Shown here piece by piece: positions 1 to 36,277 of a DNA stretch of 36,277 nt; within the stretch, counting starts at the first letter, position 1; every line of letters starts with the position of its first letter. The notes under the pieces were generated by a model. That model did not search any database. It was given only the letters and a program-made list of their open reading frames with translations, and was not told the origin of the DNA. The position numbers were made by a program, and so were the translations under genes. The stretch comes from a virus, in the IMG/VR virus record IMGVR_UViG_3300042367_000673, positions 1-36,277 of that record; one strand, given 5' to 3'.

Positions 1-897
1 CCAGATAGGGCTAAGGAGTTATCAGCTCGTCGGCGCGACTACCTACTGGCCGGCTCACCCCCTGATATGGACCCACTGGACCCTCGCCCACGACCAGATC
101 GCCCCCTCTTACGCGTAGCAGATGATCTACCTATTCTTAACAATACTGCCGGTAATCTAATGGATGTACTTCTATTCCCCTTATTAGCGTTGGCAGGAGA
201 TATGATTAGTAGTGGCGGAGCCCGCCCCGAGGCAATGCAGCAGACTATGGGTAATATGCTAGGCGCTATGGCCTACGTAAGCGCCCCAGCAGGTAACCAG
301 ATGGGACGTTTCGCTGCAGGTACTCTGATGAGTATGGGATTCAAGGGCCGCCTAGCAGGTCAACTACACGAGGACTATACAATTGGTGTCGGTATGCTAC
401 TAGCACAGGAGATAGCCTTTGGCGCAACAGCTCAACTCGCAGGCCGCTATATCATCAACCCATTCGTAGAGAAGACACTCGGTAAGGCTCCCACAATAGA
501 CTCTGACCCATTCGCGGGCCTGCGTAATGTAGCTAGCAACGTCATCACGGGGGCATTGAGTCTCGTATCAGCAGGCTTCGTAAATAAGTTACTTCATCGT
601 GGGTTAGAGGTCAGCATGCAGCGTAGTGTAGCCCCCGCGGCTCTAGATGCTGTTAGCGCCGGTATACGCGCTGCTCAAGAAGCTATTAATCAGGCTCGCA
701 TGGAACGAGAGGATAATGCTGAAACCGAGGTCGTAGATGACGCGGGCTCCCCTGTTGAGTTCTTCGTACAAACTATATTCAATGGTGATGAATACGACAC
801 CTATGACGCCCTCTATATGAGTGACCTAACATTAGATCGTCCTAATAGTATGGCCTATCGAGATGAAAGCGAGAGTTACTCTATGGATCTGGTTTAA
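1..897 (+). CDS. Unknown phage protein, C-terminal part (5' truncated by window)
   Basis: The reading frame is open back to base 1 without a stop, so the gene starts outside the window; the first ATG at 67 is probably internal. What is visible is 298 residues: a Pro/Arg/Asp-rich stretch, then alternating Gly/Ala/Met-rich hydrophobic segments (roughly residues 45-210, too polar in places to be sure membrane spans), then an acidic tail rich in Asp, Glu and Tyr. It is the only plus-strand gene in the first 3.3 kb and faces the minus-strand operon, overlapping its last gene by 17 bases. The hydrophobic Gly/Ala character would suit the end of a tape-measure or internal virion protein, but I do not recognise a family. 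Confidence 0.7.
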   Translation, partial: PDRAKELSARRRDYLLAGSPPDMDPLDPRPRPDRPLLRVADDLPILNNTAGNLMDVLLFPLLALAGDMISSGGARPEAMQQTMGNMLGAMAYVSAPAGNQMGRFAAGTLMSMGFKGRLAGQLHEDYTIGVGMLLAQEIAFGATAQLAGRYIINPFVEKTLGKAPTIDSDPFAGLRNVASNVITGALSLVSAGFVNKLLHRGLEVSMQRSVAPAALDAVSAGIRAAQEAINQARMEREDNAETEVVDDAGSPVEFFVQTIFNGDEYDTYDALYMSDLTLDRPNSMAYRDESESYSMDLV

Positions 898-1156
898 CTA
901 GCTTCTCTATCATACGCAGTGGCACTATATTGCAGGTAGCCACTAGCGTAGTACTGTGCACATATTGATTAGATAACTCTATCAAATTACCTGACTTATC
1001 GAATAGTGAAAAGCGGCACTCGATAGGACCATTAATAGGGGGCACCTCAAAGCGAGTGAAGTGAAATGGCTCATCCGCCGCGGTCATCCCAGCGAATATT
1101 ATAGTCGGTAGTGATGTTATCTCATATATGAGTCTGTAGTCTGATAGTGTTACCAT
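881..1156 (-). CDS. Small hypothetical protein, last gene of minus-strand structural operon
   Basis: 91 residues of unknown function. The start codon overlaps the stop of the preceding gene, so translation is probably coupled. The sequence looks like a compact beta-rich domain (alternating hydrophobic residues, a Pro pair near residue 40), with no membrane span or known motif. Its 3' end overlaps the convergent gene by 17 bases. It belongs to a run of seven tightly packed minus-strand genes that includes a PAAR spike-tip protein, so a baseplate or tail accessory role is a guess from context. Confidence 0.6.
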   Translation of the reverse strand: MVTLSDYRLIYEITSLPTIIFAGMTAADEPFHFTRFEVPPINGPIECRFSLFDKSGNLIELSNQYVHSTTLVATCNIVPLRMIEKLVKPDP

Positions 1157-1413
1157 GCTAATTGAGTAGGACTTACGTGAACATTAAATTCTACTACGCC
1201 GTGCTCTATTAGCATGGCGCATATATATCCTATATTATCCGCTATATCATCTTCTATAGCTAGTACTGCCTCGTATGGTTCTAACTTCTCTACTATAATA
1301 TTGTCCTCCCCCGCTGTCTGTAGCCAGCCAAAGGCATCCTCTCCTACTGTATGTGACCAATCAGACCAATCAAGAGACTGATGCTGTGAGAATGTAATTG
1401 ATATATAAATCAA
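1150..1413 (-). CDS. Small hypothetical protein in PAAR operon
   Basis: 87 residues, acidic, unknown. It begins at a TTG that overlaps the TGA of the upstream gene, with an AGGAG about eight bases before it. That coupling is why I accept the non-ATG start. Trp- and Asp-rich N-terminal third, then an amphipathic C-terminal half; no known motif. It sits between two other small genes of the minus-strand operon with 4-7 base overlaps. Confidence 0.6.
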   Translation of the reverse strand: MIYISITFSQHQSLDWSDWSHTVGEDAFGWLQTAGEDNIIVEKLEPYEAVLAIEDDIADNIGYICAMLIEHGVVEFNVHVSPTQLAW

Positions 1414-1658
1414 CGTATAACTCCTGATTTCTTAAGGTAGTGTCCTAAGTAAACATATAGTAGCTTAAGGTGCTGAAGATAGGTACGGTTAACTCCACGT
1501 AGTAATCTCTTACTTATTCTAATCCTAAGGATATCTATATCAGCTGGTGTATCTAAGTAATATAAGCGTAGGAGCTGGTGTATGTCCTCTGGCTCCAGCT
1601 CCTCTAACTTCACCTTATCTAGTGGCGCTAGCTTATCTAGTAGTATTAGCTTGTCCAT
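1410..1658 (-). CDS. Small helical hypothetical protein in PAAR operon
   Basis: 82 residues from the ATG at 1658; an upstream ATG at 1682 in the same frame would add eight residues but overlaps the preceding gene more. The protein is Leu/Lys/Asp-rich and predicted mostly helical, beginning with a run of LDKL-like repeats, so a small coiled-coil or helical-bundle protein is likely. The preceding gene's stop lies just inside its start, so the two are translationally coupled. Function unknown. Confidence 0.6.
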   Translation of the reverse strand: MDKLILLDKLAPLDKVKLEELEPEDIHQLLRLYYLDTPADIDILRIRISKRLLRGVNRTYLQHLKLLYVYLGHYLKKSGVIR

Positions 1659-2548
1659 GATCCATTTCCCTGGCGAGCCCAATAATTATCTACTAATGGG
1701 GCTGTATCCCCACCGTTATTCCAGAAGTTCTGCGGCATACCACTCCTATTGGGGGGTAATAATCTGGTCGCTAGACTAGAGCCTACAGGGTGCTGTAGTA
1801 TATCGCTCTCTCCTGAGTGATTTATCTCGGGACTGAAGCGAGAGAATAGATACTCTCCCCAAAACTCCACGGTTACGGTAGAGGGGGCCCCTAGTAATAA
1901 TTCTAGTAGTTTAATACGTATAATAGGCCACTGCAATAAGAATATACCACTGACTACCTGGGCCGGCCCATCAAGAGTCTGTAGTATCTCTACCGTGTGA
2001 GATACGGGGGGGTCTACGACTACACGGGCGGCCACCCTCTTACCTACATTGACTAGAGGTAGTACATAGGGCGTAGGAGGAAAGGTACCCTGCTCTTGTC
2101 CTAGTGATGGCCAATCAACGGGGCGCTGCCATACTAGCGTATCCACACGCTTAGGTCTATAGTGCTTCTCTTGCCTATACGTATTAATACGCTTCTGCCA
2201 CTGCAGGAAATCACTATCACTGGGCGGGCCCATATTATAGGGATTAGACACTGAGCCATAGTATACGTCCTCGTAGAAGGGGCGTATGAGTCTATAGTAG
2301 TGATCTGCCTCATACACACGAGAATATCGACCCAGGCTGACCATATCTAATCGTACGAGATCTGTCTCGTTGAAGCGTATCTCGTGATATCGTCTACTAT
2401 ACACGCGGGCCCCCTGTGTGGTAACCTGCTGCTCTCCTACTACCCATTCCTCCTCCAATTCACTATTGAACTGCTGTATGACGGCATTAGTAGTAGTGGG
2501 GGGTGCGCTTATGGTGGCAGGCTGTGGATCTCTATTAAATGTAAGCAT
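1646..2548 (-). CDS. Unknown 300-residue protein encoded directly after the PAAR protein
   Basis: The start ATG overlaps the TAA of the PAAR gene (TAATG), so the two are translated as a pair. The protein is rich in Tyr, Arg, Pro and Trp. The N-terminal half holds many charged and aromatic residues; the middle (about residues 160-250) alternates short beta-like stretches; the C-terminus is Gly/Asn/Trp-rich. No membrane span or enzyme motif is visible. In contractile-tail phages the PAAR spike tip is encoded beside baseplate or spike proteins, so a baseplate or adaptor role is the best context-based guess. I do not recognise the family. Confidence 0.65.
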   Translation of the reverse strand: MLTFNRDPQPATISAPPTTTNAVIQQFNSELEEEWVVGEQQVTTQGARVYSRRYHEIRFNETDLVRLDMVSLGRYSRVYEADHYYRLIRPFYEDVYYGSVSNPYNMGPPSDSDFLQWQKRINTYRQEKHYRPKRVDTLVWQRPVDWPSLGQEQGTFPPTPYVLPLVNVGKRVAARVVVDPPVSHTVEILQTLDGPAQVVSGIFLLQWPIIRIKLLELLLGAPSTVTVEFWGEYLFSRFSPEINHSGESDILQHPVGSSLATRLLPPNRSGMPQNFWNNGGDTAPLVDNYWARQGNGSWTS

Positions 2549-2805
2549 TAGTTTATGAAGGTGTCCTCACTACCTGTTATTATAACGCCACAGAAGACCT
2601 GATCTATAATACTCACGGCGGGTATGCCATTAATAAGTGTGCGCGGACTACCAGTGATAGCAGGGCCCGGCACTGAGTTGTCTCCTATTCGTATGGCGGG
2701 TCTACCATTAATCATAGTATCAGGACTACCTGTGTAGAAGGGCCCGTCGGGTATCCTGGGGCATATGCTCCTCACCATATCCCCTATCCTGCACGCTGGA
2801 AACAT
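2548..2805 (-). CDS. PAAR-like spike-tip protein
   Basis: 85 residues with two copies of the PAAR-type pattern Gly-Ser-Pro-x-x-x-x-Ile-Asn-Gly-x-Pro-Ala (about residues 26-42 and 51-65), interleaved with Gly-Asp turns. PAAR proteins fold into a small metal-bound beta cone that caps the trimeric spike of phage tails and type VI secretion systems; T4 gp5.4 is the phage example. The start is supported by a strong AAGGAGGA eleven bases upstream. The 5' end overlaps the preceding small gene by 80 bases, and the stop is fused to the start of the 300-residue gene. Together these indicate a contractile or long-tail spike module. Confidence 0.85.
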   Translation of the reverse strand: MFPACRIGDMVRSICPRIPDGPFYTGSPDTMINGRPAIRIGDNSVPGPAITGSPRTLINGIPAVSIIDQVFCGVIITGSEDTFIN

Positions 2806-3007
2806 CTGGTCTACTATCCTCCTTGTGATTGCAATTAATCATCATATGATTACTGGTATCTATACTCAACTCCCCCTGACCTACACGGATTATCACTCCC
2901 TCGTAGTCTACTGTGAGATACGGGCCAGCCCATGTAAGATGGGCTCGACTCAGTAGGCGTACTAGAGCTAGTAAACTACTTAAGAATCGTATTAGTTTCA
3001 CCATCAT
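2726..3007 (-). CDS. Hypothetical small protein overlapping the PAAR gene
   Basis: 93 residues with a hydrophobic, Leu/Arg-rich N-terminus (residues 3-20) that could be a short membrane anchor, then a beta-rich middle and a polar, charged tail. A GGAG lies just before the paired ATG codons. The last 80 bases are shared in another frame with the strongly supported PAAR gene, so either the C-terminal tail is a genuine overlap or this frame is partly fortuitous. The short overlap with the upstream gene matches the packing of the operon. Function unknown. Confidence 0.45.
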   Translation of the reverse strand: MMVKLIRFLSSLLALVRLLSRAHLTWAGPYLTVDYEGVIIRVGQGELSIDTSNHMMINCNHKEDSRPDVSSVQDRGYGEEHMPQDTRRALLHR

Positions 3008-3338
3008 GCTCCGACTTACCGTACGTGTGTTCTAGGGTCTGCTCTGTTACAAGGATACCCTCGTCTTCTAGTGCTTGCATCAAGTCCTCCTGATTAACCT
3101 CGGCTGAGGAGCAGTCCAGCAATTCTATCTGCTCCTGAAGCCAGTCACATCCACTCTCATCTAGGCTATTGTAAGCCATATGAGCTGCTTCTACCTGCTC
3201 GGCCTCGGTGAATAATAGGGCGATGACATTTAGAATAGCCTCAGTGGCTTCCTCATCTCTCTTGATTACTGCTGCTACTAGTAGTTGACTAGCACAGTCT
3301 TCGAGTTGTGTGTGCATATTTTTCAATGATAATACCAT
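2976..3338 (-). CDS. Hypothetical acidic helical protein, first gene of minus-strand operon
   Basis: 120 residues, strongly acidic and mostly helical (long Leu/Glu/Ala stretches), with no membrane segment or known motif. It is the promoter-proximal gene of the minus-strand run. Only 27 bases separate its start from the divergent gene at 3366, so both promoters must be packed in or overlap the coding ends. A GAGGT lies almost against the first ATG; an internal ATG seven codons on is an alternative start. Function unknown. Confidence 0.6.
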   Translation of the reverse strand: MVLSLKNMHTQLEDCASQLLVAAVIKRDEEATEAILNVIALLFTEAEQVEAAHMAYNSLDESGCDWLQEQIELLDCSSAEVNQEDLMQALEDEGILVTEQTLEHTYGKSEHDGETNTILK

Positions 3339-3365
3339 ACCTCAATCCATTCTAGACTATATTCT

Positions 3366-4079
3366 ATGTATAAAAGTAGTACCCTCGTGATATGGAGTGG
3401 CCTTTCTCTCTGGGACAGTCAACCTATAATAGTTCTCGCCAGTGGATTCCAACGCCCCAGTATGAATCGTAAGACGGGCTTTATGATACAGACATATATT
3501 CTGCGTCAGGAGGGCTCACCTATATCTAATATACAGTCTGGTGCTGATAGTAGTATATGCGGTGATTGTCCTCTGCGGAAACGGGTGTGTTATGTGGATC
3601 CGCGGGCCTCTAATAACCTATGGCGTATGTGGGAACGTGGTGATCTCGATACCTGGAAGAACACTACGCTACCATTCCCCCTGCGCTTGGGAGCCTATGG
3701 CGATCCAGCTATGGTGCCCCTCTCTGCCTGGCTACCTCTAATTAATAAGGCACCGGGATGGACTGGTTATACTCATCGATGGCGTGATTGTGACCCTGAG
3801 TGGCGCAACTATCTCCATGCTAGTGTAGAGTCACGTGAGGATTTAAAGCTGGCCCACTCTATGGGCTGGGCTACCTATCGGGTTGCTATAGATGGTGAGC
3901 TACCTATTAGGGGAGAGCAGGCCTGTCTCTATTCAGTTAACGAGACTCAGTGTAGCGCGTGCCTTAAATGTAATGGTAATACAGGTAAGAACATAGTCAT
4001 ACCGGTACACGGCGTGGTCCATAAGATACAGGCATTTAACAAGCTTAAGCCACCTATGCCAGACCTAACTCAAGGCTAA
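3366..4079 (+). CDS. Cys-rich conserved phage protein of unknown function
   Basis: Up to 237 residues. It resembles a family I know from phages and bacterial islands, with a TG-x-x-RPS-like N-terminus, a CGDCPL motif (about residues 60-65), a conserved LGAYGDPA-x-VP block (about 102-112), WTGYTHRWR (about 131-139), then ASVES and a C-terminal Cys cluster (Cys at about 187, 195, 198 and 201). The two Cys clusters suggest a bound metal or iron-sulfur site; the biochemical role is not known to me. Family members usually begin close to the VIWSG segment, so the GTG at about 3387 may be the true start. It is an isolated plus-strand gene between minus-strand blocks. Confidence 0.7.
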   Translation: MYKSSTLVIWSGLSLWDSQPIIVLASGFQRPSMNRKTGFMIQTYILRQEGSPISNIQSGADSSICGDCPLRKRVCYVDPRASNNLWRMWERGDLDTWKNTTLPFPLRLGAYGDPAMVPLSAWLPLINKAPGWTGYTHRWRDCDPEWRNYLHASVESREDLKLAHSMGWATYRVAIDGELPIRGEQACLYSVNETQCSACLKCNGNTGKNIVIPVHGVVHKIQAFNKLKPPMPDLTQG

Positions 4080-4123
4080 TTAGTATTGATTGACGGTTAA
4101 GTATTGCGTCCTCAATCAATCTG

Positions 4124-5059
4124 CTATGGCAAGGTGCAATTTTCAGTAATAATTGGCATTAATATGCTGCCGCCACCAGTAACACTACTAACTACTATGT
4201 GAAAGTGATCTTCTGGTGTCGGTTCGTCTTCGTTTAGAACCCTTACTAGACTATTCACCGTTAGATTTTGGTTACTATATAATAAAAAGGGTCTGGCTCT
4301 TCCTAGGGGATAATTAGTACCGTAATCGCTAGCGCCGTCATCTATAAACATAAGATCACTAATATTGGCACCAGGAGTAGGGGTAGTACAGTTTATAGAA
4401 GTAATCGGTAATACAGATTGAGGAGCTACAGTGCCTGGTGGTGATAGTCCAGGTAACGTCATTTCTTTCATCCTTCCGAACCCTAATCCGTTACCCAATC
4501 CACGATAAGCAGCAATGTAATCCAGTGGATAGGAATTATTGTTCCCAAAATAAGCAACTGATGCCGGATTATCGCAGTATCCGAAATAATGGAATGAAGA
4601 ATTATTGCCAAAAGTATTCAATCCAGTATTATTAATCGCAAACATAGCGATCCCTTTGCTATCCCCACAAGCGTAAAAATATCCTGACTCCGCACCATAG
4701 TTACCAAGAACTGAAGCTCTATTATCGTTAAGTTGAGTTTTTGTTTGGTAAGTGTGGCCTAGCCACCCCCAAAGAAAAGGGTTGTGTCCAATAGTATTGC
4801 TAAACCGGATTTGCGCCCGATATCGGCCATCATTAAAACTGCCATTGACGTTCCCTAATTGTATTAAATCAGTGTCAACCTCTGGAAACCTAATATTAAT
4901 CTGATCATTATTTTGGATAAACCGATGAGTCGAGGTGATACCAATAGCATCCAAAAACAAAAGAAAATCAGCCAAATTGAAGTGAACTCCACCAGCGTCA
5001 GCAGTACGCCAGCCGTAGGTTGCGAATCCGTATCTCGAGCCGACAATAGGTAACGTCAT
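4124..5059 (-). CDS. Structural-like (fibre or decoration) protein, unknown
   Basis: 311 residues rich in Gly, Asn, Tyr and Phe with few Lys or Cys, a composition typical of beta-structured virion surface or fibre proteins. It starts MTLPIVGSRYGFATYGWRTA and has repeated short Asn/Gly-rich motifs such as FGNNS between about residues 150 and 200. A TAGGAG sits eight bases before the ATG. The segment is AT-richer than its neighbours and lacks the GGCCCG motif common around it, resembling the right end of the window (34-36 kb), so it may be a recently acquired fibre or adhesin gene. No recognised domain. Confidence 0.6.
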   Translation of the reverse strand: MTLPIVGSRYGFATYGWRTADAGGVHFNLADFLLFLDAIGITSTHRFIQNNDQINIRFPEVDTDLIQLGNVNGSFNDGRYRAQIRFSNTIGHNPFLWGWLGHTYQTKTQLNDNRASVLGNYGAESGYFYACGDSKGIAMFAINNTGLNTFGNNSSFHYFGYCDNPASVAYFGNNNSYPLDYIAAYRGLGNGLGFGRMKEMTLPGLSPPGTVAPQSVLPITSINCTTPTPGANISDLMFIDDGASDYGTNYPLGRARPFLLYSNQNLTVNSLVRVLNEDEPTPEDHFHIVVSSVTGGGSILMPIITENCTLP

Positions 5060-5119
5060 AAAATTAACTCCTAATTAAATTTGGAACTACAATAAATTTG
5101 CGGGCCGCTTCTGCCAATA

Positions 5120-5530
5120 CTATCTGTATCTCTTGTGTATATACCCCCCTATCTGGTTCATTACCGTACCTAGCGTATATGCTAGTGTCTCTTCATCATC
5201 ATCTATATCTTCTCCTAGTTTAAGTAGACCCTTCAGTCTCAGATATGATGTGGCTATGTGTAGAGCCTCGTGCGCTACTATACCGGCATCTAGGTAGGGG
5301 AGACATAACCCTACCCATCCCACTCTACTATGTATATAGCCATCCTCATTTACATTATAGTCTGGTATTACTATGGCTTTATAGTCTACTGTATGCCCCC
5401 CTCTCTTCTGGTGCCCCCATAATAGTAGAGATCCCACAGTGTCGTGAATGCGGGCCTCATAGTAGTGACCATCTTCCTCTAACATAGAGTTGTCTCTACT
5501 CGGATATATACGGAACCTTCCTGTTATCAT
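5120..5530 (-). CDS. Putative HExxH metalloprotein in lysis cassette
   Basis: 136 residues. Around residues 86-90 there is an AHEALH segment, the HExxH signature of zinc metallopeptidases, in a helix-like context (GIVAHEALHIATSYL), and a Glu-rich segment follows about twenty residues later that could supply the third ligand. The start ATG overlaps the stop of the GH19 lysin gene by four bases, so the two are translationally coupled. That places the protein in the lysis or wall-degradation module. The substrate is unknown; small phage HExxH proteins include ImmA/IrrE-like and virion-associated peptidases, and I cannot decide between them. Confidence 0.6.
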   Translation of the reverse strand: MITGRFRIYPSRDNSMLEEDGHYYEARIHDTVGSLLLWGHQKRGGHTVDYKAIVIPDYNVNEDGYIHSRVGWVGLCLPYLDAGIVAHEALHIATSYLRLKGLLKLGEDIDDDEETLAYTLGTVMNQIGGYIHKRYR

Positions 5531-6282
5531 GTCAGCACCGCCTGTATTCTCTTCCAGTGCTCTAGTCTATCTGATAACCCTATCAGCCCGCCATTGATAC
5601 GTCGTGTTACCTGCCTGAATGCGTTTATATCATTCTTGTCTGCTATTTCATTTAGCCCCCGTGTTCTCCAGTAGTGCGCTGCTATGCGTGCTGAGTTGAC
5701 GGGCTCCCTTGCTAGTTCTGGGTTATCTACTAGCGGTAGCCCTAGCATATTCCCCATGTTTTGGTAATTGGCCCGGCCCGTTAACTGAAATAAACCTCTA
5801 CCTCTGAATCTTCGCCCATCTCCTACCTTTATATTACCGAGGTCTCTCCTGCCCTCGTATCCCCTCTGTATTGGTGTGGGCCCCCATATCTCCTCATCGT
5901 AGCGTAGGTTCCCTGACTCGTGCATCAGCTGAGCTAAGAACATCCCCATACGCGCGGGCCCCTTTATATTACACTCCTCCATCGCTGCCATTAGAGGCCT
6001 GTAGTATCGATCCCTATCTTTCTTAGAGGCGGGGGCTAACGCTAGATCGTACTCTCCTCTCGTCATTACTTCCTCATCTGATAGTAATAGACGCACAGAG
6101 CCTGGTCCTATTAGGTCGGGCTCCGCTTGATTATTTGCCTTCTTCCACTCCTTCCACCTAGTCTCTGTCCTCGGCCCCATTACTCCATCTACTACTAAAC
6201 CACCTAGCTCTTGTTGTAGCTCCCGCACCTGCTGACTATTTAACTCTTGCAACCGCATTGCTCTATCAATGTTTCTTAGCAT
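5527..6282 (-). CDS. Endolysin: peptidoglycan-binding module + GH19 (chitinase-like) domain
   Basis: 251 residues. Residues 10-67 form a peptidoglycan-binding-like repeat (ELQQELG, DGVMGPRTE, GPGSVRLLL). Residues 85-250 are a glycoside hydrolase family 19 domain: a FLAQLMHESGNL motif with the likely catalytic Glu122, a second acidic pair Glu130-Glu131, and GDGRRFRGRGLFQLTGRANY-type substrate-cleft signature at about 154-173. GH19 enzymes in phages cleave the glycan strands of peptidoglycan. There is no signal peptide, so export would need a holin. It is coupled downstream to the HExxH gene and follows the M15 peptidase gene, whose N-terminal module is similar. Confidence 0.9.
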   Translation of the reverse strand: MLRNIDRAMRLQELNSQQVRELQQELGGLVVDGVMGPRTETRWKEWKKANNQAEPDLIGPGSVRLLLSDEEVMTRGEYDLALAPASKKDRDRYYRPLMAAMEECNIKGPARMGMFLAQLMHESGNLRYDEEIWGPTPIQRGYEGRRDLGNIKVGDGRRFRGRGLFQLTGRANYQNMGNMLGLPLVDNPELAREPVNSARIAAHYWRTRGLNEIADKNDINAFRQVTRRINGGLIGLSDRLEHWKRIQAVLT

Positions 6283-6339
6283 ACTTCTATTCGTATCAAT
6301 GTGCTAATGCTCCTTGTCTTGTATGGGGAGGGGTAGGCA

Positions 6340-6981
6340 TTAGTATCTCCAGCGGGGCCCCTTCTTTCTTCCTGCTTTCCACCCTTTCGTTAACCCTAGG
6401 TGCGTGAAGCCTCTCCCACTCTGGGCCCCCCACCCCAGCGGCCCGTACCAATGCTCGTCTAACCACCTCTCGAACTCGATTAGCTCGGCGGGGTCTATGG
6501 ACGCTATGTCTACCGCTAGCCCCTGTATGTGCTGACTATTATCCACTCCTCCTACTGCCCTGTTAATTGCGAGGGGCCTATACCAACTCGTTACTATAAT
6601 GGGCTTACCCCACTCCTCCCTTATCTTATCTAACTCCTTAGCTAGTCTCACTATATTGTCCTGGATGACCTTACTCGTTGGTATGCGCGCTGCCTGCCCC
6701 TTCGTTACCTCCCTCACAGTAAAGTACTTGCTTACCTTACTCGTCATATCCGTCCAGTCTATCTCCTCTAGTAATAGACCTATAGAACCCGGCCCTATTA
6801 ACCCCGGTTCCCCCATACCCTTACTCCTCTTCCAGTCCTCCCAGGCCTTCCTCGTCATTGGCCCCATTATTCCTGTCTGCTGTATCCCTAGCCTCCTCTG
6901 TAATTCTCTTATTTGCTCTTCACTTAGGTCTTCTATCTTCACTGTTCCTTTGATGTCCTTTAACATATCATTACTCTTCAT
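6340..6981 (-). CDS. Endolysin: peptidoglycan-binding module + M15 D,D-carboxypeptidase-like domain
   Basis: 213 residues. Residues 18-72 are the same kind of peptidoglycan-binding module as in the GH19 lysin (IRELQRRLG, GIMGPMTRKAWEDW, GLIGPGSIGLLL). Residues 85-213 match the M15 zinc peptidase fold: TSWYRP (131-136), the SQHIQGLAVDIA metal motif with His151 and Asp158, and THLGL with His194 as third ligand. M15 lysins cut peptide stems or cross-links of peptidoglycan. First gene of the minus-strand lysis cassette, reading away from the repeat-rich region at 7021-7196. Confidence 0.9.
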   Translation of the reverse strand: MKSNDMLKDIKGTVKIEDLSEEQIRELQRRLGIQQTGIMGPMTRKAWEDWKRSKGMGEPGLIGPGSIGLLLEEIDWTDMTSKVSKYFTVREVTKGQAARIPTSKVIQDNIVRLAKELDKIREEWGKPIIVTSWYRPLAINRAVGGVDNSQHIQGLAVDIASIDPAELIEFERWLDEHWYGPLGWGAQSGRGFTHLGLTKGWKAGRKKGPRWRY

Positions 6982-7020
6982 ATAACCACTTCATCCTACC
7001 ACCTCCCCCTCTTCTATTAC

Positions 7021-7196
7021 TGAGCTCTTAGATTCTGGATATTTGCTAGCGGTATTTTGACCTATTATAGGGTATACCCACTCCCCCACCCTCCTGCTGG
7101 CGGTATTTTGGTGTATTATAGGCCTAGAGCTCTTAGATTCTTGATATTTGCTGGCGGTATTTTGGTGTATTATAGGGTATACCCCCTCCCCCACCC
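7021..7196. repeat. Tandem repeats between the lysis operon and the plus-strand island
   Basis: A 71-base unit occurs at 7021-7091 and 7126-7196. A 27-base partial copy of its centre (GCTGGCGGTATTTTGGTGTA then TTATAGG) lies between them at 7096-7122. Each full unit has three blocks: an AGAGCTCTTAGATTCT block, a GGCGGTATTTTG block ending in TATTATAGG, and a GTATACCC-CTCCCCCACCC block. A minus-strand frame runs through (6991-7209) but its protein would just repeat the DNA pattern, so I treat it as non-coding. The location, upstream of both divergent transcription units, suits promoters or operator sites. Confidence 0.7.
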
Positions 7197-7291
7197 AGGG
7201 GCTATCCATTTCAACTAATATAGGGATGCTCGATCCTCTTGGGTATTGGTATCACCTGCTTCAAGTAGATGGTGGTATGGCATTAATAATA

Positions 7292-7339
7292 GGGCCCGCA
7301 GGCCCCTTTTTCCTTCTAGTGAATTTTAATCCTAGGAGG
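7292..7339 (+). promoter_or_regulatory. Terminator + SD-masking hairpin module 1
   Basis: A GGGCC/GGCCC stem (7292-7305) is followed by a T-run, a normal intrinsic terminator. Immediately after it CCTTCTAG (7312-7319) can pair over eight base pairs with CTAGGAGG (7332-7339), the ribosome binding site of the gene at 7344. The loop is exactly 12 bases, TGAATTTTAATC. The same arrangement recurs before most following genes. Confidence 0.75.
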
Positions 7340-7343
7340 ATAT

Positions 7344-7682
7344 ATGGTTTACAAACATCTGCCCCGGCAGTATGACTACGCCTACCGTGGCCATACTCAC
7401 AGCGACCTCGATTGGGGTCGGTGTGGCGAGGTTCTTTACGCCAGCCGCAGTTTGGCAGTGGCGAAAGATTTCGCCCGTGGGGGGCATGGGGCCATGCTCA
7501 TTCTCGCCTTCGACGGCGACGTCGAAAGCCACCGACCCTGGTGGTACGTAGAGGATGACCCCTCCTACTACGACGAAGTAGTCCTTCCGACCAGACTATG
7601 CGTCTGGTCTAAGTTAGTAATATTCGGCGGTGAGATCATCGCCGAACCAGTGATTAACTGGAACCCAGGTTATACCAAGTAA
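7344..7682 (+). CDS. Possible small mono-ADP-ribosyltransferase
   Basis: 112 residues after a strong AGGAGGA. The order of motifs resembles R-S-E class ADP-ribosyltransferases: Tyr-Arg-Gly at 14-16 (Arg15), an LYASRSLAVAKDFA segment (31-44) like the Ser-Thr-Ser strand followed by the helix that packs on NAD, then YYDEVVLPTR (75-84), similar to the ExE-VLLP strand, with Glu78 as candidate catalytic residue. The first Glu of ExE is Tyr76 here. Phages such as T4 use ADP-ribosyltransferases (Alt, ModA, ModB) to modify host RNA polymerase and other proteins. It is shorter than those, so assignment is tentative. First gene of the island of individually insulated genes. Confidence 0.45.
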   Translation: MVYKHLPRQYDYAYRGHTHSDLDWGRCGEVLYASRSLAVAKDFARGGHGAMLILAFDGDVESHRPWWYVEDDPSYYDEVVLPTRLCVWSKLVIFGGEIIAEPVINWNPGYTK

Positions 7683-7695
7683 CCTGGGGTAATTT

Positions 7696-7746
7696 AGGGA
7701 GTGTAATGCTCCCTTTTTCCTCGTAGTGAACCTTATCTCCAAGGAG
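7696..7746 (+). promoter_or_regulatory. Terminator + degenerate leader module 2
   Basis: AGGGAG/CTCCCT stem (7696-7714) with a T-run. CCTCGTAG at 7719-7726 and a 12-base segment TGAACCTTATCT follow as in the other copies, but pairing with the CCAAGGAG ribosome site (7739-7746) is poor; a small CTCC-AA-GGAG hairpin could mask the site instead. Serves the gene at 7753. Confidence 0.6.
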
Positions 7747-7752
7747 CAGATT

Positions 7753-8076
7753 ATGCTTTACGTTTTGAACTCTTTTCCCAATTCTTTGTACCCCACCACG
7801 CCGGGTGAGGCTATCACTAGTACTTGCCTATCTGAGAAGGAGGCCCGCGCTCTCCTCTCCATTACTGACTGGACAAGTGCTATAGGGCACCTCTCTACGG
7901 CGGAGCTCCTCTCCGCCCGTCTCGGAGTAACCGTACCCGATTCACGGGTACAGGTGCCCCCAGGGGCCGAGTATATTGTATGTTTATTTGTCAGCCCTCG
8001 GCGGCTGGCAGAAGGAGAACGATGGACGGAGGAGGATATACTCCAGTTCGACATCAACTACATCCTTGTTAAATAG
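7753..8076 (+). CDS. DUF1874 / AcrIII-1-like anti-CRISPR ring nuclease
   Basis: 107 residues from the ATG after AAGGAG; a GTG at 7726 lies before the ribosome site and is rejected. The start YVLNSF, the central SAIGHLSTAELLSARLG (42-58), RVQVPPGAEYIV and the LAEGERWTEEDI segment follow the DUF1874 family closely. AcrIII-1, the founding member (SIRV1 gp29), is a dimeric ring nuclease that degrades cyclic tetra-adenylate, the second messenger of type III CRISPR systems, and its active-site His lies in the same IGH motif; here it is His46. The protein should act in the host cytoplasm early in infection to silence Csm6/Csx1-type effectors. Type III systems are common in filamentous and bloom-forming cyanobacteria. 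Confidence 0.85.
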   Translation: MLYVLNSFPNSLYPTTPGEAITSTCLSEKEARALLSITDWTSAIGHLSTAELLSARLGVTVPDSRVQVPPGAEYIVCLFVSPRRLAEGERWTEEDILQFDINYILVK

Positions 8077-8085
8077 TTGATAGAA

Positions 8086-8133
8086 GGGGCACAGTGCCCC
8101 CTTTTCTTCTAGTGATCTTTATACCCAAGGAGG
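8086..8133 (+). promoter_or_regulatory. Terminator + SD-masking hairpin module 3
   Basis: GGGGC/GCCCC stem (8086-8100) and T-run end the preceding gene. TCTTCTAG (8105-8112) pairs with CAAGGAGG (8126-8133) except for one A-A mismatch; the loop begins TGATCTTTATAC. The masked AGGAGG is the ribosome site for the ORF at 8139. Confidence 0.65.
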
Positions 8134-8138
8134 GTATT

Positions 8139-8273
8139 ATGAATACTAAACTATCAATTGTTATTGCTGTCAGTGCCGTTTTACTAACATGCTCTGCCAT
8201 CATTGGTGGAGTATACGTAGGCATTTGTCACAGTAACTACCCCGTGACGGCGTGCGAGGTAGACAAAGAGTAG
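8139..8273 (+). CDS. Small membrane or secreted protein, first of a tandem pair
   Basis: 44 residues with a Lys at position 4, a hydrophobic segment (5-25) ending in the motif TCSAIIGGVY, then a short Cys-containing tail ending VDKE. It is either a single-pass membrane peptide or an exported Cys-rich peptide; Cys at 18, 30 and 39 are kept in the paralogue encoded next. Strong AAGGAGGG site. Function unknown; the setting suggests a host-takeover or superinfection role. Confidence 0.65.
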   Translation: MNTKLSIVIAVSAVLLTCSAIIGGVYVGICHSNYPVTACEVDKE

Positions 8274-8278
8274 TAGTT

Positions 8279-8332
8279 AAGGGGCCTGGGTGAGGCCCCT
8301 TTTTCCTTCTAGTGATCTATAACCCTAGGAGG
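8279..8332 (+). promoter_or_regulatory. Terminator + SD-masking hairpin module 4
   Basis: AAGGGGCC/GGCCCCTT stem with T-run (8279-8304). CCTTCTAG (8305-8312) pairs with CTAGGAGG (8325-8332) over eight pairs, with a 12-base loop TGATCTATAACC. Precedes the ORF at 8337. Confidence 0.75.
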
Positions 8333-8336
8333 GATT

Positions 8337-8471
8337 ATGAAATACACATTATCTTACATAGCAGCTATTGCGGTAATTCTTGGCACATGCGGTGCCATCA
8401 TTGGTGGAGTATACCATGAGGCCTGTTATGGGCCTCTACCTACCTCACTATGTAAGGTAGACAAAGAGTAG
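8337..8471 (+). CDS. Small membrane or secreted protein, second of a tandem pair
   Basis: 44 residues, same length and plan as the ORF at 8139: hydrophobic N-terminal segment, then T-C-x-A-I-I-G-G-V-Y, Cys at 18, 30 and 39, and an identical VDKE end. About half the residues are identical, while the spacing of Cys is exact, so the duplicates are under protein-level selection. Preceded by its own terminator and masked ribosome site. Function unknown. Confidence 0.65.
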   Translation: MKYTLSYIAAIAVILGTCGAIIGGVYHEACYGPLPTSLCKVDKE

Positions 8472-8478
8472 TAGTTAA

Positions 8479-8531
8479 GGGGCCTGGGCAGGGGCCCCTT
8501 TTTCCTTCTAGTGATCTATAATCCTAAGAGG
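8479..8531 (+). promoter_or_regulatory. Terminator + SD-masking hairpin module 5
   Basis: GGGGCC/GGCCCC stem with T-run (8479-8503). CCTTCTAG (8504-8511) and CTAAGAGG (8524-8531) pair at seven of eight positions around a 12-base loop TGATCTATAATC. Precedes the gene at 8536. Confidence 0.7.
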
Positions 8532-8535
8532 ACAT

Positions 8536-9051
8536 ATGAATGGTTTACAAATGGAGAAAGTAGTGCTACGCGTAATCGAAGAACTTGGTTTCAAGTGCCC
8601 CAAGCCCCGTGAGATATGGGGTGAGGGTTATCTGTATAACGCTGCCCGCAAGCTCGCGAGTGAGCACTTAGAGATCAACTCCCGAGGCGGTGTCCTTCGC
8701 CGTCTCGTCCCCACCGATGACTGGGGAGTCTTAGACCGGGTATACAAGGTGGACGTAATAGTCCGCCAGTATACTGGCGAGCTATGGGCTCTTCAGCTTA
8801 CTACTGACTCTACGGCAGTAGATAAGAAGCTGGGACAACTGTATCGTACCGATAATCTTCGCCTAGCTGTTGATATCACCAAGACCTGCTTGGTTGAGAT
8901 TAAACCCCCTCAGCCTACCTGGGAGGGGCTCGGTCTAACTAGCCGGGTGGACCACGATCAAATAGAGGAGCGCCTCTATGAGTTATTTGAGATGATAGAG
9001 AAGAGTGACAAGCTCTTTCATTACCAACTAGACCTAAGCTGGTTAAAGTAA
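8536..9051 (+). CDS. Unknown protein with a PD-(D/E)XK-like core
   Basis: 171 residues. Residues 68-92 read RVYKVDVIV, a short turn, then GELWALQLTTD, the beta-hairpin geometry of restriction-endonuclease folds in which Asp73 and a following (E/Q)xK carry metal. Here the second motif is Gln87-Leu-Thr89, so the Lys is missing; it is either a degenerate member or a nuclease-fold binding protein. The N-terminal third is helical. A later VEIKPP strand (residues about 126-131) may be structural. A weak AAGAGGA precedes the ATG. Small phage proteins of this fold can be anti-restriction decoys or nucleases; I cannot tell which. Confidence 0.55.
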   Translation: MNGLQMEKVVLRVIEELGFKCPKPREIWGEGYLYNAARKLASEHLEINSRGGVLRRLVPTDDWGVLDRVYKVDVIVRQYTGELWALQLTTDSTAVDKKLGQLYRTDNLRLAVDITKTCLVEIKPPQPTWEGLGLTSRVDHDQIEERLYELFEMIEKSDKLFHYQLDLSWLK

Positions 9052-9075
9052 TAGGGTATAAGCAAGTCCTAGTTA

Positions 9076-9198
9076 CTGAGGAGTCTATTAATCGAATACT
9101 CCTCAGAGTAAATGGGATGCCTACGCTACCTGAGTGGAGTCACGGCTGTGGTTCCACTCGCTTGATTACATAGACGCTAAGTGCATCTATGTAATCAA
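9076..9198. other. Three consecutive stem-loops, no ORF
   Basis: Within the 200-base gap after the gene ending at 9051 lie three clean inverted repeats: CTGAGGAGT/ACTCCTCAG (9076-9106), GAGTGGA/TCCACTC (9132-9159) and the 13-pair TTGATTACATAGA/TCTATGTAATCAA (9162-9198). None is followed by a T-run, so they are not simple terminators. A structured non-coding RNA or long 5' leader for the small ORF at 9264 is possible. Confidence 0.6.
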
Positions 9199-9208
9199 TT
9201 AATACTCA

Positions 9209-9256
9209 GGAGGGCCCACTCCCCTTTTCTTTCTAGTGAATATTTACTCTAGGAGG
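9209..9256 (+). promoter_or_regulatory. Terminator + SD-masking hairpin module 6
   Basis: Short GGAG/CTCC stem and T-run, then CTTTCTAG (9229-9236) pairing with CTAGGAGG (9249-9256) over eight pairs including two G-T, with a 12-base loop TGAATATTTACT. ATTTAC/GTAAAT around the ribosome site offers an alternative stem. Serves the ORF at 9264. Confidence 0.7.
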
Positions 9257-9263
9257 TAAATCC

Positions 9264-9413
9264 ATGTCCCCTTATCACACTTATCTTCAATTAAATCATC
9301 AAACGATTCAACTCCGGTCCGTAGATGGGCCAGCATGTCATCTAGACCTGGATGGTCACCGCTGGTATGTTCTACCAGATGGTGACTTCGAGATCATCAC
9401 TCTAATAGACTAA
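9264..9413 (+). CDS. Small hypothetical protein (intact copy of a duplicated gene)
   Basis: 49 residues, Asp/His-rich, predicted as a small beta protein (GHRWYVLPDGDFEIITL). Start follows AGGAGG. A 5'-deleted second copy lies at 10240-10363, on the other side of the 251-residue gene. In the copy most changes are conservative at protein level (for example Leu to Ala, Phe to Leu) and no stop interrupts the frame, so this small protein is probably real. Function unknown. Confidence 0.6.
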   Translation: MSPYHTYLQLNHQTIQLRSVDGPACHLDLDGHRWYVLPDGDFEIITLID

Positions 9414-9419
9414 CACTAT

Positions 9420-9471
9420 AGGGGGCTATATGCTCCCCTTTTTCCTTCTGGTGAATTTTAGTCCCAGGAGG
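9420..9471 (+). promoter_or_regulatory. Terminator + SD-masking hairpin module 7, compensatory change
   Basis: GGGGG/TCCCC terminator with T-run, then CCTTCTGG (9444-9451) pairing with CCAGGAGG (9464-9471) over eight pairs around a 12-base loop TGAATTTTAGTC. Compared with the other copies both strands of one pair changed (A-T to G-C), which keeps the stem. That is direct evidence for selection on RNA structure. Precedes the gene at 9476. Confidence 0.75.
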
Positions 9472-9475
9472 ACAC

Positions 9476-10231
9476 ATGTACAAAATCCTAGCAACGTCAA
9501 TCTACGCCGCACTACAGGCAGCAGGCATCTACGTCCACCCAACGACGTGGGCGTTCATCTCGTACTATTTCATGGGCGGTTCCCAACCCCCAACCCTCTC
9601 TGAGGCCGACATCGCTGAGACACGCGACGCGGTAATACGAAACCTCAAGGCTCGTCTTAAGGACGAAGAAATGAGCCGCCGCTCTCTAGTTACTTTCGTG
9701 GACACAACAAAATTCGATTGGTGGTCTTCTTTAAAGGGGGCCATCGGTAACTTCAACTACCGCATTTTGGTGGTAGGTCCCGACACGATTAAAGTGGAGT
9801 GTCGTGACACGTGGGACTTCAATCCCAACTCCCATTACATAGAGCTACCCTGTTCGCCTCGTTTAGCGAGTGCAATATCTTCTCTGGCTAAGAAGGTAGG
9901 TATAGAGGTCTTCTACAATAAAAATAAAAGAGAGCTAATTTTCTGTGAAAAGGATCTGGTCAAGCTCAATCCTGGTCGCGCCTTCACGACCGTGTGGGAA
10001 GTAGAGGTCCCCACAGCGGAGGTAATTCCTGAGTGGGCTACTTACTGGGAGGTGGCTACCTGGAATGAAGGTAACTATGCCTTCATTCGGCCTCTCAAGT
10101 ACGTACCCTTACCCCTCTGCCGCTACCAGCGGGGTAAAGGAGTTTATGTTGGACGGGACTACCATCCCGACATCGATTACGTGTCGATGTTAGAAGCAGG
10201 TTGGGCTCCCGCTGTAGATTTACCTGAATAA
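9476..10231 (+). CDS. Unknown 251-residue protein
   Basis: Strong AGGAGG before the ATG. The N-terminus (1-35) is hydrophobic and aromatic and could be a membrane-associating helix pair; residues 40-70 are a charged helix; the rest is beta-rich with many Trp and Tyr (WEVEVPT, WATYWEVATW). No motif I recognise. It is flanked by two partly duplicated copies of the 49-residue ORF (9264-9413 and 10240-10363), so it may have been inserted into, or duplicated with, that locus. Last gene of the insulated island. Confidence 0.7.
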   Translation: MYKILATSIYAALQAAGIYVHPTTWAFISYYFMGGSQPPTLSEADIAETRDAVIRNLKARLKDEEMSRRSLVTFVDTTKFDWWSSLKGAIGNFNYRILVVGPDTIKVECRDTWDFNPNSHYIELPCSPRLASAISSLAKKVGIEVFYNKNKRELIFCEKDLVKLNPGRAFTTVWEVEVPTAEVIPEWATYWEVATWNEGNYAFIRPLKYVPLPLCRYQRGKGVYVGRDYHPDIDYVSMLEAGWAPAVDLPE

Positions 10232-10239
10232 TTAAACAT

Positions 10240-10363
10240 TTATTCTAGGAGGTAAATTCAGCATCGGTCTGTAAATGGGCCGGCATGTCATCTAGACCTC
10301 AATGGTCATCGCTGGTATGTTGCACCAGATGGTGATTTGGAGATTATTACTCTAATAGGGTAA
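10240..10363 (+). pseudogene. 5'-deleted copy of the 49-residue ORF
   Basis: The sequence repeats the ribosome site (TTCTAGGAGGTAAAT) and the last two-thirds of the gene at 9264, ending in frame at TAA 10361-10363. About 50 bases covering the start codon and first 17 codons are missing, so no start remains. The surviving frame reads R-S-V-N-G-P-A-C-H-L-D-L-N-G and continues to the stop. Confidence 0.75.
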
Positions 10364-10369
10364 TGCTAT

Positions 10370-10409
10370 GGGCCCGTCTCTACTTCTTATTCAAGATAGA
10401 GGCGGGCCC
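10370..10409. terminator. Strong hairpin after the island
   Basis: GGGCCCGTCTCTA at 10370-10382 pairs with TAGAGGCGGGCCC at 10397-10409 (13 pairs, one G-T). No T-run follows, so it is either a Rho-independent terminator without U-tract or an mRNA-end stabiliser. Confidence 0.55.
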
Positions 10410-10530
10410 CTCGTCTCTAAATGATAGCGCCTTAAAAAGAAGAGGAATGAAGTTCAGCACCTGAGTTCGTTAAGTACGCCAGCAATTGGCCCCTTTTCTT
10501 TTAGTAGTCCTATACACCCAAGTATACACA

Positions 10531-11271
10531 ATGAGAAACAACAACAACAACGACAACCAAGTCTCTAATCAAGCCTCTAACCAACCCACCAACTCCAAAA
10601 ACTACGTATTTACCCTTAACGTAAGTCGCTCTGCCAGCACTAAGCTTGGCGTTCTTGCTTACGTGCACAATGGCGCTATCAAGCGCCGCCTGGATGGGTC
10701 TAGCTACTGGCTGGAGTTCCGGCTGATATCCAGTAAAAACGGAGAGGTACCTCTCACTACCTCCGATGGCCGTAGCTTATCTACAGCCGAGTTTGTAAAG
10801 CTTCTCTCCGGAGACGCTAGCGATGACGTGATAATGTCTGTAGAGTTATCTACAGATTTCGAAGACGAGTGGGACACGTCATGGGGGAGTGTAAAAGTTA
10901 GCTTCAACGCGGAAGATATCTGCGTTGGGCGCGAAACGGAATACAAGGGCGCAATAACCCAGTACTTTCACCTTGAAGGTGCGGAAATCCAACTTCATCG
11001 GGAAGTCGTACGTCCCAAAATAGACCCGTCTATACTGGACGGGTTTGAGGGAACGGCAAAATCTAACGTGGTAACTGTGGAACAATTACATAGTAAAGCG
11101 GCCGCCCGCAAACGCAAACGGGAGGCTGCTAAGGCTGCACGAGATGCTGCAGCAATAGTATCTAAGCCAGGTATTGTTGCTGAGTCAGTAGTATCATCAG
11201 ATGCTACTACTGATTGGGAAGTGCCGGCTGACCTATCAGTCGACATCGACATCAACGATCTACTTGACTAA
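10531..11271 (+). CDS. Unknown protein with basic helix and acidic C-terminal tip, upstream of the polymerase-like gene
   Basis: 246 residues from the ATG at 10531; an upstream in-frame TTG at 10486 is inside the preceding leader. The N-terminus is low-complexity Asn/Gln/Ser. Residues about 25-165 look like a beta-rich domain. Then comes a Lys/Arg/Ala-rich helix (about 190-210), a Ser/Thr/Val linker and a very acidic end finishing DIDINDLLD. A globular domain plus flexible linker plus acidic tip recalls single-strand DNA-binding proteins, but no OB-fold motif can be proven here. There is no Shine-Dalgarno, unlike the island genes before it. It is followed by a terminator and then the giant polymerase-like gene. 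Confidence 0.7.
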   Translation: MRNNNNNDNQVSNQASNQPTNSKNYVFTLNVSRSASTKLGVLAYVHNGAIKRRLDGSSYWLEFRLISSKNGEVPLTTSDGRSLSTAEFVKLLSGDASDDVIMSVELSTDFEDEWDTSWGSVKVSFNAEDICVGRETEYKGAITQYFHLEGAEIQLHREVVRPKIDPSILDGFEGTAKSNVVTVEQLHSKAAARKRKREAAKAARDAAAIVSKPGIVAESVVSSDATTDWEVPADLSVDIDINDLLD

Positions 11272-11275
11272 TAAA

Positions 11276-11328
11276 AAGGGGCCCTGCTTGGGCCCCTTTT
11301 TCCTTTAGTGGCTATATATTACCACTAA
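11276..11328 (+). terminator. Terminator plus leader hairpin before the polymerase-like gene
   Basis: AAGGGGCCC/GGGCCCCTT with T-run (11276-11300) ends the gene above. TTAGTGG (11305-11311) and CCACTAA (11322-11328) then form a 7-pair hairpin that stops two bases before the ATG at 11331. It occupies the place of the island's SD-masking hairpin, but there is no Shine-Dalgarno to mask. Confidence 0.7.
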
Positions 11329-11330
11329 CC

Positions 11331-14300
11331 ATGAATACCATCAACTCTATCGTCTTTCAATCCAATGTTCTTGTAGCCTCTATCAGCGCCGCTATCATCG
11401 CAGGTGCTCCTATTACTGCACGACGTGTAGGCCCTGGTCGCCGTGCTCAGCAGATAGCGAGCCGTCGCGCTAATCGCATAGTACGTCGTCGCTCTCGTCG
11501 TATTGCGCCGGCTGGCCGCCCCATCCGTTCCTTACCTCAGCAACAACGCCCTGCATTTGTAAAATCAGCACGACGTGCGCTACGTCGTGCCGCAGCTGCC
11601 GCAGCCTTAGCTGCCCGCAAACCCGTATTACGTAACCGTAACGTCGTAGACAAACTTGTCTTACGACAACGTAAAGCCAAACCTATACTGCGCGCTGTCA
11701 GCGCAGTATTTGCGCGTCCCTCGCGTTCTATTAGCACCGGCGCTAAAGCCGTTGCTACCGTAAATAATGCTGCTGGTAGTATTATCGCTGCCCTCGACCA
11801 AGGGCGCCTAAACTATCGCGGCAAGGGCCGTACATGTGTAGGTAAGAAGTACCGCACCAAAAACTCTAAAGTAGCTGTACCTACTAAGAAGGCGGCCGCT
11901 AAGGCAGCACGCACCAAGCGCTGTATCTCTGCACATGTGAATCTTAACTTAAGTATACATGCTAGTCGACTTATAGACGCTGGCCGATTGTGTGGGGTTA
12001 CCTTTGTGAAGGGTGCCCTAGCTTCTTACTGCGATAGCATTATTACCTTACCTGATTTCGAAGATGTGCACGTAGTAGCGCACGAGCTAGTCCACCACTG
12101 TCAGGCCCTAGGTCTTACCAAAGATCTAGATGTCTATACAAATACCTCTGATGCTGCCATTGACGCAGGCTTAATTCAATGGGAAGCCACTAAAGCTCAT
12201 TATGAAGGTACCGAGCACGGGAATGATGAGTATGAAGCCGCCTTTCTAATGTATGATCCAGAGCTAGTAATCCGCCTGCTCTGTACTCATTACTTAATGA
12301 GTAAGTTCGTAAAAAGCGGTAAGCCCAGCGTCGACTACGTGTGGATAGACGTAGTAGATGCCATGAATCCCCTCATCTGCCGTGAAGTCCTGGGTATAGA
12401 TGACTCCCGCGTAATTTGGCACAGTACCTACGGGGAGTATTCTGAAGCTGTTGGGCACGACAGCACCGACACACTACTAGACTGGGAATATGTCTATAAC
12501 AATAGCGTCAATAATAGTGATCCTATCGCGCTTACTATTCAGGCTGTTAATAACCTGATAGGTAAAGCCCCCGCGGTAGTGAGTACTCCCTCTGTAGTAA
12601 CTCCGCCTTGCCCGGCTCCTACTACTCTCAGCAGCATGATGGACCGTCCGCTCTCTAACACAGGAGCCCCTACTAAGGGGTTAGAGAGTGATAGCTCCTA
12701 TACCAATACCACCAACACTAGCACTACCATGAAGAGCATTATCGAGATGTTAATTCCTGACCCTAGTACTCTCGGTGGAGTCGTGTCTCCTAAGCAAGTG
12801 GCGCGCATTACGGGAGCTCGTAAAGAGTTAACCCGCTTGTTTGGGGCTAATAACTTCGACCTTCTGCCTGAAGGTCCGATTCTCTATGTAGTGTCTTCTA
12901 ACGGCCGTATGCCTAAGAAGTTCCTTGCGCTTCTAGACCACCGGGTCGTTTACACCACGGATTCTAAAATGAATCCTAAGGTCATTAACTTAGGTGTAAC
13001 TAAGTCTATTCCCTATGAAGACGACAAGCATACCTATACTACTAAGACCGAATGTTTAGTTAGCATGTATAGTGAGCACTTCCTCACTAACTTAGCTACG
13101 TGGTCTGGTGATGACCTGGCCGCTCTCGTAGGCTGTCTGTGTGTCAAACAGCACCGTATTGTTAGTGTTGAGGGTCCCTGTGTTGTCATTAAGGGTAATA
13201 ACCGTAACACTACCTTCAACTTTAGTACAGGTAGCGTCAATGATGGTCGTCAGAGTCGCATCGCTAATGAACTAGTTAAAGTAGGGGGCAAAGATTACAG
13301 TGGTCGCGTAGCCCTTGTAGCACTCTGTATGAAGGTAGTGCATAACGCCACTGGTGCGCGTGCTATCCTCAATGAGGTAACTAACCTGTGGCGCGAGGAC
13401 ATCAACTATGGCGCTCAGCCTAAAGAGGGTCAGTCTCTGTTTGAAATTAATCGCTGTATGACCCGTCCTGTTGTTTTCAAGCCTTGGGATAAGGCCTTCC
13501 CGTTCCTGCAAGTGGAGAACGTTGGCCTCGCACCCAGCGATCTTGAATTGTCGCTCAAAGCCGGCGTTATAGCAGCACCTGATAAGTACAATTCAAAATG
13601 GATCGCTGTAGGTAAGGGTGCCAAGGCCATGTTCCTCGGACTTAAGGATAGTAAGATATACTCCATCCACGACTTTAGCAAGCCCACTAAGGTGTACAAC
13701 CGTCCGCCTAGCTCGGGTAAATACACCCGTGCTGAGATTATAGATCGTCGTGATAGCCTACTTCGCGTTGATTTAGGTGATGATAGCTATAGTTGTGGTG
13801 GTGGCCTCTATCTACGCACCGCATTCACCAATAGCCGCTTTGGCTTTGGTAGCGGTGTTGCTGCTATACGCCGCGACCTTGAGTTCGAATACACCGTACC
13901 AAAGACCATTACTAAGGAGTTTCACGTACTCCGTATTCCTAGCTCAGTTCGCGCTCTTATGGCTGCTGATCTAGATGACGCCACGAGTAAACTCATGGAA
14001 GTCATCGAAGGCAAGATAGAGAAAGCGAAGGGTCAGGTCTATGCTCCTGGTAACCCTATCATTAGCATTATGCAGGGCAAGTACTGCATAGTGAAGAACG
14101 AGACATTCGCGCAGGATATCCGTGTAATAGGCGGGACTGTCACGCGTAATGGCGTCGAGGGCCGCGCTGATAGCGTCACTATTCGACTTGAGACCGAGAT
14201 GGTGGGGCGTGACCAGGTCCTCAAACTCCGCGGTCTAGGTAAGAAGCTTACTACTCTTCCCTATGACGTTAATGGACTATCTCAACCCTGGGATATCATC

Positions 14301-16478
14301 CTAAATAACGAGACCACCAAGGGGTGGCCCGCGCTCATAGAGATGTTCGCCATTGAGAAGGGCGGCTGCACTTATACTCCTGAGGGTGCGCTTCTCACTA
14401 TCGATGCCACTGGTGAAGTCATTGATCTCATGGCTAAGACTAATACCTTTACTGAGTGGGCTCGAGCCAAACTGGCTACTGATGATACTGGGGCCAGTGT
14501 TAAAGAGGTCATCTCCTTTGATATGGCTCGTGATCTGTGGGATTCCATCTCCTCCGTAGTAGCTAATGATGACATCAATGTAATCGATATCAACGATACC
14601 ACTGTCCGTATCGAAGAGACCGTCGAAGTTATATACGGTTATCTGCCGTATGATATCGAGATAGCCACTCCTCGTGAGTCCGTAGCATTCTCCAAGATGA
14701 CTATGGAGCAAATAGGTATTGTGGCTCTACAGAACCGCGCTTGGAGCGAAGCGCTCATGGAGGAGGTTAAGTACGATAACGTTATGTCCATAGTTAGCAT
14801 GATCACATCTAAAGAATGTGCTGATTACATTAACATCAGCACTACAAAGGGGCGTGACCATCTACGGGACATTATCGGTGTAGTTAACAACTACGTTTCT
14901 GATAGCGCCCCTGGCAGTGACCGCAAACTGCTAGACCGTTTTGCTACCGTCTACCCCAATGGAGTGGATATCGTTGCTCAGAATAACGGTAATGAAGTCT
15001 CTCTTCATATCAATGGTAAGGCCTTGAGTGCATTCGGTACCTTCTCTGGCGCCTCCGCTACTGGCATTATGTTAGACCTTCTGACACTGCTGGCCTACGT
15101 TACTGATGTAGGGATTGAAGACCAGAGCGGTTTGGATAGTAAAATCTACTCTATGACCGCTAAGGTCAGCCGCGGTCTGCGTAGTTGGTGCGACACCATG
15201 GTTAAATCCAAAGGTGTTATGAAGAGTATGGCCCGCGCCGGCGATGTGGTCGTTGGTAAGGTCAAGACCAGCTATAGCCCGCTGCTTCATAGTGCTGATG
15301 GCGTGCCTGTAATTCTCATGCACCCCCATTGTCCTATGGTGCGTATGCTTGGCATCGAAGAGGACCAGATTATTGGGATACAACGTACTCCTATGGGTTT
15401 CATCCTATGCGGCCGCGTCAAGTTCTCTACTACTGATGCCTTTGTAGCACACTATACGGTCAACCCTCTCCTATGGCACGCCGTTAACGAAGGCGATGCT
15501 GATGGTGATCAGTGCGGCGGCATTAATGCTCACAAGTATGGCATCGATGCTGAGAGTGCCCTTACTATCAATGCTAGTCTCATGGGCATGGGCGGCTACT
15601 TCTACTGCTACGAAGCAGATGACCTGCCGTTCTTCGCTTTCATGAGCTATGAAGATAAGATAGGCAAGAAATCCCTCACTAAGTGGGATAAGCCTGTAGC
15701 TACTGCTATCGCTGTCGATAAGTACGTCAGCGACGCTGCTGAGGTGCATATGCACTACAAAGTGGCCGTAGGTGTTGGCTATGGTATCTGTTCCGCACTT
15801 GCGTTCCAAACCTGGGATAGTATGTATCGCGCTAGCGGCGTCGATACCGACGCACTCAAGGCGTGTGTTATCGCCTGGCGTTTCGTTTATGAAAGCATGG
15901 GTCTCGGGGGCTATACCCCTGAGGCTAAGGTCTTCATGGCTACCCTAGTGCAAGCAGCTCGCGCCTGGGCAGCTGGCGTACCTATGTATAAATCGTCGCA
16001 GGACGGGTTATACTACTCTGCCAACTCCACTAAGCTTGCGGATACGGATCGCCAGGGAGGTGGTGTACCTCCTGCTCGGGTTATGGCTAACCTTATGCCT
16101 GCTAAACTAGCTAAGGAGCCCGCGGTAATCTACCATCTCATAAAGGCCCGCGCCCGTACTCTCACATACGGCGCTCTCGAACGGGGCAACTTCGCTCGCG
16201 AGAGCCTTATCATGTCATCTGCCATATACGGAGCCTTCCGTCGTACTGGCCAAGGCCATGATCCTGTGGTTCCTATGACCCAGGATGACGCAGCCAGTTA
16301 TGGCGCTGATGATATCATTCCCGTTAGTGTGTTCGATATGGTAAGTGAGTTCCAACTCTCTAACTATGTCAGGAACCCTCAACTCAAACAGCTGTTGGAA
16401 ATCGCAACTGCTGTACATCTCGACCTCGGCGACTACAAACTAGAACTCGCTGAAGCTGAAGATCATCCTGATTTCTAA
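11331..16478 (+). CDS. Giant DxDGD RNA-polymerase-like protein with N-terminal HExxH domain
   Basis: 1715 residues in one frame. Residues 1-200 are extremely Arg/Ala-rich (nucleic-acid-binding tail). His251-Glu-Leu-Val-His255 in VVAHELVHHC is an HExxH zinc-protease signature. A Ser/Thr/Pro linker (about 420-465) separates this from a large C-terminal region. At 1389-1394 is DADGDQ, preceded by NPLLWHAVNEG; this parallels HPLVCKAYNADFDGDQ of the RNA polymerase beta-prime double-psi barrel, whose three Asp hold the catalytic magnesium. An R-x-P motif (RTPMG) sits 37 residues before the first Asp, close to the spacing of RAPT in beta-prime. A GDVVVGKVK segment upstream may belong to the Lys-bearing barrel. 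Single-chain two-barrel polymerases are known in phages (YonO, crAss-like gp66). Inference: a phage RNA polymerase, possibly virion-packaged and self-processed by the protease domain. Confidence 0.75.
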   Translation: MNTINSIVFQSNVLVASISAAIIAGAPITARRVGPGRRAQQIASRRANRIVRRRSRRIAPAGRPIRSLPQQQRPAFVKSARRALRRAAAAAALAARKPVLRNRNVVDKLVLRQRKAKPILRAVSAVFARPSRSISTGAKAVATVNNAAGSIIAALDQGRLNYRGKGRTCVGKKYRTKNSKVAVPTKKAAAKAARTKRCISAHVNLNLSIHASRLIDAGRLCGVTFVKGALASYCDSIITLPDFEDVHVVAHELVHHCQALGLTKDLDVYTNTSDAAIDAGLIQWEATKAHYEGTEHGNDEYEAAFLMYDPELVIRLLCTHYLMSKFVKSGKPSVDYVWIDVVDAMNPLICREVLGIDDSRVIWHSTYGEYSEAVGHDSTDTLLDWEYVYNNSVNNSDPIALTIQAVNNLIGKAPAVVSTPSVVTPPCPAPTTLSSMMDRPLSNTGAPTKGLESDSSYTNTTNTSTTMKSIIEMLIPDPSTLGGVVSPKQVARITGARKELTRLFGANNFDLLPEGPILYVVSSNGRMPKKFLALLDHRVVYTTDSKMNPKVINLGVTKSIPYEDDKHTYTTKTECLVSMYSEHFLTNLATWSGDDLAALVGCLCVKQHRIVSVEGPCVVIKGNNRNTTFNFSTGSVNDGRQSRIANELVKVGGKDYSGRVALVALCMKVVHNATGARAILNEVTNLWREDINYGAQPKEGQSLFEINRCMTRPVVFKPWDKAFPFLQVENVGLAPSDLELSLKAGVIAAPDKYNSKWIAVGKGAKAMFLGLKDSKIYSIHDFSKPTKVYNRPPSSGKYTRAEIIDRRDSLLRVDLGDDSYSCGGGLYLRTAFTNSRFGFGSGVAAIRRDLEFEYTVPKTITKEFHVLRIPSSVRALMAADLDDATSKLMEVIEGKIEKAKGQVYAPGNPIISIMQGKYCIVKNETFAQDIRVIGGTVTRNGVEGRADSVTIRLETEMVGRDQVLKLRGLGKKLTTLPYDVNGLSQPWDIILNNETTKGWPALIEMFAIEKGGCTYTPEGALLTIDATGEVIDLMAKTNTFTEWARAKLATDDTGASVKEVISFDMARDLWDSISSVVANDDINVIDINDTTVRIEETVEVIYGYLPYDIEIATPRESVAFSKMTMEQIGIVALQNRAWSEALMEEVKYDNVMSIVSMITSKECADYINISTTKGRDHLRDIIGVVNNYVSDSAPGSDRKLLDRFATVYPNGVDIVAQNNGNEVSLHINGKALSAFGTFSGASATGIMLDLLTLLAYVTDVGIEDQSGLDSKIYSMTAKVSRGLRSWCDTMVKSKGVMKSMARAGDVVVGKVKTSYSPLLHSADGVPVILMHPHCPMVRMLGIEEDQIIGIQRTPMGFILCGRVKFSTTDAFVAHYTVNPLLWHAVNEGDADGDQCGGINAHKYGIDAESALTINASLMGMGGYFYCYEADDLPFFAFMSYEDKIGKKSLTKWDKPVATAIAVDKYVSDAAEVHMHYKVAVGVGYGICSALAFQTWDSMYRASGVDTDALKACVIAWRFVYESMGLGGYTPEAKVFMATLVQAARAWAAGVPMYKSSQDGLYYSANSTKLADTDRQGGGVPPARVMANLMPAKLAKEPAVIYHLIKARARTLTYGALERGNFARESLIMSSAIYGAFRRTGQGHDPVVPMTQDDAASYGADDIIPVSVFDMVSEFQLSNYVRNPQLKQLLEIATAVHLDLGDYKLELAEAEDHPDF

Positions 16479-16485
16479 TTACAAT

Positions 16486-16533
16486 GGGGTCATATGACCC
16501 CTGGGGCCACCTGGCCCCTTTTTCTTTTAGTGG
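16486..16533 (+). terminator. Double hairpin terminator after the polymerase-like gene
   Basis: A perfect palindrome GGGGTCATATGACCCC (16486-16501) is followed by GGGGCC/GGCCCC (16503-16518) and TTTTT. The motif CTTTTAGTGG comes right after, as a tenth relative of the leader motif seen upstream, with a small TGGAG/CTCCA hairpin, but no gene follows directly. Confidence 0.75.
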
Positions 16534-17012
16534 AGCTCTTTACTCCATATGATAGGTAGTATCTGGTATTGCCCATGACAGCGAATGTTACTAGCGGCGG
16601 CTTATGCTCGTGACGGCGAATTCTATTAGCGGTGGCAATAAACTATCTGTTGGGTACTCCCTAAGCACCCAGCAAGAGCTGCGTTAGTTTCATTAGCCAC
16701 TCCCTTTCAGAAGAGCTATTGTCGCGATAGCTACCATAGCTATATTAGCCACTCCCCAACGGAGGAGCTTATGGTACTCGAGCTGCTCCCCAGCGGAGAG
16801 CCTACAGGGCTCGAGCTGCGAAAGTAGCCAGTGCCACTCCCCAACAGAGGGGCTTGTGTCGCACTAGTCGTGATAACTACTATAGCTGCACTAGCTGCTC
16901 TAGCCACTCCGTTGGGGAGGGCCTATGGTACTCGAGCTGCGAAAGTAGTCGATACCACTCCCCAACGGAGGGATATAACCTCTAATTACTCATTATTACC
17001 TATTAGCTAGCC
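16534..17012. repeat. Iteron-like repeat region, non-coding
   Basis: The motif CCACTCCCCAACGGAGG recurs at 16749-16765, 16834-16850 (one change) and 16955-16971, a partial copy begins at 16697, and an inverted core CTCCGTTGGGGAG lies at 16907-16919. A second motif, TGGTACTCGAGCTGC with or without GAAAGTAG, recurs near 16772, 16808 and 16925. Each copy of the first motif can itself fold (CTCC/GGAG). Short clustered direct and inverted repeats of this kind occur at replication origins and at operator arrays; no AT-rich unwinding region stands out beside them. No convincing ORF. Confidence 0.6.
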
Positions 17013-17708
17013 ATGAGAACACAACGCGCCGCCAAAACCACCGCAGGAACCACCGCCAAAACCACTACTACTCTATCCCCTATAGAAGCATTCAAAGCAG
17101 CGGTAGCAGAACCTAAACCACAAGAATCCAAAGCGCAACTGCTTTTCTCAATAGCGTTTACAACTAAGTTCCTTCCAGAACGCTTTTGGAACAAACCATG
17201 CTCCGATGGGAGCGTACGGTTAGTAGGCACAGTCGCGCGGACTAACAATATTACCCGCCAGGGTTTCCCAATTGCTAACGACCAGCTTGTTGATATGACA
17301 GTTGAAGTCCGGGTAACACCGGACCAATTTGAGATTATCTCTGATGGCGCTGAAGGCATGGTAGGAGCGGGCTTATCCGTTCTCTTCGAGGTCGGGGAGC
17401 CCATCTTATCCGAACTCACCGTAAACGGTGAGGAAGTCAATAGCATTGTCTTTTACGCTATGGCCTTGGTAAGCATGGAGGTCAATCATACTTCCATTAG
17501 CGGCCGAGGCTTTGATTCAAAGAATGAGATGGATAACTGGTTCTCAAATGCGCGGTCTCAGAATAATAATCGGCAGAAGCGCCGGCAAGTAGAGCGCACT
17601 GCTCGGCTACAAGCAACACAAGCTGCACAAGCTGCTGCCGCTGCTGCAAATAACGATGCAGAGTGGGCGGCGACGACCCCTGCCGCAAGCACCAATCCTA
17701 TGGACTAG
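17013..17708 (+). CDS. Unknown protein with Ala/Gln-rich tail, downstream of the polymerase-like gene
   Basis: 231 residues. Thr/Ala-rich basic N-terminus (1-30), a globular beta-rich core (about 45-160; segments such as SVRLVGTVARTNNI and LVDMTVEVRVTPDQFEII), then a basic Arg/Gln helix and an Ala/Gln-rich low-complexity tail with acidic residues near the end. The plan, core plus basic helix plus flexible tail, resembles the 246-residue protein on the other side of the polymerase-like gene. No Shine-Dalgarno. I do not recognise a family; a nucleic-acid-binding partner of the polymerase is inference from position and composition only. Confidence 0.65.
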   Translation: MRTQRAAKTTAGTTAKTTTTLSPIEAFKAAVAEPKPQESKAQLLFSIAFTTKFLPERFWNKPCSDGSVRLVGTVARTNNITRQGFPIANDQLVDMTVEVRVTPDQFEIISDGAEGMVGAGLSVLFEVGEPILSELTVNGEEVNSIVFYAMALVSMEVNHTSISGRGFDSKNEMDNWFSNARSQNNNRQKRRQVERTARLQATQAAQAAAAAANNDAEWAATTPAASTNPMD

Positions 17709-17712
17709 TAAT

Positions 17713-17771
17713 CGCCGACCTCCGATAAGGTCGGCTGATATACGCCCCTCTATTGGTAGAGGGGCGTATAT
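17713..17771. terminator. Two strong hairpins closing the polymerase block
   Basis: GCCGACCT/AGGTCGGC (17713-17734) followed by a perfect 14-pair stem ATATACGCCCCTCT/AGAGGGGCGTATAT (17738-17771) with a 6-base loop. The second stem ends in AU-rich sequence and marks the border with the differently composed FGE/DGR segment. Confidence 0.75.
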
Positions 17772-17796
17772 ATCGTTCTACTACAGAGAGAAGGAA

Positions 17797-18687
17797 ATGA
17801 ACGCTATACCACACACAACAATATCTAGACAGGGCGTCGAACAGAATAGAAGACAGTTTAAAGAACAACCCTTCGGAGAAGATTTGGGCAACGGCATCAC
17901 CTTAGAAATGGCTGCCATCCCGGGGGGAACTTTCCTGATGGGTTCATCGCCAAATGAGGGATATAGTTTTGATGATGAACACCCTCAACATCAAGTAAGT
18001 GTCCCACCCTTTTTCATGGGTAAATACCCCATCACCCAGGCACAGTGGAAAGAGGTTGCCTCTCGCACAGATTTAAAAGTTAAACAAAACCTTGATCTCA
18101 ACCCGGCCCATTTTAAAGACCGTCCCGATAGTGATCGCCGCCCCGTAGAACAAGTCAACTGGTACGATGCCGTTGAATTTTGTGCGAGATTATCGAAACT
18201 GACGGGAAGGGAATACCGACTACCGAGTGAAGCGGAATGGGAATACGCTTGTCGTGCTGGAACTACTACCCCATTCTACTTTGGGGAAACCATTACAGGG
18301 GAATTGGCTAACTATGACGCCAGCGAAACAACTCCCGTGGGACAATTTACACCCAATGCCTTCGGACTGTACGATATGCACGGCAATGTCTGGGAATGGT
18401 GTGCTGATACTTGGCATGATAACTATGACGGTGCGCCTAGTGACGGTAGTGTTTGGCTTGATAATAATCAAGAGGAAAATATTGATGGAAAGAACAGATT
18501 CGGCACATATTCTGTCATGCGGGGCGGTTCCTGGGGCGACATTCCAGATCTCTGCCGTTCCGCGTTTCGCAACTACGTCTACCGCCGCATCTACCGCTAC
18601 TACTATCTCGGTTTTCGGGTAGTCTGCGTCGACCTTGATCGCGAGGGGCTGATTCCCCTCGATTTTGGGATAAAGCTGATCGCTTGA
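17797..18687 (+). CDS. FGE-sulfatase/C-type-lectin-fold protein, apparent DGR target
   Basis: 296 residues from the ATG after AGAAGGA; an earlier in-frame codon at 17656 lies inside the previous gene. The fold is clear: IPGGTFLMGSS (41-51), YPITQAQW, PVEQVNWYDAVEFC, LPSEAEWEYACRAGT, GLYDMHGNVWEWCADTW and the C-terminal RGGSW...GFRVVC. This is the formylglycine-generating-enzyme family domain, also used as a scaffold in diversity-generating retroelement (DGR) proteins. Residues 242-277 form a DGR-type variable region, and a hairpin follows it within 15 bases. Likely role: a diversified binding protein (adhesion or receptor), not a sulfatase-activating enzyme. Composition is host-like and lacks GGCCCG motifs. 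The next ORF overlaps its stop. Confidence 0.9.
   Translation: MNAIPHTTISRQGVEQNRRQFKEQPFGEDLGNGITLEMAAIPGGTFLMGSSPNEGYSFDDEHPQHQVSVPPFFMGKYPITQAQWKEVASRTDLKVKQNLDLNPAHFKDRPDSDRRPVEQVNWYDAVEFCARLSKLTGREYRLPSEAEWEYACRAGTTTPFYFGETITGELANYDASETTPVGQFTPNAFGLYDMHGNVWEWCADTWHDNYDGAPSDGSVWLDNNQEENIDGKNRFGTYSVMRGGSWGDIPDLCRSAFRNYVYRRIYRYYYLGFRVVCVDLDREGLIPLDFGIKLIA
18520..18627 (+). other. Variable region (VR) of a diversity-generating retroelement
   Basis: The last third of the lectin fold carries a cluster of non-conserved codons nearly all of the form NNC or NNT (GGC GAC ATT, CTC, TTT, TAC GTC TAC, CGC ATC TAC, TAC TAC TAT CTC) set in a conserved frame RGGSW-x3-P-x2-C-RS...GFRVVC. That is what adenine-directed mutagenesis of AAC/AAT/ATC codons in a template repeat gives. 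No template copy ending GGTTTTCGGGTAGTCTGC and no reverse transcriptase occurs in this window. Confidence 0.8.
18642..18661 (+). other. Hairpin just downstream of the DGR variable region
   Basis: CGAGGGG (18642-18648), 6-base loop CTGATT, CCCCTCG (18655-18661). In characterised DGRs a hairpin or cruciform shortly after the VR promotes retrohoming; position and size fit. It lies inside the coding region, so it is not a terminator. Confidence 0.65.
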
Positions 18688-18809
18688 TGATGGTGACGGT
18701 AGGAGGTGCAGCCCTAGGTGGATCGATTGCGGGAGTTTACGGTGCGGTTATTGGTGCGATATTAGCGGCGGGCTGCGGATGGTATATTACCTTTAGGAAA
18801 GCAAAATGA
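18687..18809 (+). CDS. Small Gly/Ala-rich membrane protein coupled to the DGR target
   Basis: 40 residues, ATG overlapping the TGA of the lectin-fold gene (TGATG), so translation is coupled. Residues 5-34 form one long Gly/Ala/Ile/Val hydrophobic stretch with GxxxG-like spacing (GGAALGGSIAGVYGAVIGAI), followed by a basic FRKAK end: a single-pass membrane peptide with the basic tail inside. Could be a holin-like or anchoring partner of the diversified protein; unknown. Confidence 0.6.
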   Translation: MMVTVGGAALGGSIAGVYGAVIGAILAAGCGWYITFRKAK

Positions 18810-18848
18810 AAACTTTGTTATCAGCAATCAAATAATAGAGGTTATGTC

Positions 18849-19214
18849 ATGTTGTCATTTGAAGAGCTTCAGAGTAAAGCATTAGCAGAGAAACAATTGC
18901 TGTCATATGAAGAGTTTCAGAATCGGGTCTTAGAGGTATTTAATGCCTCTGAAGAAGAGTGCGATTTTTATGATTTCTCGCGTAGTTTCGTTGCAGAAAT
19001 TAGTTACACTAATCGCCAGTGGTTACAGTTTGTGATCAAGTATATCACAGACCCTGAAAACTGTTACTGTGGCCACTGGATTACCGTAAAAAGGTACGAC
19101 AAGGCCTGTAAGAGTATTACTGAGTTATTGCCTCAAGCAATAGAAGTTCTTGCACAAAGAACAGAGGAAAGTATAAAAGAAGAAATTGCTGTTTTTAACC
19201 AATTAAAGAAGTAA
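18849..19214 (+). CDS. Unknown acidic helical protein
   Basis: 121 residues, Glu/Leu-rich, mostly helical, with an internal duplication of a LLSYEEFQ/MLSFEELQ-type segment near the N-terminus (residues 1-8 and 18-25). A central CYCGHW motif (about 72-77) is the only notable Cys/His cluster. It follows the DGR target genes in the same direction after a 39-base gap. It does not look like the Avd accessory protein of DGRs, which is basic. AAT-rich host-like base composition. Confidence 0.6.
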   Translation: MLSFEELQSKALAEKQLLSYEEFQNRVLEVFNASEEECDFYDFSRSFVAEISYTNRQWLQFVIKYITDPENCYCGHWITVKRYDKACKSITELLPQAIEVLAQRTEESIKEEIAVFNQLKK

Positions 19215-19228
19215 TTAGGGAGTAAAAA

Positions 19229-19414
19229 ATGAGCCTCTGCCTATCATGCGCCCGTCGTAATGACCAAGATCCATGTATGGGTCAATTCTCTGACGGGCAT
19301 TACTATTGGGGAACTCCAGTAGTTCGGTCCGAATTGGAGAAGGTACCTTCTTGGGTACGGGATAAAGAAGTATATTCTGTTAAGGAGTGCAGCAGATGGG
19401 AAGAAAGCCCTTAA
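19229..19414 (+). CDS. Small Cys-containing protein
   Basis: 61 residues beginning MSLCLSCARRNDQDPCMGQF, a CxxC plus a third Cys within 16 residues that could be a partial zinc ribbon. An AGGGAG lies ten bases before the ATG. Its 3' end overlaps the start of the next gene by 19 bases. Function unknown. Confidence 0.5.
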   Translation: MSLCLSCARRNDQDPCMGQFSDGHYYWGTPVVRSELEKVPSWVRDKEVYSVKECSRWEESP

Positions 19415-19950
19415 GTGCCTTAATAATATATGCAATAATGGCACTCGGCGTAGCTGCATTCGCTGGCGTAGCACTTAACCTATCGAAGGCCTCGCCTTCC
19501 ATATGTAGCGCTAATAATGACAAGGTAGTAGATAGAGTTAAGGTAATCACATCCACCGATCCCCTACTTGCCTCTAATAGGAGAGGCTGTTATGTATATA
19601 TACCCTTAGATGGGCCCCCGCCTGAGATAGGCGAGTGGTTAACTATACAAGGGAGAGTGGTGAATGGTGAGTTTAAGGGCACCTATAACCGTACTTATCT
19701 AGACTATGATAGTGATAGCAACCCTAGGCTTAAGAAGCGGTTCCTCAGAATAGAGGAGCCCTTACAAGAGACCGAACCTGGTTCTGGTTACTATCTGTTA
19801 GGTAACCTCAGCCTACGCGTCGATGCGCTCGACGTGCGGGCCATCAATTATGCGTTACGACACGGCGGTGTCGTATACGCCATCATCGAATGGGACCAAG
19901 GTGTAGTGTATAGTACTTCGTTAACGAGACCGAGTTCTATGAGGCCATAA
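19396..19950 (+). CDS. Unknown membrane-anchored protein
   Basis: 184 residues from the ATG at 19396, eight bases after TAAGGAG; the in-frame GTG at 19387 lies within the ribosome site. Residues 6-28 are a single membrane span or uncleaved signal (LIIYAIMALGVAAFAGVALNL), then a soluble, mostly beta domain (about 40-180) with a lone Cys near 60. The Gly/Pro-rich segment DGPPPEIGEWLTIQGRVV resembles OB-like outer-surface domains, without a named family. First of a plus-strand run of membrane and small genes (19396-21826) with GGCCCG-rich phage-type sequence. Confidence 0.6.
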   Translation: MGRKPLSALIIYAIMALGVAAFAGVALNLSKASPSICSANNDKVVDRVKVITSTDPLLASNRRGCYVYIPLDGPPPEIGEWLTIQGRVVNGEFKGTYNRTYLDYDSDSNPRLKKRFLRIEEPLQETEPGSGYYLLGNLSLRVDALDVRAINYALRHGGVVYAIIEWDQGVVYSTSLTRPSSMRP

Positions 19951-19953
19951 AAC

Positions 19954-20259
19954 GTGCTAGATACACTACTCGCCCTTATACTAGGGAGGAGGCCCCCGCC
20001 CATACCAGTAGAGCTATGTGATATAAAGCACCATAATGGCGCCCACGTGACAATTAGGAAGGCCTGGGTTAAGAGCACTACATACTCTAACCCTCTACTA
20101 CCCAACCATGCCTACGTTCTCCTATACGAAGGTGCGGGCACTAGCAGGTGCAGTGTACTTATCCTGGCTAGGAGAATACGCAGCGGTAGGTTTATAGAAG
20201 TAACGGGTAACGTTAGTAACGGCACGTTAATTAACGTTACCTTTAAAACATTACCTTAG
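19954..20259 (+). CDS. Small hypothetical protein
   Basis: 101 residues starting at a GTG three bases after the previous stop, so translational coupling is likely. Hydrophobic N-terminal segment (residues 1-10), Pro-rich turn, then a beta-rich domain. The C-terminal half (GRFIEVTGNVSNGTLINVTF) resembles in plan the domain of the preceding gene (EWLTIQGRVVNGEFKGTY), suggesting the two are diverged relatives. Function unknown. Confidence 0.5.
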   Translation: MLDTLLALILGRRPPPIPVELCDIKHHNGAHVTIRKAWVKSTTYSNPLLPNHAYVLLYEGAGTSRCSVLILARRIRSGRFIEVTGNVSNGTLINVTFKTLP

Positions 20260-20269
20260 GGTAAGTCAC

Positions 20270-21313
20270 ATGACAATCGTATTGGGAGCACTGGCCCTCA
20301 TAGTATCTCTGATACCATATCTGAGTATTGAGATACTGCTAATGGCCCTTATGCCGCTTATTAGCGGCGATAACGCGATGGGCGTATTAGCTATAGTGGT
20401 AATTGGCACTATCACCAGTGAGGCCCGCATGAGTAACCCGGCCTTCACTGGTATGAGGGTAGTTACCGCCACTAGCGGGTACGACGCATCGGCTTCGCTG
20501 TTAATACGCATCACCAGCCTAATTGGTGGCATAGTAGCCAGTCTAGGCATAGTAGTCATGGACCAATACCTCGGTGTAGCTCATATGTGGATAACGCCAT
20601 TAATGATGGTCATCTTCATATTGGTGCAGTGTTGGGGCCGCGCCGAGATGGTAGGTCTAGCCGTGATAACGGCTACCTTCCTATGGTTCCTGCATAGTCA
20701 GCCCCACGCTACTACCATCCTCGGTATGGGGGGCTACGTTATGGCCAGCCTAATACGCCCCGCTAGACGTAAGACTGAGGACTGTGAGACCAGCAATGCG
20801 CTGGGCATCGCTATATCACTAGGACCATTCCTGGCTATTGGGTTACCTGTAGCCGCAGCCGCCCCCGATGGTAAGACTGAATCCTATCTCGAAGCGGTAG
20901 TGCGGGGCATATCATTGGGACTAGTCATGTTAGGTAATAGTAGTGGGCGAGATGCCATGAGTTCCTATCTGGCCCTAACGGATGTAGACCAGTTGAATTG
21001 GCCCGCCTTCGTCGGCGTAGTAGTGTTACTGACGCCCCTATTCTTATCAGCCTATTGGCTGACCATCTGGATGATAAGGAGTCCTATGTGGCAACGCTGG
21101 TTACACGCCGGCCCCACTCGCCTTATCAATCTAGGTGTAACGGCGGCCGCGCTGGTCGTGTTGATGGCATCGGCTCACGTTAGTATTCTATTCCTACCGG
21201 GGGCCGTATGTCTAGGACTGATGTATATGGTAGAGGAGATATCAGGGATAGATAAGATGCTACCCTTCCCCATACTAATAGTCATCAGTTATATAAGCCA
21301 ATGGGGCTCCTAG
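20270..21313 (+). CDS. Polytopic membrane protein of unknown function
   Basis: 347 residues with roughly nine hydrophobic spans: about 3-25, 28-48, 80-100, 105-125, 130-145, 178-200, 215-225 (weak), 245-270 and 285-335 (two). A cytoplasmic-looking basic loop (RPARRKTEDC) lies near residue 165. No transporter signature is recognisable. A multi-span protein is unusual in a phage; possible roles include remodelling the thylakoid or plasma membrane, or superinfection exclusion. It sits between two short membrane-associated genes in the same direction. Confidence 0.6.
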   Translation: MTIVLGALALIVSLIPYLSIEILLMALMPLISGDNAMGVLAIVVIGTITSEARMSNPAFTGMRVVTATSGYDASASLLIRITSLIGGIVASLGIVVMDQYLGVAHMWITPLMMVIFILVQCWGRAEMVGLAVITATFLWFLHSQPHATTILGMGGYVMASLIRPARRKTEDCETSNALGIAISLGPFLAIGLPVAAAAPDGKTESYLEAVVRGISLGLVMLGNSSGRDAMSSYLALTDVDQLNWPAFVGVVVLLTPLFLSAYWLTIWMIRSPMWQRWLHAGPTRLINLGVTAAALVVLMASAHVSILFLPGAVCLGLMYMVEEISGIDKMLPFPILIVISYISQWGS

Positions 21314-21414
21314 TGTGGTACTAGGCCCCAGTGGGGCACTAGGGGACATCGACTGCGGCCTAATCGGCGGCACTGGGTGTACCCATCCATTAACTACATA
21401 CGCCGGAGAGCTAT

Positions 21415-21657
21415 ATGAAGCCTATAGAATTAGACGCGCGTCACGTAGCGTATCTATCACTGTTCATGTTCGCGGTGATCGTGCTGGTCATCACGCATAG
21501 TGTGGCGGTATTACTAATCGTAGCATTCCTGGCCCGCGCGCTCTATCTATCGAGCTCCAAGCGGAGCAATGCGCGTATCATACTATCACCTAATGGTGTA
21601 GAGAGTCGAGTAGGCGGGAAGAGCTACTGGAAGATAGGGGAGGTAGGAAATGTCTAG
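21415..21657 (+). CDS. Small two-span membrane protein
   Basis: 80 residues, hydrophobic from about 12 to 42 (one long or two short spans), followed by a basic, polar tail (SSSKRSNARIILSPNGVESR...SYWKIGEV). GGAGA precedes the ATG. Its stop overlaps the start of the next small gene. The tail plan is like small phage membrane proteins with a PH-like or SHOCT-like domain, but it is too short to assign. Confidence 0.55.
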   Translation: MKPIELDARHVAYLSLFMFAVIVLVITHSVAVLLIVAFLARALYLSSSKRSNARIILSPNGVESRVGGKSYWKIGEVGNV

Positions 21658-21826
21658 CTACCCCATTCATCTATATAGTCTAGCCATTAAGCCGCGATAT
21701 AAAGAACTAGTAGTTCTTGTATCCAAGGCATGTCTGGAGATGAAGAAGGCCCCCGCAGGGGGGACCAGCCGTCAAGTATGGCCATACTACGGAGCCCGCC
21801 GCGGGGAAGAATGGCCGCACCACTAA
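21650..21826 (+). CDS. Small basic hypothetical protein
   Basis: 58 residues. The ATG overlaps the upstream gene's end (AAATGTCTAG) and has an excellent GGGGAGGT seven bases before it, which supports a real, coupled gene. Soluble, with aromatic and basic residues in the second half (VWPYYGARRGEEWPHH). Function unknown. Confidence 0.55.
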   Translation: MSSYPIHLYSLAIKPRYKELVVLVSKACLEMKKAPAGGTSRQVWPYYGARRGEEWPHH

Positions 21827-21872
21827 GGGGCACCAGGTCCCGCCTTATCAATTAACCAACTAACGAGGTAAT

Positions 21873-22382
21873 ATGAAGCTCAGAATCAAATTGACACGTA
21901 GCAACGCAACCCGACAAGTAACACTTACTACTAGTCCTAAGAATGGCAACACGGTGCTAACTGGCACCGTGGTGGAAGCCTCTGATTATCAATTGAACGT
22001 GAATGGTAACCTCGTTGATGTCAGTGAGTTAGCCATTGGGCTGACTGTTAATCTAGTATTCAGACCACAAGATACTGATACTATAGCCAAGCACGTAGCT
22101 GGTGGTTACCGTATCCATGGAAATGGCAGTCCATTCATCACGATGGTGATTGAATGTCAAACTAAGAAGCCCGCAGCCGGGGGCAACATAATCATCATGG
22201 GGGACGACATTGAGTCAATTGACTATGAAGCATGGAATGACGATACCTTCGTGAATGAGGACGAGTTAGATATGCTCTTCAATAAGAAGGCAGAAACTAA
22301 GGGAGCAAGTGGAGCAGCGCGTGAAGCAAGTGCTCCTACTTCAGGTGCTCCCAACTGGTTCAGCCGTAAGGTAACTCTCTAA
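21873..22382 (+). CDS. Duplicated phage protein, copy A
   Basis: 169 residues. It shares its plan with the next gene: MKLRIKLTRS start, a beta-rich core (QVT-TT...GN-VLTGT, DVSELAIGL-VNLVF, PFITMVIEC) and an acidic C-terminal part (MGDDIESIDYEA...NEDELDMLF). Copy A has an extra 30-residue Ser/Ala/Thr tail ending NWFSRKVTL. Acidic tails ending in hydrophobic residues are typical of DNA-replication or RNA-associated partners, and the tail resembles that of the protein ending at 11271, but no family is recognised. GAGGT lies before the ATG. Confidence 0.65.
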   Translation: MKLRIKLTRSNATRQVTLTTSPKNGNTVLTGTVVEASDYQLNVNGNLVDVSELAIGLTVNLVFRPQDTDTIAKHVAGGYRIHGNGSPFITMVIECQTKKPAAGGNIIIMGDDIESIDYEAWNDDTFVNEDELDMLFNKKAETKGASGAAREASAPTSGAPNWFSRKVTL

Positions 22383-22394
22383 GAGAGACACTAA

Positions 22395-22427
22395 TAGAGT
22401 AGCCTAGCTATAAATTACACGGCCCGC
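22395..22427. repeat. 33-base direct repeat, copy 1
   Basis: The block from TAGAGTAGCCTAGC through TATAAATTACAC to GGCCCGC is repeated without change at 22950-22982, in each case shortly after one of the two paralogous genes. It holds TATAAAT, close to the T4-type late promoter core TATAAATA, so it may be a promoter for the next gene. Confidence 0.7.
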
Positions 22428-22436
22428 CGAGGGGAA

Positions 22437-22467
22437 GAGTGACCCTCTACCTAGTAGAGGGTCACTC
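22437..22467. terminator. 13-pair hairpin after copy A
   Basis: GAGTGACCCTCTA (22437-22449) pairs perfectly with TAGAGGGTCACTC (22455-22467) around a 5-base loop. It lies between the duplicated gene and its paralogue; no long T-run, but otherwise terminator-like. Confidence 0.6.
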
Positions 22468-22492
22468 CATCAAATAATTAAGTAGGACTGCC

Positions 22493-22927
22493 ATGAACCC
22501 AAGAATGAAACTAAGAATCAAATTAACCCGTTCGAGTGAAACCAAACAAGTTACATTTACGACTAACCGCAGCGGCAACGCCGTATTAACTGGAACTTGC
22601 GTTGGAGCACAAGACTATTACTTGGAGTTAGCAAACGGCCGTCCTATTGATATCAGTGAGCTGGCCATTGGTATGATTGTCAACCTAGTGTTCCCGCATA
22701 GCAATTATATAGCCAAGAGCGTAGCTGATGGCTACAAGATGTATGGAGATGATAACCCATTCATCACGATGGTGATTGAATGTAAAATCAAAGAACCCAC
22801 GGCTGAGGATAATATCATAATCATGGAGGACGACATTGACTCCGTTTATTATGAGGCCTGTAGTAGTGATGACACCCTCATGAATGAGGGAGATATAAAT
22901 ATACTCTTCCAAAAGGTGACCATGTAA
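22493..22927 (+). CDS. Duplicated phage protein, copy B
   Basis: 144 residues, paralogue of the gene at 21873. The shared blocks (KLRIKLTRS, DISELAIGM, PFITMVIEC, IIIM-DDI-S) are nearly identical while the tails differ; copy B stops soon after the acidic segment (NEGDINILFQKVTM). AGTAGGA lies before the ATG. Selection for the core is evident because many synonymous changes separate the two copies. Unknown function. Confidence 0.65.
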   Translation: MNPRMKLRIKLTRSSETKQVTFTTNRSGNAVLTGTCVGAQDYYLELANGRPIDISELAIGMIVNLVFPHSNYIAKSVADGYKMYGDDNPFITMVIECKIKEPTAEDNIIIMEDDIDSVYYEACSSDDTLMNEGDINILFQKVTM

Positions 22928-22949
22928 CTCACCAGTGTTAATAGAGAGC

Positions 22950-22982
22950 TAGAGTAGCCTAGCTATAAATTACACGGCCCGC
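22950..22982. repeat. 33-base direct repeat, copy 2
   Basis: Identical to 22395-22427. Followed by a GCCCGCGGCTACTAGCGGGC hairpin (22978-22997) and then the gene starting at about 23030. Confidence 0.7.
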
Positions 22983-23029
22983 GGCTACTAGCGGGCCAAC
23001 CCCGCTCATACCAGAGGGCGCGTAATACA

Positions 23030-23440
23030 TTGAGTAAACTAAACACAGCACTAGAGGTAATAGCAGAATGGTTAGAGGAGTATGGCCCCGCCCATCTCCC
23101 CATTCTAATGCGATACGCCTTACTAGAGAGATACACATTAACGAAGGCCCGAGAGATGGGCCACGATATTAATATATGTACAACAGCGTTCAAGAGCCTA
23201 TGGATAGAGGCCAATGATGAGGAGGTGCAGATCGCGATATTACTGGGGAGGTATCTAGAGGGAGGAGGAAGAGTAGAATACTTCCGAGAGAGGCCCGAGT
23301 TAATAGAGGCGATGGGCTACTTCATGGCCCTAGGAGACCACGAGTTTTACAGAGGACTAGACAATAAGACAATAAATGTGGCTAGAGAGAGAGCCGCGCG
23401 GGCAAGCAGTACTAGACTAAACAAATCATATGCAAACTAA
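23030..23440 (+). CDS. Hypothetical helical protein
   Basis: 136 residues, mostly helical, rich in Glu, Arg and Leu, with no membrane span. It starts at TTG; no clear Shine-Dalgarno is visible and the start is uncertain. Segments such as ALEVIAEWLEEYG and AILLGRYLEGG suggest a small helical bundle. The end overlaps the next gene by 11 bases. Function unknown. Confidence 0.55.
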   Translation: MSKLNTALEVIAEWLEEYGPAHLPILMRYALLERYTLTKAREMGHDINICTTAFKSLWIEANDEEVQIAILLGRYLEGGGRVEYFRERPELIEAMGYFMALGDHEFYRGLDNKTINVARERAARASSTRLNKSYAN

Positions 23441-23675
23441 ATACACAATACGAGCAAAGGATGGTAGGTACCTCTCTCCCATTACTAGAGAGGAAGCAGA
23501 GGAGTTACTGAAGAGCGGTCTAATTAAGAAGGATAGCGAGGACGGGTACATAATGGTAGCAGACAGCGCGTTTGCCGTCAGTCAATACGTGATATATGAT
23601 TGCCAGCACTTATGTGATGATTTAATAGATAATAATAAGACAACAGCTACCGCCGAACAGCCTCGTTACTTATAA
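23430..23675 (+). CDS. Small hypothetical protein
   Basis: 81 residues overlapping the preceding gene's end. N-terminal half reads like a small regulatory or DNA-mimic domain (REEAEELLKSGLIKKD), followed by a Cys/His/Asp cluster (YDCQHLCDDLID). Acidic overall. Function unknown. Confidence 0.5.
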   Translation: MQTKYTIRAKDGRYLSPITREEAEELLKSGLIKKDSEDGYIMVADSAFAVSQYVIYDCQHLCDDLIDNNKTTATAEQPRYL

Positions 23676-23755
23676 GCAAACAGCCCCTATAGGAGATAGA
23701 GCCGAGAGGTAGAGGGGCCCGTCGTAATTGTGAGAACAGCCTCATAGCAACAGCG

Positions 23756-24442
23756 TCACACGTAGGCGGCCTGCTCACTCCTGAAGATATCAAGTAGGGG
23801 ATCGATAGTAGATCTAAGGCCAGCCATGAGATGGCGAGCTGCATCAGTAGGTAGGCCCCGCCACCAGCGTTGCACCTTCTCCTGAGCCCAATCGAGGCCC
23901 AATCGCGTCATAGTGCACTGTAGTGTGCGCTCAAGCAGGCGGGTGAACTGAGCGAGGGGGCGTATATCGCCACTATCGGTACCGTAGTGTGCTACCCACT
24001 GAGAGGGGTCAGCGATAACCTCAGGATTCTGAGTAGCGTAGGCCAGGAGTTTATTCTCGATGGGGCTCACGTACCAGAGATTACCATAGTCGTTGTTAGA
24101 GGTATCACCATCCAGGTGATGTACTTCCATGAGGCCCGCGCGGCAGACCTCACCGCGGCGTTCTCGTCTCCAACCAGCGGCGGGCCGCCTATCAATGTAG
24201 AGCACTATCTGGTGAACATATACCAGCTCCTTACGGACGTTAGTGCAGTGGAACGCGAAGAAGCGACACTGCTCAAGATAGTCGAATAACCGCTTATTCT
24301 CCTTAGCGAGAACGTACTGGTAGCCACTGGCATTGGTATGAATAGTGGCAGCCGCGAGATAACGGCGGGCCCCACCTAGCATAATATGCATAGCGTGATA
24401 AGATGGGCGAGGTTCGAATCCGCTACTTAATTTTGGTTCCAT
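23756..24442 (-). CDS. HNH endonuclease-like protein
   Basis: 228 residues. At 106-131 is the HNH_3-type signature: EVHHLDGDTSNNDYGNLWYV then SPIEN, with His108-His109 as metal and catalytic His, and Asn117 and Asn121 in the positions found in phage homing endonucleases. Residues 33-100 form the usual beta-strand lead-in with an arginine-rich loop (RRPAAGWRRERR). The C-terminal 90 residues are helical and Arg/Trp-rich, a possible DNA-recognition region. GGAGG lies before the ATG. It is probably a free-standing homing or packaging-type nuclease; being alone on the minus strand beside a structured non-coding region suits a mobile homing gene. Confidence 0.8.
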   Translation of the reverse strand: MEPKLSSGFEPRPSYHAMHIMLGGARRYLAAATIHTNASGYQYVLAKENKRLFDYLEQCRFFAFHCTNVRKELVYVHQIVLYIDRRPAAGWRRERRGEVCRAGLMEVHHLDGDTSNNDYGNLWYVSPIENKLLAYATQNPEVIADPSQWVAHYGTDSGDIRPLAQFTRLLERTLQCTMTRLGLDWAQEKVQRWWRGLPTDAARHLMAGLRSTIDPLLDIFRSEQAAYV

Positions 24443-24486
24443 GTGCCTCCATGTGTTATAATAAAGGGGTTATAATAGAGTTAATT

Positions 24487-24803
24487 ATGCCGGGCAGCCC
24501 CCACGAGATGGGCTCCCGGCATTTACTTATCCCTGGGGACGGCCCCTCCTCGATCCCCCCCTCCATCGGAGGCCGGGGAAGGGGAAAGGGGGGCCCCAGA
24601 GATAAGTAAATGAAAATGCCCTACAGATGCATATCCCCCCTCCATCGGAGGCCGAGACGCCATCTATAGGGCATTGATTATCCGTTGATCGCGGGTCCCC
24701 CCCTCCATCGGAGGCCGGGGTCACAATCTAGGGATAAGTTCAACCTACTGGCCAGATATTCAGTAGGTCTAGATCATGCTCACTGACCAGATATTCAGTG
24801 AGC
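24487..24803. other. Array of hairpins with conserved loops and changing stems
   Basis: Members: 24487-24522 (ATGCCGGG/CCCGGCAT plus AGCCC/GGGCT); 24520-24612 (CATTTACTTATC/GATAAGTAAATG plus CTGGGG/CCCCAG); 24615-24675 (AATGCCCTA/TAGGGCATT plus AGATG/CATCT); 24678-24737 (weaker); 24744-24767 (CCTACTG/CAGTAGG); 24778-24803 (GCTCACTG/CAGTGAGC). The second, third and fourth enclose one repeated core CCCCCCTCCATCGGAGGCCG (24555, 24635, 24697), itself a small hairpin. The last two share a loop CCAGATATT with different self-complementary stems. No ORF fits. Confidence 0.75.
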
Positions 24804-25431
24804 ACTAGCATATACATATTATACATCGAAATTATCATCGTGGCAATAATGCCGATGTACTAATTAACGAGGAAGGCCCGGGCTCTAGGAGGTAATTACC
24901 GTTACCTAGTACAACCCTCGATGGCCATAAGTGGTGCTATCTGGGCACCGGCCGCATCTCTGTGAAGGGGGGTGATTATTAAGGCTAATTTTGTGGATAT
25001 GCTAGCAAGATGGGCCTAAATAGTCTAGCGGCCGCACCTCTATAATCCAATACATCCATTATACCACGCCGCTACAGTGGTGTCAACCCCAATATTGAGG
25101 ATACAGTCAACTAACATAAGGCCCGCGGTATGACGGTACGCGGTCGGTGTAGCTCAGCATTGAGGCCATACTGTCACGATGGTGGGCCCTACTACGGTAT
25201 AAGGAACCAGTGTATAAGCTCAGCTACTGTCATATACTAAGGGCCCGCGATGTTATAACACAGTGGGCCCTGCGGTAGAGGGGGCCCCCTCCTTATAACC
25301 ACTCCCATAAGGACGAGGGGCAGAGCAGGTATAGAACAAGGACTATCCGCGGGCCCCAATTAGAATAATAGACACAATAGTGCCATACGATAGTCTAGGC
25401 GGCCGAATGATAGAATATATGTGCCAATATA
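24804..25431. other. Non-coding gap, GGCCCG-rich, no gene found
   Basis: I see no supported ORF. A TACATCG/CGATGTA stem enclosing ATTAT/ATAAT lies near 24822-24860, and many GGGCCC or GGCCCGC words are scattered through an otherwise AT-balanced sequence. Unlike 24487-24803, no repeated units are obvious. Confidence 0.5.
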
Positions 25432-25683
25432 ATGGAACAGCCGATGAATAATGAGAGTAATGAGCTAGATTACGCTAAGGCGCGACTAGATGCACACAGC
25501 ATACCCTGGGTGCCTATCAGCGATGAGTGCCTCCGCATCACAGTGGGAGAGCGCTCCTACTACTACTATCTGCGCCGGGGGAGGTGGCGGGCCAGAGGAA
25601 GCAATAGGGAGTATAATACACACTCTATCGACCACCTAATAAAGTTCCTCTCCGGGATGGGCCTCTATAAGGGAGAGAGCTAG
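25432..25683 (+). CDS. Small hypothetical protein
   Basis: 83 residues, basic and Tyr/Arg-rich in the centre (SYYYYLRRGRWRARGSNREYN) with an acidic N-terminus. It may bind nucleic acid. There is no strong ribosome site. Codon and GGCCCG texture match the phage-type sequence around it. Last gene before the CRISPR-repeat/IS segment. Confidence 0.5.
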   Translation: MEQPMNNESNELDYAKARLDAHSIPWVPISDECLRITVGERSYYYYLRRGRWRARGSNREYNTHSIDHLIKFLSGMGLYKGES

Positions 25684-25725
25684 GCCCACAACAGGGCCTG
25701 TGGCGGGCCGTTAGTTAATTAGTAA

Positions 25726-25759
25726 GTTCTAAATCTTAAACCCTACTAGGGATTGAAAT
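25726..25759 (+). CRISPR. Solitary, degenerate CRISPR repeat (R1)
   Basis: 34 bases starting GTTCTAAATC and ending GGGATTGAAAT. The inner 26 bases (ATCTTAAACCCTACTAGGGA then TTGAAA) are identical to the repeat at 27405-27441; the 5' part is three bases shorter and the last base is T, not C. The CCCTA-C-TAGGG hairpin is intact. No leader or second repeat adjoins it; about 27 bases later the IS1341-type element begins. Confidence 0.75.
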
Positions 25760-25823
25760 CCATTGATTATCTAATAGAGCTTCTAATTGACACTCCCGTC
25801 GCTGAAAGCGAGGGATTCTTGGT

Positions 25824-27029
25824 TCACTGACTCAAGTTGTCTTGACAGGTATTGCTACCAACCAAAATAGAGCTTAAATCTCCCCAAGCGTTTAGGTCTG
25901 ATGACCAACTTCCGATATGCCCTATCGTAGCTTTTTTGAGTATATTTAATGCCGCCATTTTGTCTCTATCTTCTACATATCCGCAAGAACAAACATGGGT
26001 TCTAACCGATAGAGACTTTTTAATTAACTTGCCACAATTAAAGCATTCTTGGCTAGTATAGGCGGGATTAACAGCAATAGTCAATCTGCCGTATTTAATG
26101 CCAAAATACTCAATCCATTTTCTTAATTGTGACCAGCCCGCATCATTAATACTCTTAGCTAGTTTTCGATTACGCACAAGGTTCTTGACCTTTAAATTTT
26201 CATAGGCTATCAAGTCGTTTGACTGAATTAAGCGGAGTGCCAATCTTTTAGCAAACTCTTCTCGCTGCCTACTTACTTTTAAATGTCCCTTAGCGTACTT
26301 TTGTCTAGCCTTTTTGTAGTTATTAGACTGCTGTTGCCCTCTTCTAAACTTTTTAGATTTTCTCCTATTTAGTTTATTAAGACGCTTCTCTGCTTTTCGA
26401 TAATATTTAGGAGGTTCTACTGTATTGTTGTCGCTATCGGCATAAAGATACTTTAGTCCCATGTCTAAACCTACACATTTTTTGGTAGGCTCTAATTTTG
26501 GGGTTATATCTCTCACGTCAAGTTTTAACATTAACTGGCAATAATACCCGTCAGCACGTTTAACTATTCTCACCCTTTGAATTTGCCATTCTTGAAAATA
26601 AAACAAGTCTCGACTACCAATTAGTTTTAACTCCCCAATGTTTTTTCCATCAGTGAAAGTTATTCTTTTGGTATCTCGATTAATCTTCCAGCCTGATTTT
26701 TTAAACTCAATAGAATGAGTACGTTTAGAGTATTTAGGGTATCCCTTTTTGCCAGGGATTTGGTTTTTACAGTTGTTATAGAACCTTAAAATAGCAGTCC
26801 AAGTCCGTTCGCAAGCCTGTTGACAAGCTGTAGAGTTAAGGTCTTTGACGAAAGAATATTCGTTTCTTAATTCGGTTGTGTATCGATAAATATCCTTTTG
26901 TCCTACACCTTTGTTATCTTCCCAATATCTAAGGCATTTATTCCGAACAAACTGAACTGTCCGAATTGCCTCATCAATGGCTTGATATTGAGATGGCTTT
27001 CCTCTAAGCTTGTACTCTAAAATGAACAT
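25824..27029 (-). CDS. tnpB: TnpB RNA-guided nuclease (IS1341-type)
   Basis: 401 residues from the ATG at 27029. An in-frame ATG eight codons earlier lies at or before the expected transcription start, because a TTGACA (27081-27086) and TAGAAT (27057-27062) promoter with 18-base spacing ends only 28 bases from this codon. The RuvC triad is intact: Asp189 (VGLDMGL), Glu277 (IAYENLKV) and Asp356 (EDRDKMAALN). The zinc ribbon CFNCG/CSCG is complete. TnpB cuts DNA guided by a reRNA (omegaRNA) from the element's right end; here the guide would come from the 27 bases just next to repeat R1. Confidence 0.9.
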   Translation of the reverse strand: MFILEYKLRGKPSQYQAIDEAIRTVQFVRNKCLRYWEDNKGVGQKDIYRYTTELRNEYSFVKDLNSTACQQACERTWTAILRFYNNCKNQIPGKKGYPKYSKRTHSIEFKKSGWKINRDTKRITFTDGKNIGELKLIGSRDLFYFQEWQIQRVRIVKRADGYYCQLMLKLDVRDITPKLEPTKKCVGLDMGLKYLYADSDNNTVEPPKYYRKAEKRLNKLNRRKSKKFRRGQQQSNNYKKARQKYAKGHLKVSRQREEFAKRLALRLIQSNDLIAYENLKVKNLVRNRKLAKSINDAGWSQLRKWIEYFGIKYGRLTIAVNPAYTSQECFNCGKLIKKSLSVRTHVCSCGYVEDRDKMAALNILKKATIGHIGSWSSDLNAWGDLSSILVGSNTCQDNLSQ

Positions 27030-27056
27030 CTTGCGTGCCGACCTACTACGCAAACT

Positions 27057-27086
27057 ATTCTAGCACGCTAAGAATTGAGTTGTCAA
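27057..27086 (-). promoter_or_regulatory. Sigma-70-type promoter of tnpB
   Basis: On the minus strand TTGACA (27086-27081), 18 bases, TAGAAT (27062-27057). Predicted transcription start near 27050. Confidence 0.65.
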
Positions 27087-27279
27087 TCGTGCTTCGCTAT
27101 TTCTATGCTGGTCGGCTTTTCATCTCATCGGTAAAACCGAGAGCCTTCAAGCCGACATTTCAGGTAAACGTCAATGATTAAATATCCATGGCCCTCAAGC
27201 AAATAATAACTCAACATGAGAGGCAATAAGCCCGCGGGCCCCTAACCCGTAGTAGTGGCCTTAGCACGAGCGGGGCGCC

Positions 27280-27404
27280 CCTTATCCCGTAAAGTTTTGC
27301 GGGGTCTTGAAACAGTGGGTCATTTGCTGTATAATTGGTTTATTGCGGGTGCGGCGCAAATGAACCTTGAAAACTCCATAGCGTATGGCCTTTACCACTG
27401 GGCG
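27280..27404 (+). promoter_or_regulatory. CRISPR leader-like sequence with consensus promoter
   Basis: TTGAAA (27307-27312), 17 bases, TATAAT (27330-27335): near-ideal host sigma-70 promoter pointing into the CRISPR repeat at 27405. Between them and the repeat lies a roughly 70-base segment with the text GAACCTTGAAAACTCCATAG, which to me resembles leaders of cyanobacterial CRISPR arrays. It is bordered on the left by phage-type GGCCC-rich sequence. Confidence 0.7.
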
Positions 27405-27441
27405 GTTCGAATTAATCTTAAACCCTACTAGGGATTGAAAC
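27405..27441 (+). CRISPR. Solitary full-length CRISPR repeat (R2), promoter-driven
   Basis: 37 bases, beginning GTTCGAATTAATC and ending AGGGATTGAAAC, with the CCCTA-C-TAGGG hairpin and the GATTGAAAC end that becomes the crRNA 5' handle in many type I-D and III systems. Only one repeat is present and no second repeat follows within several hundred bases, so this is not an array. What follows in spacer position is a tRNA 3' half. Solitary repeat units in phages can act as RNA anti-CRISPRs (Racr). Confidence 0.8.
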
Positions 27442-27483
27442 CTCATAAGACGGCTCAAAGTGATTCGATTCCGCTATTCTGCA
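27441..27483 (+). pseudogene. tRNA(CAT) 3' half abutting the CRISPR repeat
   Basis: 43 bases aligned without gaps to the anticodon loop, variable region, T-arm and acceptor strand of the intact tRNA at 28640-28712. There are five differences, all transitions (variable loop two, T-stem two, acceptor one). The 5' half is absent, and the join falls exactly where the repeat ends at the base before the anticodon loop. Confidence 0.75.
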
Positions 27484-27880
27484 TACAGCGTTAGAGCAAA
27501 ACCCACAACGTCATATAAGTTAAACCTATGAGTCACTATCAAAGTGCCATTCCACCCCCTGGGGCAAACCTATTAACTATTGATTGCACTCTATGCTGGC
27601 GTTACTTAGTATAGAGTATAATATTGTATATCGATAAGTTATACTTATCAATTAACCACAGCTTCTCTCACCTCAGATAAATATGCCCATAACATACAGT
27701 TAGAATATGTAACAATTCAAACATAAATAATTGGGGTTTTTAATACAGCGTTGAAAATACGGCAAATATCGCCATATTTAGCTATATTTAAACAAATATT
27801 AAGCTATCAAATGCGAGCGAAACCTAGGCAGAGAGATAGACAAGAGTGAGTAGCCACTCAATTATTAAGGAGATATAGGC
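27484..27880. other. AT-rich non-coding stretch
   Basis: No supported ORF. Notable are ACTCTAT/ATAGAGT around 27587-27620 and GATAAG/CTTATC (near 27633-27651) as weak inverted repeats, and a T-run after GGGG near 27733. Base composition is clearly more AT-rich than the flanking phage-type sequence. Confidence 0.45.
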
Positions 27881-28042
27881 ATGTCAAAAACAGTATTAGC
27901 TTTATATGTGACCCTTACCGTGTTCGTAGTGATTCTAATGTATCTAATGATATCAATCATACCTACTGTAGAGCCCGCCAGCGATACATGTAGTAGAGTG
28001 TGTAGCCACTCAATTATTAAGGATATACAAGCATGTCAATAA
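27881..28042 (+). CDS. Small single-span membrane protein, first of a tandem pair
   Basis: 53 residues: one hydrophobic span (5-29), then EPASDTCSR and a tail. The leader and start (TAGCCACTCAATTATTAAGG then a ribosome site) are repeated before the next ORF, and the two proteins share LYVTL/LNVVF-type starts, MYL and the PASDTCSR motif, so this is a tandem duplication. AAGGAG precedes the ATG. Its last ten bases overlap the next gene. Function unknown. Confidence 0.55.
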   Translation: MSKTVLALYVTLTVFVVILMYLMISIIPTVEPASDTCSRVCSHSIIKDIQACQ

Positions 28043-28245
28043 CAGTAATAGCGTTAAATGTAGTCTTTATCGTATACATAGTGTTCCTGATGTATCTAAT
28101 TCCTAGAGTAGGGCCCCGCGCTAGGTGGGGCCTTGTCGCGTTAATATGCGTCATAGCGTTGGTATGGATATCGATCATGTCTAATGGAGGGCCCGCCAGT
28201 GATACATGTAGTAGAATGTTACACTATTCTACATCTAGGCTATAA
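28033..28245 (+). CDS. Small two-span membrane protein, second of a tandem pair
   Basis: 70 residues with two hydrophobic spans (about 4-24 and 33-48) and the motif GPASDTCSR shared with the preceding ORF. The second span appears to be an insertion relative to the first copy. The duplicated leader supplies its ribosome site (AAGGAT). Function unknown. Confidence 0.55.
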   Translation: MSITVIALNVVFIVYIVFLMYLIPRVGPRARWGLVALICVIALVWISIMSNGGPASDTCSRMLHYSTSRL

Positions 28246-28268
28246 CACTACTTAATACTTGTAGCGCG

Positions 28269-28289
28269 GTAGTAGTAGTAGTAGTAGTG
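28269..28289. repeat. GTA microsatellite
   Basis: Six consecutive GTA units followed by GTGG within non-coding sequence. Confidence 0.8.
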
Positions 28290-28303
28290 GTAGTATATAG
28301 AAC

Positions 28304-28363
28304 GAGGCCCGCGCCATAATAAGGAGGCCCGCGTCATAATAAGGAGGCCCGCGCCATAATAAG
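28304..28363. repeat. 20-base tandem repeat, three units
   Basis: GAGGCCCGCGCCATAATAAG at 28304-28323, 28324-28343 (one C to T change) and 28344-28363. Each carries AAGGAGGCCCGC across the junction. Non-coding. Confidence 0.85.
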
Positions 28364-28383
28364 GATAAGTGGAATAGTGTAAC

Positions 28384-28401
28384 CGACTCCGCTGTCCTGC
28401 A
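28384..28401 (+). pseudogene. tRNA 3'-end fragment
   Basis: Eighteen bases matching the T-loop end, T-stem and acceptor strand of the tRNA at 28640-28712 (two changes), followed by TACAG as at the 27441 fragment. Remnant of a second lost tRNA copy. Confidence 0.55.
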
Positions 28402-28439
28402 TACAGTAAACCTTATCAAGAATTAAGCTCAGGAGGAAG

Positions 28440-28571
28440 ATGTTGATTTTATTGCTTTCGCGGATTGGTGGATTAATCTTCTCTATGATTCTGCTTCACA
28501 GGCTGTTACATCACTTCTATGTAGCGGCGTGGGACAAGAATACAGATAGATTGATAAGAAAGGGTAAGTAA
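28440..28571 (+). CDS. Small membrane protein
   Basis: 43 residues: a hydrophobic N-terminal span (2-22) and a basic, aromatic tail with His pairs (HRLLHHFYVAAWDKN). Strong AGGAGGA directly upstream. Immediately after a tRNA fragment and before the intact tRNA. Function unknown. Confidence 0.55.
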   Translation: MLILLLSRIGGLIFSMILLHRLLHHFYVAAWDKNTDRLIRKGK

Positions 28572-28639
28572 CGGCATACTAGATATAACGCGGCCCCCCA
28601 GTTAGAGCCAATAACGTGGCCCCCGGGGCTGCACCCCAA

Positions 28640-28712
28640 GCAGGATTGGCCGATAGGTGGAGGCACCGTCCTCATAAGACGGCTTAGAGCGGTTCGATTC
28701 CGCTATCCTGCA
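28640..28712 (+). tRNA. tRNA with CAT anticodon (Met or lysidine-type Ile)
   Basis: 73 bases. Acceptor GCAGGAT/ATCCTGC (7 pairs), D-stem GCC/GGC with GG in the loop, anticodon stem CCGTC/GACGG with loop CTCATAA (T33, anticodon CAT), variable CTTAG, T-stem AGCGG/CCGCT with loop TTCGATT, discriminator A. No encoded CCA. CAT can read Met, or Ile2 (ATA) if the C is modified by host TilS; ATA codons are frequent in these phage genes, which would favour Ile2, but I cannot decide from the sequence. Two partial copies lie upstream. Confidence 0.9.
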
Positions 28713-28767
28713 TTCAGTAATATAAGGGCCCCCCCCTATTAGAAATACCATAATACTAAGGAGAGCT

Positions 28768-29058
28768 ATGAAAGTATTAACCTCTTACGTCTTATATCCA
28801 TCACCAGACGAGCAGATCAACATTAAGAGGTATGCGTGCTTTGTGAAGCATATCATCAGTGTAGAGATTGATATGGTAATGTGGCCCAATAATGAGGCCC
28901 GCAGTGTTCAGCTGATGAGATACCTGTTTAAAGGTCTGAAGCTACAATATACAGAACACGATAATGGATTTGACATCAGAGTACATAAGTTAACGTTTAT
29001 CAATGGCTCTACAGCACTAATAGTGCCAACAAAGTATACGAATAAACTACTACAGTAA
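28768..29058 (+). CDS. Hypothetical protein
   Basis: 96 residues, soluble, mixed alpha/beta, with AAGGAG six bases before the ATG. Contains an internal GGCCCGC word at codons E-A-R, as in phage-type genes. No motif I know. It lies between the tRNA and the IS607 element. Confidence 0.6.
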   Translation: MKVLTSYVLYPSPDEQINIKRYACFVKHIISVEIDMVMWPNNEARSVQLMRYLFKGLKLQYTEHDNGFDIRVHKLTFINGSTALIVPTKYTNKLLQ

Positions 29059-29132
29059 TTAGGGCGTAGTATATCACGAGGGGCCCGCCTCACTCTCAAC
29101 TACATACAGCCCTAATGAACTATTACTAATTA

Positions 29133-29145
29133 CCCCCCCCCCCCC
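29133..29145. repeat. Homopolymer of 13 C
   Basis: Thirteen consecutive C in non-coding sequence between the 96-residue gene and the IS607 element. Slippage-prone in replication and in sequencing. Confidence 0.8.
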
Positions 29146-29179
29146 GCTAACAGGGAGAGACACTAAATACTCAAAAAGT

Positions 29180-29207
29180 TTGACAACTTAGGACAACGTG
29201 CTACAAT
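29180..29207 (+). promoter_or_regulatory. Promoter of the IS607 element
   Basis: TTGACA (29180-29185), 16 bases, TACAAT (29202-29207), 25 bases before the first codon of tnpA homology. Confidence 0.6.
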
Positions 29208-29232
29208 AGGAATATAAAGTTGAGGAACGAAC

Positions 29233-29856
29233 ATCAAGTACCTACCACCACGTAAAGCCGCTAAATCCCTTGGCGTTTGCGAGAGAACACTTAGACGATG
29301 GGAAAAAGCAGGATTGATAGAAACCATTAAGACCCCTTCTGGGCAAAGAAGATACAATGTCGAATCCTACCAATCAAGAACAGCCACTAACAAGCAAAGA
29401 CCCGTTATCCTCTATGCTAGGGTCAGCAGTAGGGCACAGCAACCAGACCTCCAAAGGCAAGTTGCAACCCTCGCAAGTCTCTACCCCCAAGCGGAAATTG
29501 TTCAAGAAATCGGAGGTGGTCTCAACTTCAAAAGAAAGAAACTTCTTTTCTTACTGGGACGAATCCTGTCTGGAGACATCTCAATGGTTGTCGTTGCCCA
29601 TAAAGATAGACTCGCAAGGTTTGGATTTGACCTCTTCCAATGGCTCTGTGACCAGAATAACTGCAAACTCCTGGTTCTCAACCAGTCAAACTTTAGTCCA
29701 GAACGAGAAATGGTTGAAGATATTCTCGCCATACTCCACTGCTTTAGCAGCAGACTCTACGGACTCAGAAAGTACAAAACTCAAATCAAAGAAGATAAAA
29801 GTTTACCCATCGAGGGAATTGAACCAAGTTTGGAGGAAATGGTTAGCGGCGGTTAG
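29233..29856 (+). CDS. tnpA: IS607-family serine recombinase TnpA, start codon apparently lost
   Basis: The frame from 29233 reads KYLPPRKAAKSLGVCERTLR, the MerR-type helix-turn-helix of IS607 transposases, then SGQRRYNV, the resolvase catalytic ILYARVSSRAQQ with the nucleophile in VSS, and AHKDRLARFGFDL. It should begin with ATG before KYL, but the codon is ATC. The next in-frame start, TTG at 29314, falls after the DNA-binding helix. A stop lies four codons upstream (29221-29223). So the transposase is either made from an ATC codon at low level, truncated, or inactive. The catalytic domain itself is intact. Overlaps tnpB. Confidence 0.8.
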   Translation: MKYLPPRKAAKSLGVCERTLRRWEKAGLIETIKTPSGQRRYNVESYQSRTATNKQRPVILYARVSSRAQQPDLQRQVATLASLYPQAEIVQEIGGGLNFKRKKLLFLLGRILSGDISMVVVAHKDRLARFGFDLFQWLCDQNNCKLLVLNQSNFSPEREMVEDILAILHCFSSRLYGLRKYKTQIKEDKSLPIEGIEPSLEEMVSGG

Positions 29857-30904
29857 ATTTTGCTATAACCAAGCTATTAGCCATCAAAGGCTTAATGGGA
29901 AGACCAGTAAATTAAGCCTTAGAAACGCCATAATGCAATCCGACTTGCCGGATTGGGTTAAAGATACCCCTTGCCATATTCGACAAAATGCCGTCTTTGA
30001 TGCCCACCTAGCCTTTAGCGCATCTAAAGATGCCAAGTTCCGTAGCGTCCGAAGCTACAGTCAATCTATTAAATTTAACGCTTCCAACTTCTCCAAGGGT
30101 ACCTGGTACTCTATTTTAACCAAGGGTCTAACTTTCAATAGCTCCGAAACTATTCCGGAGTGCCATTCTGGAACCCAGTTGGTGTTCTGCAAAGGTAGAT
30201 GGTTTGCCGTCTTCCCCGTGGAATCGGCAGTTAAAGACAATTATTCCTCCTCTGTAATAGCTTTAGACCCAGGAATCCGTACTTTTATGACGGGTTTCGA
30301 CAGTCAGAAGTTCCTAGAGTTTGGAAATGGGGATATGGGGAGAATTACCCGCCTATGCCAGCATCTAGATGGTTTGATGGGTAAAATTGTCAAAGCCCCC
30401 AATGGGAAGAAACGACCGATGAGAAAGGCGGCTCAGAGACTGAGAAACAAGATTAAAAACCTTGTAAACGAATGCCACAAAAAAGTTGCTTGCTTTCTAA
30501 CAAAAAACTACCGAGTCATATTCCTTCCCAAATTTGAGACATCCCAAATGGTTGCCAGAGCGGGTCGTAAACTCAGTAGTAAGACAGCAAGAAAAATGCT
30601 AACTTGGGCACATTACCGCTTCAAAATGGAGTTAAAACACCAGGCAAGCCTTAGAAACTGCCAAGTTGTGGATGTCACAGAAGAATACACTTCTAAGACT
30701 TGTACCAAGTGTGGAAAAATCCACCCGACCTTGGGTGGTTCCAAGATATTCTCTTGTAAAAGTTGTGGAAACACACTACCAAGGGATTTCAATGGTGCTT
30801 TGGGCATTATGCTTAAAGCTTTGAGGGATACCTCCTCTGTTGTCTTCAATGGTGACAGTGCTATCGTAAAGCTTTCCGGGAATGCCCTAGAAAGTCCTGC
30901 GTAA
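29714..30904 (+). CDS. tnpB: TnpB RNA-guided nuclease of IS607 element
   Basis: 396 residues if begun at TTG 29714; the frame is open back to 29357, but homology starts only around KKIKVYPSRELNQVWRKWL. No ATG exists in the right place, so the start is uncertain. The RuvC triad is intact: Asp185 (IALDPGIRTF), Glu275 (LPKFETSQ) and Asp358 (LPRDFNGALG). The zinc ribbon CTKCGK/CKSCG is complete. Overlaps tnpA by about 140 bases, as usual in IS607. Function: RNA-guided cutting of empty target sites, favouring retention of the element. Shares little with the other TnpB in the window except the catalytic core. Confidence 0.85.
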   Translation: MKIFSPYSTALAADSTDSESTKLKSKKIKVYPSRELNQVWRKWLAAVRFCYNQAISHQRLNGKTSKLSLRNAIMQSDLPDWVKDTPCHIRQNAVFDAHLAFSASKDAKFRSVRSYSQSIKFNASNFSKGTWYSILTKGLTFNSSETIPECHSGTQLVFCKGRWFAVFPVESAVKDNYSSSVIALDPGIRTFMTGFDSQKFLEFGNGDMGRITRLCQHLDGLMGKIVKAPNGKKRPMRKAAQRLRNKIKNLVNECHKKVACFLTKNYRVIFLPKFETSQMVARAGRKLSSKTARKMLTWAHYRFKMELKHQASLRNCQVVDVTEEYTSKTCTKCGKIHPTLGGSKIFSCKSCGNTLPRDFNGALGIMLKALRDTSSVVFNGDSAIVKLSGNALESPA

Positions 30905-30929
30905 ATGTATCAGGTATATCAATAGCTAA

Positions 30930-31868
30930 TCAGCTCCATAAGCGAGGTAGCATCTCCTTGCACTTATGTATATACCAGTGGCCTTCAGGAGGAGTGTTAT
31001 CTAATGCTTCCTGGAATAACATATCGCGCAACCCTTGTACAGTCATAAATGAAACAGGCTCGTGCAATAAACGTTGTGCTTGAGGGGTAATGCTGGGCCC
31101 CACGAATATGAACTCAATTGGTGTATCAAAATGGTTATTGGCTAGTTCTATATAACCCTTATCAGCTATAGTAGATACTACGTCCTCTACGTCAATAGGG
31201 TTAATCTTAATCTCTATGACCTGTGTCTTACCATTACTAGAACGGCATAGGTCAAAGCGACGAGTGCGGGCCCGACTCTCTAGTGTGTTAATTACTGTTA
31301 ACTCCCTAGTGAAGGGGTTAGTAGTATAACTAGCTAATAATACTAGATCCATCTGTAACTCAAGCTCAGAGTTATAGGTGGGGCCCGTCTCTACGTTACG
31401 TATAGATGTAGCTCGTGGTGCAGGTGCTGTCTTAGTTCCCTCTACACGAGAGAGAGCGGGGCCCAACCTAATATTATTATGGAGGGCTATACGCCCATAA
31501 GCCGCTGTCCAATTACATACCCATAAGTGATTATTATAGTAATTGACATCGTAATAAGTGCATAGTGCTCTCTGAAATGGTTTAATAGCTAAGGCATCTA
31601 GTTTAATCAAACGCGGTTTAGGTAGGCCAGGTCTATCTGCCCAGGTACGCACAATAGGGTTAAATAAGTTTTTGACATTGCTAAATGACATCTTGAGTCT
31701 TTGTGCTATTTCAGACATTAAGAAGTAAGCATCTTTACCGTCTCTATCAGGTACCCAGGTGAGTTGGTATTCATCAACCCAATGAACTAATTGATCTAGT
31801 ATGGGGCCCGCGCAATTAGGGTACTCCTTAAGTATGGCCGTAGATAAATCTGGTAGTGCAACTGGCAT
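30930..31868 (-). CDS. PD-(D/E)XK nuclease-like protein with N-terminal helix-turn-helix
   Basis: 312 residues. Residues 48-72 (FLMSEIAQRLKMSFSNVKNL) look like a winged-helix or helix-turn-helix. Residues 165-225 carry the nuclease-core order: Glu169 in a helix (SELELQMDLVLL), then RRFDLCR with Asp206, and VIEIK with Glu219 and Lys221. That is the D-x(12)-E-x-K pattern of restriction-endonuclease folds. The C-terminal third is a mixed domain. AAGGAGT precedes the ATG. Possible roles are a phage nuclease attacking host or rival DNA, or a transposon-type TnsA-like enzyme; GGGCCC-rich sequence indicates a resident phage gene rather than part of the IS. Convergent with the IS607 tnpB. Confidence 0.65.
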   Translation of the reverse strand: MPVALPDLSTAILKEYPNCAGPILDQLVHWVDEYQLTWVPDRDGKDAYFLMSEIAQRLKMSFSNVKNLFNPIVRTWADRPGLPKPRLIKLDALAIKPFQRALCTYYDVNYYNNHLWVCNWTAAYGRIALHNNIRLGPALSRVEGTKTAPAPRATSIRNVETGPTYNSELELQMDLVLLASYTTNPFTRELTVINTLESRARTRRFDLCRSSNGKTQVIEIKINPIDVEDVVSTIADKGYIELANNHFDTPIEFIFVGPSITPQAQRLLHEPVSFMTVQGLRDMLFQEALDNTPPEGHWYIHKCKEMLPRLWS

Positions 31869-31904
31869 ATGAGTACTCCTTAAGTAATTATTCTAATAAT
31901 AGCA

Positions 31905-33953
<2,049 letters not shown>

Positions 33954-34022
33954 TAAAATTTGGATTATTTCATTAACATAAAAGACATCTTGAGATTGAT
34001 ACGTTTCATTTTTGAATTGGCG

Positions 34023-34062
34023 TACAACTATTAATAGCACACAAGTTAATTTGTGTGCTATT
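34023..34062. terminator. Hairpin right of ligA with direct repeat
   Basis: AATAGCACACAA/TTGTGTGCTATT (34033-34062), 12 perfect pairs, loop GTTAAT, then TAATTTT. A bidirectional terminator between ligA and the minus-strand gene. TACAACTATTAAT at its left edge repeats the sequence left of ligA. Confidence 0.7.
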
Positions 34063-34082
34063 AATTTTACTCTACAATCTTT

Positions 34083-34325
34083 CTATGCGGCTGTATGATT
34101 GGCATTCATTATACTAAGCATTTTATCTGCTTCTAGAATATCACTCTGCTGCTCGCTGTTTAGAAGCATGAGGTAATCAGTATTCATCTGTCTAGCCCAC
34201 CTCTTTACCAGTGATGCAGGTATCGTTACAGAGCCGTCACTATTTACTATAGATTTTGAAAAGAGATAGCGCATCCACCTTGACCAAGCTTCGTGGGCAT
34301 ATTCTGTAAGTTTTTCTCTGAGCAC
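34083..34325 (-). CDS. Small conserved phage protein (WMRYLF family)
   Basis: 80 residues: AHEAWSRWMRYLFSK, then DGSVTIPASLVKRWARQMNT, then LLNSEQQSDILEADKML. This order (W-x-x-WMRY, DGS-x-x-IP, W-x-RQM-x-T, E-x-x-SD-x-x-EAD) is what I remember from many small phage proteins of unknown function. It lies between two related stem-loops (34033-34062 and 34373-34402). Confidence 0.7.
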   Translation of the reverse strand: MLREKLTEYAHEAWSRWMRYLFSKSIVNSDGSVTIPASLVKRWARQMNTDYLMLLNSEQQSDILEADKMLSIMNANHTAA

Positions 34326-34372
34326 AAATAATCTCCAAAGATTAAATCAATTAATAATCTACAAATAATTAT

Positions 34373-34402
34373 AATAGCACACAAGCTAACTTGTGTGCTA
34401 TT
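34373..34402. terminator. Second copy of the TAGCACACAA hairpin
   Basis: AATAGCACACAAG/CTTGTGTGCTATT, 13 pairs, loop CTAA. Related to the hairpin at 34033-34062 with one added compensatory G-C pair. Frames the 80-residue gene. Confidence 0.65.
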
Positions 34403-34461
34403 AGTATATCGCTGTTAGTATCAATGCGCTACTAGTCTCCTAATCCAGTGTACGCTTCTCT

Positions 34462-34614
34462 TTATGCTTTATCAAGCTCGTCAGTTAATAATTTAATATG
34501 AGACTTTAACTCATACACTTCATCTTCTAAAGCTTTAATTCTCTCCACTTCAGTCATATTGGCGACTACGACACTGCCATTAGAATCAGAAACAACATAA
34601 GCTTTTAGCGACAT
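34462..34614 (-). CDS. Small coiled-coil protein
   Basis: 50 residues: a short beta hairpin (KAYVVSDSNGSVVVANM) followed by a heptad-like helix (EVERIKALEDEVYELKSHIKLLTDELDKA). AAGAGG before the ATG. A likely small oligomer; function unknown. Confidence 0.6.
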   Translation of the reverse strand: MSLKAYVVSDSNGSVVVANMTEVERIKALEDEVYELKSHIKLLTDELDKA

Positions 34615-34794
34615 AATTACCTCTTGGCTTTACTATATTCTATCAATAATAAATTAGTTTTAACTACAATAGTGAGCATCTATTATTTTCTTTACTACAA
34701 ACTAAAAAAAATCAAGACAGCGCCATACAAATGTACTGTTCTTTTAAAAAAAGGACAACTTTAAAAATAACCACCCTAGTTGCGCTGATTAATT

Positions 34795-34944
34795 ATGAAC
34801 ATCATTCTTAATGTTATTTTATCTATTGTAGTACTCACAATACTTGTACTAATTGTTGCTTTTATTATGGTTTATACAATTAGTTTTTTTGATGGGTTTA
34901 TTGAAGCTCTTGAAGATTTTGTCAATACTCGAAAAAATAAATAA
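34795..34944 (+). CDS. Small single-span membrane protein
   Basis: 49 residues: hydrophobic 3-28 (IILNVILSIVVLTILVLIV), then acidic (FIEALEDFV) and a basic end. No ribosome site, so support is mainly the composition and the following hairpin CCCTCTC/GAGAGGG (34953-34987). A holin-like or regulatory membrane peptide is possible. Confidence 0.45.
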   Translation: MNIILNVILSIVVLTILVLIVAFIMVYTISFFDGFIEALEDFVNTRKNK

Positions 34945-34952
34945 TATAATCC

Positions 34953-34987
34953 CTCTCTAGAATAATTCGCTGATACTCAAGAGAGGG
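34953..34987. terminator. Bidirectional hairpin between convergent genes
   Basis: CCCTCTC at about 34953 pairs with GAGAGGG at about 34981, between the plus-strand 49-residue ORF and the end of the minus-strand tail genes. Confidence 0.5.
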
Positions 34988-35033
34988 ACCATACGCTAAG
35001 TCAATTAATCAGTAGCAAAATCTTGCCACTCTC

Positions 35034-35522
35034 TCAAGAGAGTAGAATATCAATAAAGTCACTAGGTAGGTTACAGATCTGAGCATACCCAGCCCATTGA
35101 CTTTTATGCTCCGGCACTATGTTAGGAACGACCAGGCTCCAAACCATTGCAAAAGATGCTGCCCGTCCTAGACTTGCTTGAGATAGAGCTACTTGCAGGG
35201 AGCCTGCAAGTAATGGATTTAAAGGAAGCAATTGCTGATAGAATTGGTTGAACTCGGCATCTACTAACATTAGCCGGGCAAATTCTACCCAATCAGGAAT
35301 AGGAAGGGAAGGAGGGATTAGTTCTAATACAAACTCGGCTCCATTCCAACCCAATTGATAGATAGTTGGGTCATAATCTGGAACTTCAACTGGAAGGTAG
35401 CCAGCATCGGCTATCTCTTCAGGGGTGTAATTTCCCCCAGTACGGGAGAACCCGTCACTGAGAAGAATTCTATCTGGGAGTTGTTGAGGGTATTGCCCTC
35501 TTAAGGAATACAGAGTAGTCAT
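35034..35522 (-). CDS. Tail-associated phage protein
   Basis: 162 residues. An N-terminal EEIADAGYLPVEVPDYDPTIYQLGWNG-type segment (about 35-62) resembles the short proteins that accompany phage tail fibres (assembly or chaperone-like), followed by a helical half (WVEFARLMLVDAEFNQFYQQLLP). Seven bases separate its ATG from the stop of the LamG gene, so they are co-transcribed, with this gene second. Host-like composition. Confidence 0.65.
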   Translation of the reverse strand: MTTLYSLRGQYPQQLPDRILLSDGFSRTGGNYTPEEIADAGYLPVEVPDYDPTIYQLGWNGAEFVLELIPPSLPIPDWVEFARLMLVDAEFNQFYQQLLPLNPLLAGSLQVALSQASLGRAASFAMVWSLVVPNIVPEHKSQWAGYAQICNLPSDFIDILLS

Positions 35523-35529
35523 AGTTCAA

Positions 35530-36276
35530 TTAGCCCATATAAGTGTCAGTTTCGGGATTGAAATTTGTTAGGTACCGGACAGCCTTAGTCACTCTAAAAT
35601 TGTCGATATTGGCCCCCCAGCAATAACCTGTAGAGAAATAAATTCCAATATTATAAAAGGTTTCAGTATAATTAGAGGCATTAGTAGATTGGTTGATCAA
35701 GACTCCATTTAAATATACTCTTGATTGGTTGGTTCCGGTGCCCTGACGAACGTAAGCAATGTGAAACCAACTACCGATAGGAAGTGCCACTACATTACTA
35801 TAACCAATCCCGCTTAACGAATTACTAGAAGCAAATAAAATAACAGTAAAAGTGCTATTACTTGTACCAAATGATAAAATTCCATTATTCCCGCGAGATG
35901 TGGCGGCAAATAGCCACATCTCAATAGTAAAATTCCCAGTTCCCAATGCTAAATTAGGGTGATTGACACTTAAATACCCGTTTGTACCAGGAAACAAGCC
36001 AGAAGCAGCTCCGTATTTAGATCGAGTGGTACTCGTTACTACACCCGTAGTTCCCAGTCGCGAAACCGGCAGTAACAGTGGACCACTGTCAGTAAATACG
36101 GTTCCATTGTTTGCGCCATTGAATCGAAGATCGCAAACAACACTATTGACAAAAGGATCACTGGATTGAATCCAAAGATTTCGCCTTTGTCGATTATAAA
36201 CGTCAAGGACATTCCAATTCCCTGATCTATTGGCTGCATCCCAATTAGGTTGGGTTCCGATAAAGCCGCCCTCACG
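35530..36276 (-). CDS. LamG-domain tail fibre/adhesin protein (5' truncated by window)
   Basis: The frame continues without a stop to the window edge, so the Met at 35997 is internal; at least 249 residues are visible. After RSGNWNVLDVYNRQRR and SSDPFVNSVVCDLRFNG comes a laminin-G/concanavalin-like domain: TFTDSG-type strand, SKYGAASGLFPGTNGYLSV, NFTIEMWLFA, GSWFHIAYVRQG, RVYLNGVLI, DNFRVTKAVRY. Phage proteins of this plan bind host surface glycans. Encoded directly upstream of the 162-residue protein. The fibre tip region continues outside. Confidence 0.85.
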   Translation of the reverse strand, partial: REGGFIGTQPNWDAANRSGNWNVLDVYNRQRRNLWIQSSDPFVNSVVCDLRFNGANNGTVFTDSGPLLLPVSRLGTTGVVTSTTRSKYGAASGLFPGTNGYLSVNHPNLALGTGNFTIEMWLFAATSRGNNGILSFGTSNSTFTVILFASSNSLSGIGYSNVVALPIGSWFHIAYVRQGTGTNQSRVYLNGVLINQSTNASNYTETFYNIGIYFSTGYCWGANIDNFRVTKAVRYLTNFNPETDTYMG

Positions 36277-36277
36277 C

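What the first reader, a model, noticed from the sequence alone, without database searches (positions are those of the whole stretch)
27280..27483. Promoter-driven solitary CRISPR repeat: candidate RNA anti-CRISPR (Racr) with a tRNA half in spacer position
A consensus TTGAAA-17-TATAAT promoter and leader-like sequence drive one full 37-base CRISPR repeat and no array; no cas genes are present. Phage solitary repeat units have been shown to act as crRNA mimics that jam Cas complexes. Here the repeat runs into the 3' half of a CAT tRNA, which could give a stable 3' end, an RNase P/Z processing site, or a false spacer.
Basis: partly seen in the sequence, partly recalled or inferred. Interest (0 to 1): 0.9.

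Follow-up and report, generated by a model that had tools for sequence, protein, structure and literature searches.

The report
Host CRISPR leader-repeat captured by cyanophage

Summary
The repeat, promoter and tRNA half are all real. The contig is a Fukuivirus (Ma-LMM01/MaMV-like Microcystis phage). Window 27271-27441 is a captured piece of the host type I-D CRISPR locus: 172 nt aligning end to end, 94% identical, to the leader plus first repeat of a Microcystis array that lies next to cas6d-cas4-cas1-cas2. The 'promoter' is the host leader's own. The empty allele exists in relatives (L048, L050): there the sequence after the repeat is preceded by GTC, a type I-D PAM. A second, decayed repeat in the window (25726-25759) sits exactly where relatives have GTT. 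A solitary repeat in Ma-LMM01 replaces GTG, and one in contig L052 replaces GTT. So four of four clean solitary repeats with known empty alleles begin exactly at a PAM|protospacer boundary (chance about 1e-5). Best explanation: the phage recombined with a host array holding a spacer against it, and the repeat replaced the PAM, masking the target. A Racr-like (crRNA decoy) effect is possible but untested. The tRNA half is a protospacer, not a designed 3' end. Array-phage recombination was known from staphylococci; PAM replacement as a source of phage solitary repeats was not found in the papers searched.

The parts
27270..27276 (+). Left junction: 7-bp microhomology GCGGGGC shared by the empty phage allele (L048) and the host leader
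27271..27404 (+). Captured host type I-D CRISPR leader, including its promoter (TTGAAA 27307-27312, TATAAT 27330-27335); contains the published Microcystis leader primer site MaeCRf2 with 1 mismatch
27405..27441 (+). Type I-D CRISPR repeat, 35/37 identical to the Microcystis repeat; stem CCCT/AGGG and 8-nt handle ATTGAAAC intact
27442..27476 (+). Spacer position: 3' half of a duplicated tRNA-Met(CAT); the same sequence is preceded by PAM GTC in relatives that lack the repeat (L048, L050)
28640..28712 (+). Intact tRNA-Met(CAT); 28671-28706 matches the spacer-position sequence with 4 mismatches (positions 15, 17, 20, 22) and carries PAM GTC at 28668-28670
25726..25759 (+). Second, decayed repeat (GTTC-TAAATCTTAAACCCTACTAGGGATTGAAAT)
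25760..25795 (+). Sequence after the second repeat; 36/36 identical in MaMV-DL/CH/DH01, where it is preceded by PAM GTT instead of the repeat
25824..27053 (-). TnpB-like protein (OrfB_IS605 / Cas12f1-like TNB) between the two repeats; also present in MaMV-DL01, so probably incidental
3769..3803 (+). Protospacer matched 35/35 by a spacer of a Microcystis type I-D array (L025), with PAM GTT: links phage and host system

Best explanation
It is a recombination scar in a lytic Microcystis phage. An ancestor was targeted by a host type I-D CRISPR array whose leader-proximal spacer matched a duplicated tRNA-Met gene of the phage, with a GTC PAM. The phage DNA recombined with the array, using the roughly 35 bp spacer/protospacer identity on one side and 7-bp microhomology (GCGGGGC) on the other. 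This copied the leader and first repeat into the phage in place of the PAM and the 5' tRNA half. The protospacer is now preceded by the repeat (...GAAAC), as it is inside the array, so the PAM is gone and that target is masked. Shown by comparison: identity of the leader and repeat, the empty alleles, exact junctions and PAMs. Inferred: the donor array, the repair route and the escape benefit. The captured leader promoter probably transcribes a repeat-tRNA-half RNA that could also occupy Cas6d/Cascade, a possible secondary Racr-like effect.
For: 172-nt end-to-end match to the host leader plus repeat 1, 94% identical, and 89-92% in four more Microcystis genomes. The host locus has cas6d, cas4, cas1 and cas2 directly upstream, i.e. 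type I-D. Empty alleles L048 and L050 carry GTC directly before the same sequence, with 1 nt difference in 50. The second window repeat sits where 15 or more homologous copies have GTT. Ma-LMM01 13613-13649 is an exact 37-nt repeat between two phage flanks, replacing 861-979 bp present in DH01/DC. Its right flank follows GTG in DH01/DC and its left flank is a 34-nt stretch after GTG, the picture expected from array spacers X-repeat-Y. L052 shares X-repeat but joins 24 nt further on, exactly after GTT; the same PAM is mutated to ATT in DC and L051. Background GTN frequency is 0.056, so 4/4 has p about 1e-5. Type I-D PAM is GTN, GTH in M. aeruginosa (PMC10212523). A host spacer matches the window 35/35 with PAM GTT. 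Three other metagenome contigs carry the same junction, so it is not an assembly chimera.
Against: No donor array holding these spacers was found in 12 Microcystis genomes or 715 spacers. Of about nine repeat-flank junctions in these phages, those inside the LMM01 and DL01 mini-arrays (except DL01 spacer 1) and one diverged repeat at DL01 159552 do not follow GTN in available relatives. GTG, one of the four PAMs, is outside the GTH reported for M. aeruginosa interference. LMM01 and L052 share one X-repeat join, so they are not fully independent. The choice of 'clean' junctions was made after seeing the data. The intact tRNA-Met keeps GTC and only 4 mismatches, so escape at 27442 would not mask that copy.
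Confidence: 0.72

Rival explanations
1. RNA anti-CRISPR (Racr): the repeat is kept because its transcript mimics a crRNA and ties up Cas6d/Cascade of the host type I-D system.
For: Promoter, leader, 35/37 repeat identity, intact Cas6 stem and handle, and no downstream repeat (so an abnormal 3' end), conserved in four phage contigs. Racrs inhibit many CRISPR types, and even non-targeting crRNAs reduce interference when expressed (PMC10651486).
Against: The other solitary repeats with the same junction (window 25726, LMM01 13613) lack any leader; the exact PAM-boundary joins need no RNA function. No expression or inhibition data.
Confidence: 0.25
2. Collapse of a phage-borne mini-array: the phage once carried leader-repeat-spacer-repeat against its own neighbouring gene, and recombination between that spacer and the nearby protospacer deleted the second repeat and the PAM.
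For: Relatives carry two- and three-repeat mini-arrays near this locus, with spacers against nearby phage sequence.
Against: Those mini-arrays have a different leader; the host leader here starts at a microhomology exactly in place of phage DNA, and LMM01 X-repeat-Y fits a host array better.
Confidence: 0.15
3. Weapon against related phages (mini-CRISPR array type superinfection exclusion).
For: The sequence after the second repeat matches MaMV-DL/CH/DH01 36/36 with PAM GTT while the window itself lost the PAM. The DL01 mini-array spacer matches LMM01, DH01 and L006 39/39 with GTT while its own copy differs at positions 7-10.
Against: At 27442 the tRNA target is equally mismatched in self and kin (4 mismatches, GTC in all); there is no second repeat, and the repeat at 25726 has no leader.
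Confidence: 0.1
4. Half-site integration by host Cas1-Cas2 joined a phage DNA end to the host leader-repeat.
For: Spacer-side half integration would give leader-repeat-phage with an exact boundary (inference from the known integration reaction; nothing or 81 excludes it at this one site).
Against: Does not explain the left microhomology return to phage DNA or the X-repeat-Y structure of LMM01.
Confidence: 0.04

Closest known systems
Recombination between CRISPR spacers and phage targets (Varble et al. 2019; Watson et al. 2018, as cited in PMC8616872)
   Same: Spacer-protospacer homology joins host CRISPR DNA to phage DNA.
   Different: There the outcome is transfer of CRISPR loci by escape transduction particles. 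Here stable phage lineages keep only a repeat (with or without leader) in place of the PAM.
Solitary repeat units / Racrs (PMC10651486)
   Same: One host-type repeat in a phage, promoter upstream, no cas genes seen nearby.
   Different: Carries the complete host leader and is followed by a protospacer; two further examples in this phage group lack a promoter-bearing leader; no inhibition shown.
Virus-borne mini-CRISPR arrays of SPV1/SPV2 (PMC6858448)
   Same: Host-like leader, host repeat, targets near the array, self-escape by local changes; MaMV-DL01/CH01 resemble this class.
   Different: The window locus has no second repeat, hence no spacer flanked by repeats; SPV stand-alone repeats lack leaders.
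Nostoc cyanophage N-1 / YongM arrays (N-1: PMC4916379)
   Same: Cyanophage with leader and related repeat.
   Different: True arrays of two or more repeats.

Membership tests
Solitary repeat unit (SRU) / Racr | Single repeat matching a host CRISPR repeat, no other repeat within 100 bp | tested here: met
   next copy 1.6 kb away
Solitary repeat unit (SRU) / Racr | Promoter within 250 bp upstream, no cas genes | tested here: met
   TTGAAA-17-TATAAT; it is the host leader promoter. Proteins around the locus were scanned, not all ORFs
Solitary repeat unit (SRU) / Racr | Transcribed and inhibits the cognate Cas complex | not testable with these tools
   Needs RNA-seq and an interference assay
Mini-CRISPR array | At least one spacer flanked by two repeats | tested here: not met
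   no second repeat after 27442 in window, L006, L007 or L011
Type I-D CRISPR locus DNA | Leader and repeat homologous to a locus with cas6d-cas4d-cas1-cas2d | tested here: met
Spacer-protospacer recombination product | Junction exactly at repeat end and at PAM|protospacer in the empty allele | tested here: met
   GTC, GTT, GTG, GTT
Spacer-protospacer recombination product | Donor array with the matching spacer | tested here: inconclusive
   none in 12 Microcystis genomes

The most novel reading that the evidence does not exclude
Copying a repeat out of the host's CRISPR array, so that the phage target looks like 'self' array DNA, is a recurrent phage escape route (PAM masking) and a general source of the solitary repeats and mini-arrays found in phages, some of which then evolve into RNA anti-CRISPRs.
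Probability: 0.45. Interest if true: 0.88.

Novelty: new variant of a known kind. Interest (0 to 1): 0.76.

Why it matters
The origin of phage solitary repeats and mini-arrays is open. Here the empty alleles, the donor-type leader and the exact PAM junctions are visible together, giving a concrete, testable route: a phage under CRISPR attack repairs itself from the very array that attacks it, gaining protection at that target and at the same time a promoter-driven crRNA-like gene. It would add a class of escape event to point mutation, deletion and anti-CRISPRs.

Tried and rejected
Rfam found nothing. Donor spacers were sought in 12 Microcystis genomes and 715 spacers: none for the two window junctions or for LMM01 X/Y. 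A generality test with a type I-C repeat in phage records gave no clean solitary repeat. Nostoc phage YongM versus A-1/YongM2 was too divergent at the junction to read a PAM. Assembly chimera rejected: same junction in L006, L007 and L011 from other samples, and isolates LMM01/MaMV carry the same repeat family. TnpB as the owner of the repeats rejected: TnpB is in MaMV-DL01 without these repeats at its ends, and LMM01 has repeats without it at this place. A tRNA-end function was rejected as unnecessary: the tRNA half is ancestral phage sequence. A structure prediction of the TnpB was not needed. The left boundary of the decayed repeat at 25726 could not be resolved (palindromic surroundings).

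Full report
What is there. The window belongs to a Microcystis phage of the genus Fukuivirus: the neighbourhood matches Ma-LMM01 and seven MaMV records. The reported feature is real: promoter TTGAAA (27307-27312)-17-TATAAT (27330-27335), a 37-nt repeat at 27405-27441 (none expected by chance), then the 3' half of a tRNA-Met(CAT).

The leader is the host's. Window 27270-27441 aligns over all 172 nt to the leader and first repeat of Microcystis CRISPR arrays: 94% in L031, 89-92% in four others. Directly upstream of the L031 leader are cas6d, cas4 (best model cas4d), cas1 and cas2 (best model cas2d), so the array is type I-D. The published leader primer for Microcystis type I-D arrays (CTTATCCCGTAAGGTTTTGC, PMC5852275) matches the window with one mismatch and L006/L007 exactly.

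The empty site. In IMG/VR contigs L048 and L050 the same locus has no repeat: a complete duplicate tRNA-Met-like sequence reads ...GGCACCGTC|CTCATAAGACGGCTCAAAGTGGTTCG..., one base different from the window in 50 after the bar. In the window about 92 nt before the bar (ending in GTC) are replaced by leader plus repeat. The left end of the patch is a 7-bp identity (GCGGGGC) between the phage and the host leader. GTC is a type I-D PAM (GTN in Synechocystis, GTH in M. aeruginosa; PMC10212523). So the 'tRNA half in spacer position' is a protospacer, and the repeat stands exactly where its PAM was.

It happened more than once. (a) At 25726-25759 the decayed repeat is followed by CCATTGATTATC..., which in 15 or more homologous copies is preceded by GTT. 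(b) Ma-LMM01 has an exact 37-nt repeat at 13613-13649 between two phage flanks; MaMV-DH01 and -DC hold 861-979 bp more there. Their right flank follows GTG; the left flank is a 34-nt stretch following GTG, i.e. protospacer X - repeat - protospacer Y, as if two neighbouring spacers of one host array had been used. The left-hand GTG is weak evidence by itself, since several spacer lengths would be acceptable. (c) Contig L052 shares X-repeat but joins 24 nt further right, exactly after GTT; the same PAM is ATT in MaMV-DC and L051, as if mutated. With GTN at 5.6% of positions, 4 of 4 has a probability near 1e-5. Counting more loosely, with the mini-array junctions and a diverged repeat in DL01 included, about half of nine to ten junctions fit (p about 0.0001 to 0.001). 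Which junctions count as clean was decided after looking, and LMM01 and L052 share part of their history; both are weaknesses.

Mechanism. The simplest account is recombination between a host array carrying a spacer against the phage and the phage protospacer. Cleavage near the protospacer would give a broken end identical to the spacer in the array; copying from the array brings in the repeat, and, when the spacer is leader-proximal, the leader. The result removes the PAM and gives the protospacer the same flank it has in the array, which type I systems do not cut. The junctions and alleles are shown; the donor, the break and the benefit are inferred. A host spacer in L025 matching the window 35/35 with PAM GTT shows that such hosts do target this phage.

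Is it a Racr? It meets the sequence definition of a solitary repeat unit with a promoter. Its transcript would have an intact Cas6 stem and the 8-nt handle but no downstream repeat, so a non-productive complex is conceivable. If it instead made a working crRNA, its seed would match the phage's own tRNA-Met at 28671 (PAM GTC, mismatches at 15, 17, 20, 22), a cost that speaks against strong productive use. No tool here can test expression or inhibition.

Related arrays. MaMV-DL01/DL02/CH01/CH02 carry two repeats around a 39-nt spacer that matches LMM01, DH01 and L006 39/39 with PAM GTT, while their own copy differs at positions 7-10. This looks like the interviral mini-arrays of SPV1/SPV2 (PMC6858448). 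Ma-LMM01 has three such repeats, listed in GenBank only as '56 bp repeat unit'. The phage group as a whole is thus rich in pieces of host type I-D arrays.

Known and new. Recombination between spacers and phage targets is known to move CRISPR loci (Varble 2019 and Watson 2018, as cited in PMC8616872; Varble 2019 itself was not held). For leaderless phage mini-arrays, recombination with host arrays has been suggested (PMC6858448). I found no report of repeats replacing PAMs in phage genomes, but the held library lacks most subscription papers.

Noticed in passing
L003 3396-3577 (NC_008562.1 about 35763-35942): Ma-LMM01 carries a three-repeat type I-D mini-array with its own promoter, annotated only as '56 bp repeat unit'; its first spacer matches related phages, including the window at 24927-24962, 35/36.
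   Followed up: partly
L004 1665-1780; also L014, L015, L016: MaMV-DL/CH mini-array whose spacer is the reverse complement of the mini-array's own leader as found in LMM01, DH01 and L006, with PAM GTT; self copy differs at positions 7-10.
   Followed up: partly
L012 3300-3373, L013 4909-4982, L006 152-225, L044-L050, L053: A half repeat (...CTTAATCCCTACTAGGGATTGAAAC) inside a long inverted repeat (CACAACAGCTAA...TTAGCTGTTGTG), seen in both orientations in different phages; no empty allele found.
   Followed up: no
L037 about 1974-2080 (PP681323.1 159473-159580): Two diverged repeats in inverted orientation in MaMV-DL01; homology to LMM01 resumes at the end of the repeat but the preceding bases are not GTN.
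   Followed up: partly
L043 (NZ_CP046059.1 about 7005-7300): Plasmid of M. aeruginosa NIES-298, the Ma-LMM01 host, carries a small degenerate array of about five type I-D-like repeats.
   Followed up: no
L054 560-800 (Nostoc phage YongM): Leader-like sequence plus two repeats, a mini-array at a place where phage A-1 has none.
   Followed up: partly
window 29357-30904: A second TnpB-like protein of 515 aa (Cas12f1-like TNB domain) 2 kb from the repeat.
   Followed up: no
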